From Centipeda felix (GTDB lineage Bacteria; Bacillota; Negativicutes; Selenomonadales; Selenomonadaceae), in the NCBI RefSeq assembly GCF_900186465.1, contig NZ_LT891959.1, positions 372,001-436,000 of the forward strand: a stretch of DNA of 64,000 nt, given 5' to 3'. A program made the position numbers and the translations under genes. Position 1 is the first letter of the stretch. Each line of letters starts with the position of its first letter. The notes under the pieces were generated by a model. The model saw only the letters and a list, made by a program, of their open reading frames with translations, was not told the DNA's origin and made no database searches. Positions 1-64,000 of this stretch are shown piece by piece.

Positions 1-202
1 GCTCCTTCTCCAGACGAGCCTTGAGCATCGGCAGATCCACACCGCAGACCTCAAAGATCGTTGCGAGCAGTCCCTCGGGCTCTTTGGCAAGTGCGAGCAG
101 CACATGTGCCGACGTGATTTCCTGATGATAGCGCATCGCCGCAATCTGCTGTGCCGATTGGAGCGCAGCCAGCGTCCGTGCAGTATATTTATCCTGTTCC
201 AT
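1..202 (-). CDS. clpB: ClpB disaggregase, N-terminal fragment cut by window edge
   Basis: Only the first 67 codons are present; the gene continues past position 1. The visible part begins MEQDKYTARTLAALQSAQ and matches the ClpB/Hsp104 N-terminal repeat domain, with the family phrase ITSAHVLLAL. ClpB is the cytosolic ATP-driven disaggregase that works with DnaK. The start is fixed by a GGAGGG ribosome site just upstream of the ATG. A strong promoter with CtsR-like heptads lies directly upstream, so heat-shock control by CtsR is likely. ClpC shares this N-domain fold, but a clpC is already present at 33.9-36.4 kb and the sequence here differs from it. Confidence 0.88.
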   Translation of the reverse strand, partial: MEQDKYTARTLAALQSAQQIAAMRYHQEITSAHVLLALAKEPEGLLATIFEVCGVDLPMLKARLEKE

Positions 203-239
203 AGGTATCCCTCCACTGTTCTTATTTTATGTGTCTATT

Positions 240-267
240 ATTATAACAGATAAAGTCAAAAAGTCAA
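240..267 (-). promoter_or_regulatory. clpB promoter
   Basis: Reading the minus strand, a -35 TTGACT (262-267) and a -10 TATAAT (240-245) are separated by 16 bp. The -35 is itself part of a GTCAAA heptad, so repressor binding there would block RNA polymerase directly. Confidence 0.75.
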
Positions 268-268
268 A
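254..268 (+). promoter_or_regulatory. CtsR-like operator, heptads 8 bp apart
   Basis: Two perfect AGTCAAA heptads (254-260 and 262-268) are separated by one base. They cover the -35 and spacer of the clpB promoter. The classical CtsR box has the same heptads separated by three bases, so the geometry is unusual. The same spacing recurs at 276-290 and 38605-38619. Confidence 0.6.
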
Positions 269-275
269 TATAAAT

Positions 276-290
276 TTTGATTTTTTGACA
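276..290 (-). promoter_or_regulatory. Second CtsR-like heptad pair upstream of clpB
   Basis: On the minus strand TGTCAAA, one base, then AATCAAA. It has the same 8-bp period as the neighbouring operator, on the opposite strand and just upstream of the -35. Confidence 0.5.
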
Positions 291-298
291 TTTAATGC

Positions 299-324
299 AA
301 AAAAATCTGCCGACGTGCGGCAGA
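299..324 (-). terminator. Terminator after glutamine synthetase
   Basis: On the minus strand TCTGCCG, a five-base loop, CGGCAGA, then seven T. It separates the glutamine synthetase transcript from the clpB promoter. Confidence 0.8.
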
Positions 325-342
325 GTCCATTTTTTAGATGTT

Positions 343-509
343 TAGGGAAGCACTGATAAATTCGGTACGACCATCTTGACGCATCTTTTTCGCCCGCTTT
401 TCGTTAGCAAATCCTCCACATAGCTCTTGCTATGCGTCCGGTTTGCTGCCTCAATCGGACAAAAAATCTACGCCAATCTGGCATACCTCATTTTATCAGC
501 GATTCCCTA
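343..509 (-). repeat. 167-bp TA-flanked palindromic element, copy A
   Basis: The ends are inverted repeats, GGGAAGCACTGATAAA at one side and its near-complement at the other, and each is flanked by TA. The centre is a hairpin CATAGC-TCTT-GCTATG (419-434). The element is exactly as long as copies B to E. The right-hand TA plus the first element base forms the TAG stop of the glutamine synthetase. The layout resembles a MITE of the IS630/Tc1-mariner type, which duplicates TA; no transposase is visible in this window. Confidence 0.85.
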
Positions 510-2399
510 GATCATATTCTTCTTGTAGATGTCGTAGAGGCTCTTCAGTTCCTCCATCTTCGCGTACATCTCGAGCTGCAGCGCCGATGCCGTTGCATCA
601 TCGCCGTCATTCAGTGCCTTGATCAGCAGGGTAAAGAGCGCCTTGTCGTCAATCGTATCCTTTGCGAGGTAGACGCGCAGGTCACGAATTTTGTTCCACA
701 TATAGGCATCCTGATCCGTCACGAAATCGCTCTTGATCTCCGTCATACGGCGAACGATATCGCGGTTCTCCGGAATGATGCGGCTGATCAGCTCGATCTT
801 CCAGCGCAGGAGAGCACCGGTACGGAACGAGTCAATGATGCGCGGCGTCAGCGTTCCGCCCGCCGTGATGACCGCGAGCTTCTTCTCGTTGTGCTCAAAG
901 CCGAGCATGTTCTCCCAGACCGTCGCGGGCGGCTTACCAAAGCGTGCATCGCGCTCCTCCGCCGTATAGTGCTCAAAGACATCCTCCTCGCTCCGATAGG
1001 CGCGGTCTGTCTCGAGGTAGAGCCCCTGCTCACCCGGCTGCTTGGAGAGCTCGGCGAGCAGTTCCTCTGCCGTGCGCCCCTTCGTGTGCAAAACGCCGTC
1101 GAGGATGGCGAGATACGAGGCGGCGAGGACGAAGTACGTATTCGAGTACGGATTCGTCGCACGCAGCTCAAAGCGCGTAGCCAGTGGATTCTTGATATCG
1201 CGGATGAGGCTCACGAGCACCGTGCGGTTACGCGCGGGGATCGCAGGCGTCGCGCCAAAGGACGTAACGATGCAGACCGGCGCCTCAAAGCCCGGCTTCA
1301 GGCGGTTGAATGCGTCATTGGTCGCCGATACGAACGGATTGATGACCTCGTAGTTGCGCAGGAGTCCCATGAGTGCGCCATAGCCGACGGCGCTCATATA
1401 GTGTGCATTCTGGTCGTCTGCTGCAAAGAGGTTGTGGCGTTTGCCGTCCTTCGTGATGGCCGCGAGGCTCAGATGGGTATGCTCGCCATTTCCCGCCAGA
1501 CCGATGAGCGGCTTTGCCTTGAAGTTCACCTCAAGCCCGTAGAGACGGAAGATCTCGCGGACAAAGGTACGGATGAAGAGCTCGTTGTCCGCCGCCTGTA
1601 CCGCATCGTCATATTTCCAGTCGATCTCGATCTGCTCGCAGACATGGGTCATGCGGCCGGTATCGTCGATCTGCGCCTTCACGCCGCCGACCTCTTTATG
1701 CCCCATCTCCATGTGGAACCCATATTTTTCGAGCTGGATCAGGCACTCCTCAAGCGCCGAGCGCACGGCACCGTGCGTCCGCTCCCAATACTGCTCGTTC
1801 ATCACCTGCGACGCCGACATCTCCTCGATCGAGGCATTGTCGTCGAGCGGCGTCTTGACCCAGAACTCAAGCTCCGTCGCGGAGGTGAAAACGATATCCT
1901 CGATGTCCGCACCGTTCAGGCTCGGTGCTGCGGAGATTTCCGGATTCTCATGGAAGAACTTCAGCAGTTCCTTCTTTACATAGACAAGCGTATCCGTGAG
2001 CACCGCGCGGGGATCGACGCGCTTTCCCTCATGCACGACGAAGGACGGGATGCGCAGCGTGCCGATCGGCAGCCCCGTATCCTCATCCGAGCTCTCAGGA
2101 TTATAGTCCACAAACCAATTGACAGAGGGGTCAACAGGGAGATCCACCTTGGCGTTTTCGATCGTTGCAATCTTCGGCAGAACAACCGAGGAGCCGTCCG
2201 TCTGCACGGCCGTACCATTGTAGAAAGCGTCGATATCGTCGAGAAAAATCTGTACCGGAATCTTCTCATCCGTATCATTTCCCGCCATATCAATGCCGAC
2301 GAGTGAGACGAATCGCACCTCGGGATGTGCTTTCATTTGGGCGACAATTTCCTCACGCGGCGTATGGGCAGGAATTTTGTAGAGAAGTTCATTCATCAT
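507..2399 (-). CDS. Long-form glutamine synthetase
   Basis: Predicted ATP-dependent ligation of ammonia to glutamate in the cytosol. The glutamine synthetase catalytic fold is recognised from ATELEFWVKT (metal-ligand Glu region), HKEVGGVKAQID, the AGNGEHTHLSL loop with its catalytic His, and NPYSNTYFVLAASYLAILDG. At about 630 residues it is much longer than GlnA type I (about 450). It carries a C-terminal extension of more than 100 residues rich in helix-forming residues, as in long clostridial/Negativicutes forms, so no glnA symbol is assigned. Two ATGs in tandem (2399, 2396) follow AAGGATGG; an in-frame ATG at 2408 is an alternative. The stop codon is shared with repeat element A. It has its own promoter at 2467-2496. 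Confidence 0.85.
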   Translation of the reverse strand: MMNELLYKIPAHTPREEIVAQMKAHPEVRFVSLVGIDMAGNDTDEKIPVQIFLDDIDAFYNGTAVQTDGSSVVLPKIATIENAKVDLPVDPSVNWFVDYNPESSDEDTGLPIGTLRIPSFVVHEGKRVDPRAVLTDTLVYVKKELLKFFHENPEISAAPSLNGADIEDIVFTSATELEFWVKTPLDDNASIEEMSASQVMNEQYWERTHGAVRSALEECLIQLEKYGFHMEMGHKEVGGVKAQIDDTGRMTHVCEQIEIDWKYDDAVQAADNELFIRTFVREIFRLYGLEVNFKAKPLIGLAGNGEHTHLSLAAITKDGKRHNLFAADDQNAHYMSAVGYGALMGLLRNYEVINPFVSATNDAFNRLKPGFEAPVCIVTSFGATPAIPARNRTVLVSLIRDIKNPLATRFELRATNPYSNTYFVLAASYLAILDGVLHTKGRTAEELLAELSKQPGEQGLYLETDRAYRSEEDVFEHYTAEERDARFGKPPATVWENMLGFEHNEKKLAVITAGGTLTPRIIDSFRTGALLRWKIELISRIIPENRDIVRRMTEIKSDFVTDQDAYMWNKIRDLRVYLAKDTIDDKALFTLLIKALNDGDDATASALQLEMYAKMEELKSLYDIYKKNMI

Positions 2400-2466
2400 G
2401 CATACCATCCTTTTCCTAGAAGATATCGAAGGGGTTCTCCCGTCCACGCAGTAAAACCACGCGCCC

Positions 2467-2496
2467 ATCTTACCATTTTTCAGCGTGGATTGTAAA
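2467..2496 (-). promoter_or_regulatory. Glutamine synthetase promoter
   Basis: Minus strand TTTACA (2491-2496), an 18-bp spacer, then TAAGAT (2467-2472). It lies about 70 bases upstream of the chosen start. Confidence 0.55.
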
Positions 2497-2542
2497 GCGA
2501 TTGAGAAATGTATTCACACGATTAATAATTCCCTAATACCGT

Positions 2543-3289
2543 CTACTGTCGATTCCACGCACACAGCCGACGCTCTGCCAGATCGAGCAGGATGAAGAGC
2601 AGCAGTCCGATTGCACTCAGCACGACGATGCCGGCGTACATATCGAGGTAGTTCACGCGCAGCCACGCGTCCATGATGTAGTAGCCGATGCCGTACTGTG
2701 TGCCGAATGTCTCCGTAAAGAAGAGGACGGAGATCGCCGTTGCCATCGCCACGCGCACAGCCGTGATGAACTTCGGCAGCGAGGCAGGCACGATGATGTG
2801 GCGCACCATCTGTCCGAATGACGCGCCGAGCACGCGCAGCGGGAAATACGTGGCCGGCGGAATCGCGGCAACGGCATCGCGCACCGTGACGATCACCTGA
2901 AAGACGATGATGAGAAAGACCAGCAGCAGCTTGCTCGTCTCCCCGACGCCAAAGAGCAGCATGACGACGGGCAGGAGTGCGATCTTCGGGATGGGGTAGG
3001 TCAGATAGAGGATCGGGGCAAGGAGATGATTGACGCGCCGAAAATAGCCCATCAGAACGCCAAGCGGATAGCCGACGGCAACGGCGGCAAGCACGCCCAC
3101 AGCAATCCGCATCAGGCTGTACGCCGCGTGAATGGCAATCGTCCCTGTGAATGTCGCTGTCAATCGGAAAAACACCTGCACGGGCGATGGGATCACCGGC
3201 TTTTGAAAGAGCTCCGCCGCGCCCGCCCAAAGGAGAATACAGGCGAGCATCCCGGCGGCGATCATCCGCAGTGAGAGTTTCTCCATCAT
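2543..3289 (-). CDS. ABC transporter permease, NitT/TauT (SsuC) type
   Basis: A 248-residue integral membrane protein with about six hydrophobic segments. The BPD-type permease EAA loop is visible as the stretch around LRVLGASFGQMVRHIIVPASLPKF. This family imports small molecules such as sulfonates, taurine, nitrate or pyrimidine precursors, together with an ATPase and a periplasmic binding protein. The start overlaps the stop of the ATPase gene by four bases (ATGA), so the two are translationally coupled. No substrate-binding protein is encoded nearby, so the substrate cannot be assigned. Confidence 0.85.
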   Translation of the reverse strand: MMEKLSLRMIAAGMLACILLWAGAAELFQKPVIPSPVQVFFRLTATFTGTIAIHAAYSLMRIAVGVLAAVAVGYPLGVLMGYFRRVNHLLAPILYLTYPIPKIALLPVVMLLFGVGETSKLLLVFLIIVFQVIVTVRDAVAAIPPATYFPLRVLGASFGQMVRHIIVPASLPKFITAVRVAMATAISVLFFTETFGTQYGIGYYIMDAWLRVNYLDMYAGIVVLSAIGLLLFILLDLAERRLCAWNRQ

Positions 3290-4035
3290 GCCCCCTCCCC
3301 CGCAATCTTTTCGCGCAGTGTCTGCCCCATGGCGGAGAACGCCGGAGATCCGCGGCGCGCGGTATCGCCGACAAACGCGTTGTCGATCACTTGGACGATG
3401 CGGCCGGGTTTTCCGCGCATGACGGCAATCCGGTCGGCCAGCATCAGTGCTTCCTCCACGTAATGCGTCACGAGCAGGGTTGTCACCGCATACTTCCTGC
3501 GGAGGGAGAGGAACACCTCCTGCATCGCCTCGCGCGTAATCGCGTCGAGCGCGGAGAATGGCTCATCCATCAGGAGCAGGTCGGGGGCGAGAAAGAATAC
3601 GCGCGCCAGTCCGACGCGCTGCTGCTGTCCACCCGACAGCTCATGTGGATAGCGCGTCAGCAAGTCTTTAAGGCCCAGCTCATCGACCAATGCGTCCAGC
3701 CGCTCCGCATCTTCATCGCGGCGAATGCCCTTGATCTCTGCCGCAAGCAGGATATTCTCGCGCACGGTTTTCCATGCAAGGAGCCCATAGTTCTGTGGGA
3801 GAAATCCGATCCGCAGGGCACGCGGATCAAGGGGTGCACCGCCGCAGGTCACCTGCCCCGATGTCGGATGAAGAAGTCCTGCCCCAACGCGCAGGAGCGT
3901 CGACTTGCCGCAGCCCGATGCCCCGATCAGTGCGAGCACCGTGCTGCGCTCCAGCTGTACGGACACATCCGCGAGCGCATGGACCTTATCGTCTCCGCAC
4001 CCGTAGTCCACAGAGACATCCTTAAAACAGAGCAC
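3286..4035 (-). CDS. ABC transporter ATPase, NitT/TauT (SsuB) type
   Basis: The cytosolic ATPase partner of the permease just downstream. Walker A GASGCGKST, the Q-loop in GFLPQNYGLL, the signature LSGGQQQR, Walker B LLLMDEP and the switch His in LVTHYVEEA are all intact. The preferred start is GTG at 4035, seven bases after GGAGG; the ATG overlapping the same ribosome site is in another frame, and upstream in-frame codons lack a site. About 249 residues, normal for SsuB/TauB. It follows rfbB by 63 bases on the same strand. Confidence 0.87.
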   Translation of the reverse strand: MLCFKDVSVDYGCGDDKVHALADVSVQLERSTVLALIGASGCGKSTLLRVGAGLLHPTSGQVTCGGAPLDPRALRIGFLPQNYGLLAWKTVRENILLAAEIKGIRRDEDAERLDALVDELGLKDLLTRYPHELSGGQQQRVGLARVFFLAPDLLLMDEPFSALDAITREAMQEVFLSLRRKYAVTTLLVTHYVEEALMLADRIAVMRGKPGRIVQVIDNAFVGDTARRGSPAFSAMGQTLREKIAGEGA

Positions 4036-4098
4036 GCATTTTCCTCCTATGCACGCCGTGCATGACACCTGCATCCACACAGAGGAGCTGCCACTGCG

Positions 4099-5106
4099 TC
4101 ATGCCTCGGCATTACGTTTCTCATAGACACCGCTGAGGATGTCCTCCCACCACGACGTATGGTCACGATACCACGCAACAACCGCCTCAATGCCGTCATC
4201 GAACTTCGTCTGCGGCTGCCAGCCGAGTTCCCGTCCGATCTTGGTCGGATCGATGGCATAGCGGCGATCGTGCCCCTTGCGATCCGTGACGTAGGAGATC
4301 TGTTCCTCTCCCCTGCCCAGAACGCGCAGGATCGTACGGACGACATCGATATTGGAGCGCTCATTGTGCCCGCCAACGTTATAGACAGAGCCTTCCGCCC
4401 CACGGCGCACAATCGCATCAATGGCACTGCAGTGATCGTCCACATGCAGCCAGTCACGGACGTTCTTTCCATCGCCGTAGACAGGGAGCTGTTCCCCCTT
4501 CATGGCGCGGATGACCATGAGCGGAATCAATTTTTCGGGGAACTGGAACGCACCGTAGTTATTGGAGCAGCGCGAGATCGTCACGGGAACGCCATAGGTA
4601 CGCGCATACGCCTGCACGAGCAGATCAGCCGACGCCTTGGAGGAGGAGTAGGGACTGGACGTGTGCAGCGGCGTCTCCTCTGTAAAGAGGAGATCGGGAC
4701 GATCCAGCGGAAGATCGCCATATACCTCGTCCGTCGATACCTGATGATAGCGTTTGATGCCATATTTGCGGCATGCGTCGAGCAGGATGCTCGTGCCGAT
4801 GATATTCGTCTGAAGGAAAATCTCGGGCGTCTCAATCGAGCGATCCACATGTGATTCCGCCGCGAAGTTCACGACCACATCGGGCTTCTCGCGCGCAAAG
4901 AGTGCATAGACCGCCGCGCGGTCGGCAATGTCGCCGCGCACAAAGGTGAACTGCGAGGACTTCCTTGCCTCGGCAAGAGTCGCAATATTCCCCGCATAGG
5001 TCAGAGCGTCATAGCAGACGATCTGATCCTCTGGATGCTCACGCAGTTCATAGTAGACAAAATTGGCGCCGATAAATCCTGCGCCGCCCGTAACGATCAT
5101 CTTCAT
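4099..5106 (-). CDS. rfbB: dTDP-glucose 4,6-dehydratase
   Basis: Converts dTDP-glucose to dTDP-4-keto-6-deoxyglucose, the second step toward dTDP-rhamnose and related envelope sugars. It is a short-chain dehydrogenase fold with an N-terminal NAD site TGGAGFIGANF. The catalytic Thr/Asp/Glu lie in STDEVYGD, the YxxxK pair in SPYSSSKASAD, and the family phrase RCSNNYGAFQFPEKLIP is present. 335 residues is full length. The start follows GGAGG by eight bases. The usual partners rfbA, rfbC and rfbD are not in this window, so it is an isolated copy next to an ABC transporter. Confidence 0.92.
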   Translation of the reverse strand: MKMIVTGGAGFIGANFVYYELREHPEDQIVCYDALTYAGNIATLAEARKSSQFTFVRGDIADRAAVYALFAREKPDVVVNFAAESHVDRSIETPEIFLQTNIIGTSILLDACRKYGIKRYHQVSTDEVYGDLPLDRPDLLFTEETPLHTSSPYSSSKASADLLVQAYARTYGVPVTISRCSNNYGAFQFPEKLIPLMVIRAMKGEQLPVYGDGKNVRDWLHVDDHCSAIDAIVRRGAEGSVYNVGGHNERSNIDVVRTILRVLGRGEEQISYVTDRKGHDRRYAIDPTKIGRELGWQPQTKFDDGIEAVVAWYRDHTSWWEDILSGVYEKRNAEA

Positions 5107-5176
5107 GGCTGATTCCTCCGCATCGTTCTATATCCTCTTTTATTTTCGACGCGCCTCACGTTTTCCCTTTTTCTGA

Positions 5177-5206
5177 TTTACAAGAAGCAAACACATGTGC
5201 TATGAT
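5177..5206 (+). promoter_or_regulatory. Promoter of the Y-family polymerase gene
   Basis: TTTACA (5177-5182), 18 bp, TATGAT (5201-5206). An 8-bp palindrome CACATGTG sits in the spacer next to the -10. No canonical Firmicutes LexA box (CGAAC-N4-GTTCG) is visible. Confidence 0.6.
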
Positions 5207-5227
5207 AGAACTAAGGAGGGATACCGC

Positions 5228-6745
5228 ATGACGAACCGCACCTACATCGCAATCGATCTAAAATCCTTCTATGCCTCGGTGGAATGCATCGAGCGCGGTC
5301 TGAATCCGCTGACGACGCATCTCGTCGTCGCAGATGAAAGCCGCACGACGAAAACGATCTGCCTTGCCGTATCCCCTGCGCTCAAAATGCACGGCATCGG
5401 CGGACGCCCGCGCCTCTTTGAGGTCGTCCGCGCCGTGCGGGACGCAAACGCCAAGCGGAAATACCGTGCGCCGCAGCACAGGCTCACGGGTGAGACAACG
5501 GATGCGACAGAGCTCGCCGCATCTCCGCACCTCGGCATCGCCTACCACATCGCCCCGCCGCGCATGGCACTCTACGTCGCATACAGCGTGCGCGTCTATG
5601 AGGTCTATCTGCGGCATATCGCGCCGGCGGACATCCACATCTACTCCATCGACGAGGTGTTCATCGACGCGACGAGCTATCTGGACACCCTGCATATCTC
5701 CGCACACGACTTTGCCCTGCGCCTCATCCGCGAGGTACTGCAGGAGACCGGTGTTACCGCGACCGCCGGCATCGGGACGAATCTCTACCTAGCAAAGATC
5801 GCCATGGACATCGTCGCCAAGCGCATGAAACCCGATGCGGACGGGGTACGTGTGGCACAGCTGGATGAACTGAGCTATCGGCAGGCGCTCTGGGCGCATC
5901 GCCCGCTCACGGACTTCTGGCGCATCGGCAGGGGCTACGCTGCAAAGCTCGAGGCAAACGGCCTCTATACCATGGGCGATATTGCACGCTGTTCCCTCGG
6001 CAAGGCGTCTGAGCACTATAACGAGGATCTGCTCTATCGTCTCTTTGGGGTACAGGCAGAGCTACTCATCGACCACGCTTGGGGTATCGAGACGACGCGC
6101 ATGGAGGACATCAAGCACTATCGCCCCAAGTCGCGCAGCATCCACCACGGACAGGTGCTGCAAATGCCATACGCCACTGACAAGGCGCGTCTCGTCGTGT
6201 GGGAGATGACGGATGCGCTCGCGCACGATCTCGCCGTAAAGCACCTCACCTGTGACCGCATTGAGCTGACCATCGGCTACGATGTGGAGTCCCTCACCCG
6301 CCCGGAGATCCGTTCTCTCTACCACGGCCGTATTCGGACAGATCGATACGGCCGCAGTGTCCCGTGGCCGTCACATGGGCACTGCACCGTGGAGCGCGGT
6401 GCGCCGCCGCGTGCATTGATGAACGCATTGACCCATCTCTACGATACGATTGTGAACCCGCATTTGCTCATCCGACGCATCACGATTTCTGCGCAGCACC
6501 TTCGGACGCTTGAGCAGCACAGTACTGATGCGGAGCAGCTGGATCTATTCTCTGCCGACGAGGCCGCAGGCACTGTGTTGACGGCGAAGGAGCGTCGTGC
6601 ACAGGAAAAGGAAAAGGCACTTCATGCCGCCGTTGTTGCCATCAAGCAGGCCTATGGGAAGAATGCCATCCTGCGCGGGGCAAACTTTATCGACGGGGCA
6701 ACCATGCATCAGCGCAACGGGCAGATCGGCGGACACAAAGCATAG
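5228..6745 (+). CDS. Y-family DNA polymerase (UmuC/UvrX-like)
   Basis: A translesion DNA polymerase of about 505 residues. The catalytic acidic residues are in AIDLKSFYASVE near the N-terminus and YSIDEVFID near residue 145. A helix-hairpin-helix region follows (GIGTNLYLAKIAMD), then the little-finger domain. Near residue 450 a textbook sliding-clamp binding motif QLDLF is present, followed by a basic tail. The ATG at 5228 follows AAGGAGGG; upstream in-frame codons have no ribosome site. It is transcribed with the YolD-like gene 30 bases downstream, the usual Firmicutes pairing for damage-induced polymerases of this type. Confidence 0.9.
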   Translation: MTNRTYIAIDLKSFYASVECIERGLNPLTTHLVVADESRTTKTICLAVSPALKMHGIGGRPRLFEVVRAVRDANAKRKYRAPQHRLTGETTDATELAASPHLGIAYHIAPPRMALYVAYSVRVYEVYLRHIAPADIHIYSIDEVFIDATSYLDTLHISAHDFALRLIREVLQETGVTATAGIGTNLYLAKIAMDIVAKRMKPDADGVRVAQLDELSYRQALWAHRPLTDFWRIGRGYAAKLEANGLYTMGDIARCSLGKASEHYNEDLLYRLFGVQAELLIDHAWGIETTRMEDIKHYRPKSRSIHHGQVLQMPYATDKARLVVWEMTDALAHDLAVKHLTCDRIELTIGYDVESLTRPEIRSLYHGRIRTDRYGRSVPWPSHGHCTVERGAPPRALMNALTHLYDTIVNPHLLIRRITISAQHLRTLEQHSTDAEQLDLFSADEAAGTVLTAKERRAQEKEKALHAAVVAIKQAYGKNAILRGANFIDGATMHQRNGQIGGHKA

Positions 6746-6774
6746 CGTACGCACGGATAAAAGGAGGCACGACC

Positions 6775-6984
6775 ATGCAGCGAAATATCCATGACTACGA
6801 TGACATCATCCATCTTGCGCGGCCGATCTCCCGCACCCATCCGCCCATGTCACGGCACGACCGTGCGGGGCAGTTCGCCCCATTTGCGGCGCTCAATACC
6901 CTCCATGCCGCCACCGCGCGCGCAGAGCTGCGTCATGCGGCACAGTATGAGGAGTATGAGAAATACGATGAACCGCCTGCGTAA
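6775..6984 (+). CDS. YolD-like small protein
   Basis: A 69-residue protein directly after the polymerase. The segment SRHDRAGQFAPFAALNTLHAA matches the conserved core of YolD-like proteins, which accompany UvrX/UmuC-type polymerases in Firmicutes. Its exact role is not established; a UmuD-like accessory role has been suggested for the family. It has a good AAGGAGG ribosome site. The stop codon TAA lies in the loop of a small hairpin GCCTGC-GTAA-GCAGGC (6976-6991), and a terminator follows. Confidence 0.75.
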   Translation: MQRNIHDYDDIIHLARPISRTHPPMSRHDRAGQFAPFAALNTLHAATARAELRHAAQYEEYEKYDEPPA

Positions 6985-7001
6985 GCAGGCAAATTTGACA
7001 A

Positions 7002-7049
7002 TGGGCTGTTGCACGAAGCTGAAAACTTCGTACAACAGCCCATTCTTTG
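7002..7049 (+). terminator. Terminator of the polymerase-YolD transcript (CTGTTGCACGAAG hairpin)
   Basis: A 17-base near-perfect stem TGGGCTGTTGCACGAAG / CTTCGTACAACAGCCCA with a 7-base loop, followed by TTCTTT. The same stem sequence recurs at 33781-33821 and, diverged, at 11467-11502. Confidence 0.7.
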
Positions 7050-7148
7050 TGCCCCTTCCCCGTGATAACGGGGAAGGCTTTTGGGAATAACAGCATATAG
7101 CTTCCCCCGCACTTTGAGGGAGTGGCGAGCATAGCGAGCCGATGGGGG
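7002..7148 (+). repeat. Mosaic hairpin repeat, family 2, copy 1
   Basis: Blocks in order: the CTGTTGCACGAAG stem-loop; GTGCCCCTTCC; the palindrome CCCCGTGATAACGGGG; GGGAATAACAGCATATAGCTTCC; and GTGGCGAGCATAGCGAGC. The blocks recur in the same order on the minus strand at 33541-33821, where extra sequence is present. No gene is seen between 6985 and 7184. Confidence 0.7.
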
Positions 7149-7184
7149 CGTGCAGCCGCTCTTCTTTGCCTTATTGGTACGATC

Positions 7185-7871
7185 TCATTCGTCTGCCAGC
7201 TCCGCGAGTGTCTTCCCGCCGTAGAGCCCCGTCCAATCGTCGGAGAATGCCTGCACCGCATCTGCAACGACCTGCTTGACAAAGATGCCGCGCAGAACAT
7301 CAGGCGCCACGGTGACGGAATGCGCACCTGCGAGAATTGCACGATCGATCTGGGCGGGCTGCTTGAAGCTCGCCGCAAGAATCTCTGTCTCATAGCCGTA
7401 GTGGGCAATAATGCCGGCAATATTCCCGATCACAGACGCTGCATCGACGCCAAGCGCCTCCATGCGGTTATAGTACGGGGCAATGCAGTCCGCGCCAGCC
7501 TCCAGAGCCATGAATGCCTGATCCATCCCGTAGACGGCCGTCGCCGTCACGTTTGCCCCCTGACGGCGAAGGGCTTTGATGACCTTGACCCCTTCAAAGT
7601 CGACGGGAACCTTGATGAATACCTTCTCATCAACATGGCGAAACACCGCCTCTGCGTCGCGCATCATCCCGTCATAGTCCGTCGCCGTCACTTGAATATG
7701 CAGGGGGCGAAGCTTTCCGATGATGGAGCGAATCTCACGCATGTGGGCAAAGAACGGGACACTCCCCTCCTTCTTGACGATGCTCGGGTTGCTGGTTACA
7801 CCGGCGATCGGCAGATATTCCGAAAGCGCACGAATCTCATCGAGATTTGCCGAATCAATCAGATACTTCAT
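7185..7871 (-). CDS. Transaldolase-like fructose-6-phosphate aldolase
   Basis: A 228-residue short transaldolase of the FSA/MipB/TalC group. These TIM-barrel enzymes cleave or form fructose-6-phosphate, or act as a small transaldolase. Family phrases are MKYLIDSANLDEIR at the N-terminus, GVTSNPSIV, and the Schiff-base lysine in VFIKVPVDFEG. The chosen ATG at 7871 starts MKYLIDS and follows AAGGGAG; upstream in-frame codons add nonconserved residues. It lies 65 bases downstream of trpA with a weak hairpin between. Sequence alone does not separate aldolase from transaldolase activity. Confidence 0.85.
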   Translation of the reverse strand: MKYLIDSANLDEIRALSEYLPIAGVTSNPSIVKKEGSVPFFAHMREIRSIIGKLRPLHIQVTATDYDGMMRDAEAVFRHVDEKVFIKVPVDFEGVKVIKALRRQGANVTATAVYGMDQAFMALEAGADCIAPYYNRMEALGVDAASVIGNIAGIIAHYGYETEILAASFKQPAQIDRAILAGAHSVTVAPDVLRGIFVKQVVADAVQAFSDDWTGLYGGKTLAELADE

Positions 7872-7896
7872 GGTATAGGATCTCCCTTCACATGGC

Positions 7897-7924
7897 AAAG
7901 CCCACCGACTTCACAGCGGTGGGC
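7897..7924 (-). terminator. Weak terminator-like hairpin after trpA
   Basis: Minus strand GCCCACCG, 9-base loop, CGGTGGGC, then TTTGCC. The stem is strong but the T-tract is short, so read-through into the aldolase gene is plausible. Confidence 0.5.
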
Positions 7925-7936
7925 AATATTGTTCCC

Positions 7937-8722
7937 TTAAGCATCGAGTGCCTTGCGCATCGCAGCGATCAGCTGGATGCCGCCGTCGATATCACCGTCG
8001 AGAATGTGCTTGACGACTGCACTGCCGACGATCACACCATCTGCCTGCTTTGCGGCGCGTGCGGCAGCCTCGGGCGTACCGATGCCGAAGCCGATGGCAA
8101 GCGGGATATTCGTATAGCGGCGTGCGGCAGAGCAGACCTTCCCGATGATGCTGTAGTCGATCTCCTTGACGCCTGTGACACCATAGTTCGAGACGCAGTA
8201 GACGAAGCCCGCCGCATGACGGCACGTCTCCGCCATGCGCGCCTCCGTCGTTCCCGGCGTGATGAACTCCGTCAGTGTAAAGTCATGCACATCGCAGATG
8301 CGGCGCATTTCCTCCGACTCTTCGTGCGGAACATCGGGCAGGATCACGCCGTCCATCCCCGCTGCCTTGAAGTCCGTGACAAAACGCTCAAACCCATAGT
8401 GGTTCACCATGTTGATGTAGCCCATGCCGACGATGGGGATCTCCGAGTGTCTGCGGATCTCCTTGACGATCTCAAGTGCCTTCTTCATCGTCATGCCGTT
8501 CTTCAGTGCCTCGACACTTGCCGCCTGAATCACGGGGCCATCCGCCATGGGATCGGAGAACGGCAGGCCGAGCTCGATGAGATCGGCGCCCGCCTCCTCG
8601 GCACGGCGTACGATGTCCACGGTTGCCTCCGCACTGGGGCACCCTGCCGTCACGTAGATGTAAAGCCCTGTCCGCCCGTCGGCGCGGAGCTTTGCGAGTT
8701 TTTCATTCATCCGCTTGCTCAT
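7937..8722 (-). CDS. trpA: Tryptophan synthase alpha subunit
   Basis: Cleaves indole-3-glycerol phosphate to indole and glyceraldehyde-3-phosphate within the alpha2-beta2 complex. 261 residues, normal length. The catalytic Glu and Asp are in [16 protein letters not shown], with VTAGCPS before and GVTGVKEID and GFGIGTPE later (phosphate-binding loops). The start codon overlaps the trpB stop by four bases (ATGA), giving translational coupling to the beta subunit as in most trp operons. Confidence 0.95.
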
Positions 8723-9906
8723 GCGATGTCCTCCCCCAGCTCCTTTGCCACCATCTGCACGTCCTTGTCGCCGCGTCCTGAGAGACAGACGACAACGCGC
8801 TCGCCCGCCTTGGTCTTGGGCATCAGCGTCTCCAGATACGCCAGTGCATGCGAGCTCTCGAGCGCGGGAATGATCCCCTCGATGCGCGAGAGACGCTGGA
8901 ATGCGTCGAGTGCCTCTCTGTCCGTCACGGAGACATAGGTGACGATGCCCTCGTCCTTAAAGTAGGAATGCTCCGGACCAACGCCGGGGTAGTCGAGCCC
9001 TGCTGAGATGCTGTACGCCTCAATGACCTGCCCGTCCTCATTCTGCAGGAGGTTGCTGTACGCTCCGTGCAGGATGCCCGGCGTACCGCCGCCGCTGAGC
9101 GTCTTGGCATTGTCGCCGTCCGCATCGCTGCGCCCGCCGCCCTCGACGCAGAACTTCTTCACGTCGGCATCATTGCGAAAATCATAGATCGTACCGATGG
9201 CGTTGCTCCCGCCGCCGATACAGGCGACGAGATAGTCGGGTTTCGCGTGGAATTTCTCCTCTGCCTGTGCGCGAATCTCCTCACCGATAACCTTCTGGAA
9301 GTCGCGCACCATCATCGGATAGGGATGAGGCCCGACAGCGGAGCCAATGACGTAGTAAGTATCCGTGATGTTTGTCGCCCAGTAACGGATCGCCTCGCTC
9401 GTTGCATCTTTCAGCGTTCCTGTACCGCTCGATACGGGGACGACCGTCGCGCCGAGCAGACGCATACGGAACACGTTGAGCTTCTGCCGCTCCACGTCAA
9501 GTGCACCCATGAAGATGCGGCATTCCATTCCAAAGAGTGCCGCCACCGTCGCCGTCGCCACACCATGCTGCCCCGCGCCCGTCTCTGCGATAATGCGCTT
9601 CTTGCCCATGCGGTGTGCAAGGAGTGCCTGGCCGAGCGCATTGTTGATCTTATGCGCCCCCGTATGAAGAAGATCCTCGCGCTTGAGATAGATGTCCGCC
9701 TTGCCGTAGTGCTTCGTCAGCCGCTCGGCAAAATAAAGATTCGTCGGACGCCCTGCATACTCCTTGAGGTAGCTGCGGTACTCCGCCTGAAACGCCGCAT
9801 CGTCACGGTATTTCAGATATGCCTCTTCCAGCTCATTCAGTGCCGGCATCACAATCTCGGGCACATACTGCCCGCCATAGTCGCCGAATCGTCCCTTCTT
9901 GCTCAT
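8719..9906 (-). CDS. trpB: Tryptophan synthase beta subunit
   Basis: Condenses indole with serine using pyridoxal phosphate. 395 residues. The PLP lysine lies in [15 protein letters not shown], the PLP phosphate loop is [10 protein letters not shown], and [10 protein letters not shown] is the COMM-domain entry. The region [20 protein letters not shown] differs slightly from the usual GVEAAG spacing but remains in frame. Three bases separate it from the trpC stop, and GGAG precedes the ATG. Confidence 0.95.
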
Positions 9907-9909
9907 ATA

Positions 9910-10695
9910 TTATTGCTCCTTCGTCTCAACATCAACCAGTTCTCTTGCAAACGCCCCGACATCCGCCGCACGCACCAATCCCTCTCCGACCAGCACGCCT
10001 TTGCACCCTGCCGCACGAACGCGTTCCGCATCCGCACGGGCAAAGATGCCGCTCTCGCTGATGAGCGTACGATTCTTGTCTGCGTAGGGCAGGAGGGCGA
10101 GCGTCGTCTCCACGCTCGTCTCAAAGGTCACGAGATTGCGGTTGTTGATGCCGATGAATTCTGCCGGCGTTTCCTGTGCAGTTTCCAAATCATGGCGGTC
10201 GTGCACCTCTACAAGAGCGTCCATCCCAAGACTCCACGTCAGGTAAAGCAGCTCTTTCAGCTGCTCCGGCGTGAGGATGCGCACAATCAGCAGAACGGCA
10301 TCCGCGCCCAACGCACGCGCCTCGTAGACCTGATAGGGATCGATGATAAAATCCTTGCGCAGGAGAGGTGTATCCACACGTGCACGTACGGCGGAAAAAT
10401 CCGCGTTGCTGCCGAGAAAATGCGGATCGGTATGCACGGAGAGCACGGCTGCGCCTGCCGCCGTATAGATATCGGCGAGCTCCGTGACCGTGTGCGCCGT
10501 TGTCAGCCGTCCCTTGGCGGGCGACTGCAGCTTGCACTCAGCGATCAGCCCCCACCCATGCCATCGGAAGTGCTCCGCCATACGGAACGTCCCACAGGAC
10601 AGGTCCCGTTTCAGTACATCGAGCGGCATGGCCTCCTTCGCCGCCGCGACAATGCCGCGCTTCTTCGCCACGATTTCAGCAAGTATGTCGCGCAT
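9910..10695 (-). CDS. trpC: Indole-3-glycerol phosphate synthase
   Basis: Ring closure of CdRP to indole-3-glycerol phosphate. A TIM barrel of 261 residues with IAECKLQSPAKG (catalytic Glu/Lys), LLRKDFIIDPYQVYEARALG (catalytic Lys), GINNRNL and SESGIF. The start follows a very strong AAGGAGGTG. A promoter of its own (10746-10774) lies in the 133-base gap behind trpF, so trpCBA can be expressed apart from trpF. Confidence 0.94.
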   Translation of the reverse strand: MRDILAEIVAKKRGIVAAAKEAMPLDVLKRDLSCGTFRMAEHFRWHGWGLIAECKLQSPAKGRLTTAHTVTELADIYTAAGAAVLSVHTDPHFLGSNADFSAVRARVDTPLLRKDFIIDPYQVYEARALGADAVLLIVRILTPEQLKELLYLTWSLGMDALVEVHDRHDLETAQETPAEFIGINNRNLVTFETSVETTLALLPYADKNRTLISESGIFARADAERVRAAGCKGVLVGEGLVRAADVGAFARELVDVETKEQ

Positions 10696-10745
10696 TGTGC
10701 ACCTCCTTCAGATGATTCATTCTGCGCCTTTCGGCGTATTTGTCT

Positions 10746-10774
10746 ATCTTAGAGGAGAATGCGGCATTTGTCAA
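10746..10774 (-). promoter_or_regulatory. Promoter of trpCBA
   Basis: Minus strand TTGACA (10769-10774), 17 bp, TAAGAT (10746-10751). A small hairpin (CGCCGAAAGGCG) follows before the trpC ribosome site. No Trp-rich leader peptide or T-box sequence was seen. Confidence 0.7.
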
Positions 10775-10828
10775 TGCGAGGACGCACACGATCACTTGTA
10801 CCGTTCGTGTTCGTGCGGGACAAACGGA

Positions 10829-11440
10829 TTACCGAAGCGCACACACCGCCTCCATAAACGCTGTGATTTTCGCCTTGGATTTCACGCCGTCCTCCTCAAG
10901 ACCTCCCGATACATCAATGCCGAATGGATGAAAGGTCTCGACGGCCTCCCTGACATTCGCGGCCGTGATGCCGCCTGCGATCAGCACGGGCTTCGTAACG
11001 CGCGCAATCTCCCGTGCCGCTTCCTGCCAATGGAACGCCAGTCCCGTGCCGCCTGCTGCGCCTTTGACGTAGCTGTCAACGAGAATGATCTCCGCAGGAT
11101 AGACGTTCGCTGCCTCTGCATCGAAGTCGTCTCCATAGCGGTACGCCTTGATCACGGGGCGCTCTGCCATGCGTGCCATCTCTGCCGTCTCGTGCCCGTG
11201 CAGCTGCACATAGTCCAGCCCAACGGCATCGGTAATCTGGTTCACCTCCGCCATCGGTGCATCGACAAAGACGCCGACCTTCTTCACGCGCTGCATCTCC
11301 CGCGCAATCTCATGTGCCGTCTCCGGCGCAACATAACGCCGACTGCCCTGCGCGAAGATGAACCCGATGTAGTCCGCTCCCGCCTCCTCTGCCGCGCGTG
11401 CCGCTGCTGCGGTCTGCATGCCGCACATCTTCACCCGCAT
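10829..11440 (-). CDS. trpF: Phosphoribosylanthranilate isomerase
   Basis: Amadori rearrangement of PRA to CdRP, the step before TrpC. It starts MRVKMCGMQT with the catalytic Cys, then GADYIGFIFAQGSRRYV, a central LHGHE, ILVDSY and the catalytic Asp in FGIDVSGGLE. About 203 residues. The frame stays open far upstream only because it reads through repeat element B; the true ATG at 11440 follows GGAGGGG. It sits upstream of trpC, reversed from the common C-F order. trpE, trpG and trpD are not in this window. Confidence 0.92.
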   Translation of the reverse strand: MRVKMCGMQTAAAARAAEEAGADYIGFIFAQGSRRYVAPETAHEIAREMQRVKKVGVFVDAPMAEVNQITDAVGLDYVQLHGHETAEMARMAERPVIKAYRYGDDFDAEAANVYPAEIILVDSYVKGAAGGTGLAFHWQEAAREIARVTKPVLIAGGITAANVREAVETFHPFGIDVSGGLEEDGVKSKAKITAFMEAVCALR

Positions 11441-11460
11441 ACCATCATCACCCCTCCGAT

Positions 11461-11502
11461 AAAAAACTGCTGTACGAAGATAGAAAGACCTTCGTACAGC
11501 AG
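11461..11502 (-). terminator. Intrinsic terminator directly before the trpF ribosome site
   Basis: Minus strand stem CTGCTGTACGAAG / CTTCGTACAGCAG with a 10-base loop and six T. Only three bases separate the T-tract from GGAGGGG of trpF, so no promoter fits between. It may end the glyS transcript, attenuate trpF, or both. Confidence 0.75.
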
Positions 11503-11512
11503 CGTTATTTGT

Positions 11513-11679
11513 TAGGGAATCACTGATAAAATGAGGTCTGCCAGATTGGCGTAGATTTTTTCGTCTGAACGAGGTGGAAAACCGGACGCAGAGTGGTGCT
11601 CTGTGGAGGATTTTCCGCCGAAGTGCGGACAAAAAAGATGCGTCAAGATGGTTGTACCGAATTTATCAGTGCTTCCCTA
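11513..11679 (+). repeat. 167-bp TA-flanked palindromic element, copy B
   Basis: Begins TA-GGGAATCACTGATAAAATGAGG and ends GAATTTATCAGTGCTTCCC-TA. The central hairpin is CAGAG-TGGTG-CTCTG (589-603 of the 11-kb block). It fills the glyS-trpF gap. Its right-hand TA plus first base is the glyS stop codon TAG. Confidence 0.87.
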
Positions 11680-13722
11680 GTTCAGCACGATCTTGCTGTA
11701 GTCTGCCATCTCCAGCAGATAGTCGTCGATCATCTTGAGGAGCGACAGACGATTTTCCTTGATGCGCACATCCTTGTCCATGACCATGACCGCATCGAAG
11801 AATGTGTCGATCGCCCTCCCGAGTGCCTGCTCGGCGGGAAGCGTGTCCTCACCCTCCGCGCGTGCAGCCGCCGCGGCCTGATAGGCGGAGAGCAGCGCGC
11901 CCTCTTCCTCTGCCTGGAACAGCGCGGGATCCACTGCGCCGCCCGTCACGCCGCGGGCGATGTTCCCGACACGGACAAAGGACTGCACGAGCGCATCGCC
12001 CCCCTCCGATGCGAGCAGACGCTCCACATAGGCGGCGCGCACGGGGACATCTGCGACAAGATCCACATCGCCCAGCACCGCCTCCTGCACATCGTAGCGC
12101 ACACCGCGCTCACTGAGGACGTTCTTCAGGCGCAGACGGATAAAGTCCGCCACATAGACCTGCATCTTATCCCGAAATTCTTCAAGGTCGTAGAGATCAC
12201 ACGCCTCATCGACAAGGTCGGAGAGGAGCATCGTGCTCTCCTGCTCGATCAACATGAGAACGAGCCCGAGCGCCTGACGGCGCAACCCGAAGGGGTCCTG
12301 CGAGCCCGTCGGAATCCTGCCTTGGCTGAACGTCCCGACAATATTGTCGATCTTATCTGCTACACTGAGGGCAACGCCGAGCGGCGTCTGCGGCAGCTCG
12401 TCCCCCGCAAAACGCGGCATATACTGCTCGTCAATGGCACGCGCAACAGCAGGGCTCTCCCCATCGAGCAGGGCGTACTCACGTCCCATGATCCCCTGCA
12501 GCTCCGTGAACTCCGTCACCATGCCCGTCACGAGATCGGCCTTCGAGAGCTCGGCGGCACGCCGCGCATCGGCGAGAGCGGTGCCATCCGCATCACCCGC
12601 CGCCATCTCCTCGACAATCGCCGTCGTGAGCGCCGTGAGACGCTCCGTCTTTTCGTACATCGATCCGAGCCCCCGCTGGAACACGACCGTCTTGAGCTTT
12701 TCCCGATGCTCTGCAAGGGATTTTCTGCGATCCTCATCGAAGAAGAACTGCGCATCGGCAAGACGTGCCCGCAGCACGCGCTCGTTGCCGTGTGCCACGA
12801 CATCAAGATGTGCCTTCCCACCGTTGCGCACCGTGATAAAAGCGGGCAGTAGGCTGCCGTCCGCCGCCTTGACGGGGAAATAGCGTTGATGGTCGCGCAT
12901 CGGCGTAATCACCGCCTCGGCGGGGAGCGCCAGATACTTCTCCTCGAACGAGCCGCTGAGCGCCGTCGGATACTCCACGAGATAGAGCACCTCCTCGAGG
13001 AGGTCGGGCGTGATCTCCGCCGTGCCGCCGCACGCCTTTGCCGTCTCTGTGATCTGTTCGCAGATCATGGCGCGCCGCCGCTCGGGATCGACGATGATAT
13101 ACGCCTTCTCGCACGCCGCCTCGTAGTCCGCCGCCGACGTGATCACGAAGTCCGCCGGTGCGAGCGTCCGATGCCCGCGCGAGTGATTCCCGCTCGTCAC
13201 TCCGGCAAGTGTAAAGGGCACGATCTCTGTCCCGTAGAGTGCCACGAACCAGCGAATCGGGCGGATGAATCGGAAGTCCAGATCCCCCCAGCGCATACTG
13301 TTCGGCAGCGGAATCGCACGCACAAGGTCAGGCAGGAGCGAGGTCAGAAGCTCGGCCGTCGCTGCACCGCTCTCATGCACGGAGGCATAGACATAGCCGT
13401 CACGCTGAATGAGGGCGGACGGATCGACGCCCTGTCCGCGCGCAAACCCCGCGCCCGCCTTCGTCGGGTTTCCGTCCGCATCAAAGGCAATGGCGACGGA
13501 TGGGCCGCGCGTCTCCGTATTGACGTCTTCCTGCCGCTCTGCGAGCCCCGTCACAATGAGGGCGGCACGGCGCGGCGTGCCGAGCGTGCGCACCTTCTCA
13601 TAGGAAAGGCGGTGCTCCTTCAGCATCGTCTCCGCCAGCTGTGCCAAATCCTCCAGGAGGTGTGGCATCACGTGTGCCGGAATCTCCTCCGTTCCAATTT
13701 CAAATAACAGATCCCGCTTCAT
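11677..13722 (-). CDS. glyS: Glycyl-tRNA synthetase beta subunit
   Basis: The tRNA-binding subunit of the alpha2-beta2 glycyl-tRNA synthetase. 681 residues, full length. It begins [20 protein letters not shown], the family signature, with [21 protein letters not shown] and [10 protein letters not shown] further on. The start overlaps the glyQ stop by four bases, giving coupled synthesis of the two subunits. The last codon AAC is followed by a TAG formed together with repeat element B, so the gene ends exactly at the element edge. Confidence 0.94.
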
Positions 13723-14600
13723 GCCTTCCCCTCCTTTTTCAACAGCGGATACCCCAGTTCCTCACGCTGGGCGAGATACGCCTCCGCGCAGAGACGCGCG
13801 AGTTTGCGCACGCGCCCGATGAACGCCGTCCGCTGGGAGACACTGATCGCCCCGCGCGCGTCGAGCAGATTGAACGTATGCGAGCATTTCAGCACGTAGT
13901 CATGCGCCGGATGCACATAGCCTGCCTCGATGACGCGCACCGCCTCCGCCTCGTACTTGTCGAACAGGTCAAAGAGCAGCTTCTCGTCCGAGAGATCGAA
14001 CGCATACGAAGACTGCTCAAACTCATTCTGGTGGAACACATCGCCATAGGTCACATCATCCGTCCACGCGATGTCATAGACGTTCTCTACGCCCTGAATA
14101 TACATGGCAAGACGCTCAAGCCCATAGGTGATCTCCACGGAGACGGGCTTTACATCCTGACCGCCAACCTGCTGGAAGTACGTGAACTGCGTGATCTCCA
14201 TCCCGTCCAGCCAGACCTCCCAGCCAAGTCCCCACGCGCCCAGCGTCGGCGACTCCCAGTTGTCCTCGACAAAGCGGATGTCATGCTCCTCCGCGTGAAT
14301 GCCGAGGCGGGCAAGGCTCTCAAGGTAAAGTTCCTGGATATTGTCCGGCGACGGCTTCATGATCACCTGGAACTGATGATGCTGATAGAGACGATTCGGG
14401 TTGTCTCCATAGCGTCCGTCCGCCGGGCGGCGCGAGGGCTCCACATAGGCGACATTCCACGGCTCTGGCCCAAGAACGCGCAGGAACGTCCACGGGCTCA
14501 TCGTCCCTGCGCCCTTTTCTACATCATAGGGCTGGGCGAGGATACAGCCCTGCCCCGACCAGAACTCCTGCAGTGTGAGGATAACCTCTTGAAATTTCAT
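13719..14600 (-). CDS. glyQ: Glycyl-tRNA synthetase alpha subunit
   Basis: The catalytic subunit that activates glycine and charges tRNA-Gly. 293 residues with family signatures: N-terminal [16 protein letters not shown], then [27 protein letters not shown], and [20 protein letters not shown]. It is first of the glyQ-glyS pair. A terminator hairpin lies immediately before its ribosome site. No T-box (GGTGGTACCGCG-type) leader was found, although glyQS is a common T-box target in Firmicutes. Confidence 0.95.
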
Positions 14601-14618
14601 GCAAACAACCCCTCCAAC

Positions 14619-14652
14619 AAAAAAACCGCGTATACCCTATAAGAATACGCGG
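14619..14652 (-). terminator. Terminator directly before the glyQ ribosome site
   Basis: Minus strand CCGCGTAT / ATACGCGG stem (14626-14652) followed by seven T; three bases later comes GGAGGGG of glyQ. It ends the upstream small membrane protein transcript or attenuates glyQS. Confidence 0.75.
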
Positions 14653-14672
14653 TTTTGAGAAAATAGCAAGAC

Positions 14673-14945
14673 CTATTTAAAACTGTTCCGCAAACTCTGC
14701 AAAATACCCGCCTGTCCTTCATTGATATCCTTATTCCATCGGCCATCATAGGCTCGATCGCCGGACGGAAGCAGAGCACACACAATGATGAGGAGGATAA
14801 AGGCAACGACGATACCGCCGATGATCTTACGCTGATAGGTGCTGCGCGCTTTTCGTACGCGCTGAAGCCGTGCCTCGAACTCCTGCTGTTTGCGCTCGCG
14901 CATCGACTGCATCGGCGTCTCCGTTTGGCTCTTTTTCTTTGCCAT
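14673..14945 (-). CDS. Small single-pass membrane protein, function unknown
   Basis: 90 residues. The N-terminal half is very basic and polar (MAKKKSQTETPMQ followed by many Arg/Lys/Gln), probably a cytosolic helix. A single hydrophobic segment IIGGIVVAFILLIIVCALL spans about residues 41-59, and a short outside tail follows. A clear GGGAGG site precedes the ATG. It lies between an exonuclease gene and glyQS on the same strand with a terminator after it. I do not recognise a family. Confidence 0.7.
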   Translation of the reverse strand: MAKKKSQTETPMQSMRERKQQEFEARLQRVRKARSTYQRKIIGGIVVAFILLIIVCALLPSGDRAYDGRWNKDINEGQAGILQSLRNSFK

Positions 14946-14974
14946 ACAGCATGCCTCCCTGCATATTAATCAAA

Positions 14975-15517
14975 TTAATCAAACAGGCTCTGTTCCTCAT
15001 AGACCGGCTCTTTCATCTTTTGGTAGCAGAAGAGCGTCGCGAGTGTGTCCGCGAGTGCGCCGTGCGCCACCGTGTTTCCCCAGTCGTAGCGGTAGTAGTC
15101 CGCACACTCCGTCAGCTTCCACCATCGGTAGCCGCCGCGCCGTGCATCGGGGACTTTGCGGAACGCCGAAAAAGCAAGCATCACATCATGACGGTTCGGG
15201 TTCGTAATGCGGATCCCCGACTGCGCCAGAAGGCGAATATCGAACTCGATGTTATAGCCGACAAGGAGTGTGTCCGGCGCATTGAAGAGACGTTCCAGCT
15301 CCTCACGATGTGCGAGAATGGGGTCACAGCCCGCGACCATCGCCGGCGATATGCGATTGATGCGCTCGGCATCCGGCCACTCTGCCTTACGCGCCGGCGC
15401 ATACATACCGTCGACCATCGTCTCACCCACGCCATTCACAACAGCGAGGGTCAGTACTTCATCATCACTGCGAAAGCCGGTCGTCTCCGTATCAAAGACT
15501 AGAACCTTTTCTTGCAT
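14975..15517 (-). CDS. DnaQ-like 3'-5' exonuclease
   Basis: About 180 residues of the DEDDh exonuclease fold. Exo I is VFDTETTG at the N-terminus, Exo II is the GYNIEFDIRLL segment, and Exo III ends with HGALADTLAT, giving the catalytic His and Asp. It is a stand-alone domain resembling the exonuclease of DNA polymerase III epsilon or exonuclease X, so the role could be DNA repair or RNA turnover. The ATG at 15517 follows AGAGGA; a TTG one codon upstream is less likely. Confidence 0.82.
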   Translation of the reverse strand: MQEKVLVFDTETTGFRSDDEVLTLAVVNGVGETMVDGMYAPARKAEWPDAERINRISPAMVAGCDPILAHREELERLFNAPDTLLVGYNIEFDIRLLAQSGIRITNPNRHDVMLAFSAFRKVPDARRGGYRWWKLTECADYYRYDWGNTVAHGALADTLATLFCYQKMKEPVYEEQSLFD

Positions 15518-15520
15518 CAA

Positions 15521-15764
15521 AAGTCCTCTTTCTTCTGGTTGTTTTATCCCAATTATACACAGCTTTCGTCATGATTATTATACAACAGACGGAATCATCT
15601 GTCAAGAAAACGCGTCACAAGACGCCCATCATCACAGGGTTGAGGGCAATTTGCGGTTGCAAAAGAATGGGTTTTACGCTAGAATACTTTTATAATATAT
15701 AGATTATTTCTATAGCTTAAGTCTATTCTCTGTTAATCCATCCTATGGTTGAAAGGAGTCTTTT
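15521..15764. other. Divergent intergenic region, exonuclease / flavodiiron gene
   Basis: 244 bases with no gene. A possible plus-strand promoter TTGCAA, 17 bp, TAGAAT (15657-15685) precedes the flavodiiron gene; an AT-rich TATAATATATAG follows it. Nothing else was recognised. Confidence 0.4.
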
Positions 15765-16925
15765 ATGAACGCCATCAAACTCCGTGACAATATCTACTGG
15801 GTCGGCGCCATCGACTGGTCCATGCGCAGCTTCCACGGCTACGATACGCAGCGCGGCTCATCATACAACGCCTACCTCATCATCGACGATACGATCACTC
15901 TGATTGATACGGTCAAACACGGCTTTGAGGAGGAGATGCTCGCGCGCATTTCCTCCGTGATCGATCCGTCGCAGATCAACTGCGTCATCTCCAATCACGT
16001 GGAGCCAGATCACTCCTACGGTGTCTCCCTCATCTCCTCCCTCGCGCCGAGCGCAAAGATCGTCACGAGTGCGCCGAACGGACTGAAGGGGCTGCGCGCC
16101 TACTATGGAGAGCTCCCCTATGAGACCGTCAAGGCAGGCGACAGCATCTCGCTCGGCAAGCGCACCCTGCAGTTCATCCCGACCCCGATGCTGCACTGGC
16201 CCGACAGCATGGTCACCTACTGCCCTGAGGAGAAGATTCTCTTCTCGAACGACGCGTTCGGGCAGCATCTGGCATCGGGCAAGCGCTTCGACGACGAGAA
16301 TGACCTCGCTATCCTCTGTGAGGAGGCAAAAAAATACTACGCCAACATTCTCTTCCCATACGGAGCACAGGCAAAGGCGGCACTCAAGGCACTGCACGGG
16401 CTCGACATGGAGATGATCGCCACGGGACATGGCATTATCTGGCGTTCCCATATCCCTGAGATCATCGAGCGCTATAAGCAGTGGTCGAGCGGCGAGACAG
16501 AGGAGCGCGCCGTCATCGTTTTCGACAGCATGTGGCACTCCACCGAGGCGATGGCGCATACGATTGCTGAGGCGTTCATCGACAAGGGTTACTCCGTCGG
16601 CTACTACGACATCAAGAAGAACTCCCATGCGGACATCATGACGGATATCCTCACGAGCCGCTATCTCGCCGTTGGTTCGCCGACGCTCAACAATACGATG
16701 CTCCCGACCATCGGCGGTTTCCTCTGCTATATGCGGGGGCTCGCACCGAAGGGACGTAAGGCTTTCGCCTTTGGCTCCTATGGCTGGGGCGGGCAGAGCA
16801 TACAGCAGATCGAGGACGAGCTGAAGGCGGGCGGCTGCGAGATCGCCATGGACAAGGTGCGTATCCTCTACGTCCCCTCCGAGGAGCAGCTCAAGTCACT
16901 CCACGATCAGGTGATTGCACTCTAA
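15765..16925 (+). CDS. fprA: Flavodiiron protein (oxygen/nitric oxide reductase)
   Basis: A soluble enzyme that reduces O2 to water, or NO to N2O, protecting anaerobes. The N-terminal metallo-beta-lactamase-like half holds the diiron ligands: NHVEPDHSYG (H-x-E-x-D-H), the His in PTPMLHWPDSM, the Asp in LFSNDAFGQH, and TGHGIIWR. The C-terminal half is a flavodoxin with an FMN loop starting IVFDSMWHSTEAMA and GSPTLNNTMLP. 386 residues, normal, with no rubredoxin fusion. Good AAAGGAG site. The stop TAA is shared with repeat element C. Confidence 0.93.
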   Translation: MNAIKLRDNIYWVGAIDWSMRSFHGYDTQRGSSYNAYLIIDDTITLIDTVKHGFEEEMLARISSVIDPSQINCVISNHVEPDHSYGVSLISSLAPSAKIVTSAPNGLKGLRAYYGELPYETVKAGDSISLGKRTLQFIPTPMLHWPDSMVTYCPEEKILFSNDAFGQHLASGKRFDDENDLAILCEEAKKYYANILFPYGAQAKAALKALHGLDMEMIATGHGIIWRSHIPEIIERYKQWSSGETEERAVIVFDSMWHSTEAMAHTIAEAFIDKGYSVGYYDIKKNSHADIMTDILTSRYLAVGSPTLNNTMLPTIGGFLCYMRGLAPKGRKAFAFGSYGWGGQSIQQIEDELKAGGCEIAMDKVRILYVPSEEQLKSLHDQVIAL

Positions 16926-17089
16926 GGAAGCACTGATAAATTCGGTACAACCATCTTGACGCATCTTTTTTGCCCGCACTTCGGCGGAAAATCCTCCACA
17001 GAGCACCACTCTGCGTCCGGTTTTCCACCTCGTTCGGACGAAAAAATCTACGCCAATCTGGCAGACCTCATTTTATCAGTGATTCCCTA
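16923..17089 (-). repeat. 167-bp TA-flanked palindromic element, copy C
   Basis: Opposite orientation to copies B, D and E. The left TA plus the element's first A makes the flavodiiron stop TAA. It is nearly identical to copies B and E, with the same CAGAG/CTCTG central hairpin. Confidence 0.87.
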
Positions 17090-17103
17090 AAAAACATAGA
17101 ACC

Positions 17104-17138
17104 CCCGAAGGCTCAAGATAAAAGCCTTCGGGTTTTTT
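17104..17138 (+). terminator. Terminator between fprA and ahbB (probably bidirectional)
   Basis: CCCGAAGGC, 11-base loop, GCCTTCGGG, six T on the plus strand. On the minus strand the same stem is followed by a weaker T-rich run. It serves two convergent genes. Confidence 0.8.
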
Positions 17139-17147
17139 CTATCCATA

Positions 17148-17636
17148 TCACTCTTCCACAAAGTACTGCATCGATGTCTTCTTCCACTCTTTCTTGGTGT
17201 AGAGCATCGCGCGATCCTCGATGCCCGTCGCGGCTGCGAGTTCTTCTGCAATCTTCTCGCACTCCTCACGGCTGAAACCATGGATCATCGTATAGACATT
17301 ATAGCGCCAATCCGCCGTACGATTGCGGTCATAGCAATGGGAGACGCGCTCGTGCTGCGCCATCCGCCGCGCCACTTCGTCCACGCGCGCGTCGGGGACA
17401 TTCCAAACACAGAGGCAGTTGGACGTAAAGCCGACCTCGCGGTGACGGAGAACCGCGCCCATCTTCCGGATCTTCTTTTCTGCAATCATACGCTCCACAC
17501 GCTGCAGAAACTCCTCCTCGCTGATGCCGATTTCCACCGCGAGTGCCTTGTACGGCTCGGCGACAAGCGGAAACTGCCCCTGCAGGAGGCGGATGATCTT
17601 ACGGTCGAGAGCATCGACCTCGATTGCTTCGCTCAT
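17148..17636 (-). CDS. ahbB: Siroheme decarboxylase subunit, AhbB/NirL-like
   Basis: An AsnC/Lrp-fold protein of 162 residues, recognised from LDRKIIRLLQGQFPLVAEPY at the start and the conserved central MGAVLRHREVGFTSN with its His-Arg-His-like catalytic patch. With AhbA it decarboxylates siroheme to didecarboxysiroheme in the alternative heme pathway of anaerobes. It follows ahbA in the same direction with about 20 bases between. The later enzymes AhbC and AhbD are not in the window. A plain Lrp regulator is less likely because the pair and the motif match the decarboxylase. Confidence 0.85.
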   Translation of the reverse strand: MSEAIEVDALDRKIIRLLQGQFPLVAEPYKALAVEIGISEEEFLQRVERMIAEKKIRKMGAVLRHREVGFTSNCLCVWNVPDARVDEVARRMAQHERVSHCYDRNRTADWRYNVYTMIHGFSREECEKIAEELAAATGIEDRAMLYTKKEWKKTSMQYFVEE

Positions 17637-17657
17637 AGATATGCCTTCCTTCCTGCA

Positions 17658-18116
17658 TCAGTTCAGCTTAAACTGCACGTTGATCTTATATTTCTTATTC
17701 GCTTTCAGGTCCATCAGACGCTCCACCCCGGGCAGCGCCTTGATCTCTCCGATGATCTTCTCCTCCGTCGCCTGCGACGATGTCATGAGCGTAAACCATA
17801 GGTTATACCTACCCTCGCGCTCATAGTTATGCGTCACGCCCGTATAGCGATTGACCGCCTGTGCGACGGACGAAAGCTGCTCCGGTGTCACACACAACGC
17901 GATCAATGTCCCCTGATAGCCAAGGCGTTCCGAGTTGAAAAATGTCCCAATGCGCCGCAAAAATCCGTCCGCCTTCAGGGCGTCCAGCCGCTCAAGCACA
18001 TGCTCCTCCGTCGTTCCGAGCATCTCGGCGAGACGCGCAAACGGCCGCGAACACACCGGCAGGTTGCCCTGCAGGAGGTTCAGCAGCCGTTTGTCAAATT
18101 CTGTCAGTTCTGCCAT
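17658..18116 (-). CDS. ahbA: Siroheme decarboxylase subunit, AhbA/NirD-like
   Basis: 152 residues with the same AsnC-like architecture: FDKRLLNLLQGNLPVCSRPFARLA forms the helix-turn-helix-like N-terminus and IGTFFNSERLGYQGTLIAL the conserved core. It forms a heterodimer with the downstream AhbB and decarboxylates siroheme. The ATG at 18116 is preceded by GGGAGAG; longer in-frame forms add no conserved residues. The pair sits behind engB, 121 bases away. Confidence 0.83.
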   Translation of the reverse strand: MAELTEFDKRLLNLLQGNLPVCSRPFARLAEMLGTTEEHVLERLDALKADGFLRRIGTFFNSERLGYQGTLIALCVTPEQLSSVAQAVNRYTGVTHNYEREGRYNLWFTLMTSSQATEEKIIGEIKALPGVERLMDLKANKKYKINVQFKLN

Positions 18117-18237
18117 TGAAGTCTCTCCCATATACCGTGCACCATCTTCATGCACCGGTATCGGATCGTCTTGCTCATGGACAATCGTATCATAGGACAC
18201 AGGCACAAAAATGAATGCGATTCACTTCTTTACGTGC

Positions 18238-18861
18238 CTATTCTAACAGATATTCCTTCATCACGTCAAGGAGTTCCGTACGCCCTTCGTTTTTCGGCAC
18301 GGAATATGGCAGAATCGAAAGATCGGGAACATCGAGCGTCCTGCGCATCAGGGACAGCTGTTTTTGCCGTGCCGTGCGCCCAAGCTTATCCGCCTTCGTG
18401 GCGATGACCAGCACAGGTATATCATGCGATACGAGCCACTCAAACATCTTTCTGTCGGAGGGCATGGGGGCATGACGAATATCGAGCAGGAGACAGACAA
18501 AGTGCAGATTCTCTGCATGGAGAAAGTACTCCTCGATAAACTTTGCCCATGTCTTTCGGCTCTCACGCGCCGCCTTGGCATAACCATAGCCCGGCAGATC
18601 GACCAGGTGTACAGGATGCCGCTCTTCCCCACCGTCGATGCGCATGAGCAGCTCATAGAAGTTGATCGTCTGTGTCTTCCCCGGTTTCCCCGAGACATGG
18701 GCGAGTTGGCGAATGCGTGTCAGGGAGTTGATGAGAGACGACTTCCCGACATTGGAGCGTCCGATGAAGGCGACCGCGGGACGCTGTTCCTCGGGGTACT
18801 GATCGCGCCGTACCGCAGAGGCAAGATAGGCAGCCTTTGTAATGACAACCGGCTCAGACAT
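18238..18861 (-). CDS. engB: Ribosome-assembly GTPase EngB/YsxC
   Basis: An essential GTPase for 50S subunit assembly. 207 residues with G1 GRSNVGKSS, G2 region KTQTINFY, G3 DLPGYGYA and G4 ATKADK. The start lies 11 bases after the lon stop and uses an AGGAGGTG site inside the lon tail. It closes the tig-clpP-clpX-lon-engB run, the same order as in Bacillus. Confidence 0.95.
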   Translation of the reverse strand: MSEPVVITKAAYLASAVRRDQYPEEQRPAVAFIGRSNVGKSSLINSLTRIRQLAHVSGKPGKTQTINFYELLMRIDGGEERHPVHLVDLPGYGYAKAARESRKTWAKFIEEYFLHAENLHFVCLLLDIRHAPMPSDRKMFEWLVSHDIPVLVIATKADKLGRTARQKQLSLMRRTLDVPDLSILPYSVPKNEGRTELLDVMKEYLLE

Positions 18862-18871
18862 GCTGCACCTC

Positions 18872-21190
18872 CTAATTATACAGCGCGACCTTCAGTACCT
18901 CGTCCATGTGCGCTACGGGTACAAACTCAAGTGACGCACGCACCGCATCGGGAATATCCTCGATATCGCGTTCGTTTTCCTGCGGCAGGACGATGGTATG
19001 CACACCCTCGCGATAGGCAGCGAGCGTCTTCTCCTTCAGCCCGCCGATCGGCAGCACATTTCCGCGCAGCGTGATCTCCCCCGTCATAGCGACATCGGCG
19101 CGCACCTTGCGCCCCGTGAGTGCTGAGATCATCGCCGTCGCCATGGTGATGCCCGCCGAGGGGCCGTCCTTCGGAATCGCCCCCTCGGGCAGATGGATGT
19201 GTATGTCGTCCGTCTCGTAGAAGTTCTCTGCCAGATGGAGCGCATCCGCACGGCTGCGCACGTAGGAGAGTGCCGCCTGTGCCGATTCCTGCATCACGTC
19301 GCCGAGCTGCCCCGTGAGGATGAGTTTGCCCTTCCCGCGCAGGATGTTGACCTCCGTCCGCAGCACGTCGCCGCCGACCTCCGTCCACGCAAGCCCCGTG
19401 ACGACACCGACGAGGGGCTTCTTCTCCTGCCGCGCCGGATGGTACTTCGGACGTTCCAGAAACTCCGTAAGATTCGCCTTCGTCACGGCGATGGGCGGCG
19501 TCTCCCCTTCGACGATGCGCCGCGCTGTCTTGCGGCAGAGCTGACCCACGACGCGCTCCAGCTCGCGCACCCCCGCCTCGCGCGTATAGGAGCGGATGAG
19601 CACAGGATAGACGCCTGCACTGATGCGGATGTCCTTTGCCTTCAGCCCGTTCTGTATGCGCTGACGCGGCAGGAGATGCCGCCGTGCGATCTCGACCTTC
19701 TCCATCTCCGTATAGCTCGAGAGGTTCAGGATCTCCATGCGGTCACGCAGCGGCGCAGGAATGCGCGCGGGGTGATTTGCCGTGACGATCCAGAACACCT
19801 GCGAGAGGTCAAACGGCAGCTCCACGAAGTGATCGCTGAACGTGCAGTTCTGTGCAGGGTCAAGAACCTCAAGAAGCGCAGCGGAAGGATCGCCATGAAA
19901 GTCCATGGCAATCTTGTCTACCTCATCGAGGAGAAAAACGGGGTTCTTCGTACCGGCACGGCGAATCCCCTCGATGATGCGGCCCGGCATCGCGCCGACA
20001 TAGGTGCGGCGATGCCCGCGTATCTCCGCCTCATCACGGATGCCGCCGAGCGAGATACGGATGAACTCCCGCCCCATCGCACGGGCAATCGACGCTCCGA
20101 GCGACGTCTTGCCGACACCGGGTGCACCGACGAGGCAGAGGATGGGGGCATTCTGCTCCGGTGCCAGCTGACGCACGGCAAGATAGTCGAGGATGCGCTC
20201 CTTGATCTTTTCGAGTCCGTAGTGATCGCGTTCGAGCACAGCGCGCGCAGCATTCATATCGACCGTCTCTTTGGTCGTGTGCATCCACGGCAGTTCGATC
20301 AGACAGTCCAGATAGCTGCGGATCACACCGACCTCGGCACTCATCGCAGGGCTGACGTCGAGGCGGTGAATCTCACGCTCGATGGTCTCGCGTACGGCAT
20401 CGGGGTACGCCCCCTCCGCGAGAGCCGTGCGATAACAATCCACATCGGCGGACTTATCCGCATCGTCGCCGAGCTCCTTATGGATTGCCTTGATCTGCTC
20501 ACGCAGATAAAAATCGCGCTGAACCTTGTCCATCTGCTTACGTACACGACGGTTGATCTTCTGCTCGATCCCCATGATGTCCAGCTCATAGACGAGCACC
20601 TCATAGAGACGATGCAGGCGTGCGCGCACATCAATGGTGGCAAGGATATCCTGCCGCACCTCATGCTTCAGGCTCAAATGGCTCGCGATAATATCCGCCA
20701 GACGTCCCATGTCCTCCATGATTGAGATCGACACCAGCGCCTCGGGCGGAATCTTATGAGAGAGCTTCACCCACTCCTCGAATTTGCTCGTTACCCCGTG
20801 AACGAGTGCCTCCATATCCTTTGTGGAGGGCGTTTCCACACTCTCCTCGTCAATCACATGGACATCCGCCTCCGCATACGTCTCCCCCTCGCGGATCTCC
20901 ATGATCTCCGCACGCTGCTGTCCATCCACGAGAATCCGCAGCACGCCCTCGGGCAGGCGCAGAAACTGACGGATCTCCGCAACTGCACCGACATCATAGA
21001 GGTCTGCCGCCGTCGGGTCATCCAGTTCCGGATCCTTCTGTGAGACGACGAGAATCCGACTGTCTCCTGCAATCGCAGCCTCGATGGCGGCAACGGAGCG
21101 ATCGCGTCCCACGTCGATGTTGACCATCATGTGGGGATAGACCACAAGTCCCCGCAGGGGAAGCAGCGGCAGTGTTTGTTTTTCAGACAT
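18872..21190 (-). CDS. lon: ATP-dependent protease Lon
   Basis: 772 residues. The N-terminal substrate domain begins [17 protein letters not shown], the AAA+ module has Walker [10 protein letters not shown] and [10 protein letters not shown], and the protease domain has the Ser-Lys dyad in [11 protein letters not shown] and [10 protein letters not shown]. The start at 21190 follows GAAGGA; the frame stays open upstream but without a site. A terminator hairpin lies just eight bases before the ribosome site, between clpX and lon. Cytosolic quality-control protease. Confidence 0.95.
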
Positions 21191-21213
21191 GGTCGCGTTC
21201 CTTCCATCTATAG

Positions 21214-21245
21214 AAAAAAGGAGCACCGCACGCTGCAGGCTCCTT
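21214..21245 (-). terminator. Terminator between clpX and lon, against the lon ribosome site
   Basis: Minus strand AAGGAGC, 14-base loop, GCTCCTT with T6; GGAAGGA of lon starts eight bases later. No promoter is visible between. Confidence 0.65.
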
Positions 21246-21287
21246 TCATTGGTATGTCGATATGTGTCAAAGGAAACACAGAGACCT

Positions 21288-22553
<1,266 letters not shown>

Positions 22554-22567
22554 CGCATGACACCCCC

Positions 22568-23179
22568 TCAGGCCTTGCTGTCAGCAGATGTATCCTTTGG
22601 TCGGAGGACAACCTCATCAATGAGGCCGTATTCTTTTGCCTCCTCCGCCGACATGAAGTTGTCGCGTTCCGTATCAACGTTGATCTTCTCTGTATCCTGC
22701 CCCGTGTGATGCGCGAGGATTTCGTTGCCGACCTCACGCAGGCGCAGGATCTCCTTCGCCTGGATCTGGATGTCGGTCGACTGTCCCTGTGCGCCGCCAA
22801 GCGGCTGATGAATCATAATACGGGCATGCGGGAGGGCATAGCGTTTTCCCTTTGCACCCGCCGTCAAAAGAATCGAACCCATGCTCGCCGCCTGTCCAAC
22901 ACAGATCGTGGAGACATCCGGCTTGATGTACTGCATGGTATCATAGATGGCAAGTCCTGCCGTCACAACACCGCCGGGGCTGTTGATATAGAGGTGGATA
23001 TCCTTATCGGGATCCTCTGACTCCAAAAAGAGCATCTGCGCAACAATGACGTTGGCGACGCTGTCGTCAATCGGTCCACCGAGGAAGATGATGCGCTCTT
23101 TCAGCAGGCGGGAGTAAATGTCATAGGCACGCTCCCCGCGTCCGGAGGTCTCCACCACCATCGGTACATAGTAACTCAT
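22568..23179 (-). CDS. clpP: ClpP protease subunit
   Basis: 203 residues, the classical serine peptidase that forms a double heptamer. The catalytic triad is Ser99 in GQAASMGS, His124 in MIHQPLGG and Asp173 in TERDNFMS. The N-terminal processing region is [25 protein letters not shown] site precedes the ATG. It partners with ClpX (adjacent) and ClpC (33.9-36.4 kb). Confidence 0.96.
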
Positions 23180-23203
23180 ACGTTCCTCCCCGCAGGAGCT
23201 TTC

Positions 23204-24493
23204 TTACTCCGTGATATTGTCCACGATGAACTGCGCCGTCTTCTTGCGCAACACCGTCGCTGCAAGATCGCTGACGCGCCCCTGCTCCTTGATGATCTTC
23301 TGAACCTGCTTCGGCGTCGCACCATAGGACAGAGCCATTGCGTAGACTTCCTGATCGAGATCCCTTCCCTCGACCTTGATGTCCTCTGCCTTGGCAACCT
23401 CCTCGAGCATGAGATCGGTGCGCACGTTCTTTTCCGCCGTCTCGCGGTACTCGTCGCGGATGCGCGCCATGTCGAGCCCGGCGTACTGAAGGTACTGCTC
23501 AAGGCTCATTCCCTGCTGCTCAAGACGCATCGCCATTTCCTGGATCATCGCCGTAATGCGGTTCTCGACCATCACGGGCGGAATCTCCATCGTGCAGTTG
23601 TCCGTCGCCATGTCGATTGCCTTTGTGCGGCGCTCATTCTCTGCCTGACGCTCCGCCCCCTCCTGGAGGTTCTTGCGGATGTCCTCGCGCAGCTCTGCGA
23701 GCGTCTCGAACTTGCTTGCCTTCTTGGCAAACGCATCGTCCAGCTCAGGCAGCTCGCGCGACTTGATACTGCGCACCGTGCACTTGAAGACAGCCGCCTT
23801 TCCCTTAAGATTCTCCGCGTGGTAGTCCTCGGGGAACGTGACGTTCACCTCGCGCTCCTCGCCGACCTTCGCACCGATGAGCTGATCTTCAAAGCCCGGA
23901 ATGAACGAGCCCGAGCCGATCTGGAGCGGATAGTCTTCGCCCTTGCCACCCTCGAACGGTGTTCCGTCCACAAAGCCCTCAAAATCAAGCGTAATGAAGT
24001 CGTCCTTCTTGACCGCGGCATCGGCAGGGGCGTCGATGAGCGTGCCCTGATGCTGGCGCATCCCCTCGATCTGACGATCGATGTCCTCCTCGGAAACCGA
24101 GACGGCAGGCTTCTCGACCTTGAGCCCTTTATATTCGCCGAGTGTGACCTCGGGACGCTGCGTGAACTTTGCCGTAAATACGACATCCTTGCCCTCCTCG
24201 AGTGTCACGATGTCGATCTCGGGGCGCGTCACAGGCTCCATGTTCTGCTCGGTCAGCGCTTCATCGAACGCCTTCTGTGCAACGCTCTCGAATGCCTCCT
24301 GAAGAATGGCCTCCTTGCCGACAAAATTCTCGACAATCTTGCGCGGTGCCTTTCCCTTGCGGAAGCCCGGGATATTCACGCGTCCCGCAAGACGCTTTGC
24401 CGCGCCGTCCGTCGCCTGCTCCAGCTTGTCCTGATCCACTTCAATCGTCAGAGTGACCTCACGGTTCTCCCCATGCTCTGCCGTAACCTTCAT
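23204..24493 (-). CDS. tig: Trigger factor
   Basis: A ribosome-bound chaperone and peptidyl-prolyl isomerase of about 429 residues. The ribosome-docking signature is INIPGFRKGKAPRKIVE near residue 35-50, the FKBP-like domain spans about 150-240 (VKKDDFITLDFEGFVDG), and a long helical C-terminal cradle follows. The start MKVTAEHGE at 24493 is preceded by AGGAGG; upstream in-frame codons are not conserved. It leads the operon from its own promoter. Confidence 0.94.
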   Translation of the reverse strand: MKVTAEHGENREVTLTIEVDQDKLEQATDGAAKRLAGRVNIPGFRKGKAPRKIVENFVGKEAILQEAFESVAQKAFDEALTEQNMEPVTRPEIDIVTLEEGKDVVFTAKFTQRPEVTLGEYKGLKVEKPAVSVSEEDIDRQIEGMRQHQGTLIDAPADAAVKKDDFITLDFEGFVDGTPFEGGKGEDYPLQIGSGSFIPGFEDQLIGAKVGEEREVNVTFPEDYHAENLKGKAAVFKCTVRSIKSRELPELDDAFAKKASKFETLAELREDIRKNLQEGAERQAENERRTKAIDMATDNCTMEIPPVMVENRITAMIQEMAMRLEQQGMSLEQYLQYAGLDMARIRDEYRETAEKNVRTDLMLEEVAKAEDIKVEGRDLDQEVYAMALSYGATPKQVQKIIKEQGRVSDLAATVLRKKTAQFIVDNITE

Positions 24494-24589
24494 TGTATGA
24501 AACAACCTCCTGCTTCTTTCCATTGGGGGGCGCGCTGCCCCCTCCGATTTGCGGGCATACAAAGAGAGCATTCCCGCCATTTTACTAGT

Positions 24590-24618
24590 ATCCTATCACA
24601 AAACAGCCAAAATGACAA
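24590..24618 (-). promoter_or_regulatory. Promoter of the tig operon
   Basis: Minus strand TTGTCA (24613-24618), 17 bp, TAGGAT (24590-24595). No CtsR heptads or CIRCE element was seen here, so the tig-clpP-clpX unit does not look CtsR-controlled. Confidence 0.6.
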
Positions 24619-24624
24619 GCACAG

Positions 24625-25206
24625 CTATTTCAGCAACTCTGTCATGCGCGGCAGCGGCTCAGAGAGATCCATGTGCCCCGAGAGAGTTTCCACATCCTCT
24701 CCCTCAATGCGGATGCGCACCTTTTTCACCTCAGGGAAATCCGTGAGCGTGTTGACGATTGATCCGACGAGCATCTCTTCCCCCGTCGACCCGCCGTTGA
24801 AGTTCTTCTGCAGCTCCTTGGAGAAATCCACCGTGGCGACGCCGTCCTGAACCTTGACGCTGCGCAGCTTCACGTGTTTCGGGAAGACATTCGTCTGCCC
24901 CTTCTCCGTCGTGCCTGCGAGCAGGGACTTCAGCGCTGCCGTATACTTATCCTCGCTGCCGAGTTTTACCGTACGGCTGTCCGCCACAAGACCCATGCCG
25001 TCATTCTTCGGATAGTAGACATTCACCTTGACCTCTTTGTCCTTCGCCGCTGTGTCGTCCACAGCAGCCGCCTTCGTCTGTGTCTGCTGTGACTCTGCGG
25101 CAGGCGGGGCAGACGTCTTTTCCTCTGCACAGCCCGCCGTAAGCAGAAGTGCTGCGCAGAGCGGTGCGCCCAGCAGACGTGTAATATGTTGCGCGTGTTG
25201 GAACAT
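24625..25206 (-). CDS. GerMN-domain lipoprotein
   Basis: 193 residues. A short basic start, a hydrophobic stretch and the lipobox LLTAGC give a lipoprotein signal. After a Thr/Ala/Lys linker comes one GerMN (sporulation/spore-germination) domain, with VNVYYPKNDG, LLAGTTEKG, GVATVDFSKEL and VGSIVNTLTDFPEVKKVRI. Such domains bind the envelope and often accompany amidases. The ATG at 25206 follows AGGAG; an ATG at 25224 overlapping the amidase stop is the alternative. It is probably co-transcribed with the amidase upstream. Confidence 0.82.
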   Translation of the reverse strand: MFQHAQHITRLLGAPLCAALLLTAGCAEEKTSAPPAAESQQTQTKAAAVDDTAAKDKEVKVNVYYPKNDGMGLVADSRTVKLGSEDKYTAALKSLLAGTTEKGQTNVFPKHVKLRSVKVQDGVATVDFSKELQKNFNGGSTGEEMLVGSIVNTLTDFPEVKKVRIRIEGEDVETLSGHMDLSEPLPRMTELLK

Positions 25207-25220
25207 TTCCAATTCTCTCC

Positions 25221-26309
25221 TCATTCCTCAAAATAGCGTGCAATCGCACGAAAGAGTGCCTGTGCCAGTATCTCCTGATAGGCAGGGTCCGTGAGCAGTT
25301 GCTCCTCCTCGGGATTCGAGATAAACCCCAGTTCCGCAAGGGAAGCAGGGATATCCGAATGCTTCAGGACGTAGAAGTGCGCATACTTGACCCCGCGATT
25401 ATAGAGTCCGCCCGCCGCAGCAAGTTCCTCGTTCAGCAGCGTGGCGAAGCGTTCATCCGCATCCGTCTTGGGATAATAGTAGGTCTCCATCCCGTGTGCA
25501 TCCGGATTGCTAAAGGAATTGCAGTGCACGGAGAGGAAGAGTTCCGCCTCCTCATGTGCCGCCGCAGCATCCACACGCGCCTGCAGTTCGCGGGAAGCCG
25601 AACTACCCGCATACGCGACGTCCACATCGTCCGTCCGCGTCATGACGACATGCGCCCCCGCCTTGGTCAGGAGATCACGCGTACGCAGGGAGACGGCAAG
25701 GGCGACATCCTTTTCGCATGCGCCCGATGGACCGATCGCCCCCGTATCACTGCCTCCATGCCCGGGATCAATGACCACCGTATGCCCCATGACCGCCTTG
25801 CTGAGCGTGTCTCCGGCATCCGCAAAGATCTCAATCACGAGCCGCTCGGTGTTCTTCTCACGTCCCGTCCCCGGGACAGTATACATACGATAGGCATCCG
25901 CACTGCGAAGATCATGCCCTGCATAGATTCGCAGTGCCGCACGATGATTCTCGCGCGGAATAACGACAAGCCGCTGCAGCACCGCTCCATCGAGAGCGAT
26001 CTCATGGGGAAGATGCTCATCCAGCGCAACATCCTCCAGCTCGACCAGCAGCTGATTGTCCGCATGATACCGCTCCGACAGAGCGTAGTGCAGCCCCGCC
26101 TTCTTAACTGTGATCTCTATGCGCTGCGCCGCACGCCCGTCCACCTCCACCGCATGGCTGTCAATGCCCGTAATACGATGGAGGCTGCCTGCGGCTTCTC
26201 CTGCTCCATCGAGCAGAAGGAGCAGACAGACAAAAACCGCTGCGGCAAGCAGCGGTCGCATCCACAGATGAACCCTGTTCTTGATCGTCAATGCCAATCT
26301 CGCCCCCAT
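25221..26309 (-). CDS. N-acetylmuramoyl-L-alanine amidase (AMIN-like plus Amidase_3)
   Basis: 362 residues. An N-terminal membrane anchor or signal (about residues 17-35), an AMIN-like beta domain (about 45-150), then an Amidase_3 zinc domain with VIDPGHGGSDTGA, the zinc Glu in ACEKDVALA, SVHCNSF and the catalytic Glu in AELGFISN. It cleaves the amide bond between MurNAc and the stem peptide. It begins directly after the DUF3006 stop and is followed by the GerMN lipoprotein. CwlD/AmiC-type proteins share this layout. Confidence 0.9.
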   Translation of the reverse strand: MGARLALTIKNRVHLWMRPLLAAAVFVCLLLLLDGAGEAAGSLHRITGIDSHAVEVDGRAAQRIEITVKKAGLHYALSERYHADNQLLVELEDVALDEHLPHEIALDGAVLQRLVVIPRENHRAALRIYAGHDLRSADAYRMYTVPGTGREKNTERLVIEIFADAGDTLSKAVMGHTVVIDPGHGGSDTGAIGPSGACEKDVALAVSLRTRDLLTKAGAHVVMTRTDDVDVAYAGSSASRELQARVDAAAAHEEAELFLSVHCNSFSNPDAHGMETYYYPKTDADERFATLLNEELAAAGGLYNRGVKYAHFYVLKHSDIPASLAELGFISNPEEEQLLTDPAYQEILAQALFRAIARYFEE

Positions 26310-26510
26310 TCAGCCTTTCAGCAGCTCCAGTGCCTCATCCTCAGCGCCATCCGTCGCCGCCGCATCGCGCTCTATCGTCAGCTTCAGATAGTCGCCCTCT
26401 GCCACATCTTTGGGCAGGAACACGCGCGGAAAATTCACCTTGACCATGGCATCTCCGAGGAGAAGCACGGCAAGATCTCCTTCAAATCGATCCAGGTACG
26501 CAGAAATCAT
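26310..26510 (-). CDS. DUF3006 family small protein
   Basis: 66 residues with the family pattern AYLDRFEGDLAVLLLGD, then FPRVFLP and GDYLKLTIERD. The function is unknown. DUF3006 genes are regularly found next to ComEC-type metallo-beta-lactamase genes, as here, where the ATG overlaps the upstream stop (ATGA). Confidence 0.8.
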   Translation of the reverse strand: MISAYLDRFEGDLAVLLLGDAMVKVNFPRVFLPKDVAEGDYLKLTIERDAAATDGAEDEALELLKG

Positions 26511-27424
26511 TGTTTTTCCCCTCTCTCCGGTGTGATATGGTAGTCCTTTCCATCACTCGTAAGGGTAATCGTGCCATTCTCCGCCGTCACATAGATGTCC
26601 AGATTCATGGCATGGTACTTCTTCATCGTCTCCTTATGCGGATGTCCATAGTCGTTGTTTACACCGCAGGAGATGAGAGCCGCCGCAGGATGGACGGCGC
26701 GCAGGAAATCTGCCGAGGAGGAAGTCTTGCTGCCATGATGGCCTGCCTTGAGGACGGTGCTCTGCACCGTTCCCTGCGCCCCCGCAAGGATATCCTGCTC
26801 CTCTTTCTTTTCTGCGTCGCCCGTAAACATCATGGAGAAATCGCCAAAGACCAGCCGTCCGACAACGGACTCGTTGTTCGGATCGTGCTTGTAGCCCTTG
26901 ACGCTGCCCTGCTGGACAAGTGCCGCCGACGGGGCGAGCACCTCAAAGACTGCCCCGCCGCCGAGATCCACGCGATCTCCCGTACAGAGCCCCTTGCGCG
27001 CAATCCCCTTCGCCTTCAGCTGTTTCATATAGCCAATGTAGACACGTGACGTTGACGGCATCCCGTTGTCATAGACCATGCCAATCGGATATTTATCAAT
27101 CAGCATCTCCATCCCGCCGATGTGATCGGCGTGGGGATGGGTCAGGATCACTGCATCGAGTTTTTTGACCCCCGCCTTGTCCAGTTCGGCACGGAGCTTA
27201 TCCCGCTCGTCCAGATCGCCCGTGTCGATGAGGACGTTCTGCTCTGCGGTCTGAATGAGGATGGCGTCCCCCTGCCCAATATCGAGCATCTTGACCGTGA
27301 GTGCCTGCTGCTGCGCAGGCGCAGTCGAGGATGTCTCATGCGACGCTCCTGCACACCCGCCAAGGAGCGCGGAGAGCAGGAGCAAAAGGCTCACGAGAAA
27401 TGCCATGCGATGTTTCATCTGCAC
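26507..27424 (-). CDS. Secreted ComEC/Rec2-type metallo-beta-lactamase lipoprotein
   Basis: 305 residues. A signal with a lipobox-like LLGGCAG is followed by a stand-alone metallo-hydrolase domain. GQGDAILIQT, LIDTGD, the metal motif THPHADHIGG, FTGDAE and LKAGHHGSKTSS are the hallmarks of the C-terminal domain of ComEC. The ComEC channel domain is absent, so DNA uptake by itself is unlikely; a surface nuclease or phosphodiesterase is possible. The start is GTG at 27424 after AGGAGG, or an ATG two codons later. Confidence 0.85.
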   Translation of the reverse strand: MQMKHRMAFLVSLLLLLSALLGGCAGASHETSSTAPAQQQALTVKMLDIGQGDAILIQTAEQNVLIDTGDLDERDKLRAELDKAGVKKLDAVILTHPHADHIGGMEMLIDKYPIGMVYDNGMPSTSRVYIGYMKQLKAKGIARKGLCTGDRVDLGGGAVFEVLAPSAALVQQGSVKGYKHDPNNESVVGRLVFGDFSMMFTGDAEKKEEQDILAGAQGTVQSTVLKAGHHGSKTSSSADFLRAVHPAAALISCGVNNDYGHPHKETMKKYHAMNLDIYVTAENGTITLTSDGKDYHITPERGEKQ

Positions 27425-27433
27425 GTCAGCCTC

Positions 27434-28768
27434 CTACGAACGAAGTGCCAGATTGATCAGGAAGGCAATCGAGACGAGATACATGATCCAGCTGACCTTT
27501 TTATACTGCCCCGCACAGAGCTTCATGACCGTGTAGCTGATAAAGCCGAAGGCAAAGCCATTGGCGATACTCGACGTGAGCGGCATCATGATGATCGTAA
27601 GGAAGACGGGCAGAGCATTCGTGAAATCGGAGAAGTCAATCTTTCCGACCTCGGACATGAGCAGCGCTCCGACTAGGATGAGGGCAGGCGCGGTAGCAAA
27701 TGCCGGCACGAGCCCGATCAGCGGCGTAAAGAGCAGCGCCGCCAGGAAGAGTACGCCCGCCGCAACGGCGGTCAGCCCCGTCCGTCCACCGGCGGCAATA
27801 CCAGCCGCGCTCTCGATGTAGGAGGTGACCGTCGACGTACCGAATATGGCGGAGACCATCGTCCCGACTGCATCCGTGGTCAGTGCCTTGTCGATGTTCT
27901 CGATGTGTCCGTCGGGGCGCACCATCTTTGCCTTTGTCGTCAGACCGATCAATGTGCCCATATTATCGAATAGTTCCACCACGGTGAACGTGAAGATAAT
28001 CGAAACGAGGCCGTAGTGCCATGCGCCTGCGAGATCGAGCTGCCCGAACGTCTCCCCCATGTGCGGGAGCGAGGTGCTCACGATATCCGTGATTCCCTTC
28101 GGTGCCGGCGTCATCCCGAGGATCATGGCGAGGATGGTCGTCACAAAGATGCCGATGAGGATCGAGCCATGCACGTTGCGCGCCATCAGCGCCGCCGTGA
28201 GGAGCAGACCGAAGAGAGAGAGTAGTGTCGTCGGCGCGGTGACGTGACCAAGGGAGACATAGGTCGCAGAGTTCTCGACGATCAGCCCCGTCCCCTTCAG
28301 CCCGATGAACGCAATAAAGAGTCCGATGCCCACGCTGATGGCGTATTTCAGGTCACGCGGGACAGCATTGATGATCGACTGTCGGATTCCGCTAACCGTC
28401 AAAATCAGGAAGAGTACGCCCGAGAAGAACACGGCACCGAGCGCTACAGTCCAGTGCAGTCCGAGAACGCCGCAGACATAGTAGGCAAAGAACGCATTCA
28501 GCCCCATGCCCGGTGCGAGCGCGACGGGATAGTTCGCAAAAATGCCCATGGCGAGCGACGCGAGTGCCGCGATCCAGATCGTCGAGGCAATCGCCGCCTC
28601 CTTCGGGATACCGGCGTCCGCAAGTATATTTGGATTGACAAAGAGAATATACGCCATGGCAATGAACGTCGTCATGCCCGCGAGTAATTCCGTGCGCACG
28701 GTCGAGCCCTTTTCCCGCACTTTAAAAAATCGTTCGGCAAAGGACGGCGGCGTGCTCTGCATCTTCAT
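27434..28768 (-). CDS. Purine permease, NCS2 family (PbuG/GhxP type)
   Basis: 444 residues with about 12-14 membrane helices; a proton-coupled importer of hypoxanthine/guanine or adenine. Signatures: TELLAGMTTFIAMAYI, MGLNAFFAYYV, TFTVVELFDNMGTL and GTSTVTSYIESAAGIAAGGRTGLTA. The ATG follows GGAG by eight bases. A tRNA-Ser gene and a terminator lie directly upstream and leave no space for a separate promoter. No purine riboswitch was seen. Confidence 0.92.
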   Translation of the reverse strand: MKMQSTPPSFAERFFKVREKGSTVRTELLAGMTTFIAMAYILFVNPNILADAGIPKEAAIASTIWIAALASLAMGIFANYPVALAPGMGLNAFFAYYVCGVLGLHWTVALGAVFFSGVLFLILTVSGIRQSIINAVPRDLKYAISVGIGLFIAFIGLKGTGLIVENSATYVSLGHVTAPTTLLSLFGLLLTAALMARNVHGSILIGIFVTTILAMILGMTPAPKGITDIVSTSLPHMGETFGQLDLAGAWHYGLVSIIFTFTVVELFDNMGTLIGLTTKAKMVRPDGHIENIDKALTTDAVGTMVSAIFGTSTVTSYIESAAGIAAGGRTGLTAVAAGVLFLAALLFTPLIGLVPAFATAPALILVGALLMSEVGKIDFSDFTNALPVFLTIIMMPLTSSIANGFAFGFISYTVMKLCAGQYKKVSWIMYLVSIAFLINLALRS

Positions 28769-28787
28769 AGAAGCATCTCCTTAAATT

Positions 28788-28811
28788 AAAAAAACCCGAC
28801 GCAGACCGGGT
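28788..28811 (-). terminator. Terminator between tRNA-Ser and the purine permease
   Basis: Minus strand ACCCG, 8-base loop, CGGGT followed by seven T (28788-28794). The permease GGAG site is seven bases downstream. Confidence 0.7.
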
Positions 28812-28820
28812 AATAAAAAA

Positions 28821-28911
28821 TGGCGGAGTGGGAGAGATTCGAACTCTCGCAGCGGTTACCCACTCTAACGATTTAGCAAACCGTCCTCTTCAGCCTCTTG
28901 AGTACCACTCC
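28821..28911 (-). tRNA. tRNA-Ser (anticodon GCU)
   Basis: 91 bases. The acceptor stem GGAGTGG pairs with CCACTCC, followed by discriminator G and an encoded CCA. The anticodon arm is ACGGT-TTGCTAA-ATCGT with anticodon GCT, reading AGC/AGU. A long variable arm and a TTCGAAT T-loop are present, as expected for serine. It has its own consensus promoter just upstream. Confidence 0.95.
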
Positions 28912-28945
28912 ATATTCACTTCACGCTTTCTCTGCGACAGGTGTT

Positions 28946-28974
28946 ATATTAACAGATGGATTCACGCTTGTCAA
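28946..28974 (-). promoter_or_regulatory. tRNA-Ser promoter
   Basis: Minus strand TTGACA (28969-28974), 17 bp, TAATAT (28946-28951), about 35 bases before the mature tRNA 5' end. It may also serve the purine permease by read-through. Confidence 0.8.
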
Positions 28975-28977
28975 GAC

Positions 28978-29024
28978 AAAAATAAGGACTGCCATACAAA
29001 GCCGCAGGATTCCGTAGGCAGTCC
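28978..29024 (-). terminator. Terminator after the repeat protein gene
   Basis: Minus strand GGACTGCC / GGCAGTCC stem (28986-29024) with a 23-base loop, then TTATTTTT. Confidence 0.75.
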
Positions 29025-29040
29025 ATTATCATTTATCATT

Positions 29041-29688
29041 TTATGCTTTGATGTCGAGATTGCTTCCGACATGCTGTGGCGCACGCGGGCTGATTGCATA
29101 GGCCGCCTTTGCCTGCTCCATGCGCTGGCTCGTTGCCTGGGCGCCATACTGCTGTGCTTCACGAAGGGACTTCTGGAAGCGGCTCGTGCCCAGCATCGCA
29201 GGATCCATATTCTGCGCCGCCTGCTGCGTGGCGCGTGAAGTAACCTGCTCCGCCGTGCGGATAACCGTCCGCTGCGTCTGCTGGAACTCACTCGTCCCTG
29301 CCTTCGTGCCCGAACCGAACTTCGAGTCGCCTATAACCGCCTTGACCTCGTCCATCTTGGCCTGCGTCGCCTGGGCACCCATCTGCTGTGCCGAGCGGTT
29401 CGACTTCTGGAATGCACTCGTGCCCAGCATTGCAGGATCCATGTTCTGCGCAGCCTGATGTGTGGCGCGCGACGCGCTCTGCTCGCCCGTGCGGATGACG
29501 GTCCGCTGCGTTTGCTGGAACTCACTCGTCCCTGCCTTCGTGCTCGAACCGAACTTCGAGTCGCCTATAACCGCCTTAACCTCGTCCATCTTGGCCTGTG
29601 TCGCCCGACCACCAAGTTGATGGATTTCACGGTTTGACTGTTGGAAAAGACTTGAACCGAAGCCCCCTCCTATGGCTGATAGTGCCAT
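29041..29688 (-). CDS. Five-repeat helical protein beside flagellar hook genes, function unknown
   Basis: 215 residues built almost wholly of five units of 36-48 residues, each opening with G(T/S)SxFQ and containing xxRAT or xQAT. Units 1+2 and 3+4 form two copies of a 78-residue pair that are nearly identical even in DNA (234-bp offset), which points to recent tandem duplication. The sequence is rich in Gln, Ala, Thr and Ser, is probably helical, and has no signal peptide or membrane segment. The ATG follows GGAGGG. It lies downstream of flgD on the same strand, so a flagellum-linked role is possible but unproven. I do not recognise the family. Confidence 0.78.
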   Translation of the reverse strand: MALSAIGGGFGSSLFQQSNREIHQLGGRATQAKMDEVKAVIGDSKFGSSTKAGTSEFQQTQRTVIRTGEQSASRATHQAAQNMDPAMLGTSAFQKSNRSAQQMGAQATQAKMDEVKAVIGDSKFGSGTKAGTSEFQQTQRTVIRTAEQVTSRATQQAAQNMDPAMLGTSRFQKSLREAQQYGAQATSQRMEQAKAAYAISPRAPQHVGSNLDIKA

Positions 29689-29827
29689 ATTGGATCCCTC
29701 CATTTCCTCTCTGCATCCCATATTCCCTTGGGATATTACGTCCCCATTATAAGCGACGGATACGCATTATGCAACAAGAAAAGGGCGGTACGATACCGAT
29801 CTTTGGCCAACTGCCCTGTATTTCCGG

Positions 29828-30352
29828 TTACGTTGCTGAGGCTGTGACACGGCCGACGCGCACCACTTCAGAGATCTGCACCTTATGCGACTGTCCATTG
29901 ACATCGGCGATAATGCTCGGTGCACCGTCTGTGATGCTGACCCCGATGACCTTGCCTTCAAAGTTCTGCTTCGTTACAGCACCATCTTTTCCCTTCGTCT
30001 CTGTAATCCACTGGATTGGCTGTCCAATCATCGAACTGAGCTGTCCGATCAATACCGAAGAATCGATATTGTCAACAATCTTGCTGACCTTCTCCAGCCC
30101 CTTGGAGACATTCGTCATCTGCTCGAGCGCGGAGAACTGTGCCAGCTGCGAGAGATACTCCGCATTGTCCTGCGGATTAAGCGGATCCTGATAGCGCATC
30201 TGCGTTACGAGCAGCTGCAGGAACGCATCCTTGCCGAGAGCGCTGTTGTCCTTCTTTCCGGCCTTTGCCTGGTTCTGGGCCGCCTCATAGTCGGAGACCT
30301 TCTGGATGACGCCGCCGACATTGATGGTATTCAGTGGGTTTGTACTTGCCAC
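29828..30352 (-). CDS. flgD: Flagellar hook-capping protein FlgD
   Basis: Needed for hook assembly at the distal end of the rod. 174 residues. The conserved N-terminal block LGKDAFLQLLVTQMRYQDPLNP and NAEYLSQLAQFSALEQM identify it; the C-terminal part is short. GTG start at 30352 after AAGGAGG. It follows fliK by 20 bases. The next gene is not flgE, the usual follower, but the repeat protein 140 bases on. Confidence 0.92.
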   Translation of the reverse strand: MASTNPLNTINVGGVIQKVSDYEAAQNQAKAGKKDNSALGKDAFLQLLVTQMRYQDPLNPQDNAEYLSQLAQFSALEQMTNVSKGLEKVSKIVDNIDSSVLIGQLSSMIGQPIQWITETKGKDGAVTKQNFEGKVIGVSITDGAPSIIADVNGQSHKVQISEVVRVGRVTASAT

Positions 30353-30372
30353 TTTTTTTCCTCCTTACATGG

Positions 30373-32079
30373 TCAGACGCGATAGTCCACACCGTCTGCC
30401 GTTACGCCGCCAACGCTTTCCTGTATCGATGCGGGGGTAACGCCATCATCGACGATTTCCCCGTCGAGATAGTCGTCGGCATCACCGCGTGCGTAGACCT
30501 GTGTCTCACTGTGCCCTGCCTGATGCTGCTGCCATGCTTCCTGCCCTTGTCCCTGGGGCATCTGCCCATCGGCAAGTCCCGTATAGACGCCGACGCGATC
30601 CACCTTGATCCCCTGCGTGTTCAGCTCCTGCCGCAGCTGGACGAGCGAGTTCTCGATCACGCTGCGCACGTGGGCGTTGTCGCTGTGGAAGGACGCCTGT
30701 ACCGCACCGTCCGAGCCGACGGCAACACGCAGTGTCAGCTCGCCGAGATGCTCCGGCTTCAGGCGAATGATCATCTGCGTGTCGTTCAGGGTACGCAGAA
30801 GCCGTGCCTGCTCGACAATCTGACGCGGAATCTCGTAGTCGGTCTGCGGGCGCTGCGGCACTTCTGCGGCGGGTGCTGCCTGCTCCGTCTGGACGGGAGG
30901 CGTCCCCGTCTGCACAGAGGCCAGCTGAACGGGCGTCTCCGCCGTGCGCACTGTCGTCTCAAAGGAGACGTTCTCATGCGTCGGTGCTGGCTGGGGGATG
31001 CCGCTCTGCATCGGCTGCTGGTTCTGCTCCGCGTTTTCTCCGCTCATGTCACGCTGCATTGCATCGTGGCGCATCGTACGCTGTGCGAGAACATCGAGCG
31101 GGCTCGGTGCAGGCTGCGTTTCCTCGGTAAGATGCTCACCGACCAGCGCCGCCGCACTCTTCTCCCGCGGCAGAGTCTGTTGCTCCTGCATCGCGGAAAC
31201 GGCCGCTGCCTGTACCGCGGGCTGCTGCACAACCGTCGGCTGCTCCGCAGGTGCTGCGGGAACGGGGTCCTCCTGCACGACGAGCTGCGATACAGGGGTC
31301 TCATCCGTCACCGCGGCCGGTACCGTCGCTGCATCCTCCGCAGACGGCAATGCTGCTGCCTGAAGTGCCGCACGCAGCTGTGCGGGCATCGCCGCATCGA
31401 GCGCTGCGAGACGCGCCGCCGCAGCGGCAGGTGCATCCGTCTGTGCCAGCATGACAGCGGTATTCGCCGTCTCCTGCGTCAGCGGTTCACCGGCTAGGGC
31501 GCGGAGAAGCGCGTTTCCCTTCTCATCGGTCTGCGGCATCTGCTGCAGCAGATGCTCGACCGCCGTCTGCAGCTTCGTATCACGCAGCTGCTCAGCGGTC
31601 AGCCCATAGCGTTCGAGAATATCCGCCAGAGCCGGCGGCAACTCCCCCTCCGCCGGGGTGCTCTCCACGGGAACCTGCTCCACATCTGCCGGCAGGAGTG
31701 CTGTGAGCACGGTTGCCGCCACTGCGGAGGCTATGGCTGTGTCCTCGGCGGACACGTCCTTCAAGGCGTCGCTTTGCCCTTTTGCCGCAGGCATGGACGC
31801 TGTTTTTTTCACATCCTGTGCGTTCTGCGCCATCCCGTCCGTCCCCGTCGCCGCAGGCTTATCCTGTACGGCAGACAGCGAGGAATCACCGGTCTGGATC
31901 TTGGTCGCATCTGCACTCATACCCTTTTTCTGCAGTGCGCCCATCGTATCGCTGAACGTATTCTTCCCTGAGGTTGTCTGCGTACGACTGCCCGCCGCTG
32001 CGCTGCGCGCTCCCTGCACGCCCGCTGCCGTCGATGCGCCGTCCGTGGTCGATACCGCCATAAGATTTCCGGCATTCAT
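30373..32079 (-). CDS. fliK: Flagellar hook-length control protein FliK
   Basis: 568 residues. A long Ala/Gln/Pro/Thr-rich N-terminal ruler region of low complexity is followed by the conserved C-terminal Flg_hook domain at about residues 425-510. There RLKPEHLGELTLRVAVG and VIENSLVQLRQELNTQGI are the switch-domain signatures that signal FlhB to change substrate. The start follows GAAGAGG. It lies 48 bases behind radA on the same strand. Confidence 0.9.
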   Translation of the reverse strand: MNAGNLMAVSTTDGASTAAGVQGARSAAAGSRTQTTSGKNTFSDTMGALQKKGMSADATKIQTGDSSLSAVQDKPAATGTDGMAQNAQDVKKTASMPAAKGQSDALKDVSAEDTAIASAVAATVLTALLPADVEQVPVESTPAEGELPPALADILERYGLTAEQLRDTKLQTAVEHLLQQMPQTDEKGNALLRALAGEPLTQETANTAVMLAQTDAPAAAAARLAALDAAMPAQLRAALQAAALPSAEDAATVPAAVTDETPVSQLVVQEDPVPAAPAEQPTVVQQPAVQAAAVSAMQEQQTLPREKSAAALVGEHLTEETQPAPSPLDVLAQRTMRHDAMQRDMSGENAEQNQQPMQSGIPQPAPTHENVSFETTVRTAETPVQLASVQTGTPPVQTEQAAPAAEVPQRPQTDYEIPRQIVEQARLLRTLNDTQMIIRLKPEHLGELTLRVAVGSDGAVQASFHSDNAHVRSVIENSLVQLRQELNTQGIKVDRVGVYTGLADGQMPQGQGQEAWQQHQAGHSETQVYARGDADDYLDGEIVDDGVTPASIQESVGGVTADGVDYRV

Positions 32080-32127
32080 CTACACATCACCTCTTCAATC
32101 TCTTTATCGTGGAAATCTTATCTTTTC

Positions 32128-33501
32128 TTAAATATTTTTTGGCATCGCACACTTTAAGGCATCGCCAATCGTCTCTGCACCGAAGAGTTCCATCCCTGCG
32201 AACTTGCCTTTTAGCTGACGGTAGTTCTTCATGGGGATCACGGCGGCGTGAAAACCAAGCCGCTGCGCCTCGATGATTCTCTGCTCCGCCTGTGAGACGG
32301 CGCGCACCTCCCCTGAAAGCCCCACCTCGCCGCAGACGACCATCTGCGGGCGCGGCAGACGTCCTGCAAAGCTCGATGCCATGGCAACACAGAGGGCAAG
32401 ATCCGCCGCCGGCTCATCGAGACGGATACCGCCCGCGACTTTCACATAGACGTCCGCGGCGCCGATCGACAGACGTACGCGCTTTTCGAGGACGGCGAGC
32501 AGCAGCTGGATCCGCTTGACATCCACGGAGTCCGCCGTACGACGCGGCGGCTGATAGGGTGTCGGGGCGACCAGCGCCTGCACCTCGACGAGCAGAGGAC
32601 GCGTCCCCTCCACCGTCGGCACAATGACCGAGCCGCTCTCGGGGGCGCGCTCGGAGAGAAACAGCTTCGACGCATCGGGGACATCGACCAGTCCGACATC
32701 CCGCATTTCAAAGAGCCCCAGCTCGTTCGTGCTGCCAAAGCGATTTTTTACGGCGCGCAGTACGCGATACTCCGCATTTCGCTCTCCCTCAAAATAGAGC
32801 ACCGTATCGACGATATGCTCGAGGACACGCGGGCCCGCCAGGCTTCCCTCCTTCGTTACATGGCCGATGACAAAGACGGCAATCCCCGCCGTCTTTGCGA
32901 CGCGCATCAGCTCCATGGCGCACTCGCGCACCTGCGAGACGCTGCCGGGCGCACTCTCGATGTCGGGACGGTACATCGTCTGGATGGAGTCGATGATAAA
33001 GAGCGCGGGCTTAACATTTTCTACGTGTGCGCAGATTGCATCAAGATTCGTCTCGCTGACGACGAGCAGCTCATCGGCAACGGCCTGCAGACGATCGGCA
33101 CGCATGCGGATCTGCCGTGCGCTTTCCTCGCCCGTCACGTAGAGGACACGGCGTCCTGCCCGCGCTATATCCGCCGATGCGCGCAGGGTAAGGCTCGATT
33201 TCCCGACGCCGGGATCACCGACGACGAGCACCATCGCTCCCGGTATCACACCGCCGCCGAGAACGCGGTCGAGCTCCCCAGAGCCCGTCGAAAAGCGCGG
33301 CAGATCCTCTGCGCGGATCTCCGCAATCGGCTGCGGCGGCTCACCTGACGAGGCGGTACCGCGCCGCTCCTCCGCCGGCGGAGCAACGACCTCCTCCACC
33401 ATCGTATTCCATGCGCCGCAGCCCGGACATTTTCCCATCCATCGCGTATTGTCGTAGCCGCAGTTCTGACAAACGTACATCGTCTTTTTCTTCTTTGCCA
33501 T
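32128..33501 (-). CDS. radA: DNA repair protein RadA
   Basis: A branch-migration helicase-like RecA paralogue of about 457 residues. The zinc finger uses C11, C14, C25 and C28; Walker A is GDPGVGKSS, the RadA-specific motif KNRFGSTNELG is present, and a Lon-like C-terminal domain follows. The ATG at 33501 is preceded by GGAG. In Bacillus radA follows clpC directly; here a 444-base repeat-filled gap intervenes. disA, the usual next gene, is replaced by fliK. Confidence 0.95.
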   Translation of the reverse strand: MAKKKKTMYVCQNCGYDNTRWMGKCPGCGAWNTMVEEVVAPPAEERRGTASSGEPPQPIAEIRAEDLPRFSTGSGELDRVLGGGVIPGAMVLVVGDPGVGKSSLTLRASADIARAGRRVLYVTGEESARQIRMRADRLQAVADELLVVSETNLDAICAHVENVKPALFIIDSIQTMYRPDIESAPGSVSQVRECAMELMRVAKTAGIAVFVIGHVTKEGSLAGPRVLEHIVDTVLYFEGERNAEYRVLRAVKNRFGSTNELGLFEMRDVGLVDVPDASKLFLSERAPESGSVIVPTVEGTRPLLVEVQALVAPTPYQPPRRTADSVDVKRIQLLLAVLEKRVRLSIGAADVYVKVAGGIRLDEPAADLALCVAMASSFAGRLPRPQMVVCGEVGLSGEVRAVSQAEQRIIEAQRLGFHAAVIPMKNYRQLKGKFAGMELFGAETIGDALKCAMPKNI

Positions 33502-33945
33502 AAGATCTCCATCGAAAGAACACGAAAAAGGGACTGTTCCCCCCATCGCTCGCTATGCTCGCCACTTTTCCCGCAAGCGGGGGAAGCTACATGGCGTTAT
33601 CCCAGCCTTCCCCGTTATCACGGGGAGCGGTCAACGTCAGCCAATCACACATCGCTGTCGCTCGTGTTCTTGGGACGTTTTCCCATACGACCTGTTACCC
33701 AATCAGCTTCGTCTTGTGGACTTGCTTCTTGGACAGGTCAGCAAGGGGGACCGCGCAAGCGGTGGAAGGGGCACAAAGACGGGGCTGTTGCACGAAGTCC
33801 CTCGCTTCGTGCAACAGCCCCCATTCACCGCAGTAAAATCATTCGCCGCACTGACCGTGCGAGCCAGAACAGCGACCATGCGAAGTTGACGAGAAAGTCC
33901 CCCCAACATCCCATCCGCGAGTGCGGCGCAAGTACGTTGCGTCCC
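33502..33945. other. 444-base clpC-radA gap filled by repeat sequence
   Basis: No gene is seen. 33541-33821 is repeat family 2; 33822-33945 is unique sequence with no recognised feature. The radA ribosome site GGAG lies at the left edge. Confidence 0.6.
33541..33821 (-). repeat. Mosaic hairpin repeat, family 2, copy 2
   Basis: Read on the minus strand it starts with the perfect 17-base stem GGGGCTGTTGCACGAAG / CTTCGTGCAACAGCCCC (33781-33821). GTGCCCCTTCC, the block around CCCCGTGATAACGGGG, ATAACGCCATGTAGCTTCC and GTGGCGAGCATAGCGAGC follow. Copy 1 (7002-7148) has the same blocks in the same order without about 130 bases of the middle. Confidence 0.75.
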
Positions 33946-36450
33946 TCACGTTTCATGGCATGGTTCCTTCTTATTATTCTTCTTCGTCCGTCGATTGTGC
34001 GTCTTGTCCTTCTTCACGAAGTCCAATCCATCACCGAGCTTTCGCACGGAGATGACATCCCCCGCCGCAAAGTCACGGGCGAGCAAACGCTCTGCCAGTG
34101 CATCTTCGAGGTTCTTCTGGATGGCGCGCCGCAGCGGACGCGCGCCGAACTTGACATCCGTCCCCTTTGTGATGAGTACGCGCTTCGCCGACGGGCTGAC
34201 CTCCATGTTGATCTCCTGCTCCGCAAGACGCAGCTTCACATCGCGTAGGAGAATGTCCACAATCTTCGTCAGTTCCGGCTCACCGAGCGCATTGAATACA
34301 ATCATATCGTCCACGCGATTGAGGAACTCGGGGCGGAAGATCTGTCGCACCTCATCGAGGACGCGCTTTTTCGCCTGCTCCTCGTCAGATCCTGCCGTCC
34401 CGCCGACGGCAAAGCCGATGGTGCCGCGGGTCGAGCGCAGATGATCTGCCCCCGCATTCGAGGTCATGATGATGATGGTATTGCGGAAATCCGTAACGCG
34501 CCCCTGTCCGTCCGTCAGGCGGCCGTCCTCCAGTACCTGCAGCAGCATGTGGAAGACATCGGGGTGAGCTTTCTCCACCTCATCGAAGAGAATGATGGAA
34601 AAAGGCTTGCGCCGCACGGCGTCGGTCAGCTGGCCGCCCTCCTCGTAGCCGACATAGCCCGGAGGCGCGCCGACCAGACGTGCCGTCGTATGCTTTTCCA
34701 TGTATTCAGACATATCGAAGCGGATGATCGCATCCTCGGTGCCGAACACCGACTCAGCGAGTGCCCGCGCCAGTTCCGTCTTGCCGACGCCCGTCGCCCC
34801 GAGGAAGAGGAACGAGCCGATCGGACGACGCGGATCCTTGACACCGGCACGCGCGCGGCGGACAGCACGCGCCACGGCATGCACCGCTTCGTCCTGCCCG
34901 ATAACGCGGCGGCCGATCTGCGACTCAAGTGCCAACAGGCGGTCGGATTCCTTGACCGCGATGCGCTGCACGGGAATGCCCGTCCACTGAGCCACCACAG
35001 CCGCAATATCGTCCTCCGTCACGCGGATCTCCATGCGTGCATCCTCGCCCTTGCGGGATGCATCGAGCTTCGCGCGCAGATCCTTCTCGCGGTCGCGCAG
35101 GTGCGCTGCCGCCTCATAGTCCTGCTTACTGACAGCGGCATCCTTCTCCTTGACCACCCCTGCGATCTCACGGCGCAGGCCGACCAGACGATCCGTCCCG
35201 CCCGCACTCTTCATGCGCACATGGGAGGATGCCTCATCCATCAGATCAATCGCCTTGTCCGGCAGGAAGCGATCCGTCAGGTACCGCTTCGAGAGTCGCA
35301 CGGCCGCCGTAATCGCCGTATCCTCGATGCGCGCATGATGAAACTCCTCATAGCGACTGCGCAGACCGAAGAGAATCTGCTCCGCATCCGCAGCATCCGG
35401 CTCATCGACCGTCACCGACTGAAACCGCCGTGCGAGCGCGCTGTCTTTCGCAAAGTACTTCTTGTACTCGCTGAGCGTCGTTGCCCCGATAATCTGCATC
35501 TGACCGCGCGCAAGAGCGGGCTTCAGGATGTTTGCCGCATCGAGTGCGCCCTCGGCACCGCCCGCACGGATGAGCGTGTGAATCTCATCGATGAAGAGAA
35601 TGATGTTCTTCGCCTTGATGACATCATCCACCACATTTTTCAGACGCTCCTCAAACTCACCGCGGTACTTCGTACCCGCGACGAGTGCCGTCATCGACAG
35701 CGTCACAATGTGCTTGTCCTCAAGCAGAAAGGGCACCTCTCCGGCGGCAATGCGCCGTGCCAGTCCCTCGGCGATGGCCGTCTTGCCGACCCCCGCCTCA
35801 CCGAGCAGGAGCGGATTGTTTTTCGTCCGCCGTGCCAGAACCTGAATCACGCGATCAATCTCCGCCGTACGGCCAATCACGGGGTCAAGACTTCCTGCCC
35901 CGGCCGCTGCGGTCAGATCCGTGCCAAACTTTTTCAGTGAGGCGGGCAGCCCCTTGCGCGTGTCCTTGCCGCTCTTGCGGCGCGCGAATTTCTCTTTGAC
36001 CTCGTCCTCCGTGTCGTCCATCTTGGCACTCACCTCGCTCTGCAGAGCCTCGATATCGACGTCGAGATCCTCCAGTGTACGGACAGCCGTCCCCTCACCT
36101 TCGGAGAGCAGACTGAGCAAAATATGCTCCGTTGTCACGAAGGAGCGCGCTTCACGCGCCGTATCAATCGCCCCCTGCATGACGCGCTGTGCGCGCCGCG
36201 TGTAGTAGGGCGTCTCCTCTGGGGTCAGGACGTCTTGAAAACCGTCCCCCTCCCGAATCACCTGCTCTGCGCTGTCGTAGTCCACGCCGAATTTATCCAG
36301 CGTCTCGGCGGCAATCGTATCGCGCATGTGCAGAATACCGAGCAGCAGCTGGCCGGTACCGATATACCCCTTGCCGCGCCGCTGTGCAATATACTGCGAA
36401 AACTCCACGGCCTTAATCGCCGTCTGCGTAAAAAATTGACGGTAGTTCAA
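33946..36450 (-). CDS. clpC: ClpC, AAA+ unfoldase of the stress operon
   Basis: 834 residues. Double N-domain (1-145), D1 with Walker [10 protein letters not shown] and [11 protein letters not shown], a UVR/M-domain coil at about 425-465, and D2 with [11 protein letters not shown] and [12 protein letters not shown] Lys-rich tail ends the protein. It works with ClpP on proteins presented by adaptors such as McsB-arginylated substrates. It is the fourth gene of ctsR-mcsA-mcsB-clpC, 13 bases after mcsB. Confidence 0.96.
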
Positions 36451-36463
36451 GCTGTTCCCCTCC

Positions 36464-37534
36464 TTACCCCTGTGTTCTGTATCGATCTAAAATCGCGCGT
36501 ACACGCGCTGCGCGCATGCCAGCGATCTCCCCCGCGGACTGTTCCGCCCCGCCTGCCATATACCGAAGATAGGCATCGCGCGCCGCAACCATGATCTCAC
36601 CGTAGCAGTCCCCCGACACCCCGGTGATGATCCCACGGTCTATACCATAACGCACACGCGAGAGCAGGTCAAGTGTTTCCTCCTCTGTCAGTGACCTTGC
36701 ATACGAAAGAATTCCGAATGCACGCCAAACGCCGTCCTCAACACTGTCCTTTCCGACGTAGGAAAGTGCCTTGCGTGCACGCCGCTCATGTGCGGTGATC
36801 TCTCCCACGGCAGCGCGCAGGTTCTCGATGATCTCTGCCTCTGCATAACCAAGCGTGAGCTGATTGGAAATTTTATAGAGATGCGCGCCCTCACCGCCCC
36901 CATAAAGTGGCTGAACGGCAAGGCCGAGCTGTGGAAACGAATGACTGATGTTCTCGATGTTGCGCGTGTAGACCAGCCCCGGCAGATGAACGACGACCGA
37001 GGCGCGCAGTCCCGTGCCGAGGTTCGTCGGCTGCGCCGTCAGATAGCCCATGCGCTCATCAAAGGCAAGATCCAGCTTCGCCTCAATAAAGTCGTCCACC
37101 TTCGCCGCCGTGCGAAATGCCTGCGCAACGGACAGACCGGGCGTCATCACCTGTATCTTGAGATGATCGTCCTCATTGATGAGAATACTGATCCCCAGAT
37201 CGGCACTGATGTAGGCTGCGCGCTGCGGCTGCCCCGCAGCGAACTTCTCACTGATGAGCCGCTTCTCGATCAGCACCGCCCGCTCCACATCCGTCAGCGC
37301 ATCGACAGCGATGCGTTCAAACGGCTGCCCGAACGCCGTGCTGATATCCGCCAACGCCTCATCCAGGATGCGCCGTATCTCCGCCAGCTGAGCCTCGTCG
37401 GCACGCCCCGGAAACGGCAGGCGCAGGAGGTTGCGGGCAAGGCGTACGCGGCTCGAGAGCACGACATCGGCATCCTGTCCCCCCGCAGCAAACCACGGAA
37501 GCCGCTCCGCGCGCAGGAGATCCTCAAGCGCCAT
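36464..37534 (-). CDS. mcsB: Protein-arginine kinase McsB
   Basis: 356 residues of the phosphagen-kinase fold. It phosphorylates arginine side chains to mark proteins, including CtsR, for ClpCP. Visible motifs are VVLSSRVRLARNL, NEDDHLKIQVM (catalytic loop), LTAQPTNLGTGLRASVVVHL and the IGTGxR-like region. The ATG at 37534 follows GGAGGAG and lies inside the end of mcsA (overlap of 11 bases). Confidence 0.95.
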   Translation of the reverse strand: MALEDLLRAERLPWFAAGGQDADVVLSSRVRLARNLLRLPFPGRADEAQLAEIRRILDEALADISTAFGQPFERIAVDALTDVERAVLIEKRLISEKFAAGQPQRAAYISADLGISILINEDDHLKIQVMTPGLSVAQAFRTAAKVDDFIEAKLDLAFDERMGYLTAQPTNLGTGLRASVVVHLPGLVYTRNIENISHSFPQLGLAVQPLYGGGEGAHLYKISNQLTLGYAEAEIIENLRAAVGEITAHERRARKALSYVGKDSVEDGVWRAFGILSYARSLTEEETLDLLSRVRYGIDRGIITGVSGDCYGEIMVAARDAYLRYMAGGAEQSAGEIAGMRAARVRAILDRYRTQG

Positions 37535-38054
37535 GACTGCTCTCCTCCATTCGCTGCTCCAGCGAGCGAATCCGGTCGCGCAGCTCTGCCGCCTTTTCAT
37601 ACTCCTCATGGGCGACGGCTTCCTTCAGGCGCGTGCGGAGCTGCTCCGCCTCACGGCGCAGCATGATCCCACTGCCTGAGCGGCGCGGAATCTTTCCGCG
37701 GTGAATGCTCGCTCCGTGGATGCGCCGCAGGAGCGGCGCGAGCTCATGATGAAACGTCTCATAGCAGACCGAGCAGCCGATCTGCCCCGTCTTCGAGAGA
37801 TCGTCAAAGTGCATCCCGCAGTTCGGACAGGTAATGCGCGGTGCATCCTCTTCCTCTGCGTTCTCCTCCTGATTGCTGCCAAACAGTCCCTTCAGGAAGT
37901 CATCCGCCGAAACATTCTCCTGCTGCGCACGAAGGATCGACGCACCGTAGCGCGCGGCGCAGCTCATACATATATTCTTTTCACTCTTGCCGCCCGGCCC
38001 GATCTGCACGATGTGCACAATCGCCTCGTTGCGGCCGCATTCCTCACAGATCAT
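37524..38054 (-). CDS. mcsA: McsA, activator of McsB
   Basis: 176 residues with four CxxC zinc ligands: CEEC at the start, CMSC, CPNC and CSVC. A UVR motif follows in the C-terminal 40 residues (LKEAVAHEEYEKAAELRDRIRSLE). It activates McsB and helps inactivate CtsR under heat or thiol stress. The ATG at 38054 follows AAGGA; a TTG one codon before is less likely. Confidence 0.93.
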   Translation of the reverse strand: MICEECGRNEAIVHIVQIGPGGKSEKNICMSCAARYGASILRAQQENVSADDFLKGLFGSNQEENAEEEDAPRITCPNCGMHFDDLSKTGQIGCSVCYETFHHELAPLLRRIHGASIHRGKIPRRSGSGIMLRREAEQLRTRLKEAVAHEEYEKAAELRDRIRSLEQRMEESSHGA

Positions 38055-38107
38055 CAATGTGTCCTTCCCAATGTTCTCCGCAGTCTTCTATCTATGTTAT
38101 CGAACGG

Positions 38108-38563
38108 CTACGTAAATTTCTCCAGTGTCAAAAACATCGTCTTTAACATTTGGACGCGCTCCTTCGCATCGAGTGACTCCGCATGAAAGAGCCCTGTTAC
38201 CATCTGCAGCATCAATGCTGCCTCGCGCGTCTCAATCATCCCATGCTGCATGAGATAGCGCAGCATGGACTGTACGGACTCGCAGTCCGTATTCTCGTCG
38301 ATCTTCGACATCATATCGCGGTAGACCAGATCACGCAGCGGCACCTGCACAATGCGGATGAATCCGCCCAGGCCGCGCCGTGACTCCACCACGAAGCCCT
38401 TATCCTGCGTAAACCGCGTTGAGAGCACATAGCTGATCTGAGACGGTGCACACGAAATCTCATCGGCAATATCCGTCCTGCGCAGCTCGACCTTCCCGTC
38501 CTGACGGGCGGCCAGCTGGCGCAGGATATAGGATTCTATCATATCGGCAATGTTGCTCATCAT
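38108..38563 (-). CDS. ctsR: CtsR heat-shock repressor
   Basis: 151 residues. The winged helix-turn-helix has ADEISCAPSQISYVLSTRF as recognition region, and the wing glycines are in VESRRGLGGFIRI. The C-terminal domain is the McsB/ClpC target. First gene of the stress operon, with two adjacent ATGs (38563, 38560) after AAGGTGG. The promoter upstream carries GTCAAA-type heptads, implying autoregulation. Confidence 0.95.
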   Translation of the reverse strand: MMSNIADMIESYILRQLAARQDGKVELRRTDIADEISCAPSQISYVLSTRFTQDKGFVVESRRGLGGFIRIVQVPLRDLVYRDMMSKIDENTDCESVQSMLRYLMQHGMIETREAALMLQMVTGLFHAESLDAKERVQMLKTMFLTLEKFT

Positions 38564-38598
38564 ACCACCTTCTTTGTGTTCTTTGCATATTTGATATT

Positions 38599-38627
38599 AT
38601 TATATTTGACTTTTTGATTTTTGTCAA
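38599..38627 (-). promoter_or_regulatory. ctsR operon promoter
   Basis: A perfect consensus on the minus strand: TTGACA (38622-38627), 17 bp, TATAAT (38599-38604). The spacer consists largely of CtsR-like heptads. Confidence 0.88.
38605..38619 (-). promoter_or_regulatory. CtsR-like operator in the ctsR promoter spacer
   Basis: On the minus strand AATCAAA, one base, AGTCAAA, the same 8-bp period as at clpB. An extra TGTCAAA heptad on the plus strand (38622-38628) overlaps the -35. Binding would occlude the promoter. Confidence 0.6.
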
Positions 38628-38635
38628 ATATATCT

Positions 38636-38802
38636 CAAGGAATCGCTGATAAAATGAATTCCGTCGGATTGGTGCAGATTTTTTGTCCTGTCTAGGAGAC
38701 AAACCGGACGCATAGCAGAAGCTATGTGGAGGATTCTCGGGCACAGACAGGGCGAAAAAGATGTACTAAGACGGCGATGCTGAATTTATCAGTGTTTCCT
38801 TA
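38636..38802 (+). repeat. 167-bp TA-flanked palindromic element, copy D (diverged)
   Basis: Same length and ends (AAGGAATCGCTGATAAAATGA to GAATTTATCAGTGTTTCCT-TA); the left TA has become CA. Internal arms differ from copies B, C and E yet still pair: CCTGTCT with AGACAGG, and the central hairpin CATAGC-AGAA-GCTATG (38711-38726). Confidence 0.82.
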
Positions 38803-38814
38803 AAAACACGAATA

Positions 38815-38844
38815 CCGCAGGGCGTCAGCGTTGACGCCCTGCGG
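38815..38844 (-). terminator. Terminator after the chemoreceptor gene
   Basis: Perfect 13-base stem CCGCAGGGCGTCA / TGACGCCCTGCGG with a 4-base loop. A T-rich stretch comes about ten bases later on the minus strand. Confidence 0.65.
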
Positions 38845-38871
38845 CATTCACATTTCTCTCTCGATCAGTTT

Positions 38872-40557
38872 TTACAGGTGGAACTTCTGCACCTCGTTCT
38901 GGAGTTCCTGTGCAAGCGTCGCAAGCGTATTGCTTGCATCTGCCATCTCGTGCATCGCAGCAGCCTGCTCCTCCGCAGCTGCCGAGATGGTCTGCGTATC
39001 ATCCGCTGCCTTGCGCGAGATGTCCTCGACGCGCTTCAGAGATTCGATCATGTCATCCCTTGCCTTACTGACAACACCAACAGCGTCCGAAGCAAGGCAA
39101 ATATTCCTGCCAAGTTCCGTGAAATTCTCCGCCACAGTACGGAACGCCTCACCCGAGGACGCGACGACAGAGGCCCCCTCATCGACGTTCTCATTCCCTT
39201 GACGGATGGCGGCAACAGCATCTGCTGTATCCTTCTGAATGAGGCGAATGAGGTCGGCAATGTTCTTTGCCGACTCGCCCGACTGCTCCGCGAGCTTGCG
39301 GACTTCCTCTGCGACAACAGCGAATCCGCGTCCTGCCTCACCGGCGCGTGCCGCCTCGATGGCTGCATTGAGCGCGAGAAGATTCGTCTGTTCAGAGATG
39401 CCTGAAATGGTGTCAACGATCGATCCGATCTCATCGGAGCGCTTGCCAAGGGCCTCAACAAGCCCTGCTGCTGCACTGACCTGCTCGGCGATGCCCTGAA
39501 TCCGATTCACAGCATCGTTCACCTGGTTCTGCCCGTTTGCCGTACTCTCCTGCCCATTCTGTGAGAGCTTGTAGACACTGTCCGTCTGCTCAGCGAGCTG
39601 ATTCATTTTATCCGACATTTCATCGGCATTAGCAGCGAGGCGATCGATCATATCTGTCTGTTCTGCCGCCCCCTCTGCAAGCGAGGTGGTGTTCTGTGCG
39701 ACATGCGTAATGGATTCGAGGGTCTCCTGTGTGCTCGCCGTCAGCTGCTCCGATGACGCCGCAACAGTCTCTGCCGAGCGGGAGACATTCGACATGACTT
39801 CACGCAATCGGTTCTTCATCGCATTGGCGCTGTGTGCGAGTATACCAAGCTCATCCGCACGGGATTCGTCCAGATCGGCGACACGAAGATCCCCCTTCGC
39901 AATCTGGCTGAGCCCTTCAGTGAGCTCCTCAATGGGCTTCAGTGATCTGCCGATTGCCACATAGGAGAGCACACTCAAGATGAGAATGACGAGGATGGAG
40001 GCGACGACCGTAACCGTGAGAAACTGATGGCGCACATCATCCATCACATACGAGCCGATGCCGACGAAGAGCATTCCGATCGCCTGACCGCTCGCATTCC
40101 GCAGAGGTACGTACGCCCCCAGATAGTCGACGCCGTCGATCGTCACCAGACCGCTGTGTTCCTTATTCCCTTTAATGACAATATCGACAACCTCTGCACT
40201 CGCCTTTGTGCCGACGTTGCGTTCGCCGTTCGCCTTCCTGAGATTCGTTGAAACACGGACATCCTCTGCAAAGAAGGTGACGTAGCCCTGACAGATCTCG
40301 CCGAGTTTGTCGGCAACCTCCTGATTGTCGCCGAAATGGTGATCGCCCTTATAGAGCTTTCCGTCCTGCAGCGACCAATCCCCCGGGTAGCGGACATCCA
40401 TGTTTTCAAAGATCAGCTTGACATTTGATACTGCCTGTGTCTGCAGGGCAGAGTTAAAGCCGCTGTTGGCACTCTCCCATCCGATCAGTGCCATGCAGAC
40501 ACAGATCAGCACCACACACAGATCAAAAAACAAGACAGATTTGGTTCTAAGTCCCAT
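38872..40557 (-). CDS. Methyl-accepting chemotaxis protein with single-Cache sensor
   Basis: A 561-residue transmembrane chemoreceptor. TM1 about 8-28, a periplasmic Cache-type sensor of about 145 residues (with [16 protein letters not shown] and [22 protein letters not shown]), TM2 about 178-200, HAMP, then the signalling coiled coil. The highly conserved tip [20 protein letters not shown] and [16 protein letters not shown] are intact. It connects an extracellular cue to CheA/CheW. It has its own promoter and a structured leader of about 100 bases. Confidence 0.93.
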
Positions 40558-40665
40558 TTCGAATACTTCCCCCTTAAGATGGAATGATGCAGCATTCTCC
40601 GGTCAGAGCACCGAAGCCGTCGATTTCCATATCAGCTCCCATGGCCGACATAGTAAGTTAAGTAT

Positions 40666-40694
40666 AGTATATCCATATTTCATACTGCTGTAAA
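40666..40694 (-). promoter_or_regulatory. Chemoreceptor promoter
   Basis: Minus strand TTTACA (40689-40694), 17 bp, TATACT (40666-40671). It looks like a housekeeping-sigma promoter; no sigma-28 consensus was recognised. Confidence 0.6.
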
Positions 40695-40868
40695 GATGTT
40701 TATTTTTATTCTTATGGAATTGCAGATCGAAACTCCGTCTCTGGATTGACGCGATTTTTTTGATTGAAGCGAAAGGTATGTGATTCGTCAATTTTATTGA
40801 AGCAATCGTAAAGGAATAGGAGAAAAGAGGTCGTCACGAGCTGAATCCCCCCACATATTTCACAACAC

Positions 40869-40898
40869 AAAAAAACTGCACGAGCGGATGTCGTGCAG
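40869..40898 (-). terminator. Terminator after the flippase-like gene
   Basis: Minus strand CTGCACGA, 7-base loop, TCGTGCAG followed by seven T. Confidence 0.85.
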
Positions 40899-40908
40899 CA
40901 AAGAACAC

Positions 40909-41889
40909 TCAATATCGCCGCAAAAACTCACGGCCAAAGACGGTGACGGTGTAGTAAAAACCGATGAGGAACGGCAGATACTCGGCGATGAGCCGCCAAC
41001 AGACGGCAACGATGCCGACCGTTCCCGCAGGGACGACGGAGGAAAAGAGGAGGACGAATCCGCCCTCTGCGATGCCCGAGCCGCCCGGCGTCGGACTGAA
41101 GTAGAGGAGCATATTGAGAAAGATCATGCGCCCCATGACAGTGTACCAATCGGCATTCGTGACGCCGAGCCCCAGCAAGAGACATGGCACGACGGCGTAG
41201 ATGCACAGGAGATTCAGTCCTGACTCGGCGAATACCACGAGCATCTGGTGCGGCGCGTCGAGCAGGAGAGAAATCGCGCTTTTCGTGTCGCGATAGAAGG
41301 CAAAGAGCTTGCGCCGGCGATGGTCGCGCAGACGGCGTGCAAGGCGTACGACGAGATAGTCCAGATAGCCGCGCCGTGCGCCGACGACGATGAGGATGAT
41401 GCCGACAAACGCGGTGAGGGTAATCACCATGAGAACATCATTTGATATCCCCGGGACAATACCCTCATCGTGCAGGAAGATCAGCGGCATGCAGAGTGCC
41501 AGAAAGAAAATCGAGAGCAGCGTGCGTACGATGACGAGCACGGCCGCCTTTCCCGTGGGCACGCCCGCATGGCGCAGGAACATGACCTGCGCCACGGCGC
41601 CCCCCGTCGCACCGGGCGTCAGAAGCGCGAGAAAATAGTTGCCGAAGATCACCTGCACCGCCTGATAGAGCGTAATCCGTTCGTTTGAGATGCGGACGAG
41701 GTGCATCAGGCGGCTGCCGTCAAAGAACATGCCGAGCGCGATGGCGCAGAGCGCGAGGGCGAGCGACCACGGCTGGAATTGGTTCAGATTCTGCAGCGTA
41801 TTGATGTCCACCGTCGTGTAGATGACGGCGGTGGAGATGCCGACAACGAGAATGAAAAGGAGGAGAAAGCGTCGTATGAATTTGCGCAT
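40909..41889 (-). CDS. Lysylphosphatidylglycerol synthase-type membrane protein (UPF0104/AglD-like)
   Basis: 326 residues with about eight membrane helices. The family core is visible in ALLTPGATGGAVAQVMFLRHAG (near residue 90-115) and FSPTPGGSGIAEGGF near residue 265. This is the membrane domain found in MprF; alone it is thought to act as a lipid flippase or transporter. The catalytic aminoacyl-transfer domain is missing. It ends the long run of minus-strand genes after folE2, 24 bases away. Confidence 0.82.
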   Translation of the reverse strand: MRKFIRRFLLLFILVVGISTAVIYTTVDINTLQNLNQFQPWSLALALCAIALGMFFDGSRLMHLVRISNERITLYQAVQVIFGNYFLALLTPGATGGAVAQVMFLRHAGVPTGKAAVLVIVRTLLSIFFLALCMPLIFLHDEGIVPGISNDVLMVITLTAFVGIILIVVGARRGYLDYLVVRLARRLRDHRRRKLFAFYRDTKSAISLLLDAPHQMLVVFAESGLNLLCIYAVVPCLLLGLGVTNADWYTVMGRMIFLNMLLYFSPTPGGSGIAEGGFVLLFSSVVPAGTVGIVAVCWRLIAEYLPFLIGFYYTVTVFGREFLRRY

Positions 41890-41913
41890 CGTCTGCCTCT
41901 CCTCCCCTTTCTT

Positions 41914-42702
41914 CTAATCCAAATGCTCTTCATGTGCCGCAAAGGCATTGTGGCTGTGGATGGACTCCTCGTTCTCACAGGCGAGAGAGAAATACGCAAG
42001 CCCCGGCAGCTGCCGCAGCGCAAGAACCGTATCGCGCAGAATATCCTCGACGAATTTCGGATGCTCGTACGCTTCCTCTGTGACGTATTTCTCATCGGCA
42101 CGCTTCAGCAGCGGATAGATTGGCGCAGAGCCCTGCTGTTCGAGAAGCGATGCCAGATCCTCGATGTAGATGCACGGCACGCCCGCATGGAAGCGAAGCC
42201 GCACGCGTGCCCGCGAGCGCTGATTGTGTGCCCCATAGGAGGAGATCTCCTTGCTGCACGGGCAGAGCGAGGTGAACGGCATGGACAGTCCCAGCTCAAA
42301 CTCCATCGGCATCCCGCGCCTTTTGCGCCCCGTAAAGGACGCATCGACACCGAGGAGGGAGGTGCGTCCGCTGACGGGTGCTCTCTTTTCGAGGAAGTAG
42401 GTAAATGCGAGCCGCACCTCTGCCGCCTCGGCGTGGAGGCGATCGAGTGCCTCCGTGAGCATCGCATCCATCTCCTCCTCGGCGAGAGGCTTCTCACGCC
42501 ACGGAAGCAGGATCTCAAGGAAACGGCTCATGTGCGTCCCCTTGAACTCCATCGGCAGGGAGACGGTGAAGGTAATCGTTGCCAGCACCTGCTGATAGCC
42601 GCCCGCCTGTTTTTTTATGAGAAAGGGAAGGCGCACGTCCTTGACCCCGACGCGCTGAATGGCGATGCCGCGCCCGTCCTCCCTGCTCTGTACGTCCTGC
42701 AT
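41914..42702 (-). CDS. folE2: GTP cyclohydrolase I type 2 (FolE2)
   Basis: Converts GTP to dihydroneopterin triphosphate, feeding queuosine and folate synthesis. 262 residues with the FolE2 active-site block TSLCPCSKEISSYGAHNQRS (metal Cys) and the C-terminal CENEESIHSHNAFA. FolE2 is the metal-flexible alternative to zinc-dependent FolE. It overlaps the queC stop by one base (TGATG), supporting a queuosine role. Confidence 0.93.
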   Translation of the reverse strand: MQDVQSREDGRGIAIQRVGVKDVRLPFLIKKQAGGYQQVLATITFTVSLPMEFKGTHMSRFLEILLPWREKPLAEEEMDAMLTEALDRLHAEAAEVRLAFTYFLEKRAPVSGRTSLLGVDASFTGRKRRGMPMEFELGLSMPFTSLCPCSKEISSYGAHNQRSRARVRLRFHAGVPCIYIEDLASLLEQQGSAPIYPLLKRADEKYVTEEAYEHPKFVEDILRDTVLALRQLPGLAYFSLACENEESIHSHNAFAAHEEHLD

Positions 42703-43388
42703 CAGTTCTTCCCCGCAGCATACGGAATGGGGTCGTGCAGGCCTGCCTCAGCAAAGCCGCGCAGCCGCAGAAGGCAGCTGTCACAGACGCCGCACGCCGT
42801 ATCTCCCCCCCGATAGCAGCTCGTCGTCAGGGCGTAGGGCGCGTCGAGTTCATCGCCGCGGCGGATGATCTCCCCCTTGGAGAGATGCTGGAGCGGTGTC
42901 TCGATGACGATGCGCCGTCCGTCCTCTGCCGATGCCGCCGTCGCCGCATCGGCCGCGCGCTGAAACGCCGCAATAAATGCGGGACGGCAGTCGGGATAGC
43001 CCGAGTAGTCCACAGAGTTCACGCCGATGTAGACGTGCGTGGCACCGACGCGCTCCGCATAGCCGACGGCATAGCTGAGGAAGATGAGGTTGCGGGCGGG
43101 CACGTACGTAACGGGTATGTCTGTCCGCTCCGCGTTGCCCTGAGGGACATCAATGGCACTGTCGGTCAGCGCCGAACCGCCGATGGCGTCCATATTCGTT
43201 TCGATGATGAGATGCTCTGCCACATGGTAGTGAGCGGCAATGCTCTTTGCCGCATCCATCTCACGACTGTGGCGCTGATGGTAGTTAAAGCTGATCGGAT
43301 AGAGCTCCTGTCCCGCCGCATGGGCGATCGCCATGCAGGTGCAGCTGTCCAGTCCGCCCGAGAGCAGAATGACCGCGCGTTCTCCCAT
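42702..43388 (-). CDS. queC: 7-cyano-7-deazaguanine synthase
   Basis: Makes preQ0 from 7-carboxy-7-deazaguanine, ammonia and ATP in the queuosine pathway. 228 residues. PP-loop LLSGGLDSCT, the FNYHQRHSREMDAA block, and the C-terminal zinc cysteines in TTSCYRGGDTACGVCDSC. The start follows GGGGAGG. It pairs with folE2 here; queD and queE are 14 kb away. Confidence 0.95.
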   Translation of the reverse strand: MGERAVILLSGGLDSCTCMAIAHAAGQELYPISFNYHQRHSREMDAAKSIAAHYHVAEHLIIETNMDAIGGSALTDSAIDVPQGNAERTDIPVTYVPARNLIFLSYAVGYAERVGATHVYIGVNSVDYSGYPDCRPAFIAAFQRAADAATAASAEDGRRIVIETPLQHLSKGEIIRRGDELDAPYALTTSCYRGGDTACGVCDSCLLRLRGFAEAGLHDPIPYAAGKN

Positions 43389-43408
43389 ACTGTCCTCCCC
43401 TCTCTCAA

Positions 43409-44119
43409 TCAGCCGCGCAGCGACGCGATGGCGGCAGATACATCTGCCGCACCGTAGATATACGATCCGGCGACGAGCACATTCGCTCCCGCAGAGCGGA
43501 CGGACTCCGCCGTCTCTGCATTGATGCCGCCGTCGACCTCGATGTCGACATCCAGCTCATTCCCCTCAATCGTATGGTAGAGGGCATGGATCTTCCCGAG
43601 CGTGTTCTCGATGAACTTTTGTCCGCCAAAGCCGGGATTCACCGTCATGAGCAGCACCATGTCGACATCGTCGATCAGCTCCTCGAGCGTGTAGATGGAG
43701 GTGCCGGGATTCAGCGCGATGCCCGCACGACAGCCCGCCGCCTTGATCTGCTGGATGACGCGGTGCGCGTGACGCGTCGCCTCGACATGAAAGGTAATGA
43801 TGTCCGCCCCCGCGCGCGCAAAGCTCTCGATGTGCGTCTCGGGGTGCTCGACCATCAGATGCACGTCAAAGACCGCCTTGGACACCTTGCGCAGGCTCTC
43901 GACCACACATGCACCCATCGTGATATTCGGCACAAACGTCCCGTCCATCACATCGATGTGGATGTACTCCGCCCCCGCCTCCTCGACGCGGCGCACCTCT
44001 GCCCCGAGATTCGCAAAATCCGCCGAGAGGATGGACGGCGCAACAATCGTTGGACGCTCAACGTGGATATGCTCCTCTTCCTCCATGATCTCTTCTTCGT
44101 ATTCGTGTTCATGTGCCAT
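43409..44119 (-). CDS. rpe: Ribulose-phosphate 3-epimerase with acidic/His-rich N-terminal tail
   Basis: Interconverts ribulose-5-phosphate and xylulose-5-phosphate. TIM barrel with APSILSADFANLG, IHIDVMDG, HLMVEHPE, MTVNPGFGGQKFI and IEVDGGIN, so all metal and catalytic positions are present. Unusually, about 24 extra residues precede the barrel, almost all Glu, His and Tyr (AHEHEYEEEIMEEEEHIH). The AGGAG site fits the ATG at 44119, so the tail seems genuinely translated. It follows rsgA by 11 bases. Confidence 0.92.
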   Translation of the reverse strand: MAHEHEYEEEIMEEEEHIHVERPTIVAPSILSADFANLGAEVRRVEEAGAEYIHIDVMDGTFVPNITMGACVVESLRKVSKAVFDVHLMVEHPETHIESFARAGADIITFHVEATRHAHRVIQQIKAAGCRAGIALNPGTSIYTLEELIDDVDMVLLMTVNPGFGGQKFIENTLGKIHALYHTIEGNELDVDIEVDGGINAETAESVRSAGANVLVAGSYIYGAADVSAAIASLRG

Positions 44120-44130
44120 GAATCTGTCTC

Positions 44131-45000
44131 CTATTTTCTAGCCGACCGAATTTCTTTGAGCAATGCGACGTAGGCATCGTACCGCTCACACGCGAGCCGC
44201 CCCTCCTCTGCCGCCGCCTTGACGGCACAGTCCGGCTCATGACTGTGGCTGCACGGCGTAAAGCGGCATCCCAGAAAATGCAGGAACTCAGGAAAGCAGT
44301 CCGCGAGGTCGTCCGCTGCGACACCCGTCAGTTCCTGCTGCGTAAAGCCCGGCGTATCGACGACATAGCCGCCCACAAAGGGAAGGAGTTCGGCGCGGCG
44401 CGTCGTATGCCGCCCGCGTCCGATTTTCTCACTGACCGCACCCACCGCCAGACCGAGGGACGAATCCATCGCATTGAGCAGGGAGGATTTTCCTGCGCCC
44501 GACGGCCCCGCAAAGACGGTGATCTCACCGCTCAGTCTTTCCCGCAGTGCCGCAATGCCCGTCCCCTCCGCTGCCGAAACAGGAAGGACAGGATACCCCG
44601 CCGCCTCGTACGGTGCACAGAGCTGCGCTGCTGCCTCCCCGTCGATCAGGTCGATCTTATTGATGCAGAGCACGATGCTTCGTATGCCGCTGTGCTCGGC
44701 GAGCACGAGAAAGCGGCTGACGACGAGCGGATGCGGGTCGGGTGACGCCGCCGCCACAGTGATGACGATCTGCGTGAGGTTCGCCACGCGCGGGCGCGCG
44801 AGGAGGGACGTACGCGGCTCCGCCCCCTCGATCACGCCTTCACCATCTGTGCCGCACACTACGCGCACAACATCGCCGGGAAGCAGTGCATCCCGCCCGC
44901 GCATGCTCTTGCCGCGCAGCTTACAGAGCATCTCCGTACCATCCACAGAGACGTGGACGACACTGTTGTAGACCTTCAGAATCCGTCCGTACTGATGCAC
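44131..45000 (-). CDS. rsgA: Ribosome small-subunit GTPase RsgA
   Basis: A circularly permuted GTPase in 30S maturation. 289 residues: N-terminal OB fold, G4 INKID, G1 GPSGAGKSS, G3 VDTPGF in permuted order, then a zinc domain with C-x-H-x5-C (TPCSHSHEPDC). GTG start at 45000 after GGGAGG. It lies 10 bases behind prkC, as in Bacillus. Confidence 0.95.
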   Translation of the reverse strand: MHQYGRILKVYNSVVHVSVDGTEMLCKLRGKSMRGRDALLPGDVVRVVCGTDGEGVIEGAEPRTSLLARPRVANLTQIVITVAAASPDPHPLVVSRFLVLAEHSGIRSIVLCINKIDLIDGEAAAQLCAPYEAAGYPVLPVSAAEGTGIAALRERLSGEITVFAGPSGAGKSSLLNAMDSSLGLAVGAVSEKIGRGRHTTRRAELLPFVGGYVVDTPGFTQQELTGVAADDLADCFPEFLHFLGCRFTPCSHSHEPDCAVKAAAEEGRLACERYDAYVALLKEIRSARK

Positions 45001-45010
45001 AGCCGCCTCC

Positions 45011-46768
45011 CTACTCCGTCTTTTCCGTCTGGATGCGTCGTCCCGCAGGGTCTTTATCGCCCTTCTTCGGTTCGCTGTTTTTCCCGCTGCTCTTCGTCTC
45101 AGCGCCCTTGCCGCTTGAAACGGTCAGGCGCACGGCTGTACCGGCCTCTGTCTCGGCCCCCGCCGCAGGCGACTGACGGATGACCGTTCCCTCTGCCTGC
45201 GTGCTCGTTTCCTCCGACGTGCCGCCGATCTTCAGGCCGCTGCCCTCCAGCATCGCGCGTGCGCGGTCGAGCGGGACGCCCTGCACATCGGGAACAGCGA
45301 CCTTCTTGACCTTCTGCCCCTTGCTGACGGTGATATCAACACTCTGCCCCTTGCTGATGCGCGACCCGCTGCGCGGATCCTGCGAAATGACTGTACCGCT
45401 GTCCTCATCCGAATACGTCTCGTATGCCGAGCCGAGGCGCAGCCCCATCTTTTCGAGCTTGCTGATGGCGTCTTCCTTTTTCAGTCCGCGCAGGTTCGGC
45501 ATCTCAATCTCTTCGCCGCCCTTGCTGACATAGATGGTGACTGTGCGCTCTTCCTTGACCGTCATGCCCGCCTCGGGTGTCTGTGAAACGACGATGCCGA
45601 CGGGCACAGACGCATCATAGGTCTCCGCCACGGTGACACGCAGATGCTGATCCTCGAGGATCTGACGTGCGAGCGTCAGCTGTTTTCCCGTCACATCGGG
45701 CACAGTGACCTCGACTGAGCTCCAGAACTTGCCGAAGCTGAGGAAAAAGCCGGTGAAAAAGCCCAAGAGAAGAACGAGGACAATGCCGAACTTAAACTTC
45801 TTTTTCTGATAGAACGGCCGCTCATTCACCGGTACGGATTCCGTATTCTCCTCCACCGGCACGGCGGCGTGAATCTCCTGTGCCTCCTGCGGGCTGAGGA
45901 CGCGCGTCGCATCCGGATCAAAGGCGGGGACGGCGGTCGTCTGATCGCCGCGCAGCAGCTGCTCCGTATGGGCGATATCCGCCGCAAGGGTGCTGCTGTC
46001 CGGCCGCTGTGCGGGATCCTTCGCCATCATGCGTGCCACGAGCGCCTCAACGACGGGGGGGATGCCGGGCACGAGGCGGCGAAGCGGCTGCGGCTCCTCC
46101 TCAAGATGTTTGCGCGCAATGCTCACCGCCGTATTGCCGTCAAAGGGAATATGCCCAGAGAGCATCTCATAGAGGACAACGCCGAGGGAGTACACATCGG
46201 ACTTCGGCGTGATGATCGTGCCGCGTGCCTGCTCCGGGGAGAAGTAGTGCACTGAGCCCATGATGTTGTCGTTGTAGGTCATGGTGGACTCGGTGACCGC
46301 GCGCGCAATGCCGAAATCCGCCACCTTGACATTTCCGTCGGGCATGACGAGGATGTTGTGCGGCTTGATGTCGCAGTGCACGAGATTGTTCGCGTGCGCC
46401 TGTGCCAGTGCACCGGCAATCTGTTTTGCTATATGGAGTGCCTGTGCCACAGGCAGCGCGCCCTCTTCCTTGATGCGTTCCTTCAGCGTACGCCCCGGCA
46501 CATATTCCATGACGATGTAGTGACGCCCTTCGGCGACGCCGACATCGTAGACATTGACGATGTTGGGATGCGTAATGCGCGCGGCAGCCTTTGCCTCGCG
46601 CTGGAAGCGTCCGATGAACTCCGTGTCGTGCTCATACTGCTGGTGCAGAATCTTTACGGCAACCGTGCGCTCCAGGAGCTGATCTTTCGCCCGATAGACA
46701 TCTGCCATGCCGCCGCTGCCTACGAGCATCTCCAGTGCGTAGCGTCCATCCAAGACACGCTCGACCAT
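45011..46768 (-). CDS. prkC: PASTA-domain Ser/Thr protein kinase PrkC
   Basis: A membrane kinase sensing muropeptides. Kinase domain about 10-270 (VGSGGMADVY, Lys39, catalytic loop HCDIKPHN at 131-138, DFG at 151-153), one membrane helix at about 328-345, then three PASTA domains (about 352-417, 421-485, 488-553) and a Lys/Ser-rich tail. The catalytic HRD is HCD here, a variant I believe occurs in other Firmicutes PrkC. The AGGAGG site fits the ATG. It is paired with the phosphatase gene prpC and with FHA proteins upstream. Confidence 0.95.
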   Translation of the reverse strand: MVERVLDGRYALEMLVGSGGMADVYRAKDQLLERTVAVKILHQQYEHDTEFIGRFQREAKAAARITHPNIVNVYDVGVAEGRHYIVMEYVPGRTLKERIKEEGALPVAQALHIAKQIAGALAQAHANNLVHCDIKPHNILVMPDGNVKVADFGIARAVTESTMTYNDNIMGSVHYFSPEQARGTIITPKSDVYSLGVVLYEMLSGHIPFDGNTAVSIARKHLEEEPQPLRRLVPGIPPVVEALVARMMAKDPAQRPDSSTLAADIAHTEQLLRGDQTTAVPAFDPDATRVLSPQEAQEIHAAVPVEENTESVPVNERPFYQKKKFKFGIVLVLLLGFFTGFFLSFGKFWSSVEVTVPDVTGKQLTLARQILEDQHLRVTVAETYDASVPVGIVVSQTPEAGMTVKEERTVTIYVSKGGEEIEMPNLRGLKKEDAISKLEKMGLRLGSAYETYSDEDSGTVISQDPRSGSRISKGQSVDITVSKGQKVKKVAVPDVQGVPLDRARAMLEGSGLKIGGTSEETSTQAEGTVIRQSPAAGAETEAGTAVRLTVSSGKGAETKSSGKNSEPKKGDKDPAGRRIQTEKTE

Positions 46769-46821
46769 GTTTGTTCCTCCTATCGCCTCTGCCTGTAGGG
46801 GAGGCTCGATTCATGAGGGTG

Positions 46822-48225
46822 TCAGCCCTCGAAATATGTACGTATGATCTGACGGGCGATGCCCGCTGCGGCTCTGCCGCCAAAGCCGCCCTCCTCCACG
46901 AGGACGGAGAGGACGATCTTGCGTCCGCCGCGCTCGGCCGACCCGATGAACCATGCATGATCCGTACCGGTGGCGTTCTCCGCCGTACCGGTCTTGCCCG
47001 TCACACGCACGCCCGCGACATCCGCCGCCGTACCCGTTCCGGAAGCGACAACCCCCGCCATGTCCCCGTCGATGATGCCCGCACGCTCGGGTGTCGTCGC
47101 CGTCCGCCATACCTTCGGGCTGGATGTCTCAAGTGCGATTCCACCCGTCGTCAGGACGGCATCCACGAGGTAGGGCTGCATGATGCGCCCGCCGTTTGCG
47201 AACGCATCGGCAACGAGTGCCATCTGCAGCGGCGTGACGAGCAGCTGCCCCTGCCCGAAGCCGAGCTGAGCGATCTCCCCATCACTCAGCCCGCGCAGGG
47301 AGGGAACGTGTGCTGCCGCCATGGAAACCTCCGGCGCGCTCAGCTCTGCCCCGATCCCGAAGCGGTCAAAGGCATCGCCGAGCCCCTTGTCCCCCATGCG
47401 CATGGCGAGGGTCGCAAAGGTGATGTTGCACGATTCGCGCAGGGCATCTGCCAGACGCAGCCGCCCGTGTACCTCGCCGTGCGGCTCATGCAGGACATAG
47501 TCTCTGCCGATCGCGAGCTCACCCGTGCAGTCGAAGATCTCGTCCGTCGTCGTGACGCCCGTGGCGAGTGCCGCATCGGCGACCAATGTCTTGAAGGTCG
47601 AGCCGGGCGGGTAAAGCCCCTGCGCGGCACGGTTGAGGAGCGGGCTGTCCGCACGCGACGAGAGCGTATCCCACGAGCGCTCGGTCACGGACGGGTCAAA
47701 GGACGGCGTACTCACCATCGCTAGGAGAGCCCCCGTCTCCGCATCCATTACGACGACGGCACCACGGTGCTCGCCGAGGGCACGGTATGCGGTCTGTGAG
47801 AGCTCCGCATCGACGGTGAGGCGGACATCATAGCCCGCATCGGCGCGGAGCAGGGTGCGCAGCGGCCCCATGCCCGCGACATCGTTCGTCACACCGCTGA
47901 GCGGTGTCCCCTCCGTCTGTTCGATGCCCGTCGCCCCATGGCGATCCGTGCGGTACCCCGTCACGGGGGCGAGCACAGCGCCATAGGGATAGGAGCGGTT
48001 TCCTGCGGCATCGCTCTCCGCGAGAACGCGCCCCGTATGATCGAGGATGCGCCCGCGCCGTATATCCTCCTCCATGAGGGCAGAGCGCATATTGAGCGGA
48101 TGCGCAGCGAGCGACGCGCCGTCCCACACGGAAATCTTGACCAGATAGAGGATCTGGACGGCGATGAGGACGAGGAGGCAGGCTGCCGCCGCGGCGATAT
48201 GGCGGCGCATTTTTCCATCCGTCAT
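46822..48225 (-). CDS. Penicillin-binding transpeptidase (PbpA/FtsI class)
   Basis: 467 residues. One N-terminal membrane anchor (about 8-28), a short dimerisation region, and a class B transpeptidase domain with SxxK in YPPGSTFK, SxN in RESCNITF and KTG in VTGKTGTAE. It cross-links peptidoglycan made by the SEDS polymerase encoded just upstream, with which it overlaps by four bases. The ATG at 48225 follows AAGGAGG; the frame is open further upstream but inside the neighbour. It corresponds in position to actinobacterial PbpA. Confidence 0.92.
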   Translation of the reverse strand: MTDGKMRRHIAAAAACLLVLIAVQILYLVKISVWDGASLAAHPLNMRSALMEEDIRRGRILDHTGRVLAESDAAGNRSYPYGAVLAPVTGYRTDRHGATGIEQTEGTPLSGVTNDVAGMGPLRTLLRADAGYDVRLTVDAELSQTAYRALGEHRGAVVVMDAETGALLAMVSTPSFDPSVTERSWDTLSSRADSPLLNRAAQGLYPPGSTFKTLVADAALATGVTTTDEIFDCTGELAIGRDYVLHEPHGEVHGRLRLADALRESCNITFATLAMRMGDKGLGDAFDRFGIGAELSAPEVSMAAAHVPSLRGLSDGEIAQLGFGQGQLLVTPLQMALVADAFANGGRIMQPYLVDAVLTTGGIALETSSPKVWRTATTPERAGIIDGDMAGVVASGTGTAADVAGVRVTGKTGTAENATGTDHAWFIGSAERGGRKIVLSVLVEEGGFGGRAAAGIARQIIRTYFEG

Positions 48226-49493
48226 GATGCCGCCTCCTTGCGTGGGGCAGAGAGCGCAGTCAGAATCCCGAGGAAGACAAAACTCGCCGCCATCGAGCTG
48301 CCCCCGTAGCTGACAAACGGCAGGGTAATGCCCGTCAGGGGCAGGAGCTTCGTGACGCCCGCCACGATGATGAACGCCTGCAGCAGGAGCGCGACCGCAG
48401 CCCCCGCAGCGAGCAGCGTCTCCTCCATTCGCGCCTGCCGCAGCGCGATCTGAATGCCGCGCCAAAAGAGCAGCGCATACGCCATGAGGACAAAAACAGC
48501 ACCGATCAGCCCAAATTCCTCGGCAATCGCCGAAAAGATAAAATCGGTGTGCACCTCAGGGATGAGCCCGGGATGTCCTTCGGAGAGCCCTGTCCCCCAG
48601 ACGCCGCCGCTGCCGATGGCAAAGAGCGACTGGACGATCTGATACGACATCCCGTTGGGATCTGCCCACGGGTGCATCCAGATATCAAAGCGCACGCGCA
48701 CGTGCCCAAAAAGCATATAGCTGAGTGCCGCCGCAGCCAGAATGAACACGCCGGCGAGGAACACATACGACTTGCGCCCCGTCCCCATATAGGTCATGAC
48801 CACCGCCATGCCGAAGAAGAAGAGCGCCGCGCCGAGGTCATGTGCAATGACAAACATCAGCACCGAGAGCCCCCATAGTGCCACGAGCGGCGCGATAAAG
48901 CGCACGGGCGGCAGATGAAGAAAGGCAACGCGGCGCGCCGGCAGGGTCAGCACGGCATGATGATCGGCAAGATACGCCGCGAGGAAGAATACAAGAAGGA
49001 TTTTTCCAAACTCCGAGGGCTGCACAGAGAATGCGCCGAATGCCAGCCAGTTCTTATTGCCGCCAATGGAGACGCCAAAGAGCAGCGGCAGAAGCAAAAC
49101 GATGGTCGTCGCTGCACCGAGCACATAGGGGTAGGCGAGCATCCGACGCAGCCGCGCCCAAAAGAGGAGCACCAGCATCCACGCGGCGGTGCCGACACAT
49201 GCCCAGCGCAGCTGTGCGGCAAAGAGATCGGGCTTCAGCCGCGCCACCTCGATGAGCCCCACAGCGAGAAGTGTGTAGGCAAGGGCAAGCGGTACCGTGT
49301 CCAGATGACGCCGCGCCGCCAAGATGTACCCCGCCGCACCGCAGAGAACGAGGAAGCCGAGATCGGGCAGATAGGGCAGATCCCGCTGCCAGTCAAAATG
49401 CCACCCCGGCTGTCCCGCCCCATGCTTCAGCAGGAGAACACCGAGCCCGCAGAGGAGGATGCCCAGCGGGGCGAGTCTCATCTTGAGCATCAT
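48222..49493 (-). CDS. SEDS-family peptidoglycan polymerase (FtsW/RodA type)
   Basis: 423 residues with about 10-12 membrane helices. It polymerises lipid II. SEDS landmarks are NWLAFGAFSVQPSEFGKI, the large loop GTGLSEG, the SAIAEEFGLIGA block, and PLTGITLPFVSYGGSS near the C-terminus. Overlaps prpC by four bases and the pbp by four bases, forming a polymerase-transpeptidase pair. RodA is as likely as FtsW. Confidence 0.93.
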   Translation of the reverse strand: MMLKMRLAPLGILLCGLGVLLLKHGAGQPGWHFDWQRDLPYLPDLGFLVLCGAAGYILAARRHLDTVPLALAYTLLAVGLIEVARLKPDLFAAQLRWACVGTAAWMLVLLFWARLRRMLAYPYVLGAATTIVLLLPLLFGVSIGGNKNWLAFGAFSVQPSEFGKILLVFFLAAYLADHHAVLTLPARRVAFLHLPPVRFIAPLVALWGLSVLMFVIAHDLGAALFFFGMAVVMTYMGTGRKSYVFLAGVFILAAAALSYMLFGHVRVRFDIWMHPWADPNGMSYQIVQSLFAIGSGGVWGTGLSEGHPGLIPEVHTDFIFSAIAEEFGLIGAVFVLMAYALLFWRGIQIALRQARMEETLLAAGAAVALLLQAFIIVAGVTKLLPLTGITLPFVSYGGSSMAASFVFLGILTALSAPRKEAAS

Positions 49494-50203
49494 GACGGAT
49501 CACAGGCGATGACAATCGCCGTCACATTGTCCGTCCCGCCCGCATCGAGGGCACGCTCCACCATCTGCCGCGCTGCATCGTCGGGATTACCGCCGAGCAG
49601 CGCACACAGATCCGCATCCTCCACCATATTGGTCAGACCGTCCGTGGCGAGGAGGAAGCGGTCTCCTGCCATCACGGGGAACGTATCTCCATCCACGTGC
49701 AGGCGCTCCTCGACCCCGACGGCACGCAGCAGATAGTTCTTGCGCGGATGATGCTGCGCCTCCGCCTCGCTCAGTTCCCCACGGGCAACCAATTCCTCCA
49801 CGTAGGAGTGGTCGCGCGAAATCCTGCGCAGCGCCCCGCCGCGCAGGAGATAGAGACGGCTGTCACCGACGTGTGCATAGCACGCCGTCTGCGCCTCCTC
49901 GTCGATATGGAGCACCGTCGCCGTCGAGCCCATCCCCTCATAGGAGGAGTTCTTGGCGGCCGCATCCAGCACCTGCTGATTGGCTCGCAGGACGGCACTC
50001 TTGAGCGCTGCCGTGTCAATGGGCTCTCCGGCATTTGCCATATCATGCACAGCGGCGACGACGATGCGGCTTGCCACCTCGCCTGCCGCGTGTCCGCCGA
50101 GCCCATCCGCCACGACGTAGACAGCGGGCGAAAAGACGCCGCAGCTGTCCTCGTTCGATGTGCGCACGCGTCCGATGTCCGATGCGCTTGAAACCTCGAT
50201 CAT
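49490..50203 (-). CDS. prpC: PP2C-type Ser/Thr phosphatase PrpC/Stp
   Basis: Reverses PrkC phosphorylation. 237 residues with the PP2C metal motifs RTSNEDSCG, VADGLGGHAAGE, GDSRLYLLR, LATDGLTNMV and GGTDNVTAI. The ATG at 50203 follows GAGAGG and begins MIEVSSASDIG; four bases separate it from fhaB. Confidence 0.94.
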   Translation of the reverse strand: MIEVSSASDIGRVRTSNEDSCGVFSPAVYVVADGLGGHAAGEVASRIVVAAVHDMANAGEPIDTAALKSAVLRANQQVLDAAAKNSSYEGMGSTATVLHIDEEAQTACYAHVGDSRLYLLRGGALRRISRDHSYVEELVARGELSEAEAQHHPRKNYLLRAVGVEERLHVDGDTFPVMAGDRFLLATDGLTNMVEDADLCALLGGNPDDAARQMVERALDAGGTDNVTAIVIACDPS

Positions 50204-50207
50204 GTAT

Positions 50208-50648
50208 TTACCTCTCAAACCGCAGCGACACAGCACCGATGCGCAGGACATCACCCGCGCGCAGATAGGCGCGCCCGCTGAGCTGACCGTCGTTCAGATA
50301 CGTGTGATTCCGACTGCCGAGATCCTCTGCGATATACGCGTTCTCGCGCTGATAAATCAGGACATGATGATGCGAGACGAAGCTGTCGTCAAGAACGATG
50401 TCATTGTCCGGACTGCGCCCGATGGACAGCTCATGCCCCACGGGATAACGCCGCCCCTCCAGCCCCTCGTCGGCAAGCACGACAAGTGCCGCCGCCCCGG
50501 CGGTCTGCGCCGGCGTGTGCGATGCGCGTATATCGGCACGCAGCGCCGTGAACATCTGCCGCCCAAGATGCAGGACGGCATAGGCGAGCCAGAGCAGCGC
50601 ACCGTATTCTAGGACAACGCGCAGTGCTTTCAGAACCAGTGCCGGCAT
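50208..50648 (-). CDS. Membrane-anchored FHA-domain protein (FhaB-like)
   Basis: 146 residues. One membrane helix at about 12-32, then a C-terminal FHA phosphothreonine-binding domain (about 70-145) with LSIGRSPDNDIVL, SFVSHHHVLI and LGSRNHTYLN. It is likely a PrkC target or adaptor at the growing wall. TGATG overlap with fhaA. Confidence 0.88.
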   Translation of the reverse strand: MPALVLKALRVVLEYGALLWLAYAVLHLGRQMFTALRADIRASHTPAQTAGAAALVVLADEGLEGRRYPVGHELSIGRSPDNDIVLDDSFVSHHHVLIYQRENAYIAEDLGSRNHTYLNDGQLSGRAYLRAGDVLRIGAVSLRFER

Positions 50649-51391
50649 CAGCGCACCTCATAGCGGAGCGCCGTCGTCCCGAGGCGGATCTCATCTCCAT
50701 TCCTCAGGCACTGCATCTCTCTCCGCTCTCCGTTGATAAATGTACCGTTGCGGCTCTGCGCATCGTAGAGCACATGCCGATGCCGCTCGTAGGAAACCCA
50801 CGCATGCACGCGGGAAATATTGCTGTCCGTCAAGATGAACTCATTGCGCGGCATCCGCCCCATATAGATCTTGCGCTCGCCGAGCGGCATCACAACGCCC
50901 TCATCCGCCCCGCTGAGTACCGTGAGCTCCGCGAGCTCATGCTCGGGCGGCAGATCGAGACAACGTCCGTCGCGCAGGGATGGCCGCTCAAGCACGATGG
51001 TCTGCGCGAGCGTGTCATGCGGAACGGCGTCGCTCGGCTCCGGTACGTGATCCTGCTGCATCCGCCCCACCAGACGATATGAACCCGCGCGCAGGGACGC
51101 GTCAACGTCAAACGAAATGCTGAGCCGCCCTTCCATATAGAGATCCTCACGGATGATACAGCGCTTGAGTGCCGTTCCCAGCTCATCCACCACACGGTGG
51201 GAACAGAGCCGCTGATAGTCCTCCGTCCCGAGAGAGATGATATACGCATTGGCAAGAGAGGCGCTGTTCTGGCGCTTCGCCTCTTTTTCCAGCCCCTTGA
51301 TCAGTTCCACGGGTTCCAGATGACTGCTGAACTTGCGGTTAAAAAAACCTTCGATGTGATCCCCCAGAAACGATTCCACGCGATCCATCAT
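50648..51391 (-). CDS. DUF3662 plus FHA-domain protein (FhaA-like)
   Basis: 247 residues. The N-terminal DUF3662/FhaA domain (about 1-115: DRVESFLGDHIEGFFNRKF, VELIKGLEKEA) is linked to a C-terminal FHA domain with IYMGRMPRNEFIL, SNISRVHAWV and SRNGTFINGE. Mycobacterial FhaA has the same two domains and binds the lipid-flippase regulator MviN after PknB phosphorylation. The start at 51391 (MM) follows GGAG. First gene of the fhaA-fhaB-prpC-ftsW-pbp-prkC block. Confidence 0.9.
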   Translation of the reverse strand: MMDRVESFLGDHIEGFFNRKFSSHLEPVELIKGLEKEAKRQNSASLANAYIISLGTEDYQRLCSHRVVDELGTALKRCIIREDLYMEGRLSISFDVDASLRAGSYRLVGRMQQDHVPEPSDAVPHDTLAQTIVLERPSLRDGRCLDLPPEHELAELTVLSGADEGVVMPLGERKIYMGRMPRNEFILTDSNISRVHAWVSYERHRHVLYDAQSRNGTFINGERREMQCLRNGDEIRLGTTALRYEVR

Positions 51392-51489
51392 CGTGCATCG
51401 CTCTCCTTTGGTCGCAAAGCACAGGAAAATCCACATGCTTCATACAAATACAAAACAACTTCTATATCATAGCATAAATCTTGAAAAAA

Positions 51490-52530
51490 TTATAGTCCTG
51501 CTTCCATGAGACGGCTGCGCAGCTGTCCGCAGGCCGCCTGAATATCCGTCCCCATCTCGCGGCGCACGGTCGCCGTGACATGATGCGCCTCGAGAATTCG
51601 CTGAAAGCGGAGCACTGTCTCGCGCGGCGGGCGAAAGAGATGCCGCTCGGCAACGGGGTTGATCGGGATGAGATTGACGCTTGCCAGCTGTCCGCGCAGG
51701 AGGCGCGCGAGCTGCTCTGCCTCGCGCACGCCGTCATTTATATCACGGATGAGGATGTACTCGTAGGTCACACGCCGCTTCGTCTGCGCCGCATAGAGCT
51801 CTGCCGCCCGCAGCACCTCCGCCATGGGGTACATGCGGTTGACGGGCATCAGCGAGGAACGCAGTTCCTCCGTCGGCGCGTGAAGCGAAATGGAGAGCGA
51901 GATCGGAAGCCCCTCCTCCGCGAGGCGCAAAATCCCCGGGACAATCCCCGAGGTCGAGAGCGTCATCCCGCGATAGCTGAGCCCGATGGTCTCCTCCGCA
52001 TGCAAAAGGCGCAGCGCGCCGATCACGTTATCGTAGTTCTCCATCGGCTCGCCCGAGCCCATGACGACAATGGTATCAACGCGCACGCCCTCCTGCCGCA
52101 GGTAATCCGCCATGCCGATCACCTGCGCGGCGATCTCCCCCACGGTCAAATTACGCGCCAGACCGTGCAGCGTCGACGCGCAGAATGCACAGCCCATGCG
52201 GCAGCCCGCCTGCGTCGAGACACAGACACTGTTGCCGTAGGGATGACGCATGAGCACCGTCTCCGCCGTCTGCCCATCGGCAAACGCATAGAGCAGCTTG
52301 ATCGTCGCGCCGTCTGCCGACGTCAGGCGCGCACCGACCTGTGGCCGCTCAATGGAAAAGCGTTCCGCCAGCTGCGCGCGCAGCACCTTCGGCAGATTGT
52401 CCATGACATCAAAAGAGACCGCGCCGCGCTGATACATCCAGCGGATGATCTGATCGGCGCGGAAGCGGGGAATCCCCTCGGCGCGGAGGGCATCGGCAAG
52501 CTCTGTCTTCGTCCATCCAAAAATATTCAT
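51490..52530 (-). CDS. rlmN: Dual-specificity 23S rRNA/tRNA methyltransferase RlmN
   Basis: A radical-SAM enzyme making 2-methyladenosine in 23S rRNA (A2503) and tRNA (A37). 346 residues. The cluster motif is CRMGCAFC, VVMGSGEPMENYDNV follows, and the conserved methyl-carrying Cys is in DIQAACGQLR near the C-terminus. The ATG overlaps the rsmB stop by four bases. Confidence 0.95.
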   Translation of the reverse strand: MNIFGWTKTELADALRAEGIPRFRADQIIRWMYQRGAVSFDVMDNLPKVLRAQLAERFSIERPQVGARLTSADGATIKLLYAFADGQTAETVLMRHPYGNSVCVSTQAGCRMGCAFCASTLHGLARNLTVGEIAAQVIGMADYLRQEGVRVDTIVVMGSGEPMENYDNVIGALRLLHAEETIGLSYRGMTLSTSGIVPGILRLAEEGLPISLSISLHAPTEELRSSLMPVNRMYPMAEVLRAAELYAAQTKRRVTYEYILIRDINDGVREAEQLARLLRGQLASVNLIPINPVAERHLFRPPRETVLRFQRILEAHHVTATVRREMGTDIQAACGQLRSRLMEAGL

Positions 52531-53876
52531 CGACGTCTCATACGGGCGATAAAGAAGCCGTCCGGCCCGCCCGTCTCCGGCATGATCTGTACCATGCGAT
52601 CTGCTGTTTTTTGCTCCGGCAAAAATGCCCCCGTCTCCTCGAGGACGAAGTCCTCATGCCCGCGCAGAAATGCCTCCACCACGGCGGCATTCTCGCTGCG
52701 CTCCATCGTGCAGGTACTGTAGACGAGGACGCCGCCCTGCTTCACCGTCCGCGCCGCACTCGCCAGAATCGCAAGCTGCAGCGGCGGCAAGGTCTTCGCA
52801 TCCGACGGGCTTTTGCGCCAGCGTGCATCGGGTTTGCGCCGCAGGACGCCGAGCCCTGAGCACGGCGCATCCACGAGGACACGGTCAGCACACACACCAT
52901 AGTGCGCACCGATCTCACGCGCATCGAGGAGCTGCGTCTCGATGATGGAGATGCCGAGCCGCTCTGCGTTGCGCATGATGCGCCCCAGCTTTTCCTCATA
53001 GATGTCAAACGCCAAAATGCGCCCGCGATTTTCCATCCGCTGGGCGATATGCGTCGTCTTGCCGCCCGGGGCGGCGCAGGCATCGATCACCGTCATGCCG
53101 GGCTCTGCGCCAAGGATATACGCCACGAGCATCGAGCTCTCGTCCTGCACCTGCGCCAGGCCCTCACGCAGCGGCGCAAGCGCATCGAGTGCCCCGTGCG
53201 TGCGCAGGAGGATGCCCTCGGGAACGCGCAGCGACGCCGTGGCGTGAACGCCTGCCGCCGTCAGTCGCTCCATGAGGGCAGTGCGGCTCGTGCGCAGGGT
53301 ATTCGTCCGCAGCGTGAGCGGCGCACTCTCATTGTCACAGCGGCACAGCCGCTCTGCCTCTTCATAGCCGTAATCGCGCAGCCACCGCTCCACCATCCAC
53401 ACGGGATGCTGCATCCGCAGCGCAAGCGAGCGTGCATCGCGCCCCTTTGGCAGAGCCGCACGCTGTGGCTCGCGCAGCGCCGTCCGCAGGACGCCGTTGA
53501 CAAAGGACGCCGCGCCCTTTCCGCCGTGTTTTTTCGCGAGCTCCACCGCTGTATGACAAACGGCGGACGACGGAATTTTATCCATGAAGAAGATCTGGTA
53601 AAAGCCAAGGCGCAGAAGCTCTCGTATGGGCGGCTGCGCCTTTTTGAGGTCGGCGACATAGCGGCGAATCATGACGTCGAGCGTCTCGCCCGCCTTCACC
53701 GTGCCGTAGACCAGTTCTGTCAGAAAGCGGCGGTCGCGCTCCGCCATCTCCGCACCGCGCAGCGCATCGGCGAGAGCTACATTCGCGTATGCGCCCTCGC
53801 TGTGCACGCGCAGGAGTACCTGCATCGCACGCTCGCGGATGCGGTCGATCTTTTTCTCATCGTACTGCTTTGGCAT
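52527..53876 (-). CDS. rsmB: 16S rRNA m5C967 methyltransferase RsmB (Sun)
   Basis: 449 residues. An N-terminal NusB-like domain (about 1-140) is followed by the methyltransferase: SAM loop DACAAPGGKTTHIA, LVDAPCSGLGVLRR (first catalytic Cys) and VYSTCTMERSEN (second catalytic Cys). The start lies directly after the DUF116 stop, with AAAGGA as ribosome site. Confidence 0.94.
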   Translation of the reverse strand: MPKQYDEKKIDRIRERAMQVLLRVHSEGAYANVALADALRGAEMAERDRRFLTELVYGTVKAGETLDVMIRRYVADLKKAQPPIRELLRLGFYQIFFMDKIPSSAVCHTAVELAKKHGGKGAASFVNGVLRTALREPQRAALPKGRDARSLALRMQHPVWMVERWLRDYGYEEAERLCRCDNESAPLTLRTNTLRTSRTALMERLTAAGVHATASLRVPEGILLRTHGALDALAPLREGLAQVQDESSMLVAYILGAEPGMTVIDACAAPGGKTTHIAQRMENRGRILAFDIYEEKLGRIMRNAERLGISIIETQLLDAREIGAHYGVCADRVLVDAPCSGLGVLRRKPDARWRKSPSDAKTLPPLQLAILASAARTVKQGGVLVYSTCTMERSENAAVVEAFLRGHEDFVLEETGAFLPEQKTADRMVQIMPETGGPDGFFIARMRRR

Positions 53877-54707
53877 CTATGTGTCCTTTGGGTTGGGTTC
53901 AATAATCTCTTCGAGCTGGCGGCGTACCTCCGCCATATCCACACTCGTATTGTAGCAGGGGCCGTTCGGGCGGATGTTGAGCACTCCGACGGCGGGAAGC
54001 GGAAAAACGTCTTGGATCCCACTCATCAAATCGCGCTCACACGCAATCGCGAGCACCGCCTTTGGCCGCGTGTTGTAGACGACCTGTCGCGCCAGTGTCC
54101 CGCCTGTCGCGACAAAGAAATGGAACCCCATCTCCTCAGAGAGCGTAACGAGATCGCCGATGTTGCAGCCGCCGCAGCGCTTGCAGTTGTTTGGATCGCG
54201 CGTCACCTTGTGCGGGCAGCTCGCGAGCTGCAGGCAGTGCGGTGTCACGACGAGCAGGCGGTCGGCGGGCACGCGGATGTGCATGCGGTGAAAGAGCAGA
54301 TTGCTGACCGCGATAAACGAGCCCTCCAGCCGACGACGCTTGACGCCAAAGAGCGCCCCAAGGCGCACGGCAGCAGGAAAGAGCAGATTGATCAGCTCAT
54401 AGGTCTGCCGCTTCATCCACGGGAGATACGGCAGTCCCGCAACGGCAAGCACCATGTTGAAGATGCCGAAAAAGGACAGGAGTACCGCGCCTGTCAGCAG
54501 AGCGCCGATCGCCCACGGCAGAAGCGGTTGGATGCGCTCAAGCCCCGGCACGCCAATGTACCATATGCCAAAGAGGAGCACGGCGGCGAGCAGTGTCACG
54601 AGCAGGAGCATCCCGATGAAGAGCCGCTTCTTTGGCCGTGAGGGCAGGAGAATCGTCTTCTTCTCCCCCGCCTTGCCGCCGTTGACCGTCAATGTCTCCG
54701 TACTCAT
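53877..54707 (-). CDS. DUF116 membrane protein
   Basis: 276 residues. Two membrane helices near the N-terminus (about 29-53 and 62-92), then a cytosolic DUF116 domain with a Cys-rich centre: HCLQLASCPHK followed by CKRCGGCNIGD, which could bind a metal or iron-sulfur cluster. The function is unknown. It overlaps the fmt stop by four bases, tying it to the def-fmt-rsmB translation genes. Confidence 0.85.
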   Translation of the reverse strand: MSTETLTVNGGKAGEKKTILLPSRPKKRLFIGMLLLVTLLAAVLLFGIWYIGVPGLERIQPLLPWAIGALLTGAVLLSFFGIFNMVLAVAGLPYLPWMKRQTYELINLLFPAAVRLGALFGVKRRRLEGSFIAVSNLLFHRMHIRVPADRLLVVTPHCLQLASCPHKVTRDPNNCKRCGGCNIGDLVTLSEEMGFHFFVATGGTLARQVVYNTRPKAVLAIACERDLMSGIQDVFPLPAVGVLNIRPNGPCYNTSVDMAEVRRQLEEIIEPNPKDT

Positions 54708-55651
54708 GATGTAAAACGTGCTCCTGCAGTCAGTACACAGCCATTCAAAAAGTCGGATACCGCCATCATCCGTTTCCCGGGTGCCTGAATCTCTGTCACC
54801 TGCACGATCTCATCGCCTGCTGCGACGCGCAGCCCTGCCCGCCGATCTGCCGTGAGAATGGTGCCGTGCGGCGCATCGGTCCGCTCGCCTGTGAGGGACA
54901 GCATACCGATCTTATACCGTGCGTCCCCCAGATGCGTCTCTGCGTAGGGCACAGGGTTCAGCCCGCGCACGAGGGCATCGAGCTCCCGTGCCGTGCGCGA
55001 CCAGTCGATCTGTGCCGTCTCGCGCGTAATGCGTGCGGCATAGCTGCTCTCCCCCGTCTGCGGCGTACGCGTGAGCACCCCTGCGGCAAGCTGCTCCAGC
55101 GTCTCCACGAGGAGCGCCGCCCCCGTCTCCATCAGAGCATCGTGGAGCGTTCCGTACGTCGTATCCCTATGGATGGGAACCTCGCGCCGCAGGAGCATAT
55201 CCCCCGTGTCGAGCCCCGCATCCATCTGCATGGTCGTAATCCCCGTCACTGCGGCACCGTCCATCACCGCGTGCTGAATCGGTGCAGCACCGCGATAGAG
55301 CGGGAGCAGGGACGCGTGCACATTGATGCAGCCATGCACGGGGATATCCAGAATCTCCTGCGTCAGGATCTGCCCAAATGCCGCCACCACCGCCACATCG
55401 GGACGGAGGGCGCGCAGCGCTTCGGCAAATGCCGCATCACGTGCGCGTGCAGGCTGGAGAACGGGAATATCATGTGACAGGGCCCACGCCTTGACCGGAG
55501 AGGGGCTGAGTTTCTTCCCGCGCCCGCGCGGGCGATCCGGCTGCGTAACAACGGCGACGATATCCGTGAGATCGCGCCGCTCTGCCATCGCCGCAAGAAT
55601 CGCCACGGCGAAATCCGGCGTCCCCATAAAGACGGTACGCATCGGCGTCAT
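54704..55651 (-). CDS. fmt: Methionyl-tRNA formyltransferase
   Basis: Formylates initiator Met-tRNA with 10-formyl-THF. 315 residues: N-terminal RTVFMGTPDFAV, the folate-site signature NVHASLLPLYRGAAPI and TGITTMQMDAGLDTGD, then the C-terminal OB-like domain. The start overlaps the def stop (ATGA) and follows GGAGG. Confidence 0.95.
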   Translation of the reverse strand: MTPMRTVFMGTPDFAVAILAAMAERRDLTDIVAVVTQPDRPRGRGKKLSPSPVKAWALSHDIPVLQPARARDAAFAEALRALRPDVAVVAAFGQILTQEILDIPVHGCINVHASLLPLYRGAAPIQHAVMDGAAVTGITTMQMDAGLDTGDMLLRREVPIHRDTTYGTLHDALMETGAALLVETLEQLAAGVLTRTPQTGESSYAARITRETAQIDWSRTARELDALVRGLNPVPYAETHLGDARYKIGMLSLTGERTDAPHGTILTADRRAGLRVAAGDEIVQVTEIQAPGKRMMAVSDFLNGCVLTAGARFTS

Positions 55652-56118
55652 TCCTCTTCCTCCCCCTTGCGCAGGCGCACGGCAATATCGATGAAGAGGC
55701 GCCCCTCAAGATGATCGCACTCATGCTGAATGCAGCGCGCCAAAAGCCCCTCCGCTGTCAATGTACGGCGGCGGCTGCGGCGGTCGGTATACTCCACCGT
55801 CACACGCTCCGCGCGCTCCACATCACCGTAGACCTTCGGCACGGAGAGGCACCCCTCCGACTCCGTCACGCTTCCCTCGCGCATGGTGATGACGGGATTG
55901 ACGAGCTCCAAGAGCCCGTGCTCATCCTGCACGTCGATCACCACGATGCGCAGAGACTTCCCCACCTGCGGCGCAGCAAGACCCACGCCGTCAGCAGCAT
56001 ACATCGTTTCCGCCATATCGTCGAGCAGCTGCCGATGCCGCTTCGTGAGGCGTTCGATCGGCTCCGCCGTCTGTTTCAGGACGGGATCCCCCGCCTTCTT
56101 GATGTCAAGTATCGCCAT
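55648..56118 (-). CDS. def: Peptide deformylase
   Basis: Removes the N-formyl group from nascent proteins. 156 residues with all three motifs: GVGLAAPQVG, EGCLSVP and QHECDHLEG (metal His pair and catalytic Glu). The ATG at 56118 follows GAGG and begins MAILDIKKAGDPVLK. A Glu-rich tail ends it. Eight bases after the amidohydrolase stop. Confidence 0.95.
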   Translation of the reverse strand: MAILDIKKAGDPVLKQTAEPIERLTKRHRQLLDDMAETMYAADGVGLAAPQVGKSLRIVVIDVQDEHGLLELVNPVITMREGSVTESEGCLSVPKVYGDVERAERVTVEYTDRRSRRRTLTAEGLLARCIQHECDHLEGRLFIDIAVRLRKGEEEE

Positions 56119-56126
56119 AGTATTCC

Positions 56127-56954
56127 TCATGTCAGGTGCAGATGATAGATCCGCACCGCATTCTCATAAAACACAGCATCCCAGTGCTCCTCGGGAATGA
56201 GGAGCTTTGTGAATGCAACATAGTCGCCGAAGTTTGCCAGCGGCCAATCCGTGCCGAACATCAGCCGATCGTACGCATTCAGGTACGCGAGCCAGCCGCG
56301 CAGCTGCTCGATATAGAAATGCTTTCGCGCACAGAAGCAGTCAAAATCCACAATTTTCCCCTCAAGCATCCCCGAGAGATCGGCGGTGACATTCGGATTC
56401 TTCTCCATCACCGCAATGGCATCGACGAAATACGGCTCCCCCAGATGGCACATGACGAAATTCACCTGACGGAACTTCGTCGCCGCCTCATCCATGACAT
56501 TCGGATGCGCATACTTCAGCAGCGCCTTCTCCGTCGCTGTCAGTCCTGTGTGCACGGCAACGGGCTTTCCGTACCGTGATGCCAGTTCGTAAACGGGGGC
56601 AAGCATATCGTCATAGATATAGAAATAATTGTAGCCGGGATAGAGCTTAATGCCGACGCAGCGCGCGCTCCGAAGATGCTGCTCAAGGGCAGGCAAGAGC
56701 TGCTCAATGCGCGCAGCACTCATCTCCGTCTGCCCGCCGTCGCCCGCGATCCCGACACAGTAGTGAAAGAGATCGGGATAGTTCGGCGCGAGCTCCTCCA
56801 CGGGGAGATTGCCCATGATAACGCCGTGGACAATCCCCGCCGCACGGCAGTCGCGCCGCAGCGCCTCCTCCGTATTCTCGTGTCCCGCCGCACGTGCGAC
56901 GGTATCAAAATACTCCCCTCTGCCATAGTGCAGATGGGCGTCAATAATCTTCAT
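56127..56954 (-). CDS. Amidohydrolase (amidohydro_2 family), substrate unknown
   Basis: 275 residues. A TIM-barrel metal hydrolase recognised from the N-terminal KIIDAHLHYG (HxH metal pair), VGIKLYPGYNYFYIYD, KPVAVHTGLT, NFVMCHLGEPY and RLMFGTDWPLANF (last metal Asp). The family includes decarboxylases such as ACMSD and lactonases, so the reaction cannot be named. The ATG at 56954 begins the conserved sequence; its ribosome site is weak. First gene of the def-fmt run, downstream of repeat element E. Confidence 0.82.
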   Translation of the reverse strand: MKIIDAHLHYGRGEYFDTVARAAGHENTEEALRRDCRAAGIVHGVIMGNLPVEELAPNYPDLFHYCVGIAGDGGQTEMSAARIEQLLPALEQHLRSARCVGIKLYPGYNYFYIYDDMLAPVYELASRYGKPVAVHTGLTATEKALLKYAHPNVMDEAATKFRQVNFVMCHLGEPYFVDAIAVMEKNPNVTADLSGMLEGKIVDFDCFCARKHFYIEQLRGWLAYLNAYDRLMFGTDWPLANFGDYVAFTKLLIPEEHWDAVFYENAVRIYHLHLT

Positions 56955-57025
56955 CGTCTGTTGTTCTTCCTCAAAAGAATCACTGATACGTTCAATGCCT
57001 CTCAATTTCTGTGATCGTTTTGTTT

Positions 57026-57192
57026 TAGGGAATCACTGATAAAATGAGGTCTGCCAGATTGGCGTAGATTTTTTCGTCCGAACGAGGTGGAAAACCGGAC
57101 GCAGAGTGGTGCTCTGTGGAGGATTTTCCGCCGAAGTGCGGGCAAAAAAGATGCGTCAAGATGGTTGTACCGAATTTATCAGTGCTTCCTTA
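57026..57192 (+). repeat. 167-bp TA-flanked palindromic element, copy E
   Basis: Nearly identical to copy B in the same orientation, with the same central CAGAG-TGGTG-CTCTG hairpin. It lies between the queE end and the amidohydrolase start. A short extra copy of one terminus, GAATCACTGATA, sits about 40 bases to the left (56978-56989). Confidence 0.87.
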
Positions 57193-57255
57193 GTTTACCA
57201 TATCCGTCAATAGTTTTTGTGGGAATCATGCACCAAGATCTTTATCCGTGCGCCC

Positions 57256-57987
57256 CTAAAGCATATCCATCATCCGATGGGTCTGCGGGATCACACGCAC
57301 ATGTGCAAGGCGCTGCAGCGCGTTCTCCTGCCATGCGAGCAGCTGCTCGGGCGAGGGCTTCGTACATCCGCCGTAGGGCGTCACGGGCTGCAGAATCAGC
57401 ATCGACTCCGGGGCGGTATCCGCCACGAGCCGAATGGCGGTATCGACTTCGCTGTCAGGGCTCTCCGCCGCGACGACAATCTTGACCCACGTATCCTTCG
57501 CCTTTGCGATCTCCAAAAAGCGCTCGTGGGCATCCCAGACGGGATGCGTCGTCGCAGAGGGCAGCTTGATGTCCATACTGATGCCTGCCACACAGTCAAT
57601 GCACTTCTTCAGCTCCTCATGGAGCGTTCCGTTCGACTCCAGATAAATCGGCAGCTGCACATGCGGCGCCAGTGCACGGATGAACGCTGCATGCAGCAGC
57701 GGCTCGCCCCCCGTAATGCTGAGCGCCTGATGCGGTACGCCCGCCGCTGCGATCTCCACCAGCTCTGCCGCACGCTGCGGCGAGATTGGATTCGGGTAGG
57801 GCACGAGATGATACGTCCCCGCTCCCTCCTCCACGACACAGTCGGGGTGCATCCCGACCGCGCTGTCCGTATCGCAGTAGCTGCAGTGAAGATTGCAGCC
57901 CTCAAGGCGCAGGAACACCTGCCGGCAGCCGACGTACTTCCCTTCGCCCTGAACCGTCGAGAAAATCTCGATGATATTCTCGTTCAT
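57256..57987 (-). CDS. queE: 7-carboxy-7-deazaguanine synthase
   Basis: A radical-SAM enzyme of queuosine synthesis. 243 residues: EIFSTVQGEGKYVG, the cluster motif CNLHCSYCDT (C-x3-C-x2-C), LSITGGEPLL and YLESNGTL. The ATG at 57987 follows GAGAGG and lies one base after the queD stop. It uses the product of QueD as substrate. Confidence 0.94.
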   Translation of the reverse strand: MNENIIEIFSTVQGEGKYVGCRQVFLRLEGCNLHCSYCDTDSAVGMHPDCVVEEGAGTYHLVPYPNPISPQRAAELVEIAAAGVPHQALSITGGEPLLHAAFIRALAPHVQLPIYLESNGTLHEELKKCIDCVAGISMDIKLPSATTHPVWDAHERFLEIAKAKDTWVKIVVAAESPDSEVDTAIRLVADTAPESMLILQPVTPYGGCTKPSPEQLLAWQENALQRLAHVRVIPQTHRMMDML

Positions 57988-57988
57988 T

Positions 57989-58369
57989 TCAGTCCCTCTC
58001 ATACGTGACAGATGATTTTGGCGTCTCCCAGACGGTCAGTGCAGCAAGATGTGCCGCTGTCGCCGTAACCTCAGGACGCACGGCAAGGCGCTCAAAAATG
58101 ATTCGCGCCAGATTCTCCGCCGTCGGATTCATCGCGGCATCAAACGGCGGGAGTTCATTGACATAGCGATGGTCGAACTCATCCAATACCGCCATCAGCG
58201 CTGCCTTTGCCGTCTTAAAGTCGATCATCATTCCGAGATCATCGAGCTCCGTGCCGCGAAACGCCGCCTCGACGACCCAGTTATGCCCGTGCAGGCGGTC
58301 GCATTTCCCAGGATACCCGACAACGCGGTGTGCCGCCTCGAATGCGCCTTCAACGCGCAGTGTATACAT
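57989..58369 (-). CDS. queD: 6-carboxytetrahydropterin synthase
   Basis: Converts dihydroneopterin triphosphate to 6-carboxytetrahydropterin. 126 residues of the PTPS fold. FEAAHRV and RLHGHNW supply the zinc His residues, CDRLHGH has the catalytic Cys, and a C-terminal WETPKSSVTY carries the pterin-binding Glu. Strong AAGGAG site. A terminator hairpin precedes that site. No preQ1 riboswitch was recognised upstream. Confidence 0.94.
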   Translation of the reverse strand: MYTLRVEGAFEAAHRVVGYPGKCDRLHGHNWVVEAAFRGTELDDLGMMIDFKTAKAALMAVLDEFDHRYVNELPPFDAAMNPTAENLARIIFERLAVRPEVTATAAHLAALTVWETPKSSVTYERD

Positions 58370-58389
58370 TCTGCTCTCCTTCGTTTGTC

Positions 58390-58418
58390 AAAAGGCTGCC
58401 GCACACGTGCAGCAGCCT
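58390..58418 (-). terminator. Terminator between glycosyltransferase and queD, against the queD ribosome site
   Basis: Minus strand AGGCTGC, 12-base loop, GCAGCCT, four T (58390-58393). AAGGAG of queD starts eight bases later. Confidence 0.65.
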
Positions 58419-58430
58419 CTCTCGATGCCA

Positions 58431-59705
58431 TTATTTCACATCGCTCATCACTTCGTCCATGCTCATGGCGCGCGTATGCTTCGTATGGCTCCACTCATGC
58501 TCATTTCGATGGATGAACCCGAGGAAGATGATCGGTATCCACGAATAGATGAACACAGGATAGAGGAGCAAATAGAACCACGCCTTCACCTTGGCACGCA
58601 CCTTGATAAGGATAATCATGGGCAGAAGATACTGCCCGATCATGATCGCCGTCATCAGCTGCGACGGCAGGAATTTGTAGATACTCGTATAAAACGGCGG
58701 GAACGCCAGCTGCACATAGCTGATGATGATGAAGAACGTCGAGATCATGAGGAAATGCGGCTGCAGAAGATAGATGCAGCCATCCCAGATGCGTATGTCG
58801 CGGCGTTTCCAGCCCTCGCGGATCATCGTCGGGATAAAGCGGTGCGCCACGTCAAACTGTCCCTGCGCCCAGCGTCTGCGCTGGTTCCACGCCTGCTTGA
58901 ACGTGAGCGGCTTCTCATCGTAGACCACGGCGTCATGCGCCCACGTCGTCTTGATGCCCTCGGCAAGCAGCTTCATCGTGAACTCCATGTCCTCGGTGAG
59001 GCAGGTCGCGCGCCAGCCGTGCCGCTTCAGCACGTCCGTCGTAATGCACATGCCCGTACCGCCGAGGCACGCCGAGAGACCGATGTTCGTCTTTGCGAGA
59101 TGCGAGATATGGTCGATGACCCAGAACGCAATCGCAAACGTCCCTGCCACCCATGTATCGTATGGATTCTTCGCATCCAAATAGCCCTGAATGACCTTGT
59201 CGCCCTTGAGGAGACGGTTGTTCATCTCCTTGAGAAAATTCGGGTGTACGAGGTTGTCCGCATCGAAGATAGCGACGGCATCGTACTCCTTGTCCATCGC
59301 AAAGAGCTGCTCAAACATCCACTCAAGGGCAAACCCCTTGCTCTTCTTCGTCGGATGCGTGCGCGTGCAGACAATGGCGCCCGCCTTCTCCGCGATCTCC
59401 CCCGTATTGTCCGTACAGTTGTCGGCAATGACATAGATGTCGTACAGTTCCTTGGGATAGTCGAGCCGCTGCAGATTTTCGATGAGCTGCCCGATGACCG
59501 CCGCCTCGTTGTGCGCGGCGACGACAACAGCAAATGTCTTCTCCGGCGTCAGGATTTTTTTCTCCCCATGCCGCCACAGACAGCAGAAGCCGATGAAGAA
59601 AAAATACAGCGTGAAGAGCAGGAGGAGAATCTGCATTGGCACCATGATGATGTCAAAGACATGTGCCGGCAGATAGGGCGAGAGTGCATGAAAGATCTCT
59701 GTCAT
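58431..59705 (-). CDS. Membrane glycosyltransferase, GT2 family
   Basis: 424 residues. An N-terminal membrane helix, a cytosolic GT-A domain with VVVAAHNEAAVIG, DNCTDNT, IFDADN, TEDMEFT and QRRRWAQGQF, which is the D-D-D-QxxRW set of processive synthases, then about three to four C-terminal helices. It resembles poly-sugar (NAG, cellulose or hyaluronan-type) synthases, but the product is unknown. It follows pssA by two bases. Confidence 0.88.
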   Translation of the reverse strand: MTEIFHALSPYLPAHVFDIIMVPMQILLLLFTLYFFFIGFCCLWRHGEKKILTPEKTFAVVVAAHNEAAVIGQLIENLQRLDYPKELYDIYVIADNCTDNTGEIAEKAGAIVCTRTHPTKKSKGFALEWMFEQLFAMDKEYDAVAIFDADNLVHPNFLKEMNNRLLKGDKVIQGYLDAKNPYDTWVAGTFAIAFWVIDHISHLAKTNIGLSACLGGTGMCITTDVLKRHGWRATCLTEDMEFTMKLLAEGIKTTWAHDAVVYDEKPLTFKQAWNQRRRWAQGQFDVAHRFIPTMIREGWKRRDIRIWDGCIYLLQPHFLMISTFFIIISYVQLAFPPFYTSIYKFLPSQLMTAIMIGQYLLPMIILIKVRAKVKAWFYLLLYPVFIYSWIPIIFLGFIHRNEHEWSHTKHTRAMSMDEVMSDVK

Positions 59706-59706
59706 A

Positions 59707-60420
59707 TCAGCTTTCCCTCGTCCGCATCGTCAGCGCAGTCACATGGTTGACGATGCCAAAGAGCGCATACGCCGCAAAAATCGCCGTAAATACAGCGGGC
59801 AGAACGGCCGTCTGTCCGACGTAGAGGATGCCGGCAAACACGATGAGTGCGACGAGCTTCGATACAAAGTAAATCCGTTCCCCGCCGCCCTTAAAATCCG
59901 GGTAGTGGACGTGACTGACCATCAGATAGCCCGTCACGGCGACCGCGGCGGGATAAAGAAGCCCATAGTCGGCAGGGTTAATGCCGAGCGAGAGAAAGAG
60001 CCATGCCGACATGGCGACGAGATTCCCGCCCGCAGGAATGGCGAGCCCCATAAAGTAGCCGTGCACCACATTGGCATTCACATTGAAGCGCGTGAGACGC
60101 CACATCCCGCAGAGAGCAAAGCAGATCGCCGCCGCTGCACCGACGAGCCCGTAGGAGAAGAGAGCCAGTTTCCACGCGAGCAGCGCGGGGGCGATGCCGA
60201 ATGAGCCGAGGTCGCAGAGGGAGTCCATCTCCTTGCCGAACTCACTGGAGACGCCGAGCGCACGCGCCACGCGTCCGTCCATGCCGTCCGCGACCAGCGC
60301 GAGCAGAATGAAGATCGCCGCCCAGTCAAGATGGCCTTCTGCCGTTGACAGGATGGAACACATACCAAAGAACAGATTCATCGCCGTACACAGATTCGGC
60401 AGAAATCGTCTGTAATTCAT
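59707..60420 (-). CDS. pssA: CDP-diacylglycerol-serine O-phosphatidyltransferase
   Basis: Makes phosphatidylserine. 237 residues with about six to seven membrane helices. The CDP-alcohol transferase signature DGRVARALGVSSEFGKEMDSLCD has all Asp and Gly positions. The start overlaps the psd stop by four bases, so the product and its decarboxylase are co-expressed. Confidence 0.93.
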   Translation of the reverse strand: MNYRRFLPNLCTAMNLFFGMCSILSTAEGHLDWAAIFILLALVADGMDGRVARALGVSSEFGKEMDSLCDLGSFGIAPALLAWKLALFSYGLVGAAAAICFALCGMWRLTRFNVNANVVHGYFMGLAIPAGGNLVAMSAWLFLSLGINPADYGLLYPAAVAVTGYLMVSHVHYPDFKGGGERIYFVSKLVALIVFAGILYVGQTAVLPAVFTAIFAAYALFGIVNHVTALTMRTRES

Positions 60421-61049
60421 TCGCCTTCAAGCCTCCCCAGGACAGTCCTGCCGCCCTGCACCTTTTCGCCTTCCCGCACGAGGATCTGCGCCCGCTCAGG
60501 CATCACGATCTCAAGGCAGGAGCCGAAGCGGATCATGCCGTAGATGTCTCCCTGCTTCATGCGGTCGTCGAGCGTTACCCACGAGACGATGCGCCGCGCG
60601 AGGATTCCCGCGATCTGCTTTACCGTGATACGCAGATCGCCGCGGTCTATGCCGATCAGATGGTGTTCATTTTCAAAGCCGACCTCGTCCTTGTAGGCGG
60701 GACGAAAACGGCCGCAGTAATATTTCTGCAGTTTGATTTCCCCATTGATCGGACTGCGGTTGACGTGCACATTAAAGACCGACATGAAGATGACGATCTT
60801 GTTGCACGGCTCCCCGACGAAATCATCCACGCCCACAGAGGAGATCTCCGTCACCGTGCCGTCGGCAGGCGACAGAATATGATGTTCGTTTGCGGCGATC
60901 GTACGTGTCGGGCTGCGGAAGAAATAGGCAAAATAACACGCCAGCACGACGAACGGAAGCGCGGCATACGGATGCGCAAAGTATCCAAAAATAACCGCCA
61001 AAACGAGTGCGGCGCCGATAAACTTATAGCCCTCACTGACAATGACCAC
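60417..61049 (-). CDS. psd: Phosphatidylserine decarboxylase proenzyme
   Basis: Makes phosphatidylethanolamine. 210 residues, the short class. N-terminal hydrophobic hairpin, SPADGTVTEI, FMSVFNVHVNRSP and the self-cleavage site Gly-Ser in MIRFGSCLEI, which becomes the pyruvoyl group. GTG start at 61049 after GGAGG. It has its own promoter. Confidence 0.93.
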   Translation of the reverse strand: MVIVSEGYKFIGAALVLAVIFGYFAHPYAALPFVVLACYFAYFFRSPTRTIAANEHHILSPADGTVTEISSVGVDDFVGEPCNKIVIFMSVFNVHVNRSPINGEIKLQKYYCGRFRPAYKDEVGFENEHHLIGIDRGDLRITVKQIAGILARRIVSWVTLDDRMKQGDIYGMIRFGSCLEIVMPERAQILVREGEKVQGGRTVLGRLEGE

Positions 61050-61075
61050 GCAGACACGCCTCCTTTTTCTCTCAC

Positions 61076-61104
61076 ATTATAATGGAAAGCCTATTCTTTG
61101 TCCA
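61076..61104 (-). promoter_or_regulatory. Promoter of psd-pssA-glycosyltransferase
   Basis: Minus strand TGGACA (61099-61104), 17 bp, TATAAT (61076-61081), about 27 bases before the GTG start. Confidence 0.8.
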
Positions 61105-61116
61105 CAGATATGGCTC

Positions 61117-61842
61117 TTATTTTCGCGATGCGTGCACTTTCAGGACGAATTTCGGCAGTGCCAGCAGACGGCCTGCACGTTTCGGCTGCATCAGGCCGCG
61201 GAAGAGCCATTCCAGTTTTGCCTTCTGCATCCAGTGCGGTGCGCGCTTCATCACGCCCGCCATGACGTCAAGCGTCCCACCGACACCGATGGCGACGGGG
61301 ACGTCGAGCTCTGCGAGATGCGCGGCGATCCACTTCTCCTGCTTCGGCACACCGAGCGCGACGAGCAGGAGATCCGGGCGTGCCGCGCGAATCTCCGCGA
61401 TGATCGCCGCATTGTCCGCAGGGGAAAAGAACCCGTTGCGCACCCCCACGATCTCGATGCCGGGATAAAGCTGCTCCGCTTTCGCCTTTGCCTTCTCCGC
61501 AACGCCGGGCGCTGAGCCGAAGAAGTAAACGCGCCGCCCCTCGGCAGGGGCACAGCGCAGCAGCTCCTGCGCCAGATCGTAGCCCGCGACACGCTCGGGC
61601 ATCGCGTGCCCGAGGTGACGTGCCGCCCAGACCGTCCCTGCCCCATCGGGCACAACGAGTGCCGACGCATTCAGGATACGGCGCAGCTCCTCATCATGCG
61701 TCGCACGCATCAGCATCTCGGCATTCGCCGTCGCAACCATAACGCCCGCACGCGTGTCCATGGCACGGCGCACGACATCGACAGCCTCCGCCATTGTGAC
61801 GGCATCGACATCGACCCCCAGGATATTCACCCGCTCTGCCAA
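61117..61842 (-). CDS. WecG/TagA/CpsF family glycosyltransferase (GT26)
   Basis: 241 residues. Adds an N-acetyl-hexosamine-type sugar to a lipid carrier. Signatures: VATANAEMLMRA, LVVPDGAGTVWAAR, GSAPGVAEKA, DLLLVALGVPKQEKWI and VGGTLDVMAGVMKRAPHWM. The best start is a TTG at 61842, eight bases after AAGGAGG; the TTG two codons earlier is too close to that site. A terminator separates it from aspS. Confidence 0.88.
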   Translation of the reverse strand: MAERVNILGVDVDAVTMAEAVDVVRRAMDTRAGVMVATANAEMLMRATHDEELRRILNASALVVPDGAGTVWAARHLGHAMPERVAGYDLAQELLRCAPAEGRRVYFFGSAPGVAEKAKAKAEQLYPGIEIVGVRNGFFSPADNAAIIAEIRAARPDLLLVALGVPKQEKWIAAHLAELDVPVAIGVGGTLDVMAGVMKRAPHWMQKAKLEWLFRGLMQPKRAGRLLALPKFVLKVHASRK

Positions 61843-61867
61843 GCGCAACTCCTCCTTCTGTCTCGCG

Positions 61868-61896
61868 AAAAGAGAGCGTCCGCATGGGACGCCCTC
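61868..61896 (-). terminator. Terminator after aspS, close to the TagA-like ribosome site
   Basis: Minus strand ten-base stem GAGGGCGTCC / GGACGCTCTC with loop CATGC and four T (61868-61871). AAGGAGG follows ten bases later. Confidence 0.7.
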
Positions 61897-61917
61897 GAAA
61901 TGCTTCGTCGTACCGTT

Positions 61918-63726
<1,809 letters not shown>

Positions 63727-63727
63727 C

Positions 63728-64000
63728 TCAGACCTTCACCTCAGAAATCATCTTTTCTACCAAACGGTCAAGCGCACAGGTCTCCTGCGCACTCTCCGCC
63801 ATATCGCGCACGAGCGCCGTATGCGCTGCCAGCTCATCCTCGCCGAGAATGATAGCATAGCGCGCACCGGATCGATTCGCCTGCTTCATCTGTGCCTTCA
63901 TGCTGCGTCCCGCATAGTCCATGAGGGCACGCACATTGCCGCACCGCAGCTCATGCAGCAAGGGGAACGCCGCTTTTGCCGCCGCATCGCCGAGCGCGAT
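63728..64000 (-). CDS. hisS: Histidyl-tRNA synthetase, C-terminal part cut by window edge
   Basis: 91 codons up to the window edge, open throughout. They form the HisRS anticodon-binding domain: IALGDAAAKAAFPLLHELR, then MKAQMKQANRSGARYAIILGEDE and the C-terminal LVEKMISEVKV. The hisS-aspS order is standard in Firmicutes. Confidence 0.92.
   Translation of the reverse strand: MALGDAAAKAAFPLLHELRCGNVRALMDYAGRSMKAQMKQANRSGARYAIILGEDELAAHTALVRDMAESAQETCALDRLVEKMISEVKV

Follow-up and report, generated by a model that had tools for sequence, protein, structure and literature searches.

A lineage-specific repeat protein of Selenomonadaceae with a predicted CsrA-type mRNA leader

Introduction

CsrA acts at GGA sequences displayed in hairpin loops, and on both hag and flaA a second site lies over the Shine-Dalgarno sequence (PMC7652899, PMC4894983). 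For CsrA/RsmE, the account in PMC7652899 gives a loop of the form ANGGAN and the SELEX consensus RUACARGGAUGU, again with a second site over the Shine-Dalgarno sequence. In C. jejuni flaA, two ANGGA stem-loops are described, the second of them on the ribosome-binding site, and the same source describes the width of the CsrA regulon outside the Gammaproteobacteria as unclear (PMC4894983).

Here, we analyzed a gene for a repeat protein (referred to below as the repeat gene) in a 64,000-nt stretch of Centipeda felix DNA (contig NZ_LT891959.1, positions 372,001 to 436,000), which we call the window. Like the leaders of B. subtilis hag and C. jejuni flaA, repeat-gene leaders combine a GGA in the loop of an upstream hairpin with a second GGA at the Shine-Dalgarno sequence, and the loops are of the ANGGA form. 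In contrast to those systems, the coding region is unrelated, CsrA binding is predicted from sequence, and the GGA spacing is ∼29 nt in the window versus 21 nt for flaA (PMC4894983). The protein itself is comparable to helical tandem-repeat proteins, each unit being made up of a predicted amphipathic helix and a conserved linker, and the unit number evolving by in-frame duplication. It differs from them in that its 42- and 36-residue units with the sequence SNFG(N/T)ETKLGSSxFQ match no entry of Pfam, NCBIfam, PHROG, or PDB over threshold.

Results

The repeat gene follows flgD and appears to have its own promoter

The locus comprised the following features (window coordinates, strand, description).

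28821..28911, (-), tRNA-Ser(GCU), downstream context
29041..29688, (-), repeat gene (215 aa), with GGAGGGA ahead of its ATG
29533..29658, (-), unit 1, 42 aa, residues 11-52
29425..29532, (-), unit 2, 36 aa, residues 53-88
29299..29424, (-), unit 3, 42 aa, residues 89-130
29191..29298, (-), unit 4, 36 aa, residues 131-166
29044..29190, (-), unit 5 plus the C-terminal tail, which terminates with the family motif (L/V)DI-x-A
29131..29364, (-), 234-nt direct-repeat copy
29365..29598, (-), 234-nt direct-repeat copy
29691..29702, (-), predicted leader hairpin 2, UGGA-GGGA-UCCA, Shine-Dalgarno GGA in loop
29714..29735, (-), predicted leader hairpin 1, UAUCCCA-AGGGAAUA-UGGGAUG, GGA in loop
29746..29751, (-), -10 box TATAAT, found at the equivalent position in congeners
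29769..29774, (-), -35-like TTGCAT, 17 nt from the -10 box
29786..29798, (-), terminator-like hairpin following flgD, weak here and stronger in congeners
29828..30352, (-), flgD, context (Pfam FlgD, 1.7e-24)
30373..32079, (-), fliK, context (Pfam Flg_hook, 1e-14)

The Pfam matches bore out the first-pass annotation of this DNA in placing fliK and flgD upstream of the repeat gene on the same strand. Its view that the repeat gene takes the place of flgE did not hold: all six matches in the genome to Flg_bbr_C, a domain of FlgE/FlgG-type proteins, were on contig C16, and none was on the window's contig, C17. The fliK and flgD genes themselves (window positions 29828-32079, C17) lie apart from the Flg_bbr_C, FHIPEP, flagellin, and CsrA matches, all of which are on C16.

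Judged from the DNA alone, a terminator-like hairpin and a -10 box separate flgD from the repeat gene, and congeners have a strong GC hairpin, followed by a T-rich tail, between flgD and the repeat-gene promoter. The repeat gene appears to have its own sigma-A-type promoter after a flgD terminator. The promoter scan did not return the window's promoter because its -35 element has only 3/6 matches. Sigma-28 promoters have the consensus TAAA-N11-16-GCCGATAA. Among the 36 upstream regions that were scanned, none contained a site of this type with fewer than three mismatches; a TATAAT-type -10 box was present instead, and membership in the sigma-28 regulon was not supported.

A modular, cysteine-free protein with units of alternating length

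The ATG of the repeat gene fits the M-[A/G/S]-I-S N terminus of its relatives, which, together with a VDI-x-A C terminus, is common to most rows of a 29-row alignment (A2). Five units, each starting with G(T/S)SxFQ, had been recognized in the 215-aa open reading frame, and the anchor phenylalanines at residues 15, 57, 93, 135, and 171 agree with this. The spacing had been called regular; the units do recur, but at distances that alternate between 42 and 36 residues (42/36/42/36). In the 32 family proteins on which protein properties were computed, anchor spacings were 42 (62 times), 36 (15 times), 45 (5 times, always as the first spacing), and eleven others. The 54 distinct 42-residue units, drawn from 25 of these proteins, yielded the consensus GSSxFQQxNxxIxxxGxxxTSxxMxxAKSYYxVSNFGNETKL, with G1, S34, and G37 invariant and high conservation of F5 and T40 (98% each), F36 (96%), S3 and Q6 (94% each), and G16 (92%).

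Hydrophobicity in the 42-residue units peaked at 100 degrees, as in an alpha-helix (permutation p 0.0025). The conserved linker between the predicted helices reads SNFGNETKLGSS-x-FQ in 42-residue units and is 6 residues shorter in 36-residue units. An AlphaFold model placed one helix in each unit (residues 11-43, 51-81, 90-121, 129-159, and 169-198) with low confidence; run on a 2-sequence alignment, it had a mean pLDDT of 40 and a pTM of 0.21, too poor for a fold search. Each unit probably consists of one ∼30-residue amphipathic helix and a conserved linker.

Cysteine was absent from 32/32 proteins, A+Q+S+T+G made up 42-56% of the composition, GRAVY ranged from -0.48 to -0.84, and the pI was at least 8.7 in 28/32. 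The exceptions were two acidic 122-aa forms of genus g10 (pI 4.1) and the near-neutral proteins of L023 and L037. The short g10 form (L048, L071) ends in SSYxYFNQ and lacks the VDIxA tail. In summary, the repeat protein is modular, lineage-specific, Cys-free, hydrophilic, and mostly basic.

Searches of Pfam, NCBIfam, and PHROG returned no match at curated score or convincing E-value, and a PDB search gave no accepted match (best E 0.57), so that the initial failure to recognize a known domain was upheld at the thresholds of all four libraries. The best weak matches, Mfp-3 (2.2e-4) and AcetDehyd-dimer (2.3e-4, below its curated score), are mutually unlike, and a known-domain identity was dropped since all matches were weak. 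The alpha/beta SASP family (PF00269) did not pass its cut-off, reaching a best E of 0.012 in 4/8 members at a permissive limit only. The repeat protein resembles flagellin and FlgL in being Cys-free, rich in Ala, Gln, Ser, and Thr, predicted to be helical, and without a signal peptide by eye. It differs from them in lying outside flagellar clusters beyond the genus and in having no profile match; the hhalign probability was 0.2%, and membership in this axial family was not supported. A literature search by title or abstract start gave no match to the repeat protein within those fields.

The five-unit layout is shared with S. flueggei

Five units were found in two of the nine gene-bearing congeners (the window's genome and G003, whose protein is identical to the S. 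flueggei protein, L002) and three units in the other seven, counted on one genome per species; other genera had longer or shorter arrays. The expectation that unit number varies was supported. The array had also been ascribed to a recent 234-bp duplication leaving units 1+2 and 3+4 nearly identical in DNA. The 234-nt copies are 85% identical in their own register (89% matches in TRF), and units 1+2 and 3+4 are 82% identical in theirs; identity of 92-96% is restricted to nt 52-156, where the S. flueggei copies are 65-77% alike. In the first ∼52 nt, the repeats of the two species group by position: the window's units 1+2 matched flueggei units 1+2 at 0.77 and 0.73, and units 3+4 matched 3+4 at 0.81 and 0.85, compared to 0.65 and 0.50 between the window's own 1+2 and 3+4. 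Since the repeat edges group by position across two species, the duplication would predate their split, and the common five-unit layout speaks against a recent event. The pattern, read by comparison of one species pair without a formal test, is as gene conversion in the window's lineage would give after a unit-pair duplication before the split.

Leaders of the family carry GGA hairpins on differing stems

In the window, GGGA is present in the loops of both hairpins, and hairpin 2 covers the Shine-Dalgarno sequence; it lies outside our strict list (ANGGA, loop of 6-8 nt, stem of at least 4). Both hairpins are part of the minimum-energy fold, whose energy is ordinary. The z values of the leaders folded were -0.45 (window), -2.20, -3.06, -1.01, -1.09, and -0.18, none of them exceptional, and the minimum-energy fold of L034 does not contain its GGA hairpin. 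In congeners, pairing of hairpin 1 is kept through two-sided changes, with U-A or C-G as the outermost pair, a second pair changed from A-U to G-C (G001), and a third from U-A to C-G (G004); the outermost pair is lost in G004 and G001. These changes were counted by eye, since alignment A4 (MAFFT) puts a gap in the wrong position in G004.

Hairpins were counted in 35 leaders, obtained from the 36 upstream regions by dropping two near-copies (L042, L055) and adding L023. Left out were L040, L041, L046, L051-L054, L056, L057, L060, L061, L073, and L075-L084, loci whose genome was already represented or which were near-copies, had cut starts, or were unexamined. GGA-loop hairpins with stems of at least 5 numbered 35, versus 7.5 expected and a maximum of 15 in 300 shuffle rounds, in leaders that are related and hence not independent counts. 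With stems of at least 4, GGA lay in a hairpin loop in 33/35 leaders, compared to 36% of 222 control genes whose starts were picked mechanically. The narrower form, ANGGA in a 6-8 nt loop on a stem of at least 5, was present in 17/35 leaders versus 6/117 controls with an intergenic leader (p 1.5e-8); among all control genes, this form occurred in 8/222. The stems differed between genera and the loop was kept (AUCCCA/UGGGAU, CCGGCAA/UUGCCGG, CGCA/UGCG, UAAUUAAA/UUUAAUUA, CUUUCU/AGAGAG).

By eye, a GGA hairpin with a stem of at least 5 was present in 11/14 genera and was not seen in the leaders sampled from g18, g20, and g27. One leader each in g18 (L064) and g27 (L070) shows ACAAGGATG instead, in line with the CsrA SELEX consensus. 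The GGA hairpin of g22, located at -76 near the promoter, may be a chance occurrence, and in g21 the hairpin is predicted inside a longer pairing of the 5' leader part with the start region. The second GGA, at the Shine-Dalgarno sequence, occurs in other genera as sequence but not always as a hairpin. Rfam searches of the window yielded only the tRNA and one sub-threshold plastid match on its opposite strand, and thus no known RNA element for the leader. An ANGGA hairpin was also seen in the 80 nt before the start of a gene upstream of the repeat gene in L063 (5918-7021, mannose-6-phosphate isomerase by Pfam).

Such hairpins could alternatively govern ribosome access or mRNA stability, their GGA being merely Shine-Dalgarno-like sequence rather than a CsrA site. 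GGA is common near any start, and other purine triplets (AGG, GGG, AAG) are likewise enriched in the same loops. However, in many leaders the upstream hairpin begins 36-63 nt 5' of the start codon and is clear of the Shine-Dalgarno sequence; the ANGGA loop recurs on unrelated stems, and controls with leaders of their own were rarely positive, as counted above. We therefore regard this alternative as quite unlikely.

In its predicted elements, the repeat-gene leader has the anatomy of CsrA-repressed flagellin leaders. CsrA was found in 167/189 genomes of the bacterial family, and in the window's genome (G000) csrA (C16:517996-518154) lies in the flagellin cluster beside an apparent fliW; only CsrA and flagellin were named from family searches, the other cluster names, including fliW, being read from open reading frames. 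Most genomes of genus g21 have two CsrA genes (noted at L074), and the rest of the family usually has one. Of four flagellin leaders read, two (L085, L086) have an ANGGAN hexaloop; flagellin-leader sites include GCGGGC-AUGGAU-GUCCGC in the window's genome and CGGGC-AGGGAU-GCCCG in G139. A third leader (L091) has GGA in a loop without the ANGGAN form, and the fourth (L088) shows ACAAGGATG in a 4-bp stem by eye, unreported by the program. From the leader layout and the position of csrA in the flagellin cluster with an apparent fliW, we infer repression by CsrA and release by FliW, and we consider CsrA control of the repeat gene fairly probable.

The repeat gene occurs almost only in flagellated genomes, many of which lack it

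Within the genus, flgD was present in 14/14 genomes and the repeat gene in 9/14. In the other five, nothing similar was found within 1.5 kb after flgD, and the family profile had no match elsewhere. In one of the genomes without the repeat gene (L015, G009), flgD is followed by a 157-aa open reading frame whose product, judged by eye, resembles an IS200/IS605 transposase. An 8-row congeneric profile (A1) detected the family in 96/189 genomes and 18/30 genera of the bacterial family, and the 29-row profile (A2) in 100/189 genomes and 19/30 genera. Over 380 genomes of the class, A2 returned the same 100 genomes and 0/191 outside the bacterial family; among 398 genomes sampled evenly across the phylum, five were positive, all of them in this same family. 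No relatives were found in viral contigs, phages, or plasmids, and a phage or mobile origin was rejected on these searches. G187, G186, G121, G122, and G126 each have at least two repeat-protein genes, located on separate contigs.

FlgD was present in 155/189 genomes, and its co-occurrence with the repeat gene was weak (both, 84; repeat gene only, 12; FlgD only, 71; neither, 22; p 0.058), as tabulated for the 96 A1-positive genomes without the four added by A2. Only two of the 12 repeat-only genomes were at least 98% complete: G174, which has FHIPEP and flagellins, and G161 (99% complete), which has flagellins and neither FlgD nor FHIPEP. G037-G041, five near-complete genomes in which FlgD and CsrA are both missing, also lacked the repeat gene; homologues in non-motile species, named at the outset as a finding that would speak against a flagellar connection, were thus not encountered there. 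Genomes with the family are thus almost all flagellated, yet flagellated genomes can do without it, 71/155 FlgD-bearing ones having no copy.

Adjacency to flgD was limited to the genus. Outside it, the repeat gene lay ∼453 kb (G140), 328 kb (G177), 319 kb (G143), or 115 kb (G164) from flgD, or on a different contig. Homologues mostly away from flagellar genes had likewise been named as contrary evidence; this is what we found outside the genus but not within it. Neighbors there varied and included hybrid cluster protein, POR, mannose-6-phosphate isomerase, chemoreceptors, and two-component genes. A gene of 544 to 569 aa adjoined the repeat gene in 5/20 distant loci fetched; the single copy tested encodes a prismane/hybrid cluster protein. 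This gene follows the repeat gene in genera g21 and g2 (L057, L058, L060, L066, L068), and some of these loci also have a two-component pair close by.

The first-pass annotation had suggested a rod, a filament-binding, or a ruler-like protein. Such a structural component of the flagellum, encoded as part of the fliK-flgD operon, would agree with the co-directional position next to flgD in all nine congeners that have the gene, with the variable unit number, and with the lack of cysteine, exported flagellar proteins being generally Cys-free. It is nevertheless very unlikely, given the promoter-like and terminator-like signals after flgD, the distance from flgD in other genera, the five flgD-bearing congeners without the gene, and the lack of flagellin or FlgL homology. 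What survives, in a different form, is a flagellar link as a shared predicted CsrA-type leader, and not as an operon.

The same data bear on two further explanations. The product could be CsrA controlled yet non-flagellar, acting in stationary phase or under stress as a hydrophilic, helical protectant or scaffold in bacteria that are flagellated incidentally. The composition, GRAVY, and lack of cysteine, the varied neighbors with one recurrent cluster, and the 71 FlgD genomes without the gene would suit it, but the 42/36 spacing and the 92-100% conservation of key linker positions exceed what a bulk protectant needs, and the gene is missing from 5/5 of the near-complete genomes without FlgD and CsrA. 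We rate this explanation as unlikely, though worth keeping in mind. Amphipathic helical repeats in variable number would also be compatible with a cytoskeletal or cell shape scaffold, with stacked units serving as a filament or spacer inside mostly curved cells. Selenomonas cells are uniformly curved, whereas the gene is patchy in the genus (9/14), and such a role seems highly improbable.

Discussion

We tentatively favor, at somewhat less than even confidence, the reading that the repeat protein is a dispensable, helical, multivalent accessory of the flagellated state, CsrA controlled alongside flagellin. That its role is related to flagella at all is conceivable, with the balance of our judgment slightly against it. 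According to the favored reading, the mRNA would be made from the gene's own sigma-A-type promoter. A CsrA dimer would then bridge the upstream GGA hairpin and the Shine-Dalgarno GGA and block translation, as on flagellin mRNA, until FliW takes CsrA off the mRNA and the repeat protein is made in step with flagellin export. Control of this kind would couple the protein to flagellation with no need for a shared operon.

The regular helices predicted and the residue-exact conservation of the linker suggest several copies of one binding surface. Two to six such copies would face a repetitive or multivalent partner, such as the filament, a chaperone, or another cell structure, and unit number might set the valency or reach of the protein. 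A more far-reaching proposal, speculative and rather unlikely in our estimation, is that the CsrA-FliW-flagellin circuit of Selenomonadaceae has a second, lineage-specific arm: the repeat mRNA would compete with flagellin mRNA for CsrA, and the repeats would attach to a flagellar partner of repetitive structure, thereby adjusting flagellin homeostasis or coating the filament, while valency would evolve through unit-pair duplication.

The new point is a widely kept, predicted CsrA-type leader on a repeat protein absent from the curated libraries searched, a family that has its own consensus and occurs in roughly every second genome of a single bacterial family. This leader makes the function of an otherwise anonymous protein testable. 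If the prediction is true, CsrA of this diderm Firmicute lineage would control more than flagellin, which would bear on the width of its regulon.
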